Assembly (NCBI GenBank): GCA_028717225.1
Contig: JAQUOF010000004.1
Location: 1 to 43,601, forward strand
DNA from: Patescibacteria group bacterium
GTDB lineage: Bacteria; Patescibacteriota; Patescibacteriia; UBA2591; JAQUPP01
Direction of reading: 5' to 3'
DNA length: 43,601 nucleotides
Shown: one piece after another, positions 1-43,601 of the stretch
Numbering within the stretch: position 1 is the first letter of the stretch
Layout of the letters: each line of letters begins with the position of its first letter
Made by a program: the position numbers and the translations under genes
Notes under the pieces: generated by a model
What the model saw: only the letters and a program-made list of their open reading frames with translations
Told to the model about the DNA's origin: nothing
Databases searched by the model: none

Positions 1-2163
1 CAAGGCTTCTTCTAAATTTTCCTGAACCGGGAAAATATTTTTAATTAAATTGGCAATACCCTTAATATCCCATTGACCTTCCGCGTCGCCGGCCGTATGA
101 AAAGCGACTATTTTTTTAATTTCTTCTTCAACGACATTTAAGATTTTTTCTTTTAAACCTTCTTTATCCATGGCCAAAATCTTTTTTCTTCGGCCATAAA
201 TCGTTTCGCGATGCTTGTTCAGAACATCATCATAATCAAGCAAATGTTTTCTCATGTCAAAATTAAATTCTTCAACTTTTCTTTGAGCTGATTCAATGGC
301 TCGTGAAACCATTCTGTTTTCAATCGGAAAATCTTCCGGAATTTTCAAGGTTTGCATTAAACCTGAAATGCGATTGCCGCCGAAAATTCTCATTAAATCG
401 TCTTCCAAAGAAATAAAAAATTCGGTTGAACCCGGATCGCCCTGACGTCCGCTTCTTCCTCTTAACTGATTGTCAATGCGGCGTGATTCATGCCGTTCTG
501 TGCCGATTACGCGCAAACCTCCGGCTTCAATAACTTTTTTTTGTTCTTCCAGGTTTGGCGGATTGCCGCCTAAAATAATATCCACTCCCCGACCGGCCAT
601 ATTGGTGGCCACGGTTATTGCTTTCATTCTGCCGGCTTGAGCGATAATTTGTCCTTCTCTTTCGTGATTCTTGGCATTTAAAACTTCATGAGGAATTCCT
701 TTGCGTTCCAATAATTGAGAAACTAATTCATTTTTATCCACTGAAATTGTGCCGACTAAAACCGGTTGGCCTTTTTCATAACATTTTTTAATTTCTTCCG
801 CCAAGGCATTATATTTGCCTTCTTCGGTGCGATAAATTTTATCCGATAAATCTTCTCTGGTTACCGGTTTATTGGTAGGAATGGCTACTACTTCCAAATG
901 ATAAATTTTATCAAATTCTTCCGCTTCACTGAGAGCTGTACCGGTCATACCGGCTAATTTTTTATAAAGACGAAAATAATTTTGGAAACTGACCGTGGCC
1001 AAAGTGTTTGATTCCTGTTTAACTTCCACATTTTCTTTGGCTTCAATGGCTTGATGCAAGCCCTCAGAATAACGGCGGCCAAACATCAATCTTCCGGTAA
1101 ATTCGTCAACAATCACTATCTCTCCGTCTTTAACAACATAATTACGATCCAAAGTAAAAAGGCTTTCAGCTTTTAATGCGGACTCAATATGATGAACCAA
1201 TGTAAAATTACTGGTCGCCCACGGATCTTCGCCCAGCCAAGCCACCATTTTATTTTGCCCGCCTTCGGTTAAAATAACGGTTTGCATTTTTTCGTCAACA
1301 ATATAATCTTCTTCCTTTTTAAAATTTTTAGCCAAGCGCGCCAATTTAAAATACAAGTCAGCCGATTCTTCAGCCGGTGAAGAAATAATCAAAGGAGTTC
1401 TGGCTTCATCAATTAAAATACTGTCCACTTCATCAACAATGGCGTAGTTAAATTCTCGCTGTGCCATATCGTCCAAACTGTAAACCAAATTATCTCTTAA
1501 ATAATCAAAACCGAATTCATTATTCGTGCCGTAAGTAATATCCGCCTGATACGCTTCTTTTCTTTTAACCGGCCGTAGATAACTTTTTATAATTTTAAAA
1601 GCTTCCACTTCTTTATTTTTTTCATTTTCATTCTGTTCGGAATTTTCTTCAACTGGTGGCTGATAATTCGGATCATAAATAAAAGCCGCATCGTGAACAA
1701 TGCAGCTGACGCTTAATCCCAAAGCATAATAAATCTGGCCCATCCAAACAGTATCTCGACGAGCCAAATAATCATTAACCGTAATAATATGCACTCCCTT
1801 TCCGTCCAAAGCATTCAAATAAGCCGCTAAAGTGGCGGCTAAAGTTTTTCCTTCACCGGTTTTCAATTCGGCGATTTGCCCTTTATGAAGAATAATACCG
1901 GCCATTAACTGAACATCAAAATGCCTTTGCTGTAATGTTCTTTTTGACGCTTCTCTTGTCAAAGCAAAAGCCTCTGGCAAAATTTGATCTTTGGATTTTC
2001 CATTTTTCAATTCATCTTTTAATTCATTCGTTTTTCCAATTAAATCCTTGTCGGATAATTTTTTAAATTCCGATTCCAAAGAATTAATTTTTTCCACGAT
2101 TGGCAGAAGTTTCTGAACTTCTTTTTTATTGGGGTCGCCAAAAATTTTTTTAAAAAGGGACAT
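1..2163 (-). CDS. secA: Preprotein translocase ATPase SecA (3' end beyond window)
   Basis: SecA drives ATP-dependent export of unfolded proteins through SecYEG at the membrane. The reading frame is open from ATG at 2163 to the window edge, giving 721 residues against roughly 830-900 for the family, so the C-terminus is missing. Visible landmarks are the Walker A motif [10 protein letters not shown] (about 98-107), [10 protein letters not shown] (about 128-137), [17 protein letters not shown] (about 209-225), the DEVD-type Walker B in [16 protein letters not shown], and [15 protein letters not shown] with [11 protein letters not shown] in the second motor domain. A lysine- and glutamate-rich insertion of about 35 residues (about 166-202) interrupts the first nucleotide-binding domain, where typical SecA has a few residues. 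It is the last visible gene of the pgk-eno-gpmI-gpmI-hpf-secA run, 119 bases after hpf. Identification is secure. Confidence 0.97.
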
Positions 2164-2167
2164 AATA

Positions 2168-2280
2168 GTTAGCTTTTTAGGAATTAGCTTATTAGCTTCT
2201 TAGAAATTAATTTCTTAACTTATAGGTTTTATAATTTCTAAAACCTAAAAAGCTAAAAAGCTACCAGCTAAGAAGCTGTT
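2168..2280. repeat. Word-like intergenic repeat array (AGCTTCTTAG / AGCTTTTTAGG family)
   Basis: The whole hpf-secA gap is built of short words occurring in both orientations. AGCTTCTTAG at 2194-2203 is inverted at 2268-2277, AGCTTTTTAGG at 2171-2181 is inverted at 2244-2254, AGGTTTTA at 2224-2231 pairs with 2239-2246, and a perfect 14-bp palindrome lies at 2202-2215. The RNA could fold, but there is no GC stem with a U tract, so I do not call a terminator. A close relative lies at 40771-40806. Confidence 0.75.
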
Positions 2281-2282
2281 TT

Positions 2283-2672
2283 CTATTCTTCGTCTTCGTT
2301 ATCCTCTCCCTTTTTAAAAAATAAAGAAGAGATTGCTTTCGTGCCTCTGACAAATTTATTAATCAAGCGCTTTTTGGATTCGCGAATACCACGATAATGT
2401 TCCAATTGTTTTCTGATTTTTTCTTCAACTTTATCTACGGCCTCTTGAATATTGGCCGCGCGAACTGAAGCTTCCAATAATCTATCCGGCATTTTTAAAA
2501 CCAATTCCAATGTAAAAGCTTCTGATTTGGCATAACTGGCATTATGATTTAAATCCACTTTTGCCTCCCAAATTTTGTCGGAAAAACGATTTAATTTTTT
2601 AATTTTTTCTTCCAGATAATCTTTTAATTCTCCGGAAAGAGTGACATTTTGAAAAAAATACTTTATTTCCAT
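2283..2672 (-). CDS. hpf: Ribosome hibernation promoting factor, short HPF/RaiA type
   Basis: HPF/RaiA-family proteins bind the 30S decoding region and hold ribosomes inactive in stationary phase or stress. The 129-residue product has the family pattern: an N-terminal strand IKYFFQNVTLSGELKDYLEEK, a central VDLNHNASYAKSEAFTLEL strand pair, and RAANIQEAVDKVEEKIRKQLEHYR as the second helix. It lacks the long C-terminal dimerisation domain of long HPF and instead ends in a basic stretch and an acidic tail (GEDNEDEE). ATG at 2672 is the only sensible start. The gene lies 27 bases after gpmI copy 1 and before secA, a common neighbour of hpf in many bacteria. Family assignment is firm; the short/long subtype rests on length alone. 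Confidence 0.9.
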   Translation of the reverse strand: MEIKYFFQNVTLSGELKDYLEEKIKKLNRFSDKIWEAKVDLNHNASYAKSEAFTLELVLKMPDRLLEASVRAANIQEAVDKVEEKIRKQLEHYRGIRESKKRLINKFVRGTKAISSLFFKKGEDNEDEE

Positions 2673-2699
2673 ATTTTTTTTATTATTAAATTATTTAAA

Positions 2700-4280
2700 T
2701 TATATTAATGATATTCCTGTCATTTCGGCCGGTTTTTCCAGTCCCATGATTTTTAAAACAGTCGGGGCAACATCAGCCAAAACACCGCTTGGTGCCAATA
2801 AATTCAATTCTTGCGCCGTCTGGACAATAGATTTATTTTCTGAATTTTTATCTATCACAATAAAAGGAACCGGATTGGTGGAATGCTCTTTATCTATTTC
2901 ACCTGTGCGAAGATTGGCAAGTTCCTCACTGTTGCCATGATCAGCAACAATAATACTAACCCAATTTTCTTTTAAAGCCAAGCTGACAATTTGGCCCATT
3001 GCCTCATCTAAAAATTCCAACGCCTTGATCGTGGCCGGTAAATTACCGGTATGGCCAACCATATCAGCATTGGCAAAATTTACTACGATAAATTGATATT
3101 TATTGCTGTCAATCGCCCACAGAACTTGGTGAGTTACTTCTGAAGCCGACATTTCCGGTTTTTGATCATAAGCAGAAATGCGCGGCGAAGGAATTAAAAT
3201 GCGATCTTCTCCGGGAAACGGTTCTTCGCGCCCGCCATTGAAGAAAAAAGTGACATGAGCATATTTTTCCGTTTCCGCGATATGGAGCTGTTTTAGTCCT
3301 TGATCGCTGATAATTTTGGCTAATGAATTTTTAATTTCTTCCGGAGGAAAAGCTATCTCTACTGATAAACCTTTTTCATATTCAGTCATGGTGACAAAAA
3401 ATAAATTTTTGATTTTTTCTCTTTTAAAACCCTTAAAATCATTTGAAACAAAAGATTTGGTTAATTCACGTCCCCGATCAGATCTGAAATTAAAGAAAAT
3501 CACCGCATCATTATCCTGAATTTTGCTTAAAGGCTGAGAATCTTTCGTTATTATAATCGGACTGAACTCCTCATCATAAATTTGCTTTTTATACGAAGAT
3601 TCAATCGCTTCCAACGGATCTGTAAATTCTTGTTCGGCCAAACCTTTTGCCATGGCCAAATAAGATTGTTCAATTCTCTCCCAATGATTATCGCGATCCA
3701 TTGCCCAGAAACGACCGGTAATTGTTGCAATCTGTCCTACTCCGATGATTTTAATTTTTTCCATCAATTGAATTAAAAAACTTTTTCCGCTGTCTCTCGG
3801 CGTATCTCTCCCGTCTAAAATCGGATGAATATAAACCTGTTTAAAATCATTTTTGGCGGCTAATTCCAAAAGCGCGTATAAATGTTCATTTGATGAATGA
3901 ACCGCTCCATTTGACAATAATCCGACCAAATGCAAATTTGATTTATTCTTTTTGGCATGTTCTATTGCTTTTAAAAATGCTTGATTTTGAAAAAAACTTC
4001 CGTCAATAATTGATTTATTTATTTTCGGCAAATTTTCCCAAATAATTTTCCCCGCCCCCAAACTCAAATGCCCGACTTCTGAATTGCCCGGTTCTCCCCA
4101 AGAGAGACCAACCGCTTCGCCTGATGATTGCAAAGTTGAAGTGGGATAAGAAGAAACCAATTTATTGAATATCGGCAAATTAGCCAAAGTAACGGCGTTG
4201 CCTTGACTTGGCGGAGCGATTCCCCAACCGTCTAAAATTATCAATATTACAGGTTGTATTTTATTAGATAATTCTGTCAT
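2700..4280 (-). CDS. gpmI: 2,3-bisphosphoglycerate-independent phosphoglycerate mutase, copy 1
   Basis: This enzyme interconverts 3- and 2-phosphoglycerate through a phosphoserine intermediate and uses two Mn ions. The 526-residue reading from ATG at 4280 has ILDGWGIAP at the first metal site, the catalytic serine in EPGNSEVGHLSLGAG, DGRDTPRDSG, TGRFWAMDRDNHW, NFRSDRGREL, AETEKYAHVTFFFNGG, NFANADMVGHTGN and ADHGNSEE. All key motifs are intact and the length is normal. The frame stays open nine codons further to a TTG at 4307, but ATG at 4280 starts directly before the conserved core. A second, clearly diverged copy lies immediately upstream at 4380-5981. Both sit between eno and hpf in the same orientation, so the pair is probably cotranscribed with pgk and eno. 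Confidence 0.95.
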   Translation of the reverse strand: MTELSNKIQPVILIILDGWGIAPPSQGNAVTLANLPIFNKLVSSYPTSTLQSSGEAVGLSWGEPGNSEVGHLSLGAGKIIWENLPKINKSIIDGSFFQNQAFLKAIEHAKKNKSNLHLVGLLSNGAVHSSNEHLYALLELAAKNDFKQVYIHPILDGRDTPRDSGKSFLIQLMEKIKIIGVGQIATITGRFWAMDRDNHWERIEQSYLAMAKGLAEQEFTDPLEAIESSYKKQIYDEEFSPIIITKDSQPLSKIQDNDAVIFFNFRSDRGRELTKSFVSNDFKGFKREKIKNLFFVTMTEYEKGLSVEIAFPPEEIKNSLAKIISDQGLKQLHIAETEKYAHVTFFFNGGREEPFPGEDRILIPSPRISAYDQKPEMSASEVTHQVLWAIDSNKYQFIVVNFANADMVGHTGNLPATIKALEFLDEAMGQIVSLALKENWVSIIVADHGNSEELANLRTGEIDKEHSTNPVPFIVIDKNSENKSIVQTAQELNLLAPSGVLADVAPTVLKIMGLEKPAEMTGISLI

Positions 4281-4314
4281 ATAACTATCATTTTTTATTA
4301 AAAACAAAGTTTTG

Positions 4315-4408
4315 AAATTTCTAACCTAAAGTTTGAGTTATTGTTTAGAAATTAGGTTAATTAGGTCAATTTTACATTGTCATTTTACATTTTGATTTTT
4401 GCTTTTTG
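4315..4408. repeat. Word-like repeat array between the two gpmI copies
   Basis: The array mixes two word families. AATTTCTAA at 4316-4324 is inverted as TTAGAAATT at 4345-4353. From about 4371 the CATTTTACATTTTGA family runs into the 3' end of gpmI copy 2, so that the enzyme's last residues (SKSKNQNVK) are encoded by repeat words. A 17-bp segment at 4340-4356 recurs exactly at 6108-6124. A 22-bp segment at 4379-4400 recurs with one mismatch inside pgk at 7812-7833. Confidence 0.8.
4340..4356. repeat. 17-bp direct repeat, left copy flanking gpmI copy 2
   Basis: ATTGTTTAGAAATTAGG is present here and at 6108-6124 in the same orientation. The two copies bracket the second phosphoglycerate mutase gene. 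They belong to the wider word-repeat family, so they may be repeat filler rather than duplication scars. Confidence 0.85.
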
Positions 4409-5981
4409 ATATTAATGTCTGGCCTGTCATCTCTTTTGATTTTTTAAGACCCATTAATTCCAAAATAGTCGGCGCCACATCAGCCAAAACACCGTCTTTT
4501 CTTAATTTTTTTCCTTTATAATCGGAATTAACTAAAATAAACGGAACCGGATTAATGGAATGTTTGGTATCCACTTCGCCGGTTGTTAAATTAATCATTT
4601 CTTCGGCATTGCCATGATCAGCGGTAACAATAATGGAATAACCGTGTTTTTTGCCGGCCTTAATTATTTTCCCCAAACTTTCATCAACACATTCTATTCC
4701 TTTTATGGTTGCCTGCAAATCACCGGTATGACCAATCATGTCCGCATTGCAAAAATTCATCATAATAAAATAAAATTTCTGAGTTTTAATTTTTTCCAAA
4801 ACTATTTTTGTTATTCTTCGCGTGCTCATTTCTGGCGTTAAATCATAATGAGAAACATCCGGTGACGGAACAATTATTCTTTCTTCTCCTGATACGGAAT
4901 GATCATAACCGCCATTGAAGAAAAAAGTGACATGAGCGAATTTTTCAGCTTCGGTAATATAAAGCTGCGGCAAACCGTCTATAATTACCGGCAAACTATT
5001 TTTTACTATCCGGCTGGGATAAGCGGTTCTGATATGATCCAAATCCGGACCAAAATCCGCCAGAGCGACAAAAAATAAATTTTTCGGCCATTTTTTTCTT
5101 TTAAACGAACCCGGGTTTTTTTGATTGAATTCTTTTTGAACAAAAGATTTGCTTAATTCACGGGCTCGGTCGGATCGCAGATTCATAAAAATAACCAAAT
5201 CATTGTCGTCAATAGTGGCTGTTGGTTGGTGATCTTTTTTGATAATAGTCGGCAAAATAAATTCATCTGTTTCTTGACGATTATAAGCTTGAACAATAGC
5301 CTCTTTGGGGGTTGAAGCTTGAAATCCTTTGCCTAAAACCAAAAGATTGTAAACTTTTTCAACTCTGTCCCATTGTTTTGTCCTGTCCATGGCATAAAAT
5401 CTGCCTGAAATACTGGCGATATTAACTTTCAAATGATGATTGTCATGATTTATTTTTTGTTCAAATCTCTCCACCAGACGAATAGCCGCATGCTGTGAAG
5501 AATCGCGGCCATCGGTAAAAAGATGTAAAAATACTTCTTCAACTTTTTGCTCTTCCAAAAGCTTTAACATTGCCAACCAATGTTCGGGTGATGAATGAGC
5601 GCTGTTTTCTTCAGTCACCAAGCCTATTAAATGAACTTTTGATTTATATTTTTTAAGATGTGAAATTCCTTCCAAAAAAGCCGGATTTTTAAAAAATGTT
5701 TCATCTTTAATACTCTCGGAAATATAAACCGCGTCATCTTTAACGGCTCGTCCGGCGCCCAAATTCAAATGACCGGCTTCTGAATTTCCGGGTTGATTTT
5801 TAGGCAAACCGACGCATTCTCCAAAAGCGCAAACCTCGGTATAGGGATATTTTTCTTTATAATGATTAAAATTTGGCGTATTTGCCAGAGTAACGGCATT
5901 ACCCTTGCTTTCCGGCGCCACCCCCCAACCGTCAAGGATTATAAGAATAACGGGTTTAATTTTATTAATATTTTTTTTCAT
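4380..5981 (-). CDS. gpmI: 2,3-bisphosphoglycerate-independent phosphoglycerate mutase, copy 2
   Basis: A second full-length iPGM of 533 residues from ATG at 5981; the frame continues nine codons to a TTG at 6008, which I reject. The catalytic motifs are complete: ILDGWGVAPESKGN, the serine in QPGNSEAGHLNLGAG, FTDGRDSSQHAA, SGRFYAMDRTKQW, NLRSDRAREL, TEAEKFAHVTFFFNGG, NFCNADMIGHTGD and ADHGNAEE. It differs from copy 1 throughout, so the duplication is old or one copy came from elsewhere. The last residues after TGQTLI (SKSKNQNVK) extend past where copy 1 stops and are encoded by word-repeat DNA. It may be a second active mutase or have shifted substrate; the sequence shows no lost active-site residue. 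Confidence 0.95.
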   Translation of the reverse strand: MKKNINKIKPVILIILDGWGVAPESKGNAVTLANTPNFNHYKEKYPYTEVCAFGECVGLPKNQPGNSEAGHLNLGAGRAVKDDAVYISESIKDETFFKNPAFLEGISHLKKYKSKVHLIGLVTEENSAHSSPEHWLAMLKLLEEQKVEEVFLHLFTDGRDSSQHAAIRLVERFEQKINHDNHHLKVNIASISGRFYAMDRTKQWDRVEKVYNLLVLGKGFQASTPKEAIVQAYNRQETDEFILPTIIKKDHQPTATIDDNDLVIFMNLRSDRARELSKSFVQKEFNQKNPGSFKRKKWPKNLFFVALADFGPDLDHIRTAYPSRIVKNSLPVIIDGLPQLYITEAEKFAHVTFFFNGGYDHSVSGEERIIVPSPDVSHYDLTPEMSTRRITKIVLEKIKTQKFYFIMMNFCNADMIGHTGDLQATIKGIECVDESLGKIIKAGKKHGYSIIVTADHGNAEEMINLTTGEVDTKHSINPVPFILVNSDYKGKKLRKDGVLADVAPTILELMGLKKSKEMTGQTLISKSKNQNVK

Positions 5982-6012
5982 ACAATATAATTTAATATAA
6001 TCATTCAATTGT

Positions 6013-6141
6013 TCAAAAATTTCTAATTTTTAATTTCTAATTTCTAAATAAATCCCAATTAATTAAATGATTAAAAAAATTAGATATTTGACATTTTAAC
6101 ATTAGACATTGTTTAGAAATTAGGTCAATTAGAAATTAGGC
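6013..6141. repeat. Word-like repeat array between eno and gpmI copy 2
   Basis: This gap holds repeated AATTTCTAAT words on the left and the opposite orientation (TTAGAAATTAGG) on the right, plus an ACATTTTAACATTAGACATT stretch of the CATTTT family. It includes the 17-bp direct repeat copy at 6108-6124. No promoter or GC-rich terminator is evident. Confidence 0.75.
6108..6124. repeat. 17-bp direct repeat, right copy flanking gpmI copy 2
   Basis: Exact copy of 4340-4356, in the same orientation. It lies between the start of gpmI copy 2 and the stop of eno. Confidence 0.85.
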
Positions 6142-7419
6142 ATTTTTTTTCAACTCTTCCTCAATTTCCATTAATCGATTATATTTTGCCACTCGTTCTC
6201 CTCTGTTTGGCGCGCCGGCTTTGATAAAATCAGCGCCAACAGCCACGGCCAAATCGGAAATAAAATCGTCGCTTGTTTCGCCGGAACGATGAGAAATAAC
6301 AATTTTATAATTATTCGCTTGGGCAAATTTAATGCAATTTATCGTTTCAGTCAAAGTGCCGATTTGATTCGGTTTGATTAAAATAGAATTTGCCGCCCTT
6401 TCTTCAATACCCTTTTTTAAATGATCAATATTGGTGGTAAACAAATCGTCGCCGACAATCATTATTTTTTGCAAACGCGCGTGAAGATCTCTCCAGCCGG
6501 CCCAGTCGTCTTCAGACAAACCGTCTTCAATGGAAATAATCGGATATTTTTCAACCCAAGTTTGATATAAAGCAATCAAGTCTTGAGATGACAATTTTTT
6601 ATTTTCAAAAACATATTTTTTTTCTTTAACATCATAAAATTCTGAAGCTGCCACGTCTAAAGCAAAAACTATATCTTGCCCGATTTTAAATCCTGCTTCT
6701 TGGGCTGCGGACATTAAAACCTTCAGCACTTCTTCATTATTTTTAAAGCTTGGCGCAAAACCGCCTTCGTCGCCAACGGCTACTGAAAAACCATAAGTGC
6801 TCTTAATAATATTTTTAAGAATCTGAAAAAATTCCGCGCTTAATCTTATTCTTTCTTTAAACAATTGATTGGGTTGGTTTTTAAAATTTTCAGCCAAAGG
6901 CACGATCATAAATTCCTGAACATCCAATTTATTGTCAGCGTGTCTTCCGCCATTAATCACATTAAGCATTGGAATAGGAAGCTGATAAGCTGGTAAGTTA
7001 ACAAGCTGATAAGTCTCGCGAATATATTTATATAAAGGAATATTTTGCGATTTAGCCCCAGCTCGAGCGCAGGCCAAAGAAACCCCCAAAATGGCATTGG
7101 CGCCTAATTTGCTTTTATTTGGCGTTCCATCTAATTCAATTATTAATTTATCAATTTCTTGAGGGTTTGGTTCATATCCAATTAAGGCCGGAGCGATTAT
7201 TTTTTCCACATTTTCACAAGCATTTAATACACCTTTACCTCCATAACGGTTTAAATTATTATCTCTTAATTCAAGCGCTTCATGAATACCGGTTGAAGCT
7301 CCGGAAGGAACCGCTGCTTTTGATTCTAAACCATTTTCTAAAACAACTCTAACTTCAAGAGTCGGATTGCCTCTTGAATCTAAAATTTCACGAGCGTAAA
7401 TAGATTTAATTTTTGACAT
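6136..7419 (-). CDS. eno: Enolase
   Basis: Enolase dehydrates 2-phosphoglycerate to phosphoenolpyruvate in the cytoplasm. The 427-residue product begins with SKIKSIYAREILDSRGNPT and keeps the active-site set: GASTGIHEALELRD, VQEFMIVP, GDEGGFAPS (E218), the Mg ligands D255, E298 and D324, K349 in ILIKPNQIGT, SHRSGET (H377, R378) and K400. An unusual insertion lies at about residues 134-149 (RETYQLVNLPAYQLPIP). Typical enolases pass directly from LYRYLGG to LPVPMMN there, and the extra residues are encoded by a word repeat (6979-7016). The gene starts 10 bases after the pgk stop, so the two are cotranscribed. The last codons run into the intergenic word array. Confidence 0.97.
   Translation of the reverse strand: MSKIKSIYAREILDSRGNPTLEVRVVLENGLESKAAVPSGASTGIHEALELRDNNLNRYGGKGVLNACENVEKIIAPALIGYEPNPQEIDKLIIELDGTPNKSKLGANAILGVSLACARAGAKSQNIPLYKYIRETYQLVNLPAYQLPIPMLNVINGGRHADNKLDVQEFMIVPLAENFKNQPNQLFKERIRLSAEFFQILKNIIKSTYGFSVAVGDEGGFAPSFKNNEEVLKVLMSAAQEAGFKIGQDIVFALDVAASEFYDVKEKKYVFENKKLSSQDLIALYQTWVEKYPIISIEDGLSEDDWAGWRDLHARLQKIMIVGDDLFTTNIDHLKKGIEERAANSILIKPNQIGTLTETINCIKFAQANNYKIVISHRSGETSDDFISDLAVAVGADFIKAGAPNRGERVAKYNRLMEIEEELKKNA
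6979..7016. repeat. Word repeat inserted in frame in eno
   Basis: AAGCTGATAAGCTGGTAAG and the following GTTAACAAGCTGATAAG belong to the same word family as the arrays at 15610-15648 and 38548-38700. The segment encodes the extra loop YQLVNLPAYQL of enolase, read on the minus strand. Confidence 0.75.
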
Positions 7420-7429
7420 AATTTTTTTA

Positions 7430-8656
7430 TTAGTTAATCAACGGCTTAATTCCCGGCAATATTTTTCCTTCCAAAAATTCCAGCATTGCTCCTCCGCCGG
7501 TTGAAATAAAAATATTCGGTTTAGAAATTGAAAATTGAAAATTAGAAATTGCCTCCCGAAGGGAAGCTATGGTCTCTCCGCCGCCAATAATAATTTTGGC
7601 TTTGCGATTGTTTAAAATTATTTTAACCATTTCCTTTGTCCCTTGATCAAAAAACTTTTCTTCAAAAAGACCCATTGGACCGTTCCAGATAATTGTCTTG
7701 GCGGTTTTAAGATATTTTTGAAATAATTCAACTGTTTTAGGACCAATATCCAAGATATTAAATTCCTCGTCTTTAATCTTATTTAATTTATCTAATTTTA
7801 AATTTTGAATTGTCATTTTGCATTTTGATTTTTTAATTTTACATTTTGTTTTAACATCCAATGGCAAAATAATTTTTTTATTTTTAGCCAATTCCTTTGC
7901 CACCTCAATCATTGTCGGTTCATAGAATGAAGTTCCAATATTAATTCCTTTTATTTTTAAAAAAGTATTAGCCAGGGCTCCGCCGATTAAAATTTGATCG
8001 GCTTTTTTGGTTAAATTTTCTATGGTTTTTATTTTGGTGGAAATTTTAACTCCGCCCATTAAAACTATAAACGGATGTAATGGCTTAACTAAAACCTGAC
8101 TTAGATTTTTAACTTCTTTCTCCAAACGAAAACCGGCATAGGCCGGCAAATAACGAGTAATTGCCGAGACCGAAACATGCGCCCGGTGGCAAACAGAAAA
8201 AGCATCATTAATGTATAAATCCGCAAATTCGGCTAGTTGCTTGGCAAATTTTAAATCATTTTTTTCTTCTCCATCATAAAAACGGAGATTTTCCAATAAA
8301 ATAATTTCTCCCGGCTTCATTGTCGCAATCTCTTTTTTGACTTTTTCGCCAACGCAATCATTGATAAACCTCAAGTTTGTAGTTTGTAGTTTGTAGTTTT
8401 TAGTTTTTAATTTCAAATGCTTATATATTGGCTTTAAACTATATTTTAAATTCTTTTTCCCCTCTGGGTCTCTCAAATGACTAATCAAAATAACAATCGC
8501 TTTTTGTTGAATTAAATATTTAATGGTTTCTAAAGCGGCCTGAATGCGAGTATCATCAATAACTCGGCCGTTTTTTATCGGACAATTAAAATCAACCCTT
8601 ACCAGCACCCTTTTTCCTTTTAAATTTTTGATTTCTTTAATTGTTTTTAACTTCAT
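7430..8656 (-). CDS. pgk: Phosphoglycerate kinase
   Basis: PGK makes ATP and 3-phosphoglycerate from 1,3-bisphosphoglycerate and ADP. The 408-residue protein has RVDFNCP (20-26), LISHLRDPEG, LLENLRFYDGEEKN, INDAFSVCHRAHVS, LMGGVKISTKI, NGPMGLFE (325-332), IIGGGETIA (356-363) and STGGGAMLEFLEG (385-397). Three loops carry low-complexity inserts encoded by word repeats: about residues 81-97 (KLKTKNYKLQTTNLRF), 269-292 (VKTKCKIKKSKCKMTIQNLK) and 370-381 (SNFQFSISKPN). None touches a catalytic motif. It is the first gene of the glycolytic operon, with a promoter five or so bases upstream of the ATG by predicted start point, and eno follows after 10 bases. Confidence 0.97.
   Translation of the reverse strand: MKLKTIKEIKNLKGKRVLVRVDFNCPIKNGRVIDDTRIQAALETIKYLIQQKAIVILISHLRDPEGKKNLKYSLKPIYKHLKLKTKNYKLQTTNLRFINDCVGEKVKKEIATMKPGEIILLENLRFYDGEEKNDLKFAKQLAEFADLYINDAFSVCHRAHVSVSAITRYLPAYAGFRLEKEVKNLSQVLVKPLHPFIVLMGGVKISTKIKTIENLTKKADQILIGGALANTFLKIKGINIGTSFYEPTMIEVAKELAKNKKIILPLDVKTKCKIKKSKCKMTIQNLKLDKLNKIKDEEFNILDIGPKTVELFQKYLKTAKTIIWNGPMGLFEEKFFDQGTKEMVKIILNNRKAKIIIGGGETIASLREAISNFQFSISKPNIFISTGGGAMLEFLEGKILPGIKPLIN
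7521..7550. repeat. Word repeat in pgk, 3' proximal (AGAAATT/GAAAATT family)
   Basis: TTAGAAATTGAAAATTGAAA is followed by ATTAGAAATT. The same words fill the gaps at 4315-4370 and 6013-6141. On the coding strand it gives the loop SNFQFSISK between GGGETIASLREA and FISTGGGA of PGK. Confidence 0.8.
7801..7849. repeat. Word repeat in pgk, central (CATTTTGATTTTT family)
   Basis: It shares a 22-bp near-exact stretch (one mismatch) with 4379-4400 and a 19-bp exact stretch (7822-7840) with 9656-9674 in the ligase-TPR gene. It encodes the lysine-rich loop at about residues 269-285 of PGK. Confidence 0.8.
8374..8408. repeat. 7-bp tandem word repeat in pgk (AGTTTGT x3, AGTTTTT x2)
   Basis: Three copies of AGTTTGT are followed by two of AGTTTTT. 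Seven is not a multiple of three, yet the frame stays open and encodes KLKTKNYKLQTTNL in the loop after the SLKP segment of PGK. Confidence 0.85.
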
Positions 8657-8667
8657 AAATTTAATAT

Positions 8668-8696
8668 ATTATAACATAAAAACCAATCACTTACAA
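8668..8696 (-). promoter_or_regulatory. Promoter of the pgk operon
   Basis: On the minus strand a -35 TTGTAA (8691-8696) and a perfect -10 TATAAT (8668-8673) are separated by 17 bases. The predicted start near 8661 leaves a leader of only about five bases before the pgk ATG at 8656, so the message would be nearly leaderless. Confidence 0.7.
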
Positions 8697-8706
8697 GCTT
8701 AAAATG

Positions 8707-8734
8707 TAAAAAGGGACGGAATTTCTTCCGCCCC
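8707..8734 (-). terminator. Rho-independent terminator after the ligase-TPR gene
   Basis: Minus-strand RNA forms a 9-bp stem (8726-8734 with 8713-8721, one GU pair) closed by a GAAA tetraloop and followed by UUUUUACAUUUU. It lies about 20 bases after the stop of the wzx-ligase transcript and just before the pgk promoter, cleanly separating the two operons. Confidence 0.85.
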
Positions 8735-8752
8735 CCTGATTTTTAAATTATT

Positions 8753-11047
8753 TTATTTTTCTTGCTGTTCTATTAATTGTCTGGCTTGGGCAACCGCCTG
8801 TGGATTTATACTTTCCATTTTATTTAAAATCTGCTGAACTGTGGCTTGATCGCCGCCCTTGGCGTAAATCAAAGCGCAACCCAGTTGAGAGGTTAAATTA
8901 TCCGGTTGCAGACGAATAGCCCTGCTGCAAAAATCAAAAGCATTTCCAAAATCTTTTATTTCGGCATAGGCCTTGGCAATATTAAAATCAATACCTTCTT
9001 TATAATAACCTAATTCTCTGGCTTTATTTATTGCGTCAGTGGCTTCTTTATTTTTACCCCAAATTAAATAAGCCTGCGCCAAATTCCAATATGATTCCCC
9101 TACTTTATCATCAAAATTAACCGCTTCTTGGATGGCGCTGACAGCTTTTCCATATTCTCCTTTATAAAGATAAGTTTTACCCAATTCAAAATAAATTTGC
9201 TGGCGTTTTGGCGAGAGTTCTGTCGCTTTTTTTAAAACCACCTCCGCTTTATCAAGATACTCTTTATTATATTTTGAACCTAAGTTATACAACTGACCCA
9301 AATATAAATAATTTCTCACATCTTGAGGATGTTCTTGAACGCTTTTCTCAAATTCTTTAATGACAAGTTCCTTGCCTTGTTGTAAAACAGCCGGATCAAG
9401 ATTTGACTGACCGGGAAATTCAACAATAGTTTTGGCTAATTGAGTCCTGACTTCCGGATTTGTGAAAACCGGATTAGCTAAAGATTTTTTATACCAATCA
9501 AGACCTGTTTTAAAATTAACCCGAGAAGCGGAAATACCGGTAACTGCCGCCTTGCTTTGAATAAAAGGCTCAAAATTAAATTTATAAATTGACCATGGCA
9601 GAAAAATTATAATCAAAAAAATCAGAATTGGAAGCGGGAAATTATTTAATTTTAAATTTTGATTTTTTAATTTTGTGTTTGTTTCGGATTTCGGATTTCG
9701 TGCTTCTGATTTTTCTAAACCCTTATTTATGTCTAAATCCTTGTTCGTTGTTATAAAATAAGTTAGAGCCAGACCAAAATAAAAAATAATAAGCGGTGCC
9801 GGCGTATCAAAAACGGTTAAATTCTGAATAAAATATGCCAAAAACATACAAGCCAATAATACACTCCCTGTTTGTGTCATTCGCGTATTGTTTGTGTATT
9901 GGTGTCGCTTTTTATTGAGTAGTAGCCAAAAAATACTTGTAAAAACCGCCAAATAAGCCACTAAGCCCACTCCGCCGGTTAAAGTCAATAAATCCACAAC
10001 TTGATTATGTGAACGATCAAACCAAGTATTTTCCTGACCTAAACTTAAATAATGAGGATTATAATACTTATTGAAAATTATATTATAATTTTCCCAGCCC
10101 CATCCTAAAATTGGTTTTTCTTTAAAACCCTGCCAACCGGCTTGCCAAACAATTGTTCGCTCACTCGCACTGCCGGTTAAATAAACAAGTCTCATAATAA
10201 AAACCGGCGCTTTATAAATCCATGGTTTTTCTTTTTGGGTTTGAAGAAAAAATATTCCGCTGACCACCACCAACATCAATAAAATAAAAATGGAAATAGA
10301 AATTAATCTTAATTTTTTAGGACGAATATTTAATATCAAATAACCAAAAAATAATATAAATGATAAACCGAAAGTAAGCATTACTCCGCGTGAGGCGGCA
10401 AAGAGAATAATAGTTAAATTAAAAAGTAAAGACAGAAAAGATAAAATTTTCCCCAATTTTATCTTTTCTAAAACAATCAACAGGCCGGATAAAAAAATAT
10501 GGAGCATCGCATAAACTGCCAAAAAAATTGGATTGCCGAGTGTTGCTGTCATTTGGGGATTATTTTCTTTCAACAAAAATTTTAATCCGAATTTTTGACC
10601 CAGACCATATAGGCCGATAAAAAAAGAACAGATCAAACTTGTCCAAATTAATTTTCGCCAGTCCTGCCATTTTTTAAAACAACTGGTTAAGATTAAAAAC
10701 CATGCATAAAAATGAAACAGAGTCAAAACACCGGTCATTCTTTCTTGGGTTGACCAAAAAGAACGGGAAATATCAACGCCTGTCAATGTAGTTAGAACCA
10801 GAACACCCATAAATATGGTCAAACTGAAAATCAAAGGATTTCTCCAATTAGGCCGATAATTGTTATTATAAATAGCCAAAAACAGCCAAGCCGCAAAAAT
10901 AATTTCAACCAAAATCCTAAAAAATATAACCTTACCAAATATATAAGGATATAAAGTATATTGATAAACTAAAAGCGGTAAAAATAAAATTAAGCAAGAT
11001 CCCCAATGGATAATTGTCAGACAAATTTTTTCCGATATTTTAGACAT
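8753..11047 (-). CDS. O-antigen ligase/polymerase family membrane protein with C-terminal TPR domain
   Basis: The 764-residue protein begins with about ten to twelve hydrophobic segments. It carries a family-typical periplasmic loop around TGSASERTIVWQAGWQGFKEKPILGWGWENY and DRSHNQVVDLLTLTGG, characteristic of O-antigen ligase/Wzy (WaaL-type) proteins. From about residue 560 it turns into tetratricopeptide repeats (for example YLYLGQLYNLGSKYNKEYLD and SYWNLAQAYLIWGKNKEATD). Members join a lipid-linked glycan to an acceptor or polymerise repeat units; the TPR tail may bind a protein acceptor (inference). Two loops between membrane segments, at about residues 380-393 and 446-466, are encoded by word repeats. 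The start overlaps the upstream flippase gene by 8 bases, so both come from one transcript, which ends at the terminator at 8707-8734. Which activity it has cannot be told from sequence. Confidence 0.88.
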   Translation of the reverse strand: MSKISEKICLTIIHWGSCLILFLPLLVYQYTLYPYIFGKVIFFRILVEIIFAAWLFLAIYNNNYRPNWRNPLIFSLTIFMGVLVLTTLTGVDISRSFWSTQERMTGVLTLFHFYAWFLILTSCFKKWQDWRKLIWTSLICSFFIGLYGLGQKFGLKFLLKENNPQMTATLGNPIFLAVYAMLHIFLSGLLIVLEKIKLGKILSFLSLLFNLTIILFAASRGVMLTFGLSFILFFGYLILNIRPKKLRLISISIFILLMLVVVSGIFFLQTQKEKPWIYKAPVFIMRLVYLTGSASERTIVWQAGWQGFKEKPILGWGWENYNIIFNKYYNPHYLSLGQENTWFDRSHNQVVDLLTLTGGVGLVAYLAVFTSIFWLLLNKKRHQYTNNTRMTQTGSVLLACMFLAYFIQNLTVFDTPAPLIIFYFGLALTYFITTNKDLDINKGLEKSEARNPKSETNTKLKNQNLKLNNFPLPILIFLIIIFLPWSIYKFNFEPFIQSKAAVTGISASRVNFKTGLDWYKKSLANPVFTNPEVRTQLAKTIVEFPGQSNLDPAVLQQGKELVIKEFEKSVQEHPQDVRNYLYLGQLYNLGSKYNKEYLDKAEVVLKKATELSPKRQQIYFELGKTYLYKGEYGKAVSAIQEAVNFDDKVGESYWNLAQAYLIWGKNKEATDAINKARELGYYKEGIDFNIAKAYAEIKDFGNAFDFCSRAIRLQPDNLTSQLGCALIYAKGGDQATVQQILNKMESINPQAVAQARQLIEQQEK
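9649..9712. repeat. Word repeat in the ligase-TPR gene (inter-membrane loop)
   Basis: AATTTTGATTTTTTAATTTT words are followed by TTTCGGATTTCGGATTTCG. The 19-bp stretch 9656-9674 is identical to 7822-7840 in pgk. It encodes a polar loop (SEARNPKSETNTKLKNQNLK) between two membrane helices. Confidence 0.8.
9868..9908. repeat. Second word repeat in the ligase-TPR gene
   Basis: The GTTTGTGTCATTCGCGTATT words followed by GTTTGTGTATTGGTGTCG contain GTTTGTGT twice. They encode the polar loop RHQYTNNTRMTQTGS between membrane segments. Confidence 0.6.
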
Positions 11048-12479
11048 TTTTAAATAAAATTAAACTTTTAACTTTTATTAATTCTTCCTTTGAAATTATT
11101 TTTAATAGACAAGCGCTTAAAAAATAAGAACCGATGCCGATTAAAATTAAAACAACCAAGTGGCATTTATTTTGTAAAAATATAATCAAACCGCTCATAA
11201 TTAAACACGACAAGAAAATACCGCCGATTTTCATTATAAAATATCTCTTATGAATCTTGATTAATTTCAAGACCCAGCATAATTCTATAACAAATAAAAA
11301 TAAATAACTGACCAAAAAGGCAATGGCTATTCCGATTTGAGCCAATCTTGGAATTAAAATTATTGCAAAAATAATTAAAACAGATACGCCAATTCCCTGA
11401 TTAATCATATTAACTTTTTGGCGATTGCAAGCATTAAGCAAGGTAATAGCCAATATATCAAAAAAAGTAAAAGGCAGGGCTAGAATTAAAATTTTTAAAA
11501 TAATAGATGCTGGCAAATAATTTGGTCCGTAGAAAAGAGTAATTAAGGAATCGCTTAGTATTATTGTACCAAAAACAATCGGCAGAATAATTAATAATAA
11601 ATAAAAAAGCGCTTCTTGAAAAATTCTGGAAGTTTCTTGCTTTGAAGAAAAAAAATGTTTGCTTAAAGCAGGATAAATAGCGCTACTGAACGCCGCCGGA
11701 ATTAAAGCCAAAATAACATTGGGTAATTTCTTGGCTGCGTTATAAAGGCCAACCATCGTATCATTGCCGAGATGCGAGAGTAAAATCGTATCAATATTAA
11801 GATATAAAGTTGCAAAAATACCGGCAATAAAAAACGGCAAACTGAGTTTCATTAATTGTTTAATCTCCATTAAATCAAAAGTAAATTTAAACCAAATTCC
11901 TGTTTGCCTTTTAAAAAATTTCAAACTATTAATCAGAAAAATCGCGTTAGCGCAAATATATGGAAGGATCATTAAAAGTAAATTAACTTTTAGCTTCATT
12001 AAAATTACGCCGACGACTACCAAGGTTGTCTGAGATAAAATTGTTCCCAAGGCCTCATATTTAAAATTAAAATGTCCCCGAAAAACCTGATAAAAAGTTG
12101 AACCAAATGAACCGAGGATTGACGAAATAACAACCAAATAAGTTAAATTTTGAATAATAACGGAATAATGCAATAAACGAACCAAGAAAAAAATAATTAA
12201 ACAAGAAAGTAAGCTGACTACTAATTTAAATCCCAAAATATTATTTAAATATTTTTGAGTTTTTTCTTTATCACGGGCTATTTCGCGAGTCATCACGCCA
12301 CTAAAACCAAAGTCAATAAAAATCAGAAGCATGCCAACCAGGGCAAAAACAAACATATACTTGCCAAAATTTTCCACTCCCAAATAGCGGGCTAAAATAA
12401 AATAGTAAACCGCGGCCATCATTTTTTGATAAACCTGCGCCACTAATAAATAAAATGTATTTTTGGTAGTTGAGGCCAT
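11040..12479 (-). CDS. Polysaccharide flippase, Wzx/MATE-like (MOP superfamily)
   Basis: Wzx-type proteins move undecaprenyl-diphosphate-linked repeat units across the cytoplasmic membrane. The 479-residue sequence is hydrophobic along its length, with about 12-14 predicted helices. It has the N-terminal family signature NTFYLLVAQVYQKMMAAVYYFILARYLGVENFGKY and the FDFGF-like IDFGFSGVMTREIARDK, then an NAAKKLP segment after LSHLGNDTMVGLY in the middle. It is the first gene of the short leftward transcript, with ATG at 12479 and a good promoter upstream, and overlaps the ligase-TPR gene by 8 bases. Being divergent from the wbp genes, it probably serves the same glycan. Substrate specificity cannot be read from sequence. 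Confidence 0.9.
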   Translation of the reverse strand: MASTTKNTFYLLVAQVYQKMMAAVYYFILARYLGVENFGKYMFVFALVGMLLIFIDFGFSGVMTREIARDKEKTQKYLNNILGFKLVVSLLSCLIIFFLVRLLHYSVIIQNLTYLVVISSILGSFGSTFYQVFRGHFNFKYEALGTILSQTTLVVVGVILMKLKVNLLLMILPYICANAIFLINSLKFFKRQTGIWFKFTFDLMEIKQLMKLSLPFFIAGIFATLYLNIDTILLSHLGNDTMVGLYNAAKKLPNVILALIPAAFSSAIYPALSKHFFSSKQETSRIFQEALFYLLLIILPIVFGTIILSDSLITLFYGPNYLPASIILKILILALPFTFFDILAITLLNACNRQKVNMINQGIGVSVLIIFAIILIPRLAQIGIAIAFLVSYLFLFVIELCWVLKLIKIHKRYFIMKIGGIFLSCLIMSGLIIFLQNKCHLVVLILIGIGSYFLSACLLKIISKEELIKVKSLILFKNV

Positions 12480-12522
12480 AAAAATCTTCTAAGCTGTCTA
12501 AAAAAATAACAGATACGATAAT

Positions 12523-12550
12523 ACTATACCATATTTATGACGGTGAACAA
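12523..12550 (-). promoter_or_regulatory. Promoter for wzx-ligase transcript
   Basis: On the minus strand -35 TTGTTC (12545-12550) and -10 TATAGT (12523-12528) are 16 bases apart. The start would lie near 12516, about 37 bases before the ATG at 12479. The -35 box directly abuts the left arm of the inverted repeat at 12551. Confidence 0.6.
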
Positions 12551-12666
12551 GCCCCCACACCATAACTCATCATTAACATTTTGAATAAAAAAAATTATAA
12601 GGCGGAGCCGCTTCGCTTTTATCTTCCACTTTTAAAAAAGTCTTGCGCTGAGTTTGGTGTGGGGGC
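12551..12666. repeat. 116-bp segment bounded by 12-bp perfect inverted repeats, between divergent promoters
   Basis: GCCCCCACACCA at 12551-12562 is repeated inverted at 12655-12666. The interior is a GC-richer patch (GGCGGAGCCGCTTCGC at 12601-12616) that stands out from the AT-rich surroundings. There is no open frame of note, no transposase and no obvious target duplication. It may be a small non-autonomous mobile repeat or a structured regulatory spacer. The rest of the 249-base gap holds only the two promoters. Confidence 0.65.
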
Positions 12667-12672
12667 AAGCCC

Positions 12673-12700
12673 TTGTCTGATTCTAAAAAAATGGTATAAT
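12673..12700 (+). promoter_or_regulatory. Promoter of the plus-strand glycan array
   Basis: -35 TTGTCT (12673-12678) and perfect -10 TATAAT (12695-12700) have a 16-base spacer. The predicted start near 12707 gives a leader of about 22 bases before the wbpA-like ATG at 12729. No Shine-Dalgarno is visible in that leader. Confidence 0.7.
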
Positions 12701-12728
12701 TTTTTCATAATATATAACCATTGAATAT

Positions 12729-14027
12729 ATGAAAAAATTAGAAAAATCAATTAAAAATAAAAAAGCTAAAATTACAATCATTGGACTCGGCTATGTGGGA
12801 TTGCCTTTGGCCGTAGTATTGGCCGAGCAAGGATTTAGAGTTTTTGGTTTTGATGTTCAAAAAAATAAAGTTAAATTAGTCAATCAAGGTCATTCTTATA
12901 TTGCTGATATTTCCTCGGCTGATTTGCAAGGAGTTCTTAAATCTAAAAAATTTTCAGCCACTACTGATAAAAAAATTCTAAAACTCGCCGATGTGATTAT
13001 TATTTGCGTCCCTACCCCGCTGGATAAATATAAACAACCCGACATTACTTATATTCAATCCACGGTTAAAGAAATTGCCCGTTTTATCAGAAAGGGGCAA
13101 TTAATAATTTTGGAAAGCACCACTTATCCCGGAACAACACGCGAAGTTATTTTGCCTGTTCTCCAAAAATCCGGTTTAAAAGTAGGAAAAGATTTTTTCT
13201 TGGCATTTTCGCCGGAACGAATTGATCCGGGTAATCAAAAATTCAATGTCAGGAATGTTCCCAAAGTGGTTGGCGGTATTACTCCCAAATGCACCAAGCT
13301 TACAAGTTTAGTTTATAGATCATTCTTGGATAAAGTTTTCAAAGTTTCTTCGCCTGAAGCCGCGGAAATGACTAAAATTCTTGAAAATACTTTTCGAATA
13401 GTCAATGTTTCAATGATCAATGAATTGGCTCTTTTGTGCGGAAAAATGGGTATTGATATTTGGGAAGTAATTGAGGCGGCTAAAACAAAACCTTATGGAT
13501 TTATGCCATTTTATCCCGGACCCGGAATTGGCGGACATTGCATTCCTTTAGACCCATTTTATCTTTCTTGGAAAGCCAAAGAATACGGATTTTATACAAG
13601 ATTTATAGAATTGGGCGGCGAAATCAACGATCAAATGCCCCATTTTGTCGTGACTAAAGTTATTTCCGGACTTAACCGGCATAAAAAATCTCTAAATGGA
13701 GCCAAAATTTTAGTTTGGGGCGTTGCTTATAAAAAAGACGTGGCTGATCCGAGAGAATCAGCTTCTTACCATGTTATTCGCGATCTCTGGAAAAAAGGAG
13801 CTATAGTGGAATATTTTGATCCGTATATTCCTGAATTCAAAATTGACAATAAAAACTTAAAATCCATTGAATATCAACCCAAAAATCTTAAACATTATGA
13901 TTGCGTTTTAATTTTAGCCGATCACTCTAATCTTAATTACGATGAAGTGGCTAAAAAATCGCTTTTAGTGGTTGATACGCGCAACGCCATTAAAAATAGA
14001 AAATTTAAAAATATATTATGGTTATAG
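12729..14027 (+). CDS. wbpA: UDP-N-acetyl-D-glucosamine 6-dehydrogenase, WbpA type
   Basis: It oxidises UDP-GlcNAc twice with NAD to UDP-GlcNAcA, the first step to UDP-ManNAc3NAcA. The 432-residue protein has the NAD-binding GLGYVGLPLA (19-28), VPTPLDKYKQPD, ESTTYPGTTREV, SPERIDPGN and the catalytic cysteine C271 in GPGIGGHCIPLDPFYL. Its C-terminal domain includes WGVAYKKDVADPRESA, which binds UDP-sugar. The segment DPFYLSWKAKEYGFYTRFIE and the following GGEINDQMP resemble WbpA/WlbA-pathway dehydrogenases more than UDP-glucose dehydrogenase. It is the first gene of the array, behind a strong promoter, and overlaps the next gene by 10 bases. WecC-type UDP-ManNAc dehydrogenase is the main alternative; the neighbours favour WbpA. 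Confidence 0.9.
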   Translation: MKKLEKSIKNKKAKITIIGLGYVGLPLAVVLAEQGFRVFGFDVQKNKVKLVNQGHSYIADISSADLQGVLKSKKFSATTDKKILKLADVIIICVPTPLDKYKQPDITYIQSTVKEIARFIRKGQLIILESTTYPGTTREVILPVLQKSGLKVGKDFFLAFSPERIDPGNQKFNVRNVPKVVGGITPKCTKLTSLVYRSFLDKVFKVSSPEAAEMTKILENTFRIVNVSMINELALLCGKMGIDIWEVIEAAKTKPYGFMPFYPGPGIGGHCIPLDPFYLSWKAKEYGFYTRFIELGGEINDQMPHFVVTKVISGLNRHKKSLNGAKILVWGVAYKKDVADPRESASYHVIRDLWKKGAIVEYFDPYIPEFKIDNKNLKSIEYQPKNLKHYDCVLILADHSNLNYDEVAKKSLLVVDTRNAIKNRKFKNILWL

Positions 14028-15013
14028 AATCATCAAAAAAAAATATCGCTGTAATCGGCGGCGGTTATTGGGGCAAGAATTTAGTCAGAAATTTTTATGA
14101 ACTGGGCGTTTTAAAAACCGTCAGTGATCTTAATCAAAACGCGCTTGATGCTCTGAAAAAAAATTATCCGGAAATCAATATCACGCAAAAATTTGAAGAC
14201 GTAGCTCTTGATAAAAATATCAAAGGCGTAGTTATTGCCACGCCGGCCGCCACTCATCATCAAGTGGTTAAAAAATTTCTTCTGGCCGGCAAAGATGTTT
14301 TTGTAGAAAAACCATTGGCTTTGAATATCAAGCACGGCGAGGAACTGGTAAAATTAGCCGAAAAACAAAAACGAATTTTGATGGTCGGACACCTTCTTCT
14401 TTATCATCCGGCGGTGATTAAATTAAAAGAATTAATTGAACAGGGAGAACTGGGAAAAATCCGCTACATTCATTCCAATCGCCTCAACTTCGGCAAACTT
14501 CGCACTGAAGAAAATATTCTTTGGTCCTTTGCTCCGCATGATATCGCGGTCATTATTGATTTAATGGGAAAATTGCCTAAAAAAATTTGCAGCCATGGCA
14601 TGGATTGGTTGAGCAAAAACGTAGCGGACAGCACTTTAAGTTATTTTGAATTTGACAAAAACCAAGCCGCGCATATTTTTGTTTCCTGGCTTAATCCTTT
14701 TAAAGAACAAAAATTATCCGTAATCGGCGAAAAAAAAATGGCCGTTTTTGACGACCAAGCGGAAAATAAATTGATTGTTTATCCCCATAAAGTTGAATGG
14801 CTGGGCAAGATTCCGGAAGCGAAAAAAGCGGAAGGAGAAATAATTTCTCTGCCGCAGCTTGAACCATTGCGCCAAGAATGCCGGCATTTTCTTGATTGTA
14901 TTGAAACTCGCAAAAATCCAAAGAGCGACGGCCGCGAAGCGTTAAATGTTTTAAAAATTTTAAATGCTTGCCAAAAATCTTTAGATAAAAAAAGTAAAAT
15001 AATCAAATTATAA
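14018..15013 (+). CDS. wbpB: Gfo/Idh/MocA oxidoreductase, WbpB-like UDP-GlcNAcA 3-dehydrogenase
   Basis: In the WbpB/WlbA route this enzyme oxidises C3 of UDP-GlcNAcA to a 3-keto sugar for the aminotransferase. The 331-residue product has the NAD fold VIGGGYWGKNLVRNF (12-26), the family EKP triad (E97-K98-P99 in DVFVEKPLAL), MVGHLLLYHPAV and a histidine in SFAPHDIAVIIDL where family members place a catalytic residue. Its start overlaps the wbpA-like gene by 10 bases and the acyltransferase follows 9 bases later, so the three are translationally close. Gfo/Idh/MocA is a broad family. The specific role is inferred from the complete wbpA-B-D-E order and later wbpI-like gene, not from the sequence alone. 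Confidence 0.85.
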   Translation: MVIESSKKNIAVIGGGYWGKNLVRNFYELGVLKTVSDLNQNALDALKKNYPEINITQKFEDVALDKNIKGVVIATPAATHHQVVKKFLLAGKDVFVEKPLALNIKHGEELVKLAEKQKRILMVGHLLLYHPAVIKLKELIEQGELGKIRYIHSNRLNFGKLRTEENILWSFAPHDIAVIIDLMGKLPKKICSHGMDWLSKNVADSTLSYFEFDKNQAAHIFVSWLNPFKEQKLSVIGEKKMAVFDDQAENKLIVYPHKVEWLGKIPEAKKAEGEIISLPQLEPLRQECRHFLDCIETRKNPKSDGREALNVLKILNACQKSLDKKSKIIKL

Positions 15014-15022
15014 TAAAAAACT

Positions 15023-15610
15023 ATGGAGAAAAAATTTTGGGCACATTCATCAGCAGAAGTTTCGCCGGAAGCGAAAATCGGTTCCGGAACAAAAATTTGG
15101 CAAAACAGCCAAGTTTTAGCCGGCGCGCAAATCGGCGAAAATTGCATGGTCGGCCATAATTGTTTTGTCGGCGGCCAAGTAAAAATGGGCAATGGCGTTA
15201 AATTAGAATCCAATGTTGACGCCTGGGATTTGGTTACTTTGGAAGATTATGTTTTTGTCGGACCGTCAGCGGTTTTTACCAATGATCCTAATCCACGCGC
15301 CAAATTTCCAAAGAAAAAATATCCGGAATACGGCAAATGGAAATCAACCTTGGTCAAAGAAGGCGCATCAATCGGCGCTAATGCCACAATTGTTTGCGGC
15401 GCCACTATTGGCAAAAGCGCTTTTATCGGCGCTGGTTCGGTTGTTACCAAAGATATTCCCGATTACGGTTTAGCTTACGGCGTGCCGGCTACTGTTCACG
15501 ATTGGGTTTGCGATTGCGGTAACAAACTGCAATTCAAAAATAACAAAGCCGTCTGCAAAATTTGTGGCAAAAAATATTTAAAAAAACAAAAAATAGTCAA
15601 GCAAATATAA
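15023..15610 (+). CDS. wbpD: UDP-GlcNAc3NA N-acetyltransferase, WbpD/WlbB-like, with C-terminal zinc-ribbon-like tail
   Basis: A left-handed beta-helix acyltransferase that would acetylate the 3-amino group using acetyl-CoA. Hexapeptide repeats are clear: [40 protein letters not shown], and later [20 protein letters not shown]. The WbpD-type segment [20 protein letters not shown] lies at about 84-103. After the helix, residues 161-184 add CDCGNKLQF and CKICGKKY, a four-cysteine set (C163, C165, C178, C181) likely to bind zinc. Total length is 195 residues. It sits between the WbpB-like and WbpE-like genes, which supports the assigned acceptor. Confidence 0.88.
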
Positions 15611-15648
15611 CTTATCAACTTAGTAAGCTTATTAACTTAATAACTTAA
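15610..15648. repeat. Word-like repeat between wbpD- and wbpE-like genes
   Basis: ACTTATCAACTTAG (15610-15623) recurs at 38653-38666, and CTTAGTAAGCTTATT (15619-15633) recurs exactly at 38637-38651. This is the only intergenic array of the family seen inside the plus-strand glycan array, and it starts at the stop codon of the acyltransferase gene. Confidence 0.8.
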
Positions 15649-15656
15649 TTTTTTAT

Positions 15657-16760
15657 ATGCAATTTTTAGATCTTACCGCTCAATACAAATCCATTAAAAA
15701 AGAAATTAACAAAGCCGTTAACAAAGTATTAAGCAATGCTCATTTTATTTTAGGCGAGGAAGTGACTGAATTGGAAAAAGAAGTTGCCGCGCATTGCGGA
15801 ACTCAATATGCTATTGGCGTTAATTCCGGAACAGACGCTCTTCTTCTCGCGTTAATGGCTCTTGATATCGGTCCGGGAGATGAAGTTATTACCACTCCTT
15901 TTACTTTTTTCGCCACAGCAGAAGTAATTGCCGTACGCGGTGCCAAACCGATTTTTGTTGATATTGATCCTAAAACTTTTAATATTGATACTGATAAAAT
16001 TGAAGAAAAAATTACCGCGAAAACCAAAGCCATAATCCCCGTTCATCTTTACGGCCAGCCGTGCGAAATGGATAAAATAATGGAAATCGCAAAAAAACAC
16101 AAACTTTATGTTATTGAAGATTGCGCTCAAGCTATTGGCGCAAAATATAAAGGAAAAAACGTGGGATCTTTCGGCGAATTCGGCTGTCTTTCTTTTTTTC
16201 CTTCAAAAAATCTCGGCGCTTACGGCGACGGCGGTATGGTCTTGACCAATAATGAAAAATTGGCGGAAAAAATAAAAATGCTTCGCCAACACGGTTCAAG
16301 AAAAAAATATTATCACGAAACACTCGGAGTCAACAGCCGTCTAGACGCTCTTCAAGCGGCAATTTTACGCGTTAAATTAAAATATCTGAATAAATGGGAA
16401 AAGGGCCGCCAGCAAAAAGCAAAAAAATACAATCAAAATCTGGCAAAAATAAAAGGAATATCCGTCCCCTATCTCGCCGAAAACAACGAACATGTTTATC
16501 ATCAATACACTATTCGGGCGCAAAAACGCGACGAACTCCAGCAATATTTAACCCAAAATAATATTCCTTCGGTAATTTATTATCCTGTACCTCTTCATCT
16601 TCAACCGGTTTTTAAAAATTTAGGATTTAAAGAGGGCGATTTGCCGGAAACCGAAAAAGCGGGAAAAGAAGTTTTAAGTTTACCAATCTACCCTGAATTA
16701 CCAGAAAAAAATCAAAAATTTATTATTGAAAAAATTAAAGAATACTATAAAAAAAATTAA
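15657..16760 (+). CDS. wbpE: DegT/DnrJ/EryC1 aminotransferase, WbpE-like
   Basis: A PLP enzyme that would transfer an amino group from glutamate to C3 of the 3-keto UDP-GlcNAcA. The 367-residue protein shows the family layout: MQFLDLTAQYKSIKKEI, GVNSGTDALLLAL, DEVITTPFTFFATAEV, VHLYGQPCEMDKI, VIEDCAQAIGAKY and the PLP lysine K184 in FFPSKNLGAYGDGGMV. It ends with NSRLDALQAAILRVKL, YHQYTIRAQKRD and YYPVPLHLQPVF, typical of sugar aminotransferases with uronic acid substrates. It starts 46 bases after the acyltransferase, across a word repeat. The WbpB/WbpE pairing is a known hydride and amine relay in the pathway. Confidence 0.92.
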   Translation: MQFLDLTAQYKSIKKEINKAVNKVLSNAHFILGEEVTELEKEVAAHCGTQYAIGVNSGTDALLLALMALDIGPGDEVITTPFTFFATAEVIAVRGAKPIFVDIDPKTFNIDTDKIEEKITAKTKAIIPVHLYGQPCEMDKIMEIAKKHKLYVIEDCAQAIGAKYKGKNVGSFGEFGCLSFFPSKNLGAYGDGGMVLTNNEKLAEKIKMLRQHGSRKKYYHETLGVNSRLDALQAAILRVKLKYLNKWEKGRQQKAKKYNQNLAKIKGISVPYLAENNEHVYHQYTIRAQKRDELQQYLTQNNIPSVIYYPVPLHLQPVFKNLGFKEGDLPETEKAGKEVLSLPIYPELPEKNQKFIIEKIKEYYKKN

Positions 16761-16768
16761 TTGGAAAT

Positions 16769-17560
16769 ATGGCTGATTTCAAAAGAAAATACGATGCACA
16801 GCCCTGGACAAAAGATTTTGCCCAGGATTTTGCTGAAGTAGAACGAGTTCAAAGTATTAACAGTATAATTCCAAAAGATGCTCATACTATTTTAGATGCG
16901 GGATGCGGAAATGGTTTTTTTATAAATTTTTTAAAACAAAAAGGCAGTTATACTAAATTGACGGGTTTAGATTATAGCGAAGAAGCATTAAAACACGTAC
17001 AGACAGATAAAATTCAAGGAGATGTTACTGCCTTGCCGTTTGCCGATAATAGTTTTGATTTAGTAACGTGTTTAGAAGTTTTAGAACACTTGCCTCAGGA
17101 AGATTTGGAAAAGGGCATTTCAGAGCTTCAAAGAGTAAGTAAAAAATATATACTTATCACCGTCCCGAATAATGAAAATTTACAACACAATCTAAGAATG
17201 TGCCCTAATTGTTATTGCTGTTTTAACACTAATTTTCACGTAAATAGTTTTGATGAGACTAAGCTTAAAAATTTATTTCCGCAGCTGCAATTAATTAAAT
17301 TGGAAAAAATCGGCTCCTATTATAAAAAGTATCATCTTTTTTGGCCGTTTTATGCAATATATATTAATTGGCAAAAAGCTAATCTGCCCAAAATTGCAAT
17401 ATGCCCTCAATGCGGATATCAAAATAAAAAAGTCATAAAAAACAGCCAACGTCTGGAAAAATTTTCCACCAAGAAAATATCTCCAATTAAATTTTTAATA
17501 AAATTTATTATTCCCGGATCAAGGCAAAGAAGATGGATTATGGCTTTATATAAAAAATAG
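16769..17560 (+). CDS. Class I SAM methyltransferase with two CxxC pairs
   Basis: A 263-residue predicted methyltransferase. Motif I is ILDAGCGNGFF (41-51), with GLDYSEEAL as the acidic strand and FADNSFDLVTCLEVLEHL as motifs II-III of the UbiE/Methyltransf_11 type. The C-terminal half is unusual: C145-x2-C148 in MCPNCYCCF and C212-x2-C215 in ICPQCGYQNKK could together form a zinc site. The ATG comes 8 bases after the aminotransferase stop, so it is cotranscribed with the sugar-nucleotide genes. The likely target is a hydroxyl of the glycan or its precursor (inference); the acceptor is unknown. Confidence 0.85.
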   Translation: MADFKRKYDAQPWTKDFAQDFAEVERVQSINSIIPKDAHTILDAGCGNGFFINFLKQKGSYTKLTGLDYSEEALKHVQTDKIQGDVTALPFADNSFDLVTCLEVLEHLPQEDLEKGISELQRVSKKYILITVPNNENLQHNLRMCPNCYCCFNTNFHVNSFDETKLKNLFPQLQLIKLEKIGSYYKKYHLFWPFYAIYINWQKANLPKIAICPQCGYQNKKVIKNSQRLEKFSTKKISPIKFLIKFIIPGSRQRRWIMALYKK

Positions 17561-17582
17561 AGATTGCAATATTATTTTTTCT

Positions 17583-18335
17583 ATGAATAAAATAATTAAC
17601 TTTGTTAAAAAAACATTTATTTACACTCCTTATGACGCGGAGAATTATTGGCGGAGTAGAGCCAACGATGATGGCAATCGAGCTGTAATGTGGAAAAATG
17701 ATATTTATAATTCTTTTGTATCGGAAATTGAAAAAGAAAAAATAAATCAATATTTCAAAAATTTAGAAGGCAAACGAATTTTGGATTTAGGTTGCGGAAT
17801 TGGAAGAATCTCTAAATATCTCGCCGAAAAAGGAGCCTTTGTTACAGGAATAGACCTAAAGGAAATGATTGAAAAAGCAAGAAAAGAAAATAATCACCCG
17901 AATATAGAATATACAATAGGTTCAATGTATGAAAAAGAATTTCCTGAAAATACTTTTGATTACATACTTTCTATGGGGAGTATTTCTGCTTGTTGCAATA
18001 CAAAACAAAAATTACAAAAAATTATTTTTATTTGCCATAAGTCACTAAAAGAAAACGGACTGATGCTCTGTATGGACCCTTTTCACAAATGGTCCTTTTT
18101 GGCCAGACCGGCCAGATTTAATATTAATGAGGTAATAAAAATTGCTCGTGAAAATAAATTTAAATTAGTTGAAAAAAATGGCATTTTATTTTGGCCCGTT
18201 CGATTTTTTCTTACTATTGGTCGCGCGCCTAAATCTAAAAAAATAAATAAATATTTATTTCAAATAGGAGAAAAAATTCTTCGTATTTCGCCTGTTTTTT
18301 TATCGGATTACAAAATATTAATTTTTAAAAAATGA
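17583..18335 (+). CDS. Class I SAM methyltransferase
   Basis: The 250-residue product has the SAM-binding motif RILDLGCGIGRISKYLAEKG (65-84), the acidic GIDLKEMIEKAR, and NTFDYILSMGSISACCNTKQ in place of motif II. The N-terminal YDAENYWRSRANDD resembles the start of other methyltransferases in surface-glycan loci. The TGA stop overlaps the ATG of the ATP-grasp gene (ATGA), so translation of the two is probably coupled. The acceptor is not indicated by the sequence. Confidence 0.85.
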   Translation: MNKIINFVKKTFIYTPYDAENYWRSRANDDGNRAVMWKNDIYNSFVSEIEKEKINQYFKNLEGKRILDLGCGIGRISKYLAEKGAFVTGIDLKEMIEKARKENNHPNIEYTIGSMYEKEFPENTFDYILSMGSISACCNTKQKLQKIIFICHKSLKENGLMLCMDPFHKWSFLARPARFNINEVIKIARENKFKLVEKNGILFWPVRFFLTIGRAPKSKKINKYLFQIGEKILRISPVFLSDYKILIFKK

Positions 18336-19516
18336 AAGTATTAATTACTGACGCTTCATCTTTGCATACCTTGGCTATTCTTAGATATCTTTCCAAAAAA
18401 GGCATTAATGTTTTTGTCATACGCAAAAATAAGCTGGACATTTCTTGCTATTCAAAATATTGCAAGGGTTATTTTGTTGTCCCCCCTTCAGAAAATGAAA
18501 ATATATATATAAATTTCATTTTAAAAATATTAGCTCAAGAAAAATTTGATATCCTAATACCTATTAGCTATTTTGCTACGGCGATCGCCGCAAAATATAA
18601 AGATAAAATCAATAAAATTTCTAGAGTAGAAGTCGCTGATTATGATAAAATAAAAATTGCTTTAAATAAAAAATCTACCTATGATTTAGCCGATAAAATA
18701 GGCGTACCCTATCCTAAAACATTTTATCCGGATTCATTGGACGCAGTAGAAAAAATGGCTCTCAACTTTGAATATCCGGTAGTTATTAAATGGATTTTAG
18801 AGGTGGGATGCAATATCGTAAGTATAGTTCAAGATAAGAAAGAATTAATCAAAGAATATCATAAGATTTGCCAAAAGTACCATCCATCAAACGATATTTT
18901 CCCGATGATCCAAGAATTTGTTTCTACTGTTAATAATGAGGTATATTGTCTTTCGGCTCTTTATCAAAATGGACAATGTAAAAGAATATTTATGCAAAAA
19001 CAAATAAGAAATGTACCATTCGCGGGAGGTACATGCGCTTACGCCGAAAGCTGCTTTATCCCTGAAATAAAAAAATACAGCCTGGAACTGCTGGATAAAT
19101 TAAATTGGCATGGTGTTGCTCATGTTGAATTTAAATTAGACAAAAAAAATAATATATTCAAACTAATGGAAATCAATCCTAAATTTTGGGCTTCAACGGA
19201 AATGGCGCTAAAAGCTGGCGTCAATTTTCCATATTTATTATGCCAAATGGCCCAAGGAAAAGAACTGGAATATTCCGAAGAATATGATAGAAATTTAAAA
19301 TTCCATTTCCCATTCTCCCGCGAATTACAGCATGCTAAAGAAAAACCAAATTCAATCCTTAAAATTATTATTGATACACTGAATCCTAAGGTTAAATCTA
19401 ATATCTGGATATCTGATATAAAACCAAATTTAATAGAACTTGGAATTTATTTGGGTCTAATTATTACTCCCAAACGACTTAAATCAATCATAAAATCATT
19501 GTTAAGAATGAAATAA
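18332..19516 (+). CDS. ATP-grasp ligase (predicted carboxylate-amine/thiol ligase)
   Basis: The 394-residue protein fits the ATP-grasp fold: an N-terminal Rossmann-like part (MKVLITDASSLHTLAILRYL), a lysine in YPVVIKWILEVG (K153), IQEFVSTVNNEVYCLSAL (about 193-210) and the metal-binding segment KLMEINPKFWASTEMAL (278-294). The glycine-rich loop between the ATP lysine and IVSIVQDKKEL is poor compared with biotin carboxylase. It resembles the COG3919-type predicted ATP-grasp enzymes found in polysaccharide loci. Such enzymes join a carboxylate to an amine or other nucleophile; the substrate here is unknown. It overlaps the preceding methyltransferase by four bases and precedes the 2-epimerase. 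An amino-acyl or peptide-like decoration is one possibility (inference). Confidence 0.75.
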   Translation: MKVLITDASSLHTLAILRYLSKKGINVFVIRKNKLDISCYSKYCKGYFVVPPSENENIYINFILKILAQEKFDILIPISYFATAIAAKYKDKINKISRVEVADYDKIKIALNKKSTYDLADKIGVPYPKTFYPDSLDAVEKMALNFEYPVVIKWILEVGCNIVSIVQDKKELIKEYHKICQKYHPSNDIFPMIQEFVSTVNNEVYCLSALYQNGQCKRIFMQKQIRNVPFAGGTCAYAESCFIPEIKKYSLELLDKLNWHGVAHVEFKLDKKNNIFKLMEINPKFWASTEMALKAGVNFPYLLCQMAQGKELEYSEEYDRNLKFHFPFSRELQHAKEKPNSILKIIIDTLNPKVKSNIWISDIKPNLIELGIYLGLIITPKRLKSIIKSLLRMK

Positions 19517-19557
19517 AAAACATTAGAACGTTGATATTGTACGAAAACAAAAAAAAT

Positions 19558-20649
19558 ATGGCTAAAAATAAAAAAATAAAAATTCTCTGTGTTGTCGGGG
19601 CTCGACCAAATTTTATAAAAATTACCCCGCTTATTAAAGAATTGAAAAAATATCCGAAATTTCAACCGATTATCGTCCATACCGGTCAACATTATGATTA
19701 TAAAATGTCCGGTACTTTTTTTAAAGAATTAGATATTCCTAAACCAAATTATAATCTGGGAATTAAGGCCGGACTGCACGGCGAACAAACCGGCAAGACA
19801 ATGATTGAATTTGAAAAAGTTTGTTTAAAAGAAAAACCCGATTTGGTGGTTGTAGTCGGTGATGTTAATTCTACCCTGGCCGGCGCTTTAGTAGCTGCCA
19901 AATTACATATCCCGGTAGCCCATATTGAAGCCGGGCTGCGCAGTTTTGATAAAACCATGCCTGAAGAAATCAATCGCGTATTAACGGATCATCTTTCAGA
20001 TATTTTATTTTGTCCCACCAAAACTGCTGTTAAAAATCTAAAAAACGAAGGAATTAAAAAAAATATTTATAATGTCGGAGATTTAATGTATGATGTTTTT
20101 TTAAAAAAGATAAAATTTATCCAGACTGAATCTAAAATTATTGAAAAATTAAACCTGAAACCCAAAGAATACGCTCTTTTAACCATTCATCGCGCTTCAA
20201 ATGTGGATAATCCTGAAAAATTAAAAAAGATTTTAAAAGCGGTTCAATCAACCGGCGAAAAAATTATTTTTCCCGTCCATCCCAGAACAAAAAAACAAAT
20301 TGAAAAACTTAAACTTCTGCATACTTGCCAACTTACTAATTTTCAACTCATTGAACCCCTCGGCTATTTTGATATGTTAATGTTGGAAAAAAATGCCAAA
20401 AAAATCATCACTGATTCGGGCGGCGTCCAGAAAGAAGCCTATTGGCTGAAAATTCCCTGCATTACTTTAAGAAATAAAACCGAATGGGTTGAGACAACTA
20501 AAAATAAATGGAATATACTGGTCGGCGACCAAATACAAAAAAAATTTAATTTTATCAATCATTTTAAGCCCCCAACCAAGCAACTTAAATATTTCGGACA
20601 AGGCAATGCCGCGCAAAAAATTTTAAAAATTATAAAACAAAAAATATAA
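19558..20649 (+). CDS. wbpI: UDP-GlcNAc(3NAc)A 2-epimerase, WbpI/WecB family
   Basis: Non-hydrolysing 2-epimerases invert C2 through a 2-acetamidoglucal intermediate. The 363-residue protein has VVGARPNFIKITPL, VHTGQHYDYKMS, VVGDVNSTLAGAL, HIEAGLRSFDKTMPEEINR, IHRASNVDNPE, FPVHPRTKKQI and TDSGGVQKEAYWL. GLRSFDKTMPEEINR matches WbpI/WlbD-like members as well as WecB. The context of wbpA-B-D-E-like genes favours UDP-GlcNAc3NAcA to UDP-ManNAc3NAcA, completing that pathway. I chose ATG at 19558; the open frame reaches a TTG at 19531, which adds nine non-conserved residues. A short word-like stretch (about 20305-20350) encodes HTCQLTNFQL before EPLGYFDM. Confidence 0.9.
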   Translation: MAKNKKIKILCVVGARPNFIKITPLIKELKKYPKFQPIIVHTGQHYDYKMSGTFFKELDIPKPNYNLGIKAGLHGEQTGKTMIEFEKVCLKEKPDLVVVVGDVNSTLAGALVAAKLHIPVAHIEAGLRSFDKTMPEEINRVLTDHLSDILFCPTKTAVKNLKNEGIKKNIYNVGDLMYDVFLKKIKFIQTESKIIEKLNLKPKEYALLTIHRASNVDNPEKLKKILKAVQSTGEKIIFPVHPRTKKQIEKLKLLHTCQLTNFQLIEPLGYFDMLMLEKNAKKIITDSGGVQKEAYWLKIPCITLRNKTEWVETTKNKWNILVGDQIQKKFNFINHFKPPTKQLKYFGQGNAAQKILKIIKQKI

Positions 20650-20667
20650 ATCAATAATTTTCCGTAT

Positions 20668-21396
20668 ATGATAGATCGAAAACAAATAGAATCAACATAT
20701 AAAAAGATATTTTTTGAAGAAAAAAATATTTCTCATGTACCAAATAATGACGAACCGTTTTATTTTATTCAAAGATATCTGCCTAAAAACCATGATTCTT
20801 ATATTTTAGATGCCGGCTGCGGCGATGGAAGATATATGCATAAACTTGCCACGCTTGGTTATAAAAATGTATGGGGTGTAGATTTGTTTTCCCCTGACTC
20901 CCCTAAAATAAATAATTATATTTGCGCAAGCATAGATAAGATACCATTAGCGGACGAATCCGTGGATATGATTTATTCTCTTTCAACCATCTATTATTTA
21001 GATAAACCAATAGACGCAATTAAAGAATTTTTTCGGGTTTTAAAACCAGGAACCTGCCTTCTTATTACCGCCCATACCAAATATTCTTTATTTACATTAA
21101 ATAGAATTCTAAGACGAAAATTCAAACCCCATTTGGTTAAACATCTTAAGGGGGTTCGTTTCTATTCCTCTCTTGAATACAAAAAAATGATGGAAACAGC
21201 AGGTTTTAAAGTTACAGAAATAGATGGTTATCGAGTTTCTTATTTTTCGGGACCAGTTCTGCGCAAAATTTTTAAACTATGCGGCATTCAATATGTTCCA
21301 AAATATTCAAAACAAAAAAGAAACAAAATAATAGCATTATTAAGGTCTATTTTCGGCTATCATGCCGTTTTAGTAGGTTTTAAACCAAACAATTAA
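20668..21396 (+). CDS. Class I SAM methyltransferase
   Basis: A 242-residue methyltransferase of the UbiE/Methyltransf_11 kind: YILDAGCGDGRYMHKLATLG (about 45-64), VWGVDLF, ADESVDMIYSLSTIYYLDKP and EFFRVLKPGTCLLITAHTK. The C-terminal region (KMMETAGFKVTEIDGYRVSY) is typical of small-molecule methyltransferases. It lies 18 bases after the epimerase and 11 before the deacetylase-like gene, so it belongs to the same transcript. The target is unknown; a sugar hydroxyl is most likely from context. Confidence 0.85.
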   Translation: MIDRKQIESTYKKIFFEEKNISHVPNNDEPFYFIQRYLPKNHDSYILDAGCGDGRYMHKLATLGYKNVWGVDLFSPDSPKINNYICASIDKIPLADESVDMIYSLSTIYYLDKPIDAIKEFFRVLKPGTCLLITAHTKYSLFTLNRILRRKFKPHLVKHLKGVRFYSSLEYKKMMETAGFKVTEIDGYRVSYFSGPVLRKIFKLCGIQYVPKYSKQKRNKIIALLRSIFGYHAVLVGFKPNN

Positions 21397-21407
21397 ATAT
21401 TTTAAAA

Positions 21408-22841
21408 ATGAACAATAATTGTAAAATATTAATATTATACGAAAACAAAAAATTTGAAGGGGCTATAAAATATACCTTTGATTTAGTAATGAATATTTTG
21501 GGGTTAGAATATGAAATTGCTTCATTTGATAAATACGATTCATCAAATTTATCCGAAAAATTGATAATCAGTTACGGAAGAAAAAATCCGCAAATTAACT
21601 CTGCTTATCAAATTCATATCTGCGAGTCTGAATTATTTTGGGATAACTATTTAGCTCCCCTTTCTTTGCCTGTAACTCCGTTGAATAAATATCTTGATTT
21701 ACCGATTATTTATCAGGGAACCCAAAAAATAGAGAGCCATATTAAAAATCTTAATAATTCAATTGGAACTGATATCGATATTGTTGCCTCATCTTTTTTT
21801 ATGATTACTCGATATGAAGAAATTATCTTGAAAGACAGAGATAAATACGACAGATTTCCGGCAACCGCCAGTTTGGCTTATAAAGAAAAATTCTTAGATA
21901 GACCGATTGTCAACGAATACATAGAGCTGCTTTGGAAATGGATAGATAGTTTTAATTTAGGATTTAAACGAAAAAAAATATGGAACGATAAAAATTTTGC
22001 CGTCTGTTTGACTCATGACATAGATGAAATCTTCAAACATAAGCGCCTGCCCCTATTCAGCGTGGCAAGATCAATAAAAGAAAAGAATATTAAAAAAGCC
22101 GCAACCATTTTTTTTGATTATCTGAAAACCAAATTGCGGCTCAAAGAAGACCCTTATTATAATGCATTTGATTATATAACAAATTTGGAAAAAAATTACG
22201 GATTCAGGTCGTCATTTTATTTCATGACTGACGGCGAACAGTATTCTCTGAAAAATAAAAAGGTAAAAAATCTTATTGCAAAATTTAAAAAAGAAGAATT
22301 TGAAATAGGAATACACCCCGGATTTAATGAATTTAATAATATAAAAATTTTGAAATCCAGAAAAAATGAATTAGAAGAAATACTGGGGGAAAAAATAATA
22401 GGAGGCAGACAGCATTATCTTAAATGGAAAATTTCGGAGAGTTGGAAAATTTGGGAAGAAGCTGAATTGGAATACGATGCAACTTTGGGATTCGCCGAAT
22501 ACGAAGGTTTTAAATGCGGAATTTGCCACCCATTTAAACCGTTTGATATTCAAAATAATAAAGTAATTAACATTTTTGAAATACCTCTTATTGCTATGGA
22601 AGGAACACTAACTACTTACAGAAAATTATCTCCTCAATCCAGTTTGGAAATTTTATCAAAGCTTCTTTCTACTGTTGAAAAATATTCCGGAGTTTTTGTC
22701 TTTCTTTGGCATAATTCTTTTATGACTGATCTTTTTACGCCCGAGTGGAAAAAATGTTTTGAAAATTTTTATAAAATAATTTCTCAAAAAAACTGTTCTG
22801 TTACGTCTGTCAAAAAAATGCTGAATCTGTGGAAAAAATAA
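21408..22841 (+). CDS. Polysaccharide deacetylase-like protein with extended N-terminal domain
   Basis: The 477-residue protein has an N-terminal domain of about 190 residues (KILILYENKKFEGAIKYTFD onward) like the one found in front of some NodB-type deacetylases. A catalytic-like half follows: FAVCLTHDIDEIFKHKR (about 198-214), NYGFRSSFYFMTDGEQ, FEIGIHPGFNEFN (about 297-309), LEYDATLGFAEYEGFKCGIC and VFVFLWHNSFMTD. The THDID segment fits the NodB motif with its metal-binding aspartate and histidine, but the usual HxxxH motif is reduced to IHPG, so metal ligation may differ. It has no signal peptide and probably acts in the cytoplasm. N-deacetylation of an amino sugar, or removal of another acyl group, is inferred. 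Confidence 0.75.
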   Translation: MNNNCKILILYENKKFEGAIKYTFDLVMNILGLEYEIASFDKYDSSNLSEKLIISYGRKNPQINSAYQIHICESELFWDNYLAPLSLPVTPLNKYLDLPIIYQGTQKIESHIKNLNNSIGTDIDIVASSFFMITRYEEIILKDRDKYDRFPATASLAYKEKFLDRPIVNEYIELLWKWIDSFNLGFKRKKIWNDKNFAVCLTHDIDEIFKHKRLPLFSVARSIKEKNIKKAATIFFDYLKTKLRLKEDPYYNAFDYITNLEKNYGFRSSFYFMTDGEQYSLKNKKVKNLIAKFKKEEFEIGIHPGFNEFNNIKILKSRKNELEEILGEKIIGGRQHYLKWKISESWKIWEEAELEYDATLGFAEYEGFKCGICHPFKPFDIQNNKVINIFEIPLIAMEGTLTTYRKLSPQSSLEILSKLLSTVEKYSGVFVFLWHNSFMTDLFTPEWKKCFENFYKIISQKNCSVTSVKKMLNLWKK

Positions 22842-22861
22842 ATTTTGAAGAGCTTTAAATT

Positions 22862-24196
22862 ATGAATACCGAAAATAAAAACCGATCAAAAATTAAAATC
22901 AACATTTTAATCTCCATAATTCTGGCTTTTCTTTTTTGGTTTGCGTCCCCTCTCAGCTTGCAACTGGGCGATAAATTAATAGCCTTACTATTGTTAGTCA
23001 CCGGCTTTCTGTTTCCCATACCAATGCTGTTTGTATACACATTTTTGAGTGTTTTTAAAGCTCGCTTTATATATAGCGGGGCCGCGACTGATCCCGTAAT
23101 ATATATATTATTCCCGATTTTACTCAGAACCATCCTTGATATTTTAACTGGAAAAAAAATAAAACCGCACATTTCCTTTAAAGAAATTTTATGGTTTGCG
23201 TCGTTCTCTCTGATAATCACGGCAAATATCTACAGAGTCACGTCTTTAAATTGGGATGCTTACAGTTTCCAAAAAATAATCACATTTCTTATTCAAGATT
23301 TCAGTTTATTTTTCATAATATGCTTATCAATAAATAATCTTAAAACTTTTGATAAATATCTAAAATACCTTGTTATTATTTTGATTACAGCAATGTTCTT
23401 CAATTTCTTGGGGGTTTCTATTGAAGGCGCGGCATATCACGGATGGTATTTTGTCGCCAAAGGAACTCCAGTGCGGGCTATTTCTTTCGGCATGGGATTA
23501 TTAGCTCTTTTTGCATTATCACTATGGCGGACAAATACAAATAAAAAAATGGCGGTCTTTATTTTTGTGCCTTCTATTGTCTTTATGATCCTGGCCAACG
23601 AAAGATCTCCTGTAATTTCTTTCTTGATAAGCATTGTTTTGGTTTTTTGTTATGATATTTTCATTAAAAAAACATATTCCATGTTTAATCAAAAATATCT
23701 GGCAATAATCGGACTTTTCGTTTTAGCCATAATATTAATTACAGCTTTTTTCCCAAAACATATGTATTCTCGTTATTCTTTTCCTCTTTATTCAATCCAG
23801 GAAAGAGTAAATTTCCTCCAAGCAGGAAAAATTTTATCTCTGCAATCGCCGATTATCGGAAACGGACCGAATAGTTTTGCTATAACTTATTCTGGATCCG
23901 ATATTGATTTCTCGCCTCATAATGTATTTTTAGAAATTTTAGCGGAATTCGGCCTTATAGGCTTGATTCCATTTTTAGGAATAGTTGCAATTACCTTTCA
24001 AAAATGCTGGTTATGTTGTAAAAACAATTATTTAAACTACAGGGCAATATTTTTATTCTATGCCATGCTGTATACCCTGATACAAATGTGCATCAGCAGC
24101 CAGCTTAATGGATACAGATGGTGGTGGGTTCTCTTTGGGTTAATTTTTGTAGCGCATAATTTATTAAAACCTAATATTGCTGCTCAAAAAAATTAA
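22862..24196 (+). CDS. O-antigen polymerase/ligase family membrane protein (Wzy-like)
   Basis: A 444-residue integral membrane protein with about ten to twelve hydrophobic segments. Its large external loop ends in SIQERVNFLQAGKILSLQSP, IIGNGPNSFAITYSG and DFSPHNVFLEILAEFGLIG, the layout of the O-antigen ligase/Wzy domain (a glycine-rich NGPNSF followed by PHN and EFGLIGL). It has no TPR tail, unlike the leftward homologue at 8753-11047. Placed in the middle of the assembly genes, it is the better candidate for the repeat-unit polymerase, leaving the TPR protein as ligase (inference). Confidence 0.85.
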   Translation: MNTENKNRSKIKINILISIILAFLFWFASPLSLQLGDKLIALLLLVTGFLFPIPMLFVYTFLSVFKARFIYSGAATDPVIYILFPILLRTILDILTGKKIKPHISFKEILWFASFSLIITANIYRVTSLNWDAYSFQKIITFLIQDFSLFFIICLSINNLKTFDKYLKYLVIILITAMFFNFLGVSIEGAAYHGWYFVAKGTPVRAISFGMGLLALFALSLWRTNTNKKMAVFIFVPSIVFMILANERSPVISFLISIVLVFCYDIFIKKTYSMFNQKYLAIIGLFVLAIILITAFFPKHMYSRYSFPLYSIQERVNFLQAGKILSLQSPIIGNGPNSFAITYSGSDIDFSPHNVFLEILAEFGLIGLIPFLGIVAITFQKCWLCCKNNYLNYRAIFLFYAMLYTLIQMCISSQLNGYRWWWVLFGLIFVAHNLLKPNIAAQKN

Positions 24197-24226
24197 AATA
24201 AATTTCATTTTTTAATAATTAAATAT

Positions 24227-25561
24227 ATGTTTCATAAATTAATATTTAAACTGGGATATCTTCTGAAACGACCGGAAGTACTTCGCTATTATTATAATTT
24301 TCAGAAAACGCAATGGCAGCCTTATAAATTATTAAAAAATCATCAAGAAGTACAATTGAAAAAATTAATTGATTTCTCTTATAAGAATGTTCCTTATTAT
24401 ACCAAGCTGCTCGACAAAATGGGCATTAAACCATCTGATATTGCTACTATCAAAGATTTAGAAAAATTACCCGTCTTAACTAAAGAAACTATTAAGGAAA
24501 ACTGGCAAGATTTTATTCCTAAAAATATAAATGAACTAAAACATCTAGGCGGTTCCACGGGCGGTTCCACGGGTGCGTCTCTTAAATATAGAATGTCAAA
24601 AGAAGATTATGAAAAAGGAGTGGCTCTATTATACAGATGGTGGGGATATGGAGGCTATAAATTAAGCAATAAAGTTGCCATTATCGCCGGTTCTTCGTTG
24701 GTTCCCACCTCAAAATCAGAATCAAAAAAGAAAATTCAAGATTTTTTCTTCAATTTTCGACATTATTCTTCTTTTGAAATGAGCCAAAAAAATTTATTTA
24801 AATATTTTGATAATATCAATGAATGGAAACCGGGTTTTATTATGGGATATGCCTCTTCTATTTATCTATTCGCGCAATTTATCCAAGATAATAATCTAAA
24901 GCTTAATTTTAAACCCAAAGCTATTCTTACTACTTCCGAAAAATTATTTGATAAGCAAAGAATTTTTATAGAATCGATTTTTAACGCAAAAATTTTTGAC
25001 GGTTACGGCTTAAACGACGGCGGAGTGACGGCTTTTGAATGCGAAAAACATTGTGGAATGCATATAGACATGGAAAGATCCATATTAGAAGTAGTTGATG
25101 ATAGAGGGGAACAAATCATCAATCAGCAAGGGAAAATACTGGCCACGAGTTTATACAATTACGCCTTGCCGTTTATAAGATATGATACGGGAGATTTGGG
25201 TATTATCTCCGATAAAAAATGTTCTTGCGGCAGAGGAACGCCTTTGCTTAAAGAAATATCCGGACGAATCACAGATTTCTTAAAAATTAATAATATAATC
25301 ATCGGCAGTCCTGTTCTTACGGTTTTAATGGGTAAATTTGACATAAATCAATATCAAATAATTCAAGACCATCCAACATCTATAACGATTAAAATCGTCA
25401 AAGGAAAAACTTACAATGAAAAATCAGATGAAGAATTTATTAAAAAATCATTTTATAGCCATGTCGGAGAATTTGATATTATTTTTGAATATGCGAATTC
25501 CATCCCGATAGCAGAAGGCAAAAAATATAAATTTATCATTAATAATTTAACCGAATTATGA
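24227..25561 (+). CDS. PaaK/CapK-like adenylate-forming enzyme
   Basis: The 444-residue protein resembles phenylacetate-CoA ligase relatives (CapK type) common in capsule loci. It has the N-terminal helical region, a glycine/serine/threonine AMP loop GGSTGGSTGASL (108-119), IMGYASSIYLFAQFI, LTTSEKLFDKQR, FDGYGLNDGGVTAFECE, RYDTGDLG and the CSCGRGTPLLKEISGRITDF hinge region. Two cysteine pairs (FECEKHCGMH and KCSCG) match the zinc-like site of some members. In this subfamily the product may be an acyl-AMP or acyl-thioester that feeds decoration of a sugar; the acid is unknown. It overlaps the following glycosyltransferase by four bases (ATGA). The AMP loop DNA holds an exact 12-bp tandem duplication. 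Confidence 0.82.
   Translation: MFHKLIFKLGYLLKRPEVLRYYYNFQKTQWQPYKLLKNHQEVQLKKLIDFSYKNVPYYTKLLDKMGIKPSDIATIKDLEKLPVLTKETIKENWQDFIPKNINELKHLGGSTGGSTGASLKYRMSKEDYEKGVALLYRWWGYGGYKLSNKVAIIAGSSLVPTSKSESKKKIQDFFFNFRHYSSFEMSQKNLFKYFDNINEWKPGFIMGYASSIYLFAQFIQDNNLKLNFKPKAILTTSEKLFDKQRIFIESIFNAKIFDGYGLNDGGVTAFECEKHCGMHIDMERSILEVVDDRGEQIINQQGKILATSLYNYALPFIRYDTGDLGIISDKKCSCGRGTPLLKEISGRITDFLKINNIIIGSPVLTVLMGKFDINQYQIIQDHPTSITIKIVKGKTYNEKSDEEFIKKSFYSHVGEFDIIFEYANSIPIAEGKKYKFIINNLTEL
24548..24571. repeat. 12-bp tandem duplication in the AMP-binding loop of the PaaK-like gene
   Basis: GGCGGTTCCACG is present twice in direct succession, encoding GGST GGST at residues 108-115 with identical codons. The frame is preserved. 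Confidence 0.9.
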
Positions 25562-26679
25562 AAAAAATTTGTATTTTAACTTCTGTCCATTCCGCTTTTG
25601 ATGTTAGAATTTTTCATAAAGAAGCCAAAACTTTGGCTGAAGAAAATTATGAAGTTGTTTTAATCGCCCAGCATCCGAAAGATGAAATTATTAATAAAAT
25701 CAAAATTATTGCTCTGCCGAAACAAAAAAGCAGATGGAAAAAAATTTTTAAAACTGATTTTTTACTTTATAAAAAAGCACTCCAGCAGAAAGCTGATATT
25801 TATCACTTTCATGATCCTGAACTTATCCTATGGGCGCTAAAATTAAAAAATAAAACGGGCGCTAAAATAATTTATGATGCGCATGAAGATGTGCCAAAAG
25901 ATATTTTATCGAAAAGTTGGATACCAAAATTCATAAGATTTACCGTGGCGAAACTTTTTGATATGCTTGAAAAAACCGTTTCTAAAAAATTTGACTATAT
26001 CGTCACCGCCACTCCCGGTATCAAGGATAATTTTAAAAAACATAGAGTTATAGATATTAAAAATTATCCAATCGTTAAAATTTTAAAATTTTCAGAAAAT
26101 TTTTTGTTTCCCAAAAATGGCAAATATTATAATATGATTTACGCAGGAGGGCCATGGAAAATAAGAGGGATAAAAGAAACAATTCAGTCATTAAAATTCG
26201 TAAAAGCGCAATATGGCGTTAGACTAACATTGATTGGAAAATTTTCAGAGAAAGAATTTGAAAAAGAAGTTAAAAATTTAGAAGAATGGAATAAGGTTGA
26301 TTTTTGGGGCTGGTTGCCTCCTGAAGAACTGAATAAACATTTATTGATGGCCGATATCGGCGTGGTTTGTTTTTTGCCCGAGCCAAATCATATTTCGGCA
26401 ATGCCCAATAAAATATTTGAATATATGGCTGCCGGCTTGCCTATTATTGCTTCTGACTTTCCTTTATGGAAAAAAATAATAGAAGAAAATAATTGCGGCA
26501 TTTGCGTTAATCCTTTAAATCCCAAAGAAATTGCCGAGGCTGTTGAATATTTAATAGAACATCCTGATGAAACAAAACAAATGGGCAAAAATGGCAGAAA
26601 GGCGGTTTTGGAAAAATATAACTGGGAAAATGAAAGTAAAAAATTATTAATGATTTACGAAAAATTATGTGCGGAATAG
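25558..26679 (+). CDS. Glycosyltransferase, GT4-like
   Basis: The 373-residue enzyme has a GT-B fold signature. The N-terminal part contains KKICILTSVHSAFDVRIFHK and IYHFHDPELILWALKLK with YDAHEDVPKDIL. The C-terminal part has MIYAGGPWKIRGIKETIQS, LTLIGKFSEKEF and the nucleotide-binding NKIFEYMAAGLPIIASDFP. It would add one sugar of the repeat unit at the inner face of the membrane from a nucleotide donor, with retention of configuration in GT4 members. It overlaps the PaaK-like gene by four bases and the asparagine-synthase-like gene by 13. The donor and linkage cannot be read from sequence. Confidence 0.88.
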   Translation: MKKICILTSVHSAFDVRIFHKEAKTLAEENYEVVLIAQHPKDEIINKIKIIALPKQKSRWKKIFKTDFLLYKKALQQKADIYHFHDPELILWALKLKNKTGAKIIYDAHEDVPKDILSKSWIPKFIRFTVAKLFDMLEKTVSKKFDYIVTATPGIKDNFKKHRVIDIKNYPIVKILKFSENFLFPKNGKYYNMIYAGGPWKIRGIKETIQSLKFVKAQYGVRLTLIGKFSEKEFEKEVKNLEEWNKVDFWGWLPPEELNKHLLMADIGVVCFLPEPNHISAMPNKIFEYMAAGLPIIASDFPLWKKIIEENNCGICVNPLNPKEIAEAVEYLIEHPDETKQMGKNGRKAVLEKYNWENESKKLLMIYEKLCAE

Positions 26680-28544
26680 TTGGAATTTTTTATCATAGAA
26701 ACAATTCATCAGTGGATGAATCCGCTTTAATTAAAGCGCGCGATACAATGGTTCACCGCGGACCGGATGATGCCGGTATTTATATTTCATCAAATAAAAT
26801 ATTGGGTCTGGGGCATCGCCGTCTTTCAATTATTGATTTATCCCCTGCCGGTCATCAGCCGATGGCCAATAAAGATGAAACCTCTTGGATTACTTTTAAT
26901 GGAGAAATTTATAATTTTATTGAAATCCGCGAAGAATTGGAAAAGATAGGCCATCAATTTAAATCAAATTCCGACACCGAAGTTGTTTTGCACGCCTATG
27001 AAGAATGGGGCGAAGAATGCCTTAATAAATTTAACGGAATGTGGGCTTTTGCCATTTGGGACAACAAGAAACAAGAACTTTTTTGCAGCCGAGACAGATT
27101 CGGCGTAAAGCCATTTTACTATTATTATGATAATCAAAAAATTATTTTTGGTTCAGAGATAAAAGCTATTTTAGAATACGATATTCACCGAGAACCGAAT
27201 GATAAATTAATTTACGATTTTCTTAAATTTGGAATCTTAGATCATACCGACGAAACCTTTTTCAAAGATATTAAAAAATTACCAGCCGCCTCGTGGCTGA
27301 AAATCAAGCAAAATGGCCAAATAACCATAAAAAAATATTGGGATTTTGAAATTTCCGATGAAATAGACGCTGACAGTAAAATAAACCGAAAAAAAAATGT
27401 TCAAGAATTTTTAGATTTATTCGTCAATTCCGTAAAACTGCGGCTTAGGAGCGACGTGCCGGTCGGCTCCTGTTTGTCAGGCGGATTGGATTCTTCATCA
27501 ATTGTTTGCGTGATTAATAATTTATTGAAAAAAGAAAAAATCCCGAATATTAAAGAAAGACAAAAAACATTTTCTTCTTGTTTCAAAGATAAACGATTTG
27601 ATGAAAGAGAATATATTGAGGAAATAATCAAAAATACCGGCGCGGAAAAAAAATATATTTTTCCCGAACCGGAAGAATTTTTAAAAGAACTTGATCATTT
27701 GATTTGGCATCAAGAAGAACCGTTTGGCGGAACAAGCATTTATGCTCAATGGAAAGTAATTGAAACGGCAGGAAAGGAAGTTAAGGTTTTATTGGATGGC
27801 CAAGGCGGAGACGAAAATTTATGCGGATATAGAAAATTTTATATTTTTTATTTAAGAAAATTACTGCAAAATCATCGATATTTTTCATTTATTAATGAAT
27901 CTGTAAGATTTTTTTCATCAATAAAAATTCTAAAAACCTTAAATATAAAAAGCGGATTGAAATATTTCGGACTCGGCAATAATCTTCAAAAGGCCGACAA
28001 CCTGTTCAATCCGGAATTTTTAAAAAAATTTAAAGATGAAAAAATTATTTTTGGATATCAGAACAATTTGGGCAAGCGCATAAAAGAAGATTTAACTACT
28101 TGGAGCTTGCCCGCGCTTTTACGCTATGAAGACAAAAATTCCATGGCTCATTCCGTTGAAGCCAGAGTACCCTTTTTGGATTACCGACTGGTGGAGAAAA
28201 CAGGATCTCTTCCTCTGAGTTTTAAAATGCGAAACGGTTGGACTAAAATGATATTAAGAGAAGCAATGAAAAATATCTTGCCTGATAAAATAAGACTTCG
28301 AAAAAGCAAATTGGGATTCGTCACACCTGAAGAAAATTGGTTTAAAGAAATATTAAAAAAAGAGATAGAATCTGCAATAAAAAACGGTCATTTTATTTCT
28401 AATTATATCAACAAAAATAATTTAACGCGTGAATTTATAAAATTTTCATCTGGAAAAAGTTTTTTACCTGCGTTAATATTTTTCAGATTTTATATACTGG
28501 AATTATGGGGAGAAAAATTCATTCTCAATAAGAAAAAATTATAA
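26667..28544 (+). CDS. asnB: Glutamine-dependent amidotransferase, asparagine synthase (AsnB) family
   Basis: The 625-residue protein has a class II glutaminase domain with Cys2 as nucleophile (MCGIVGIF), RGPDDAGIY, LGHRRLSIIDLSPAGHQPM and FNGEIYNFIEIREEL. The synthetase domain follows, with the PPi loop CLSGGLDSSSIV (S271-S278) and VEARVPFLDYRL. All catalytic residues are visible. In surface-glycan loci such enzymes (WbpS of P. aeruginosa O6, WbtH of Francisella) amidate hexuronic acids, which fits the uronic acid made by the wbp-type genes here (inference). Biosynthesis of free asparagine is the alternative. It overlaps the upstream glycosyltransferase gene and is followed by a 98-base gap with a promoter. 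Confidence 0.93.
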   Translation: MCGIVGIFYHRNNSSVDESALIKARDTMVHRGPDDAGIYISSNKILGLGHRRLSIIDLSPAGHQPMANKDETSWITFNGEIYNFIEIREELEKIGHQFKSNSDTEVVLHAYEEWGEECLNKFNGMWAFAIWDNKKQELFCSRDRFGVKPFYYYYDNQKIIFGSEIKAILEYDIHREPNDKLIYDFLKFGILDHTDETFFKDIKKLPAASWLKIKQNGQITIKKYWDFEISDEIDADSKINRKKNVQEFLDLFVNSVKLRLRSDVPVGSCLSGGLDSSSIVCVINNLLKKEKIPNIKERQKTFSSCFKDKRFDEREYIEEIIKNTGAEKKYIFPEPEEFLKELDHLIWHQEEPFGGTSIYAQWKVIETAGKEVKVLLDGQGGDENLCGYRKFYIFYLRKLLQNHRYFSFINESVRFFSSIKILKTLNIKSGLKYFGLGNNLQKADNLFNPEFLKKFKDEKIIFGYQNNLGKRIKEDLTTWSLPALLRYEDKNSMAHSVEARVPFLDYRLVEKTGSLPLSFKMRNGWTKMILREAMKNILPDKIRLRKSKLGFVTPEENWFKEILKKEIESAIKNGHFISNYINKNNLTREFIKFSSGKSFLPALIFFRFYILELWGEKFILNKKKL

Positions 28545-28552
28545 ATAATTTT

Positions 28553-28581
28553 TTGACAATATCAGTATTATTTGATAATAT
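28553..28581 (+). promoter_or_regulatory. Internal promoter before methyltransferase 28643
   Basis: A perfect -35 TTGACA (28553-28558) and TAATAT (28576-28581) have a 17-base spacer. The start would be near 28588, leaving about 55 bases of leader that contains a 16-bp palindrome. This would divide the glycan array into at least two transcription units. Confidence 0.65.
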
Positions 28582-28598
28582 TAATGCAGAAAAACAAC

Positions 28599-28614
28599 TA
28601 AATAACGTTATTTA
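28599..28614. promoter_or_regulatory. 16-bp perfect palindrome downstream of internal promoter
   Basis: TAAATAACGTTATTTA lies about 11 bases after the predicted start point and 28 before the ATG. Its position and symmetry fit an operator for a dimeric repressor, but no regulator gene is present in the window. In so AT-rich a region chance is not excluded. Confidence 0.4.
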
Positions 28615-28642
28615 AGAATACATTTAATAATAAAAAATATTT

Positions 28643-29422
28643 ATGGAACTTAGAAAACAACAAGAACAAGAACATGCTAATAAATTAAAAGGGTTATTAG
28701 AAGCATCATCGGACGAAGAAATGGCTTTGTCTAACAAAAAATTTTATAAAATTGCCCGGGGCAGCCGAAATTTTATGAAAAAATGGCTAATAACAGAAAT
28801 CTCTCGAGGCAAAAAAAATATCTTGGATTATTGCTGCGGGGAAGGTGAAATGGCTATTTTTGTAGCGCAAAACGGCGCTAATGCCACTGGCGTAGATATA
28901 TCAGATGTTTCCATAAAATCAGCTGAAAAAAAAGCAATCGCCCAAAGTCCGGCAAATAAACCGAATTTTTTGGTGATGGATGCCGAAAATCTAACTTTTA
29001 GTGATAACAGCTTCGATATTATTATTTGCAGTGGCGTTTTACATCACCTGGATATAGAAAAGGCTTATGCTGAATTATCACGAGTTTTAAAACCAGATGG
29101 ACAAGTTATCTGCAACGAACCACTTGCTTATAATCCCCTAATCCAACTATACAGATATTTAACCCCAAAACTGAGAACCGAATGGGAATCAAAACATATT
29201 TTAACAAAAAAATCAATATATTTGTCAAAAAAATATTTTGGAAAAATTGAAACACGCTTTTATCATTTGACCACTATATTGGCTGTTCCTTTCAGAAAAA
29301 CCAGATTTTTCAGTTTTATATTAAGTATTCCAGAAGCCATAGATTGGGTTTTACTCAAATTGCCTTTAATAAAATGGCTTTCTTGGCAAATAATTTTTAT
29401 TCTTTCAAGACCTAAAAAATAG
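28643..29422 (+). CDS. Class I SAM methyltransferase
   Basis: The 259-residue protein has KNILDYCCGEGEMAIFVAQ (about 58-76) as motif I, GVDISDVSIKSAEKKA as the acidic loop, and DNSFDIIICSGVLHHLDIEK and ELSRVLKPDGQVICNEPL as motifs II-III. Motif I reads DYCCGEG where most enzymes have DxGCGxG, so the second glycine-rich position carries a cysteine. The C-terminus ends in a hydrophobic region that could contact the membrane or a lipid-linked substrate. It has its own upstream promoter and is followed after 7 bases by a glycosyltransferase. Confidence 0.85.
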   Translation: MELRKQQEQEHANKLKGLLEASSDEEMALSNKKFYKIARGSRNFMKKWLITEISRGKKNILDYCCGEGEMAIFVAQNGANATGVDISDVSIKSAEKKAIAQSPANKPNFLVMDAENLTFSDNSFDIIICSGVLHHLDIEKAYAELSRVLKPDGQVICNEPLAYNPLIQLYRYLTPKLRTEWESKHILTKKSIYLSKKYFGKIETRFYHLTTILAVPFRKTRFFSFILSIPEAIDWVLLKLPLIKWLSWQIIFILSRPKK

Positions 29423-29429
29423 ATAAAAT

Positions 29430-30665
29430 ATGAATATTTGGCTGATACAGACAGGAGAACCATTGCCGTTAAAAGAAGGCGTCAGAAAAATGAGAACGGC
29501 CTTATTGGCTGATAAATTATTAGAAAGAGGACATTCTGTTTTATGGTGGGCCAGCGCTTTTGACCACACCTCAAAACAGTGGATAGCCGAGCAAGACACA
29601 GAACTGGCGATTAAAGAAAAATTTGTAATTAAAATTTTGAAGAGTATCGGTTATAAAAAAAATATATCTTTCAACCGTTTTTTAAATAACAGAATCATAG
29701 CCTGGAAATTTAAAAAAATGGCTCCCAAAATGCCTCGGCCGGATATTATAGTCGTCTCAATGCCAAGCCATGATTTGGCTTATCAAGCTGTTTACTTTGC
29801 TCATAAAAATCATATTCCCGTAGTTGTGGATATTAGAGATGAATGGCCTGACGAATTTCTTATTTTCCTTCCCAAAATAATCAGAAGAATCGCCAAACTG
29901 TTTATTTTTAATGACTTCCTGATGAGTAGAAGAACCATGGTTATGGCTGATGCGCTCGTTTCAATGATGGAAACCTTGCTTGAATGGGGTCTAAAAAAAT
30001 CTGGACGGCAACAAGATTGGCAGGATAAAGTTTTTTATCTGGGTTATAAAAAAAATATTGAGAGCGAATATATTCCCGATAAAATTTCCAAAATCACGGA
30101 TGTTTTAAAAAATAAATTTGTAATTACTTTTATCGGCACGCTTGGCAATACCAACGACCCATCAATACTGTTTGATTGTGCCAAAAAAATAAGCCAAAAA
30201 GATATTCAATTTGTTATAGCCGGTGGCGGCAATTTGTTTGAAGCTATCAAGACCAGAGCCACTCAATATTCAAATTTTTTAATTTTAGACTGGTTAAAGC
30301 AAGATGAAATGGACGCTTTGTTAAAATACTCTCATCTTGGACTTTGTCCGATAACCAGAATAAGAAATGTTTTCCCAAATAAAACTTTTGCCTATTTTTC
30401 AGCGGGCCTTCCGGTTTTATCCGCCTATCAGGGAGATTTAAAAAAAATAATTAAAGAGCGTCAAATAGGCTGTTATTATCCCCCGAATGACGCCGATGAA
30501 TTATCAAATTGCATTAAAACACTTTATAATAATCGCGATCTTTATGAAAAAATGCGTCAAAATGCCAGAGAAGTCTTTGATGAAATGTTTGACGCGGATA
30601 AGATATACACGAAATACGCCGAACATATAGAAAAAATTTATGTTAATTTTTGCGCTAAAAAATAA
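29430..30665 (+). CDS. Glycosyltransferase, GT4-like (WbuB-type N-terminus)
   Basis: A 411-residue GT-B enzyme: MNIWLIQTGEPLPLKEGVRK, KMRTALLADKLLERGHSVLW and WWASAFDHTSKQW in the acceptor domain, IPVVVDIRDEWPDEF in the middle, then FVITFIGTLGNTNDPSIL, FVIAGGGNLFEAI and KTFAYFSAGLPVLSAY in the donor domain. The N-terminal pattern with TGEPLP and a HTSKQW-like motif is seen in WbuB/WcaI-type transferases. It probably adds a second sugar of the repeat unit. It follows the methyltransferase by 7 bases and precedes a TylF-type methyltransferase. The donor is unknown. Confidence 0.87.
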   Translation: MNIWLIQTGEPLPLKEGVRKMRTALLADKLLERGHSVLWWASAFDHTSKQWIAEQDTELAIKEKFVIKILKSIGYKKNISFNRFLNNRIIAWKFKKMAPKMPRPDIIVVSMPSHDLAYQAVYFAHKNHIPVVVDIRDEWPDEFLIFLPKIIRRIAKLFIFNDFLMSRRTMVMADALVSMMETLLEWGLKKSGRQQDWQDKVFYLGYKKNIESEYIPDKISKITDVLKNKFVITFIGTLGNTNDPSILFDCAKKISQKDIQFVIAGGGNLFEAIKTRATQYSNFLILDWLKQDEMDALLKYSHLGLCPITRIRNVFPNKTFAYFSAGLPVLSAYQGDLKKIIKERQIGCYYPPNDADELSNCIKTLYNNRDLYEKMRQNAREVFDEMFDADKIYTKYAEHIEKIYVNFCAKK

Positions 30666-30684
30666 TTAAAAATTAATTCACATT

Positions 30685-31542
30685 ATGAAAAAAAAGACAC
30701 AAGTATATAAAAAATCGTTAATAGTATTACTGCTAAAAAAAATATTATTTTTTATAAAGGCCATTCTGCCGCCGAAATGGTATGATATTTTTTATAAATT
30801 TACCTTTAAAATTTATAAGTCATTAATAAGATTTTGTTATCTCAGATTTTATATTTATTACTATTTTAAGGGCGATATAAAAAATCTAAAAAAGACAAAA
30901 ATTATATACAGGGTTATGCCCTACTCTTTGGTGGGAGAAAAAGGATTGGCAAAAACTTATGATTTGGTAAAAAAAGTTGTTGACAATAATCTTGAAGGAG
31001 ATTTGGTTGAATGCGGAGTCGCTCAAGGCGGCTGCGCGGCCTTAATGGCATCATTAATTTTTGAAAAAAATAATCAAACTAGAAAATTATGGCTTTGTGA
31101 TTCTTATGAAGGTTTACCGGATCCAACCAAAGAAGATTTTGATCAAAAAATGTGCAGCACCGGAACCCATACCCAACCAATGGATAAAGGCTTTTGTCTG
31201 GGAACATTGGAGCAAGTAAAACAACTTATGCTTGAAACATTTAATTTTCCTAAAGATAAAATTATTTTTGTCAAAGGTTGGTTTAAAGACACCTTGCCGT
31301 TAAAAAATAAAGAAATCGGCAAGATTGCTATTTTAAGAATTGACGCGGATTGGTATGATTCAACCAAAGAATGCCTTGAATATCTCTACGATCAAGTTGC
31401 CGCAAAAGGAGCTATAATTATTGATGACTATGGAACCTGTTTTGGCTGTCAAAAAGCCGTTGATGAATTTTTGGCTAGCCGTAATTTAACAGTAGAAATA
31501 AAATTTGATGGCCGCGGAGGATGTTATTGGATAAAATCTTAA
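30685..31542 (+). CDS. TylF/MycF-family O-methyltransferase
   Basis: The 285-residue protein matches the TylF (macrocin O-methyltransferase) family that acts on deoxysugar hydroxyls and needs Mg. Landmarks are DLVECGVAQGGCAALMASLI (106-125), LWLCDSYEGLPDPTKEDFDQ, the metal-binding ILRIDADWYDSTKECLEYL (about 216-234) and IIIDDYGTCFGCQKAVDEF. The aspartates of DADWY and IDDYG are all present. A hydrophobic, basic N-terminal stretch of about 50 residues is extra to the core and might associate with the membrane. It is one of two TylF-type genes in this array. Confidence 0.88.
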   Translation: MKKKTQVYKKSLIVLLLKKILFFIKAILPPKWYDIFYKFTFKIYKSLIRFCYLRFYIYYYFKGDIKNLKKTKIIYRVMPYSLVGEKGLAKTYDLVKKVVDNNLEGDLVECGVAQGGCAALMASLIFEKNNQTRKLWLCDSYEGLPDPTKEDFDQKMCSTGTHTQPMDKGFCLGTLEQVKQLMLETFNFPKDKIIFVKGWFKDTLPLKNKEIGKIAILRIDADWYDSTKECLEYLYDQVAAKGAIIIDDYGTCFGCQKAVDEFLASRNLTVEIKFDGRGGCYWIKS

Positions 31543-31564
31543 TTAAAACAAAAAGATAAATTTT

Positions 31565-32173
31565 ATGTCTAAAGAAATTTTTGACAAAATATTTAGTTTT
31601 TTGGGGTTAATATTTTTTTTACCCCTTTTTTTATTAATTGGCGTATTAATAAAAATTGATTCCAGGGGCCCGATTTTTTATCGAGGCGTTAGAACGGGTC
31701 GTTTTGGCAAACCGTTTCGTATTTACAAATTTAGGACAATGGTGACAAATGCCGAAAAAATAGGCGGACCGACTACGGCAAATAATGATTCCCGCGTTAC
31801 TAAAATCGGTAAATTTTTAAGAAAATATAAAATTGACGAGTTGCCGCAGCTTGTTAATATTTTTTGCGGAGAAATGAGTTTTGTTGGCCCGCGACCTCAA
31901 GTTGAGGAATGCACGAAACGCTACAATGAAAAAGAAAAAATTATTTTAAGTGTTAAACCCGGTCTCACCGATTACGCTTCTATAGAATTCGTCAACCTTG
32001 GAGAAATATTGGGCGACGGAAATGTATACGAAAAATACTTGCGCGAAGTAGAACCAAAAATAAATTCATTAAGAATAAAATATATTCGCGAGCGTTCTTT
32101 CTGGGTTGACATAAAAATTATATTTTTAACATTCTTAAAAATATTAAAAAAAATATGGAATATCAAAAATTAG
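31565..32173 (+). CDS. Initiating sugar-1-phosphate transferase, PglC/WcaJ core type
   Basis: Monotopic phosphoglycosyl transferases move a sugar-1-phosphate from a UDP-sugar to undecaprenyl phosphate and start the repeat unit. The 202-residue protein is the catalytic core only. It has a re-entrant hydrophobic helix (FLGLIFFLPLFLLIGVLIKI), DSRGPIFYRGVRTGRFGKPF, FRIYKFRTMVTNAEKIGGPT, RKYKIDELPQLVNIF with the catalytic D91-E92 pair, and MSFVGPRPQVEE. It lacks the N-terminal membrane and CoA-binding-like domains of WcaJ. It overlaps the aldo/keto reductase gene by 19 bases. With the WbpM-like dehydratase downstream, the likely first sugar is a 6-deoxy-HexNAc (inference). Confidence 0.92.
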   Translation: MSKEIFDKIFSFLGLIFFLPLFLLIGVLIKIDSRGPIFYRGVRTGRFGKPFRIYKFRTMVTNAEKIGGPTTANNDSRVTKIGKFLRKYKIDELPQLVNIFCGEMSFVGPRPQVEECTKRYNEKEKIILSVKPGLTDYASIEFVNLGEILGDGNVYEKYLREVEPKINSLRIKYIRERSFWVDIKIIFLTFLKILKKIWNIKN

Positions 32174-33108
32174 GACAAACCAATCTTTGTATATCCCGTA
32201 TTGGATTCGGCGGTGCCCCAATAGGCGGAGCTGATTATGGAAAAGTAAACGACCAACAATCAATCTTGGCCGTTAAAGCAGCCTACAAACTGGGTATTAA
32301 TTTTTATGACACGGCGGATATTTACGGATTCGGCCATTCGGAAAAAATTTTGGCCAAAGGATTTTCTCCTAAAGAAAAAAAGAATGTCTTCATGGCCACT
32401 AAATTTGGGGTACGATGGGATTATAAAAAAAATAAAAGTTACCGAGATTTAAGTCACTGCTATATTAAAAAGGCTGTTGAAAAAAGCCTTTTTAATTTAA
32501 AAATCAGCACTATTCCTTTGTATCAAATTCATTATCCCGATCCAGAGACTCCAATTTCTGAAACAATGGAAACTTTAAAAAAACTACAGAAGGACGATAA
32601 AATTAATTTTATCGGATGTTCAAATTTTACCGCCGACTTAATCAAAAAATATCAAAAATACGGTCGGATAGAATCAGCTCAAATGTCTTATAATATTTTA
32701 GATCAACGGGCGGAAAAAAATCTTTTTCCGATTTGTAAAAAATTAAAAATGAGCATCATTGCTTATAGCCCACTGGCCCAAGGCCTTCTCTCGGGTAAAT
32801 ACGGAGAAAAGACAAAATTTCCAAACAATGATCGCAGAAATCGCGGCATATATTTTACAAAAGAAATTTTAAAACGAGCCACTCCAATAATTGCAGAACT
32901 TAAAAAATTGGGGCGACAATATCATAAAACCCCTGCTCAAGTCGCCATCAGATGGATTCTTGATCATCCTCAAATAACTTGCGTTTTAGTGGGAATCAAA
33001 AATCCCAAACAAGCCAAAGAAGCATTGGGTGCTCTTGGCTGGCGACTCACGTCAGAGGAAAGAAAAAAATTATCTAAAATGGGTAAAAAAATTATTTTTA
33101 AAGATTAA
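32155..33108 (+). CDS. Aldo/keto reductase
   Basis: A 317-residue NAD(P)H-dependent reductase with the catalytic tetrad visible: D52 and Y57 in FYDTADIYGFGHSEKIL, K83 in FMATKFGVRW and H126 in YQIHYPDPETPI. Further landmarks are IGCSNFTADLI, SAQMSYNILDQRAE, IAYSPLAQGLLSGKYG and the cofactor-binding VLVGIKNPKQAKEAL. Aldo/keto reductases in glycan loci reduce keto-sugar nucleotides, and this one could act on the WbpM-like or Gmd product (inference). The start overlaps the preceding transferase by 19 bases. It is the last gene before an apparent promoter at 33140. Confidence 0.88.
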   Translation: MEYQKLGQTNLCISRIGFGGAPIGGADYGKVNDQQSILAVKAAYKLGINFYDTADIYGFGHSEKILAKGFSPKEKKNVFMATKFGVRWDYKKNKSYRDLSHCYIKKAVEKSLFNLKISTIPLYQIHYPDPETPISETMETLKKLQKDDKINFIGCSNFTADLIKKYQKYGRIESAQMSYNILDQRAEKNLFPICKKLKMSIIAYSPLAQGLLSGKYGEKTKFPNNDRRNRGIYFTKEILKRATPIIAELKKLGRQYHKTPAQVAIRWILDHPQITCVLVGIKNPKQAKEALGALGWRLTSEERKKLSKMGKKIIFKD

Positions 33109-33139
33109 ATTCAAAGAGTAATCTAAATTTAATGAATTA

Positions 33140-33168
33140 TTGACAAAACACTCATTTAATAATATTAT
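33140..33168 (+). promoter_or_regulatory. Promoter of the transketolase unit (leaderless type)
   Basis: Perfect -35 TTGACA (33140-33145), 17-base spacer and -10 TATTAT (33163-33168). The ATG at 33175 lies six bases after the -10 box, so the predicted start point coincides with the start codon and the mRNA would be leaderless. Confidence 0.7.
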
Positions 33169-33174
33169 AGTATT

Positions 33175-34002
33175 ATGGTTTCTTCAACTCACAAAGAAAT
33201 TATTCGCTGCCAAAACATCGCTAAAGACATCAGAAAGACAATAATTGATGTAATTTATCAAACAAAAGGCCCGCATCTCGGTTCATCTTTTTCTATAGTT
33301 GATATTTTGGTAACTCTTTATTTTAAAATTTTAGTCATAGATCCTAAAAATCCATATAAAAAAAATCGGGATATATTTATTTTAAGCAAGGGTCATGCCG
33401 TGCCTGCTTTATATCCGATTTTAGCTAAAAAAGGTTTTTTTTCGGACAAATTATTAAAAAGTTTTGCTATTGATAATTGTATATTTGAACAACACCCCAA
33501 TCGCGATGTCGCCAAAGGCATAGAAGTTACTACCGGATCGCTGGGAAATGGCTTATCAATAGGAGCAGGCTTGGCTTTGGCAGCTAAATATGATAAATCT
33601 AAACGCAGGGTTTTTGTTCTTTTAGGCGATGGAGAATTGGACGAAGGATCAAATTGGGAAGCAGCCTTATTTGCCAGTCATCACAAATTAGATAATTTAA
33701 TCGCTATTGTAGATTATAATAAACTGCAAATATTGGGAACCGTGGATAAAGTTTTAGGATTGGAGCCCTTGGCTAAAAAATGGCAATCATTTGGTTGGGA
33801 GACGAAAGAATTAAATGGCCATAATTTCCAACAAATGATTAACGCTCTAAGCCACCTTCCTTTTAAAAAAGGAAAACCAAATATCATTATTGCTCATACC
33901 ATTAAAGGCAAGGGAGTTTCTTTTATGGAAAATCAGCTTGTTTGGCATTCAAAATGTCCCAATAAAGAAGAATATAAAAAAGCCATAGAGGAACTGTCAT
34001 AA
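33175..34002 (+). CDS. Transketolase, N-terminal (ThDP-binding) subunit
   Basis: The 275-residue protein corresponds to the first third of transketolase: SKGHAVPALYPILAKKGFFS, VTTGSLGNGLSIGAGLALAA, the ThDP/Mg signature LLGDGELDEGSNWEAALFA (about 149-167) with VDYNKLQILG, and NIIIAHTIKGKGVSFMEN. It is a natural split, not a frameshift: the frame ends with a normal family C-terminus and the partner starts 6 bases later with its own ATG. The complex would transfer two-carbon ketol units. Within a glycan locus it may build an unusual sugar, or it may serve the cell's pentose phosphate pathway. Its own promoter allows independent expression. Confidence 0.92.
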   Translation: MVSSTHKEIIRCQNIAKDIRKTIIDVIYQTKGPHLGSSFSIVDILVTLYFKILVIDPKNPYKKNRDIFILSKGHAVPALYPILAKKGFFSDKLLKSFAIDNCIFEQHPNRDVAKGIEVTTGSLGNGLSIGAGLALAAKYDKSKRRVFVLLGDGELDEGSNWEAALFASHHKLDNLIAIVDYNKLQILGTVDKVLGLEPLAKKWQSFGWETKELNGHNFQQMINALSHLPFKKGKPNIIIAHTIKGKGVSFMENQLVWHSKCPNKEEYKKAIEELS

Positions 34003-34008
34003 ATAATT

Positions 34009-34938
34009 ATGAGAATAACATTTATAAAAATTTTAAAAGAGGCTGCCCGAAAAAATAAAGATATTTTTTTATTAACAGCTGATTTGGGAACTTTTTTCGG
34101 CGATTTTATCAAAGATTGCCCAAAACAATTTATTGATGTTGGCATAGCCGAAAGCAATATGATCGGTCTGGCTGCAGGCATGGCTTTGGCCAAAAAAAAT
34201 GTCTATTGTTATTCAATTATCCCCTTTTTAACCATGAGACCCCTGGAACAAATTAAAGTGGGATTATGCGCTCACAATTTAAATGTTAAATTATTAGGGG
34301 CGGGCGGAGGATTTGCATATGGCTTGGAAGGTATGACTCATCACGCCATTGAAGATATAGCCATTATGAGATCCTTACCGAATATGACCGTGGTGGCCCC
34401 GGGTGATTTATTAGAAGCCGAAGCTATTGCCAAAGAATCTATAAATTATAAGGGTCCTTTATATGTCAGATTCGGTCAGGATAAAACTCCCAATATACAT
34501 AAAAACTCAACTAAAATAAAAATCGGCAAGGGAATTATTATAAATAAAGGAAATAAAATAGCGCTTATTGCCACGGGCTCAATGTTATCCTCTGCCAAAA
34601 TTGTTTGCGATAATTTAATAAGACAAGGCATTAGTACTACCCTAATCAGCATGCACACTATTAAACCATTGGATGTAAATTTAATAAAAAAAATATTACG
34701 CCATAAAGCTATTTTCACCATTGAAGAACACAGTATAATCGGCGGTTTGGGCGGCGCAGTCGCAGAAACATTATTGGAACTGAATTACAAAGGTTTATTT
34801 AAAAGAATAGGATTACCTGACGAATATTCATGTTATAAGGGAAGCCATGATTATCTTTGTAAAAAATATTGTCTCACGCCTGAAACAATAATTAATCAAA
34901 TTTTAAAATTTAATAAAAAATATGACTTTAAAAAATAA
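34009..34938 (+). CDS. Transketolase, C-terminal subunit
   Basis: The 309-residue partner carries the pyrimidine-binding and C-terminal domains: FIDVGIAESNMIGLAAGMAL (with the glutamate that activates ThDP), GGGFAYGLEGMTHHAIEDIA, VVAPGDLLEAEAIAKE, YVRFGQDKTP, IALIATGSMLSSAKI and FTIEEHSIIGGLGGAVAE. It follows the N-terminal subunit by 6 bases and overlaps the next methyltransferase gene by 17, so three genes are tightly linked. Split transketolases of this kind also resemble the paired subunits found in archaea and some biosynthetic clusters. Donor and acceptor are unknown. Confidence 0.92.
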   Translation: MRITFIKILKEAARKNKDIFLLTADLGTFFGDFIKDCPKQFIDVGIAESNMIGLAAGMALAKKNVYCYSIIPFLTMRPLEQIKVGLCAHNLNVKLLGAGGGFAYGLEGMTHHAIEDIAIMRSLPNMTVVAPGDLLEAEAIAKESINYKGPLYVRFGQDKTPNIHKNSTKIKIGKGIIINKGNKIALIATGSMLSSAKIVCDNLIRQGISTTLISMHTIKPLDVNLIKKILRHKAIFTIEEHSIIGGLGGAVAETLLELNYKGLFKRIGLPDEYSCYKGSHDYLCKKYCLTPETIINQILKFNKKYDFKK

Positions 34939-35686
34939 AATTATCGCTCCTTTAGGAGGATTGAGAACGGGAAATGAGAAAGATGAATTAAAAAAAATAA
35001 CTCAAATTTTTAATGATAACTCGGATACAACAGATAAAAAATTAGAAAATTTCCCTAAATATATCAGAAGACAAAAACTTACGCGTCTTTTGGCTTTATA
35101 TGAAATTTTCAAAAAAGTATCAAATATTAAAGGATCTATTATAGAATGCGGAGTTCACGACGGTTTCGGCTTGATGTCATGGGCAAAATTTAGCGCGATT
35201 CTTGAACCAATAAATTTAACGCGAAGAATTTATGGATTTGACACCTTCGAAGGATTCCCTTCTCTTTCTCAAGAAGATAAAAATCAATCTTCTAAAATAA
35301 AGATGGGCGACCTTAAAGCAAATTCATATAATGAACTCTTGGAATTAATTAAAATTTATGATTCCACCAGACCGCTGGGGCACGTCAATAAAGTTCAGTT
35401 AGTAAAAGGAGACGCTTTAAAAACTATTCCCAAATTTGTTAAAGAAAATCAACATTTGGTGGTCAGCTTGTTGTTTTTGGATTTTGATTTATTCAAGCCT
35501 ACAAAAATTGCAATTGAAAATTTTTATCCAAGAATGCCCAAGGGATCTATTATCGCCTTTGACGAATTGGATAATCCTATTTGGCCCGGCGAAACAATGG
35601 CTCTTCTTAAAACAATTGGTATTAATAAATTGAAAATAGAAAGACTGGATTTTGATCCATATATAGGATACGCCGTAATTAAATAG
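34922..35686 (+). CDS. TylF-like SAM methyltransferase
   Basis: The 254-residue protein is a second TylF-type enzyme: GSIIECGVHDGFGLMSWAKF (about 71-90), RIYGFDTFEGFPSLSQEDKN, VSLLFLDFDLFKPTKIAIEN (about 181-200) and GSIIAFDELDNPIWPGETMA. The aspartates of LDFDLF and FDELD fit the metal site. The N-terminus (GGLRTGNEKDELKKI) resembles other surface-glycan members. It overlaps the transketolase C subunit by 17 bases, which suggests that the methylated sugar may be the product of that enzyme (inference). Automatic pipelines may misname this family; the SAM fold is clear. Confidence 0.82.
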   Translation: MTLKNKIIAPLGGLRTGNEKDELKKITQIFNDNSDTTDKKLENFPKYIRRQKLTRLLALYEIFKKVSNIKGSIIECGVHDGFGLMSWAKFSAILEPINLTRRIYGFDTFEGFPSLSQEDKNQSSKIKMGDLKANSYNELLELIKIYDSTRPLGHVNKVQLVKGDALKTIPKFVKENQHLVVSLLFLDFDLFKPTKIAIENFYPRMPKGSIIAFDELDNPIWPGETMALLKTIGINKLKIERLDFDPYIGYAVIK

Positions 35687-35720
35687 AATAGTTTTAATTT
35701 GGTTTTCAAATTTTAAAAAA

Positions 35721-37589
35721 ATGTCTTATCAAGAAATAAAAAATAAAATTTTTACTAAAACCACAGCCAAAAGAACAATTTTCTTCCTGCTGGGGGATAT
35801 TATTTTTATAATAATCGCCTGCTGGCTGAGTTTTTTACTGCGTTTTGACGGAAAAATTTCTACCCAATACTTTCCAATGATAAAAGGATTTGTCGGATTA
35901 ACTATTCCGTTGATTATTTTCTTTTTTTGGCTGGAAAAACTTTATGCCATTAGTTGGTCTTTTGTCAGTATTTCAGAACTTTTTAAGCTTGGACGAGCCG
36001 TAATAATCAGTTTTCTTTTAATTGGAACAACTATTTATATTCTGAAAATTTTTCCTCTTTTTGAGGGATTCCCCCGTTCTATTATTTTTATTACCGCCTT
36101 TCTAACTTTTCTCTTGACCGGCGGATTGCGCTTTTCCAAGAGAATTTATCTCCATCAATTTCAACGTAGCGCCCCGCGCGGCAGATCTATTCTAATTGCC
36201 GGCTCCGGTGACGCGGCCGAACAATTAGTGCGGCATATTATTACTTCAAACGACAGTCCTTATTTTATTATCGGTTTAGTTGATGACAATCCAATGAAAC
36301 AAGGGATACTTATTCATGGAATAAAAGTTTTGGGAAAAATAGCCGATATTCCAAAAATTGTCAAAAAACTCGAAATTAATGAATTAATTATTGCCATGCC
36401 GTCCGCTCAGCAAGAAGTTATCAGAAAAACCGTAAAATTGGCCCGCGAAGCCGGTATTCAAAAAATTAAAATTTTACCCGGTACAAGAGAAATTTTAGAT
36501 GAAAAAGTAAGTTTAAATCAGTTGCGCGATGTTTCAATTGAAGACTTACTCGGCAGAGAATCGGTTAAAATTGACACTCAAGCTATTAAAAATTTTATTA
36601 CCGGAAAAACAGTTTTAGTAACCGGCGCTGCCGGTTCTATTGGCTCGCATCTTTGCCAAGAAATTTTAAAATTTAATCCCGCTCGCCTTATTGCCCTTGA
36701 TCAAAATGAAACCGGACTCTTCCATCTTGGAAGAAATCTTAATAAAGAATTTCCAAATATTGCAAAAAACTTTGAAATCGGCGATATTTGCGATGAAAAT
36801 AAAATAAATTGGCTGTTTGAAACAGAAAAACCAAATATTGTTTTTCATGCCGCGGCCTATAAACATGTGCCGGTAATGGAATCTCACCCTTTAGAAGCAA
36901 TTAAAAATAATGTTTTCGGTACACTAACCTTGGCTCAAGCGGCGACAAAACATAGAGTTGATAAATTTGTTCTTATTTCCACTGACAAAGCGGTCAATCC
37001 AACTTCAATTATGGGCGCGACCAAGCAAGTCGGAGAAATGATTTGTCTTTGGCTGAACAAAAAAAATATAACCAAATTCTGCGCTGTTCGCTTTGGCAAT
37101 GTTTTGGACAGCCAAGGCAATGTGGTTGGAATTTTTGAAGAACAAATCAAAAAAGGAGGACCTGTTGAAGTTACTCATCCGGAAATGAAAAGATATTTTA
37201 TGGTCACCTCTGAGGCCTGTTTATTGGTAATGCAGGCCGGTGCTTTAGGCCAAGGAGGCGAAGTTTTTGTCTTAGACATGGGCGAACCGGTTAAAATAGT
37301 GGATCTGGCAAAAGAAATGATCCGACTGGCCGGTTATGAATCTGACGTTGATATTCCCATTGTTTTTACTCAAATGCGTCCGGGTGAAAAATTATTTGAA
37401 GAAATTTTAACCAATTCAGAAATACCAACCAAGCATGAAAAAATATTCATGGCCAAACTGTCTAATTTTGATGATCAAAAATTAATTCAGGGACTTGAAA
37501 AATTTAAACAAGCACTTGATAAAATGGATAAAAATAGTATAATTAAAATACTTAAAGAAATCATTCCCACTTATAATCACGAAACTTAA
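35721..37589 (+). CDS. wbpM: Membrane-bound nucleotide-sugar 4,6-dehydratase, WbpM/CapD family
   Basis: The 622-residue protein starts with four hydrophobic helices, then a Rossmann-like domain (ILIAGSGDAAEQLVRHI) and a C-terminal extended SDR domain. The NAD motif is TGAAGSIGSHLCQEI (301-315). The active-site segment is STDKAVNPTSIMGATKQVGE (420-439), with Met431 where typical SDRs have Tyr and Lys435 retained, as in WbpM. WbpM converts UDP-GlcNAc to the 4-keto-6-deoxy sugar on the way to QuiNAc or FucNAc. It follows the TylF-like gene by 34 bases and precedes the Wzz-like gene, near the end of the array. The expected product would feed the initiating transferase. Confidence 0.93.
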   Translation: MSYQEIKNKIFTKTTAKRTIFFLLGDIIFIIIACWLSFLLRFDGKISTQYFPMIKGFVGLTIPLIIFFFWLEKLYAISWSFVSISELFKLGRAVIISFLLIGTTIYILKIFPLFEGFPRSIIFITAFLTFLLTGGLRFSKRIYLHQFQRSAPRGRSILIAGSGDAAEQLVRHIITSNDSPYFIIGLVDDNPMKQGILIHGIKVLGKIADIPKIVKKLEINELIIAMPSAQQEVIRKTVKLAREAGIQKIKILPGTREILDEKVSLNQLRDVSIEDLLGRESVKIDTQAIKNFITGKTVLVTGAAGSIGSHLCQEILKFNPARLIALDQNETGLFHLGRNLNKEFPNIAKNFEIGDICDENKINWLFETEKPNIVFHAAAYKHVPVMESHPLEAIKNNVFGTLTLAQAATKHRVDKFVLISTDKAVNPTSIMGATKQVGEMICLWLNKKNITKFCAVRFGNVLDSQGNVVGIFEEQIKKGGPVEVTHPEMKRYFMVTSEACLLVMQAGALGQGGEVFVLDMGEPVKIVDLAKEMIRLAGYESDVDIPIVFTQMRPGEKLFEEILTNSEIPTKHEKIFMAKLSNFDDQKLIQGLEKFKQALDKMDKNSIIKILKEIIPTYNHET

Positions 37590-37613
37590 AATTTATTAGT
37601 ATATTTTTAAAAT

Positions 37614-38558
37614 ATGGAAAATCAAGAAAAAAACTATAATGATGAAGAAGTTGATTTAAAAGATTATATCAATGTTATCATAAAAAGAAAACGAGGAATT
37701 TTAGCTATTTTTTTTATTATTGTCATCGCCGTGGCGATAATCAGTTTAATACTTCCTCAAACTTTTGAAGCTGTAACTCTGGTTAAATTGGGTCAGATAA
37801 AAAATCAATCTGTATTTATTACTTTAGAAAATATAGATGATATTAAAGCAATTTTCTCCCGTGAAAATACTTTAAAAGACATTGCTTTAAAATTAGGATT
37901 GCCAACCAACACTCCTTTGGCAAAAATAACAAAAATTTTTTCTATAGAACCAGTAGAGAAAACATCTCTCTTAAAAATAAAAGGCCGCGGTGCCACGCCG
38001 CAAAAAGCGCTGGAAACCACTAATTTAATCACTGACTTTATTATTAATCGACACCAAAATTTATTTTTAGAAGCCGAGAAAACCATTAATTTAGAAATAG
38101 AAACCATCATAGCAAGCCAAGAAAAAATCAAGAAAAATATTGAACAAATAAAAACAGAAATAAACCGACTTGATAATGACGCTAAATTTTATACAAAAGA
38201 AATTAGTCAACGCGACGAAGCTCAATCTGAGGGTCAAGGTCAAGTAGTCCAAGCCTACATCAACCTTTTAGCGGGTGTTAAAGATGCAAGAGATGCGAAA
38301 GAACAGCAAATATCCGACCTTGAACAACAATCAGCCAATCTTAATCAGAATCTTCAACAAAAAGAATACGAAAAAACTTATCAGGTAAAACCAACTGCTA
38401 TTGAGGTGGCTGCCGCCACACCCAATAAAAGAATTGCACCTAAAAGAACGCAAAACGTAGCAATTGCCGCAATACTAGGACTTTTTATCGGCATTCTCTG
38501 GGCTTTTATGGTTGAATATTACGAGAAAAATTTTAAGAAAAATAAACAAGCTTACTAA
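37614..38558 (+). CDS. Chain-length determinant, Wzz/polysaccharide co-polymerase family
   Basis: Wzz proteins set the modal length of the polymer made by Wzy. The 314-residue product has the expected two helices, at about 29-48 (GILAIFFIIVIAVAIISLIL) and about 282-301. The Wzz domain starts at LKDYINVIIKRKRG and a long coiled coil spans roughly 145-250. A proline-containing SLILPQTFEAVTLVKLG follows helix 1. No tyrosine kinase domain is attached, so this is a PCP1-like form. It is the last gene of the plus-strand array, and its final codons and stop (QAY-stop) are already made of word-repeat DNA that continues into the terminator region. Confidence 0.88.
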   Translation: MENQEKNYNDEEVDLKDYINVIIKRKRGILAIFFIIVIAVAIISLILPQTFEAVTLVKLGQIKNQSVFITLENIDDIKAIFSRENTLKDIALKLGLPTNTPLAKITKIFSIEPVEKTSLLKIKGRGATPQKALETTNLITDFIINRHQNLFLEAEKTINLEIETIIASQEKIKKNIEQIKTEINRLDNDAKFYTKEISQRDEAQSEGQGQVVQAYINLLAGVKDARDAKEQQISDLEQQSANLNQNLQQKEYEKTYQVKPTAIEVAAATPNKRIAPKRTQNVAIAAILGLFIGILWAFMVEYYEKNFKKNKQAY

Positions 38559-38700
38559 GCGGGTAAGTTGATAAGTAAATAAGCTAAATAAAAATATCCG
38601 GTTAATCCCGGATATTTTTATTTATTTAACTTATTTCTTAGTAAGCTTATTTACTTATCAACTTAGTTAGCTTATCTACTTATCAACTTCCTTATCTACT
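38548..38700. repeat. Nested inverted word repeats between wzz-like gene and recA
   Basis: A 21-bp perfect inverted repeat (38565-38585 with 38644-38664) surrounds the terminator hairpin. AAGCTTACTAAG (38548-38559), which contains the stop codon of the Wzz-like gene, recurs inverted at 38637-38648. On the recA side CTTATCTACTT (38671-38681 and 38691-38701) is repeated and contains the recA stop codon. The stop codons of both convergent genes therefore lie within the repeat. Confidence 0.85.
38585..38624. terminator. Bidirectional terminator between convergent wzz-like gene and recA
   Basis: A 17-bp perfect inverted repeat (38585-38601 with 38608-38624, loop TTAATC). The inner stem ATATCCGG is flanked by A-rich and T-rich sides, so RNA from either strand ends in a hairpin followed by U residues. 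It lies 27 bases after the Wzz-like stop and 72 bases after the recA stop. Confidence 0.9.
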
Positions 38701-39724
38701 TCTTTTCTTTCGCGGCCTGAATAATATTCTTTTTCAGTTCTTGAGCAATTTTCGGATTTTCTTTTAAGAATAATTTGGGAGCTTCTTGACCCACGCCGAG
38801 TTTGACGTCGCCATAACTTAAAGTATTCCCCGTCTTTTTAACCAAATTATATTTCAATCCTAGATTTATTAAATCACCCGTGCGAGAAATTCCTTCATTA
38901 TACATAATTTCAAATTCGCAGGTCGTAAACGGCGGAGCAACTTTATTTTTAACTATTTTAACTCTCACTTTATTTCCAATTACTTCATCGCCTCTTTTAA
39001 GCTGGGCCAAACGGCGCAATTCAATTCGCACTGAAGAATAAAATTTAAGAGCCATGCCGCCGGTAGTGGTTTCCGGATTGCCGAAAAATACGCCAATTTT
39101 CATTCTGATTTGATTAATAAAAATAACACAAGTATGAGTCTTACTGACAATAGCTGTCAATTTTCTTAAAGCTTGACTCATCAACCGCGCTTGCAAGCCC
39201 ATTTGCGAATCACCCATTTCTCCTTCAATCTCTTTCTGCGGGGTCAGAGCAGCCACCGAATCAATCACAATCACGTCTACGCCATTGGAACGAACCAGGG
39301 TCTCAACAATCTCTAAAGCCTGTTCTCCTGTGTCCGGTTGAGAGATCAAAAGATCGTCAATTTTAACGCCTATTTTTTTAGCATATTCCGGATCCAAAGC
39401 ATGCTCGGCATCAACATAAGCGGCCACTCCGCCCATTTTTTGAGCTTCAGCCACCACATAAAGCGCCAAAGTGCTTTTACCTGACATTTCCGGACCAAAA
39501 ATTTCAATTATTCTGCCTTTCGGTATTCCGCCCGCGCCCAAAGCTAAATCCAAAGATAAGCACCCGGTTGGAATAACTTCAACATCCATCTTTCGAGCCT
39601 CGCCCAATTTCATAATTGATCCTTCGCCAAATCTTGATTGTATTTGTTCAATCGCCGATTGAGCGGCTTTTTGGCGATCAGTAGTTTTTAAATCTTCTTC
39701 CTTTTTTTCTTCTTTTTTAACCAT
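38696..39724 (-). CDS. recA: Recombinase A
   Basis: RecA forms filaments on single-stranded DNA for homologous recombination and the SOS response. The 342-residue protein has the Walker A motif GPEMSGKST (77-85), [40 protein letters not shown] (Walker B), [20 protein letters not shown] and [19 protein letters not shown]. Walker A carries Met80 where most RecA have Ser, a minor change. The N-terminus is lysine- and glutamate-rich and the C-terminus ends in KEKK, with no long acidic tail. It is the last gene of the leftward ftsK-rodZ-gmd-recA run and ends at the terminator shared with the glycan array. Confidence 0.98.
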
Positions 39725-39753
39725 ATATTATTTTTAAAAAATTAATTATTAAA

Positions 39754-40758
39754 TTATTTTCTAAGTTCTTTTTTTACCAATTCAAAATCTGCCTCAACCA
39801 TTATTTTTACCAATTCTTTAAATTTAACTTTTGGCTGCCAATCTAAAACTTTTTTTGCTTTGGCAATATTACCGCATAAAATATCCACTTCGGCCGGACG
39901 CAGATATTTTTTATCTTGTTTGACATATTTTTTCCAGTCTAATCCCAGATATTTAAATGCCGCTTCAACAAATTCCTTGACCGAATGTGTCTCGCCGGTT
40001 GCAATCACAAAATCATCAGCTTTTTTTTGCTGCATCATCAAATACATCGCTTGGACGTATTCCGGCGCATAACCCCAATCTCGCCTTGCATCCAAAGTTC
40101 CCAACATTAAATCTTTCTGCAGTCCCAATTTGATTCTGGCTGCGGCTTTGGTTATTTTCCGCGTGACAAAATTATCTCCCCTGCGCTCCGATTCATGATT
40201 GAATAAAATGCCGTTGCAAGCAAAAATATCATAACTTTCCCGATAATTTTTTGTTATCCAATAACCATAAAGTTTTGCCACCGCATAAGGGCTGCGCGGA
40301 TGAAATTCGGTCTTTTCGCTTTGAGGAAATTCTCTAATTTTACCAAACATTTCACTGGAACTGGCTTGATAAAATTTAATTTTTTTATCTATTTTTCTGA
40401 TAGCTTCCAAAATTCTTAAAACTCCAACCGCCGTTACGTCGGCCGTATAAGCCGGCATTTCAAAACTTATTTTAACATCGCTTTGAGAGGCTAAATTATA
40501 AATCTCAGTCGGCCTGATTTCTTGAATCAAATTAAAAAGACGGCTTGCGTCGCTTAAATCACCCCAATGAAGAAAAATTCTTTTTTGATAGCGAGAATCA
40601 TCTAATAAATACTGGATTCTTTCCAAATTGGAATTGCTGCTGCGACGAATCAAACCGTGCACTTCATATCCTTTATCTAAAAGCAGCTCAGCCAAATAAG
40701 AACCGTCCTGGCCGGTAATTCCCGTGATAAAAGCTACTTTTTTCTTTTTATTTGTCAT
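39754..40758 (-). CDS. gmd: GDP-mannose 4,6-dehydratase
   Basis: Gmd turns GDP-D-mannose into GDP-4-keto-6-deoxy-D-mannose, the precursor of GDP-fucose, GDP-rhamnose and related sugars. The 334-residue protein has [46 protein letters not shown], the catalytic SSSEMFGK segment with [20 protein letters not shown] (Tyr and Lys of the SDR site) and [33 protein letters not shown] replaces the commoner NLAAQSHV.VSFE. The reductase or aminotransferase that normally follows is not adjacent. It sits between recA (29 bases away) and the RodZ-like gene, about one kilobase beyond the end of the glycan array, and may supply a deoxysugar to it (inference). Confidence 0.95.
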
Positions 40759-40770
40759 AAATTATTTTTT

Positions 40771-40806
40771 ACCTAAGAAGCTAAAAAGCTACAAGCCAAG
40801 AAGCTG
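40771..40806. repeat. Word-like repeat between rodZ-like gene and gmd
   Basis: CTAAGAAGCTAAAAAGCTAC and the following AAGCCAAGAAGCTG are nearly identical to the right half of the array at 2244-2278 in the same orientation, although the two gaps are 38 kb apart in the window. Confidence 0.75.
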
Positions 40807-40813
40807 ATTTCTA

Positions 40814-41485
40814 TTATTCTACAATAATTTGGCGCTTAATGATTCGTTCTCTTGAATATTTCTTTTTGGCTGAAATTTCAATATTATTTATGCCTCTTTC
40901 AAGTTCCAATTTCACCTTGAAATAATCATTTGTCATATCATCAATTTTCTGTTTGTTAATAAACACCTCCACCCCGTCATCAACTTTTCCTTCAATTACT
41001 AAAGAAGTTTCTTCGGTTACTAAATTTGTTCTGGGCGAAAAAAGCTGAATTTCCGGCGGAAAAATTAATTTTTTTATGCCGAAAAAAAGATAAAGAAGAA
41101 CTCCCAACGTGACCAAACCTATAAAAAAATATTTTGAATTGAAAATATCAAAAAATTTTTCTTTACCTAATTCAACCAAAGGCAACCTTCTGACTCTCTT
41201 ATTTTTTACTTCTTTTATAATTGAATAAGAAGATTCTTTTTTCCACAAATTAACGACTTCTTCCGGATTAAATCCCAATAATTCTGCATATTGCAATAAA
41301 AATCCTCTTGTGTAAGTCGGACTGGGCAATTTATAAAATTCGTCTTCTTCTATACATTGTAAATATTTAGCCGGCACGCCGATTTTTCTTTCAACATCCT
41401 CTAAGCTCCAATTTTCTGAAATTCTTTTATCGCGCAAAATAGTGCCCAAACTTTCAAATTTAATGGATTGAGTTCTAAAGGCCAT
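40814..41485 (-). CDS. RodZ-like membrane protein with N-terminal helix-turn-helix domain
   Basis: The 223-residue protein has an N-terminal HTH_25-type domain of about 80 residues (SLGTILRDKRISENWSLEDV and VPAKYLQCIEEDEFYKLPSP with TYTRGFLLQYAELLG). A basic linker KNKRVRRLP follows, then one membrane helix at about 117-141 and an extracytoplasmic beta-rich domain (VIEGKVDDGVEVFINKQKID, ERGINNIEISAKKK). This is the RodZ layout; RodZ anchors MreB and helps set rod shape. The tail is shorter than in E. coli and Ig-like. It starts 6 bases after the ftsK stop, so they are cotranscribed. Shape or division function is inferred from architecture. Confidence 0.85.
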   Translation of the reverse strand: MAFRTQSIKFESLGTILRDKRISENWSLEDVERKIGVPAKYLQCIEEDEFYKLPSPTYTRGFLLQYAELLGFNPEEVVNLWKKESSYSIIKEVKNKRVRRLPLVELGKEKFFDIFNSKYFFIGLVTLGVLLYLFFGIKKLIFPPEIQLFSPRTNLVTEETSLVIEGKVDDGVEVFINKQKIDDMTNDYFKVKLELERGINNIEISAKKKYSRERIIKRQIIVE

Positions 41486-41491
41486 AATATT

Positions 41492-43597
41492 TTACTCTAT
41501 TTCCTCCTTCTTTTTATATACGTCTCTCGGCTTGGCGCCTTCACCCGGCCCGATTGTTTCTTCTTCCTCCAATAAATCCAATAACCTTGCCGCGCGGGCA
41601 TAACCGATTCTCAATCTTCTTTGTAAAAGTGAAGCAGAAGCTTTACCGGCCTGAATAACCACTTCTCTGGCATCTGACAGCATTTCATCTTCCACTAAAT
41701 CGCTTAAATTATTTCCCGATTCATTTTGTGGAGGCGCGACAATTTCGTCCTGATATTCCGGTTTGGCGACATTTCTTAAATATTCAACAATTCTTTTGAT
41801 TTCTTCATCTGAAACATAAGCACCTTGCAATCTTTTCGGTTTGGATAATTCCGATGAAATAAACAACATATCACCGCGGCCCAATAATTTTTCCGCGCCT
41901 GAAAAATCCAAAATCGTTCTTGAATCAGTCATCGAAGCCACTGAAAAAGCTATTCTGGAGGTAATATTGGCCTTGATCAAACCTGTGATAATATCCACTG
42001 ACGGGCGCTGGGTGGCCATTATTAAGTGAATTCCGGTCGCCCGAGCCATCTGTGACAGCCTGATAATACAAGCTTCAACTTCTTGCGGCGAAGTGATCAT
42101 TAAATCAGCCAATTCGTCAATTACCACCACGATAAACGGCATTTTAATTTTTGCGTCTTTATTGTAAGCGAAAATATCTCTTTTTTGAACCTGACTCATC
42201 ACTTCAAAACGGCGCTCCATTTCTTTAATTGACCATTTTAAAGCGTTAATAGTTTTATTAACATCAGTGATAACCGGCGTTAATAAATGAGGCAAGTCAT
42301 TATATAAAGTAAGCTCCACTCTCTTTGGATCAATGAAAATAAATTTCAAATCCTCGGGAGTATTTTGATAAATTAAATTTACGATGACTGAATTAAGCAT
42401 TACGGTTTTTCCGCTTCCGGTTGAACCGGCCACCAGCAAATGCGGCATTTTTCCCAAATCGCCAAACCATATATCGCCCGCCACGTCTTTGCCTATTGCC
42501 AGCGATAAATTAGTTTTATTTTTTCTGAATTCAGCGCTTTCAAAAACTTCTCTCAATCTGACAACTGCTTTTTGCTTATTCGGTATTTCAATTCCAACCA
42601 AAGATTGGCCCGGAATCGGCGCTTCAATTCTGATCGGATGAGCGGCCAAAGCCAAAGCCAAATCATTTTGCAAACCCGTAATTTGCGAAATTTTTACGCC
42701 ATCAGCCGGTTTCAAAGTATATTGAGTGACAGTCGGACCGGTTTTTACTTCTCCCATTTCCACCGGAATGCCGAAACTTTCCAAAGTTTTTTGAATAATC
42801 AATTTATTATTTTTTATATCCCCGGAATTCGGTTTTTCAGAGCTGGAATCCAATAAATCCAAAGGCAATTCAATCTTGGGGCGAATCTTCGTTGAGCCAA
42901 AACCGGCGATTCCTTTGGCCGATTTTAAACTGTCTTCCGTTTTTTCCAAAATTTTATCTTTTTCACTATCCGGTTTTAAAACTAATTTTTCTTTTTTGGC
43001 TAAAATCGCTTTCAAACTTTGAAAACCCGCCTGAGCAAGATTTTCTTTTTTTCTTTCCGCTTCCGCCTCCAATTCTTCTTTTGTTAATTTTTTCTTCAAA
43101 TTGGAAAAAGCGACAATTCCGCCAACCGCGAAAGCGCAAACAAAAATCACCCAACTCGCCCAAATTCCGAAGGTGTTAACAATCACATAACTTATTCCAT
43201 AACCGATATATCCGCCTCCTTTATATGCCGCAAGGGCCAATTTATTATCAACAAAATGAATGTGGAAAATGGCCGCCAACATCACAACCGAGAAAAACAA
43301 TCCGGCCAATCTTATCCCGAAAGGCCTTTTGGGATAAATCTCCTGAATTTTTTCATGATTAAGGCACATAATTGCGACAATCGCCAAAGCAACCGGAATT
43401 GTCCAACTCGCCCAGCCCAAAATAACTTTAAGGCCGACAGACAAGAGTTCGCCCGCCACTCCGGCTAATCCGCATAATCCCAATAATAAAATAATGGCCA
43501 AAGTAAACAAAACTATGGCCAAAACCAGCCGACGCGTCGGCGATAAAGATGAAAAATTAAGTTTTTCTTTTGATTTTTTCAGTTCTTTTTTCTTCAT
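41492..43597 (-). CDS. ftsK: DNA translocase FtsK/SpoIIIE
   Basis: FtsK pumps DNA at the septum and aids chromosome separation. The 701-residue protein has four N-terminal membrane helices (within about 24-165) and a short charged linker (about 170-240). The alpha/beta motor follows, with Walker A AGSTGSGKT (390-398), FIDPKRVELTLYNDLPHLLT, Walker B VVVIDELADLM (490-500) and LIMATQRPSVDIITGLIKANI. The C-terminal winged-helix gamma domain is at about 638-690 (AGKASASLLQRRLRIGYARA). The linker is short compared with E. coli FtsK, closer to SpoIIIE. The start ATG at 43597 is only four bases from the window edge, so upstream signals cannot be judged. Confidence 0.97.
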   Translation of the reverse strand: MKKKELKKSKEKLNFSSLSPTRRLVLAIVLFTLAIILLLGLCGLAGVAGELLSVGLKVILGWASWTIPVALAIVAIMCLNHEKIQEIYPKRPFGIRLAGLFFSVVMLAAIFHIHFVDNKLALAAYKGGGYIGYGISYVIVNTFGIWASWVIFVCAFAVGGIVAFSNLKKKLTKEELEAEAERKKENLAQAGFQSLKAILAKKEKLVLKPDSEKDKILEKTEDSLKSAKGIAGFGSTKIRPKIELPLDLLDSSSEKPNSGDIKNNKLIIQKTLESFGIPVEMGEVKTGPTVTQYTLKPADGVKISQITGLQNDLALALAAHPIRIEAPIPGQSLVGIEIPNKQKAVVRLREVFESAEFRKNKTNLSLAIGKDVAGDIWFGDLGKMPHLLVAGSTGSGKTVMLNSVIVNLIYQNTPEDLKFIFIDPKRVELTLYNDLPHLLTPVITDVNKTINALKWSIKEMERRFEVMSQVQKRDIFAYNKDAKIKMPFIVVVIDELADLMITSPQEVEACIIRLSQMARATGIHLIMATQRPSVDIITGLIKANITSRIAFSVASMTDSRTILDFSGAEKLLGRGDMLFISSELSKPKRLQGAYVSDEEIKRIVEYLRNVAKPEYQDEIVAPPQNESGNNLSDLVEDEMLSDAREVVIQAGKASASLLQRRLRIGYARAARLLDLLEEEETIGPGEGAKPRDVYKKKEEIE

Positions 43598-43601
43598 ATT
43601 A

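Follow-up and report, generated by a model that had tools for sequence, protein, structure and literature searches.

We propose that the arrays of short repeated words in the window (the whole 43,601-nucleotide stretch of DNA analysed here) represent arms of small mobile elements belonging to the intervening sequence (IVS) type, and that single arms survive in the surface loops of proteins; we put the probability of this reading at roughly 80%. A complete element would be ~460 bp long, with an IVP/S23 four-helix-bundle gene between two imperfect inverted arms, each arm consisting of degenerate 7-8-nt words that vary between elements; derivatives without the gene would retain just the two arms.

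The phosphoglycerate kinase (PGK) gene of the window is a complete open reading frame of 408 amino acids, in which three loops are encoded by repeat words:

7430-8656, minus strand: PGK gene (PF00162, 441.7 bits; fold match to 1php and 1vpe)
8373-8417, minus strand: loop 1, residues ~80-95, an AAACTAC array (AGTTTGT on the plus strand)
7792-7845, minus strand: loop 2, residues ~271-288, putative solo left arm of an AAAATC-type IVP element (period-7 array at 7794-7848)
7810-7832, minus strand: irregular 23-mer AAAATCAAAATGCAAAATGACAA, the exact cross-phylum core of the loop 2 arm
7520-7550, minus strand: loop 3, residues ~369-379, an AATTTCT/AATTTTC array (period-7 stretch at 7525-7551)

The initial annotation had described one of these segments as three copies of AGTTTGT followed by two of AGTTTTT, and exactly this tandem is found at 8374-8408, where Tandem Repeats Finder assigns it a period of 7 and a score of 59, the top period-7 score of the window. 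The other two segments claimed to consist of repeat words are the period-7 arrays of loops 2 and 3, and the surrounding catalytic motifs, said there to be normal, are intact. The loop 2 arm falls within the PGK peptide KTKCKIKKSKCKMTIQNLK. Mapped on an AlphaFold2 model, all three segments lie on low-confidence loops, the block means of pLDDT being 86, 67 and 69 and the mean of the whole model 93.5. In this model the site of loop 1 has helix 75-87 on one side and strand 95-98 on the other, that of loop 2 is the turn joining strands 267-273 and 281-287 of a predicted hairpin, and that of loop 3 lies past the helix that comes after the GGGET motif.

Coding windows (n=26,271) from a sample of 420 of the 864 kb of the same genome (G000), for which ORFs beyond the window were predicted mechanically, were compared with real and with dinucleotide-shuffled intergenic DNA. 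Against the real intergenic DNA, PGK loop 2 scores 60 bits and loop 3 scores 43 bits, while in the shuffled control two of the 26,271 coding windows reach 39 bits and none reaches 43; the two loops thus stand above all shuffle-control windows, which is more than chance would give. The match of loop 2 (39 nt at 95%) is an intergenic hairpin on another contig of the same genome. Loop 2 is also homologous to the left arm of an IVP element (L220) in the congener G001, with 43 of 50 positions identical and a score of 35, compared with a shuffle maximum of 24 and no more than 16.5 for PGK windows outside loops 1 and 2; a profile HMM of the arm detects it with an E-value of 2.9e-10. Loop 2 is therefore very likely the solo arm of an IVP element, as judged from its sequence. 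Loop 1 is probably an arm of the same type: its best IVP-arm match is the left arm at G000:C20:8382, in inverted orientation, with a score of 19.5, marginally above the shuffle maximum of 18, and its best match of all (30 nt at 93%) is another array, within the tsaD gene of this genome, no intergenic match of comparable strength being found in the 420-kb sample. Compared directly with IVP arms, loop 3 equals the shuffle maximum and is not significant; it matches intergenic positions 6018-6048 of the window, 1.4 kb away, over 31 nt at 90% (43 bits). Loop 3 would thus be a copy of one arm of the hairpin at 6009-6135, presumably of the same origin as loop 2.

Gene-less elements lie between genes of the window, that hairpin among them:

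2160-2283: intergenic inverted-repeat element with AAGCTAA words (hairpin z -4.3, 0 of 200 shuffles as stable)
6009-6135, minus strand: intergenic inverted-repeat element with AATTTCT words in the gpmI/eno gap, no gene (hairpin z -1.95, 5 of 200 shuffles equally stable)
38559-38695: intergenic inverted-repeat element with AACTTATC words (hairpin z -9.4, 0 of 200 shuffles as stable)

Short gene-less elements are more stable than their shuffles, and intergenic arms often occur in pairs able to form hairpins. MITE-like terminal inverted repeats without a gene are found at L049 (1640-1810) and at 38559-38695 of the window. A lone AACTTATC-type array lies between two genes at 15607-15647, with no partner and no hairpin (z +0.6). 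At the contig end, positions 43452-43600 are identical in sequence to the beginning of contig C6 from the same genome, either as a repeat or as an assembly overlap.

The core of the loop 2 arm extends the comparison well beyond this genus. With at most one mismatch the 23-mer occurs in 14 of 192 genomes of the class, often in several copies each, and the reversed 23-mer in none of the 192. Exact copies lie in at least 116 stretches among GTDB species genomes of many phyla, high-GC ones included, where by our own estimate fewer than one would be expected by chance in 257 Gb. Among the matches listed are Patescibacteria, Nitrospirae, Deltaproteobacteria, Chloroflexi and Planctomycetes, as well as Omnitrophota, Chlamydiae, Bacteroidetes, WOR-3 and others; most of these genomes are metagenome assemblies, in which individual taxon labels can be mistaken. 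The arms nevertheless lie within or adjoin ordinary host genes in many independent sequencing projects. Read forwards, the 23-mer is open in two frames, each of them in use (KIKMQNDN and KSKCKMT); the third frame runs into TGA. The 23-mer leads directly into IVP genes at L092, L128, L133, L140 and L148, and in G001 it does so with one or two changes. A phage origin was rejected, with no exact match in 2.9 million viral contigs.

The product of these genes is a four-helix-bundle protein of the Pfam family 23S_rRNA_IVP (PF05635), the family of the 23S rRNA intervening sequences. Of 26 genomes of the order, 17 have PF05635 hits over the cut-off, with four genes in the genome of the window; the 14 control genomes have none. 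The flanks of each IVP element are word arrays inverted to each other, and the 7-8-nt word differs per element. Across 47 IVP elements, cognate arms have a mean inverted score of 17.4, compared with 9.0 for non-cognate pairs, a maximum of 10.9 in 10,000 permutations and 9.3 in direct orientation. The cognate arm ranks first among all 47 candidates for 28 of the elements, and pairing is undetectable in 7 of the 47 (for example L203 and L214). AAAATC-type IVP proteins from different phyla are 55-84% identical. G001 holds two 458-bp copies of one element, identical at 451 of 458 positions (98.5%), at two sites with unrelated flanks, which indicates that the element is mobile or was so until recently; neither copy (L219/L220) shows an evident target-site duplication. 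The full dispersed cassettes thus combine the S23/IVP gene and the terminal inverted repeats of an IVS, and those IVP elements whose flanks were read are sited between protein genes, not in 23S rRNA helix 9, 25 or 45. As RNA, the full 458-nt element is of ordinary stability (z -0.6). A known RNA family was discarded as a candidate, with no Rfam match over the gathering score at four element-bearing loci.

Two pairs of orthologous intergenic sites, L217 (G000:C6) with L220 (G001:C1) and L193 (G008) with L219 (G001), hold IVP elements with different words directly 3' of the same upstream gene's stop codon; these sites are either shared hot spots or places of replacement. At L204 (G001:C1:315596-315910), the IVP frame runs through the arm (SKFQIPNS) into a prepilin-like protein (GFTLIELL), giving an open frame of 353 amino acids.

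To our knowledge, transposition by IVP has never been shown, and that it drives the movement of these elements is our inference. The arms may instead be moved in trans, in the manner of MITEs, by an unrelated transposase or repair process that takes the four-helix-bundle gene along as a passenger, a possibility that we take seriously but regard as clearly the less likely. It would suit the observation that most arm pairs lack a gene, and a catalytic role of IVP is hypothetical; against it, a matching arm pair of its own accompanies most of the IVP genes examined. Furthermore, reverse transcriptase (PF00078) and Y1 transposase (PF01797), the two families searched, are absent from G000 and G001, yet G001 has two near-identical copies of an element. 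Movement driven by either enzyme is accordingly rejected for this genus, and with no PF00078 reverse transcriptase in G000 or G001 the IVP proteins do not have the setting of the DGR accessory protein Avd. A broader proposal, in which the elements form a cross-phylum mobile class driven by a four-helix bundle without transposase or reverse transcriptase, the word arms serve as its recognition code, and in-frame single arms reshape the loops of housekeeping enzymes, is speculative and could well be wrong.

Single arms or arrays are also present in other coding genes, including two genes of the window:

4366-4414, minus strand: AAAATC-type solo arm that supplies gpmI with its C-terminal tail and stop codon (arm HMM E-value 8.1e-9)
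6979-7013, minus strand: AAGCTGAT-type array in frame inside enolase (Tandem Repeats Finder, period 8)

The gpmI gene (phosphoglycerate mutase, 4380-6008; TIGR01307, 575 bits) ends in the tail SKSKNQNVK*, and an alignment with G001 and eight relatives shows the enolase array to be common to the congener G001. Loop 2-type arms lie in frame within AlaRS, LeuRS, UvrC, Elp3, Lgt, SufS and a HypF-like protein, and MurB has one at its N-terminus. The tsaD gene of the same genome has a clean 14-residue arm insertion of the loop 3 word type that is missing in the 91%-identical congener and in all seven other relatives aligned. PGK had been singled out as an unusual landing site for repeats; this part of the initial annotation does not stand, as TsaD, AlaRS, LeuRS, UvrC, Elp3, SufS, Lgt and others carry arms as well. 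The left-arm HMM is weak on right arms (22 of 110 at 10 bits), and arm pairing was therefore re-tested by alignment. None of 15 arms in coding genes has a partner arm, compared with 37 of 94 elsewhere (Fisher p 0.002), and PGK loop 2 is likewise one arm only, without the pairing of a two-arm element. An O-antigen-ligase-like membrane protein of G001 (L051:16484-18103) contains two in-frame AAAATC-type arms, KIKNQKSKIKITIQN and KVKMTMQNLK.

Thirty PGKs of relatives were aligned. They contain 29 arrays of period 7 (6-9 nt), compared with a mean of 3.2 and a maximum of 8 in codon shuffles; the arrays cluster at residues 65-76, 79-98, 270-292 and 367-380, with words that differ between genomes. 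This bears out the idea that repeats have landed repeatedly where PGK tolerates them. The PGK of the congener G001 is 80% identical, and its loop 2 is 22 residues shorter and has no array, so that loop-only insertions are indeed missing in some close relatives; ordinary divergence, with equal loop lengths and unrelated DNA, does not hold among them. Loop 1 of the G001 PGK (L005) has an unrelated TCCGCT...AGCGGA palindrome-like insert, with no second copy found in 400 kb of the G001 genome, and its loop 3 has a palindrome, TCCGCCAATTGGCGGA. The loop 3 palindrome ATCCGCCAATTGGCGGAT of L005 belongs to a family with more copies in both congener genomes.

Between the congeners, PGK is only 67% identical at four-fold sites; together with the exact 23/23 core this argues that the loop 2 arm arrived recently, after the congeners split. 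Despite an arm of ~50 nt, loop 2 exceeds that of the next relatives by only 4-6 residues, which suggests that older loop sequence was replaced, not simply added to. In G002 and G013, arrays of other words are found at the position of loop 2. The repeats in PGK are not a local word habit, and on the sequence comparisons above loop 2 at least is an IVP/IVS-type arm.

An origin in place, with the 7-nt period arising by slippage and divergence of AT-rich, lysine-rich loops and steps of 21 nt (7 codons) keeping the frame, is improbable as a general account. It draws on loops 1 and 3, which are each 7 residues longer than in a shorter relative (L008), that is, 21 nt or three 7-nt units, and on the weaker AAAATTA arrays at loop 1 in some relatives. 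Codon shuffles, however, yield 3 arrays against the 29 observed, and the matches of loops 2 and 3 exceed all shuffle-control windows. Slippage cannot be the source of an irregular, non-tandem 23-mer that is exact across phyla, and for loop 2 pure slippage is ruled out on this ground. Retention of the arms for host use, as RNA processing sites, regulators or disordered linkers, is equally hard to credit: paired arms often lie right at the stop or start codons of housekeeping operons, but the words vary between elements and genomes, the same sites are empty in related genomes, and a conserved function is not visible.

Our preferred reading remains that of mobile IVS-type elements whose arms can persist singly. 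The elements and their derivatives would be sited mostly between genes, and occasionally one arm would land inside a gene, where it could survive only with an open frame and a structure that tolerates 7-20 extra or replaced residues, as surface loops do. Selection would remove insertions that break the frame or place a hairpin in the message, leaving solo arms in loops. PGK would have caught three arms of different word families, that of loop 2 after the congener split. A single arm could arise by direct insertion, by gene conversion onto an older array, or as the remnant of an element that lost its other parts. Gene conversion is suggested by how little loop 2 has changed in net length and by the other-word arrays in G002 and G013.

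The mobility and host range of rRNA IVSs have been open questions since the 1990s. The small genomes studied here supply many full and gene-less copies, two of them near-identical within one genome. In 23S rRNA (for example in Coxiella), IVSs are known as selfish elements that combine inverted repeats with an S23 ORF, and mobility has been proposed for them (PMC4990558), and IVP is present in rRNA insertions of CPR bacteria (PMC11270868). Our elements resemble them in having a PF05635 protein between terminal inverted repeats, a length of ~430-460 bp, a sporadic distribution and a supposed horizontal transfer; unlike them, they are dispersed between protein genes, have 7-8-nt word arms that change per element, and occur as many gene-less copies and, within protein-coding genes, as single arms.

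Rickettsia palindromic elements (RPEs) are whole palindromes, confined to one group of bacteria, that lie in frame in conserved protein genes. They share with the arms described here the placement of short repeated DNA in frame at tolerated places of such genes, whereas PGK loop 2 is a single non-palindromic arm, spread across phyla, with a cognate gene-bearing element. RPEs are mentioned in PMC2996958. Borg tandem repeats (PMC9879509) also lie in frame and create flexible protein segments, with unit lengths in ORFs divisible by three; in contrast, the words here are degenerate, 7-8 nt long and of dispersed origin.

Solo arms show, in readable form, where essential enzymes tolerate insertions. 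Cyanobacterial STRRs are 7-nt direct repeats between genes, some of them at ORF edges. The TAACTGA heptamer repeats of Beggiatoaceae fit the same description (PMC4679880), in a paper that leaves intervening sequences, four-helix and S23 proteins unmentioned. The words described here differ from both in being paired inverted arms of IVP elements, and the Beggiatoaceae repeats may be the same elements seen without their gene. In the open-access literature searched, no account was found of word-array arms, of dispersal between protein genes or of solo arms in proteins. The elements would explain the widespread 'word' repeats between genes and KIKMQNDN-like inserts in conserved proteins of uncultured bacteria, both of which disturb annotation, alignments and trees.

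Further in-frame inserts were seen in PGKs of other genomes. That of L006 (G023) has a hairpin insert, GTCCGACCTC...GAGGTCGGAC, encoding RGRTCLK, and those of L017 (G006) and L022 (G042) have NSSSDLEANYN and a GGGGGA-type repeat coding for IPLIPPFKKGEERGD. In a Niyogibacteria genome (L097, about 90-200), the PGK C-terminus GAMLEFLAKETLPGIEAI runs on into the same arm as loop 2.
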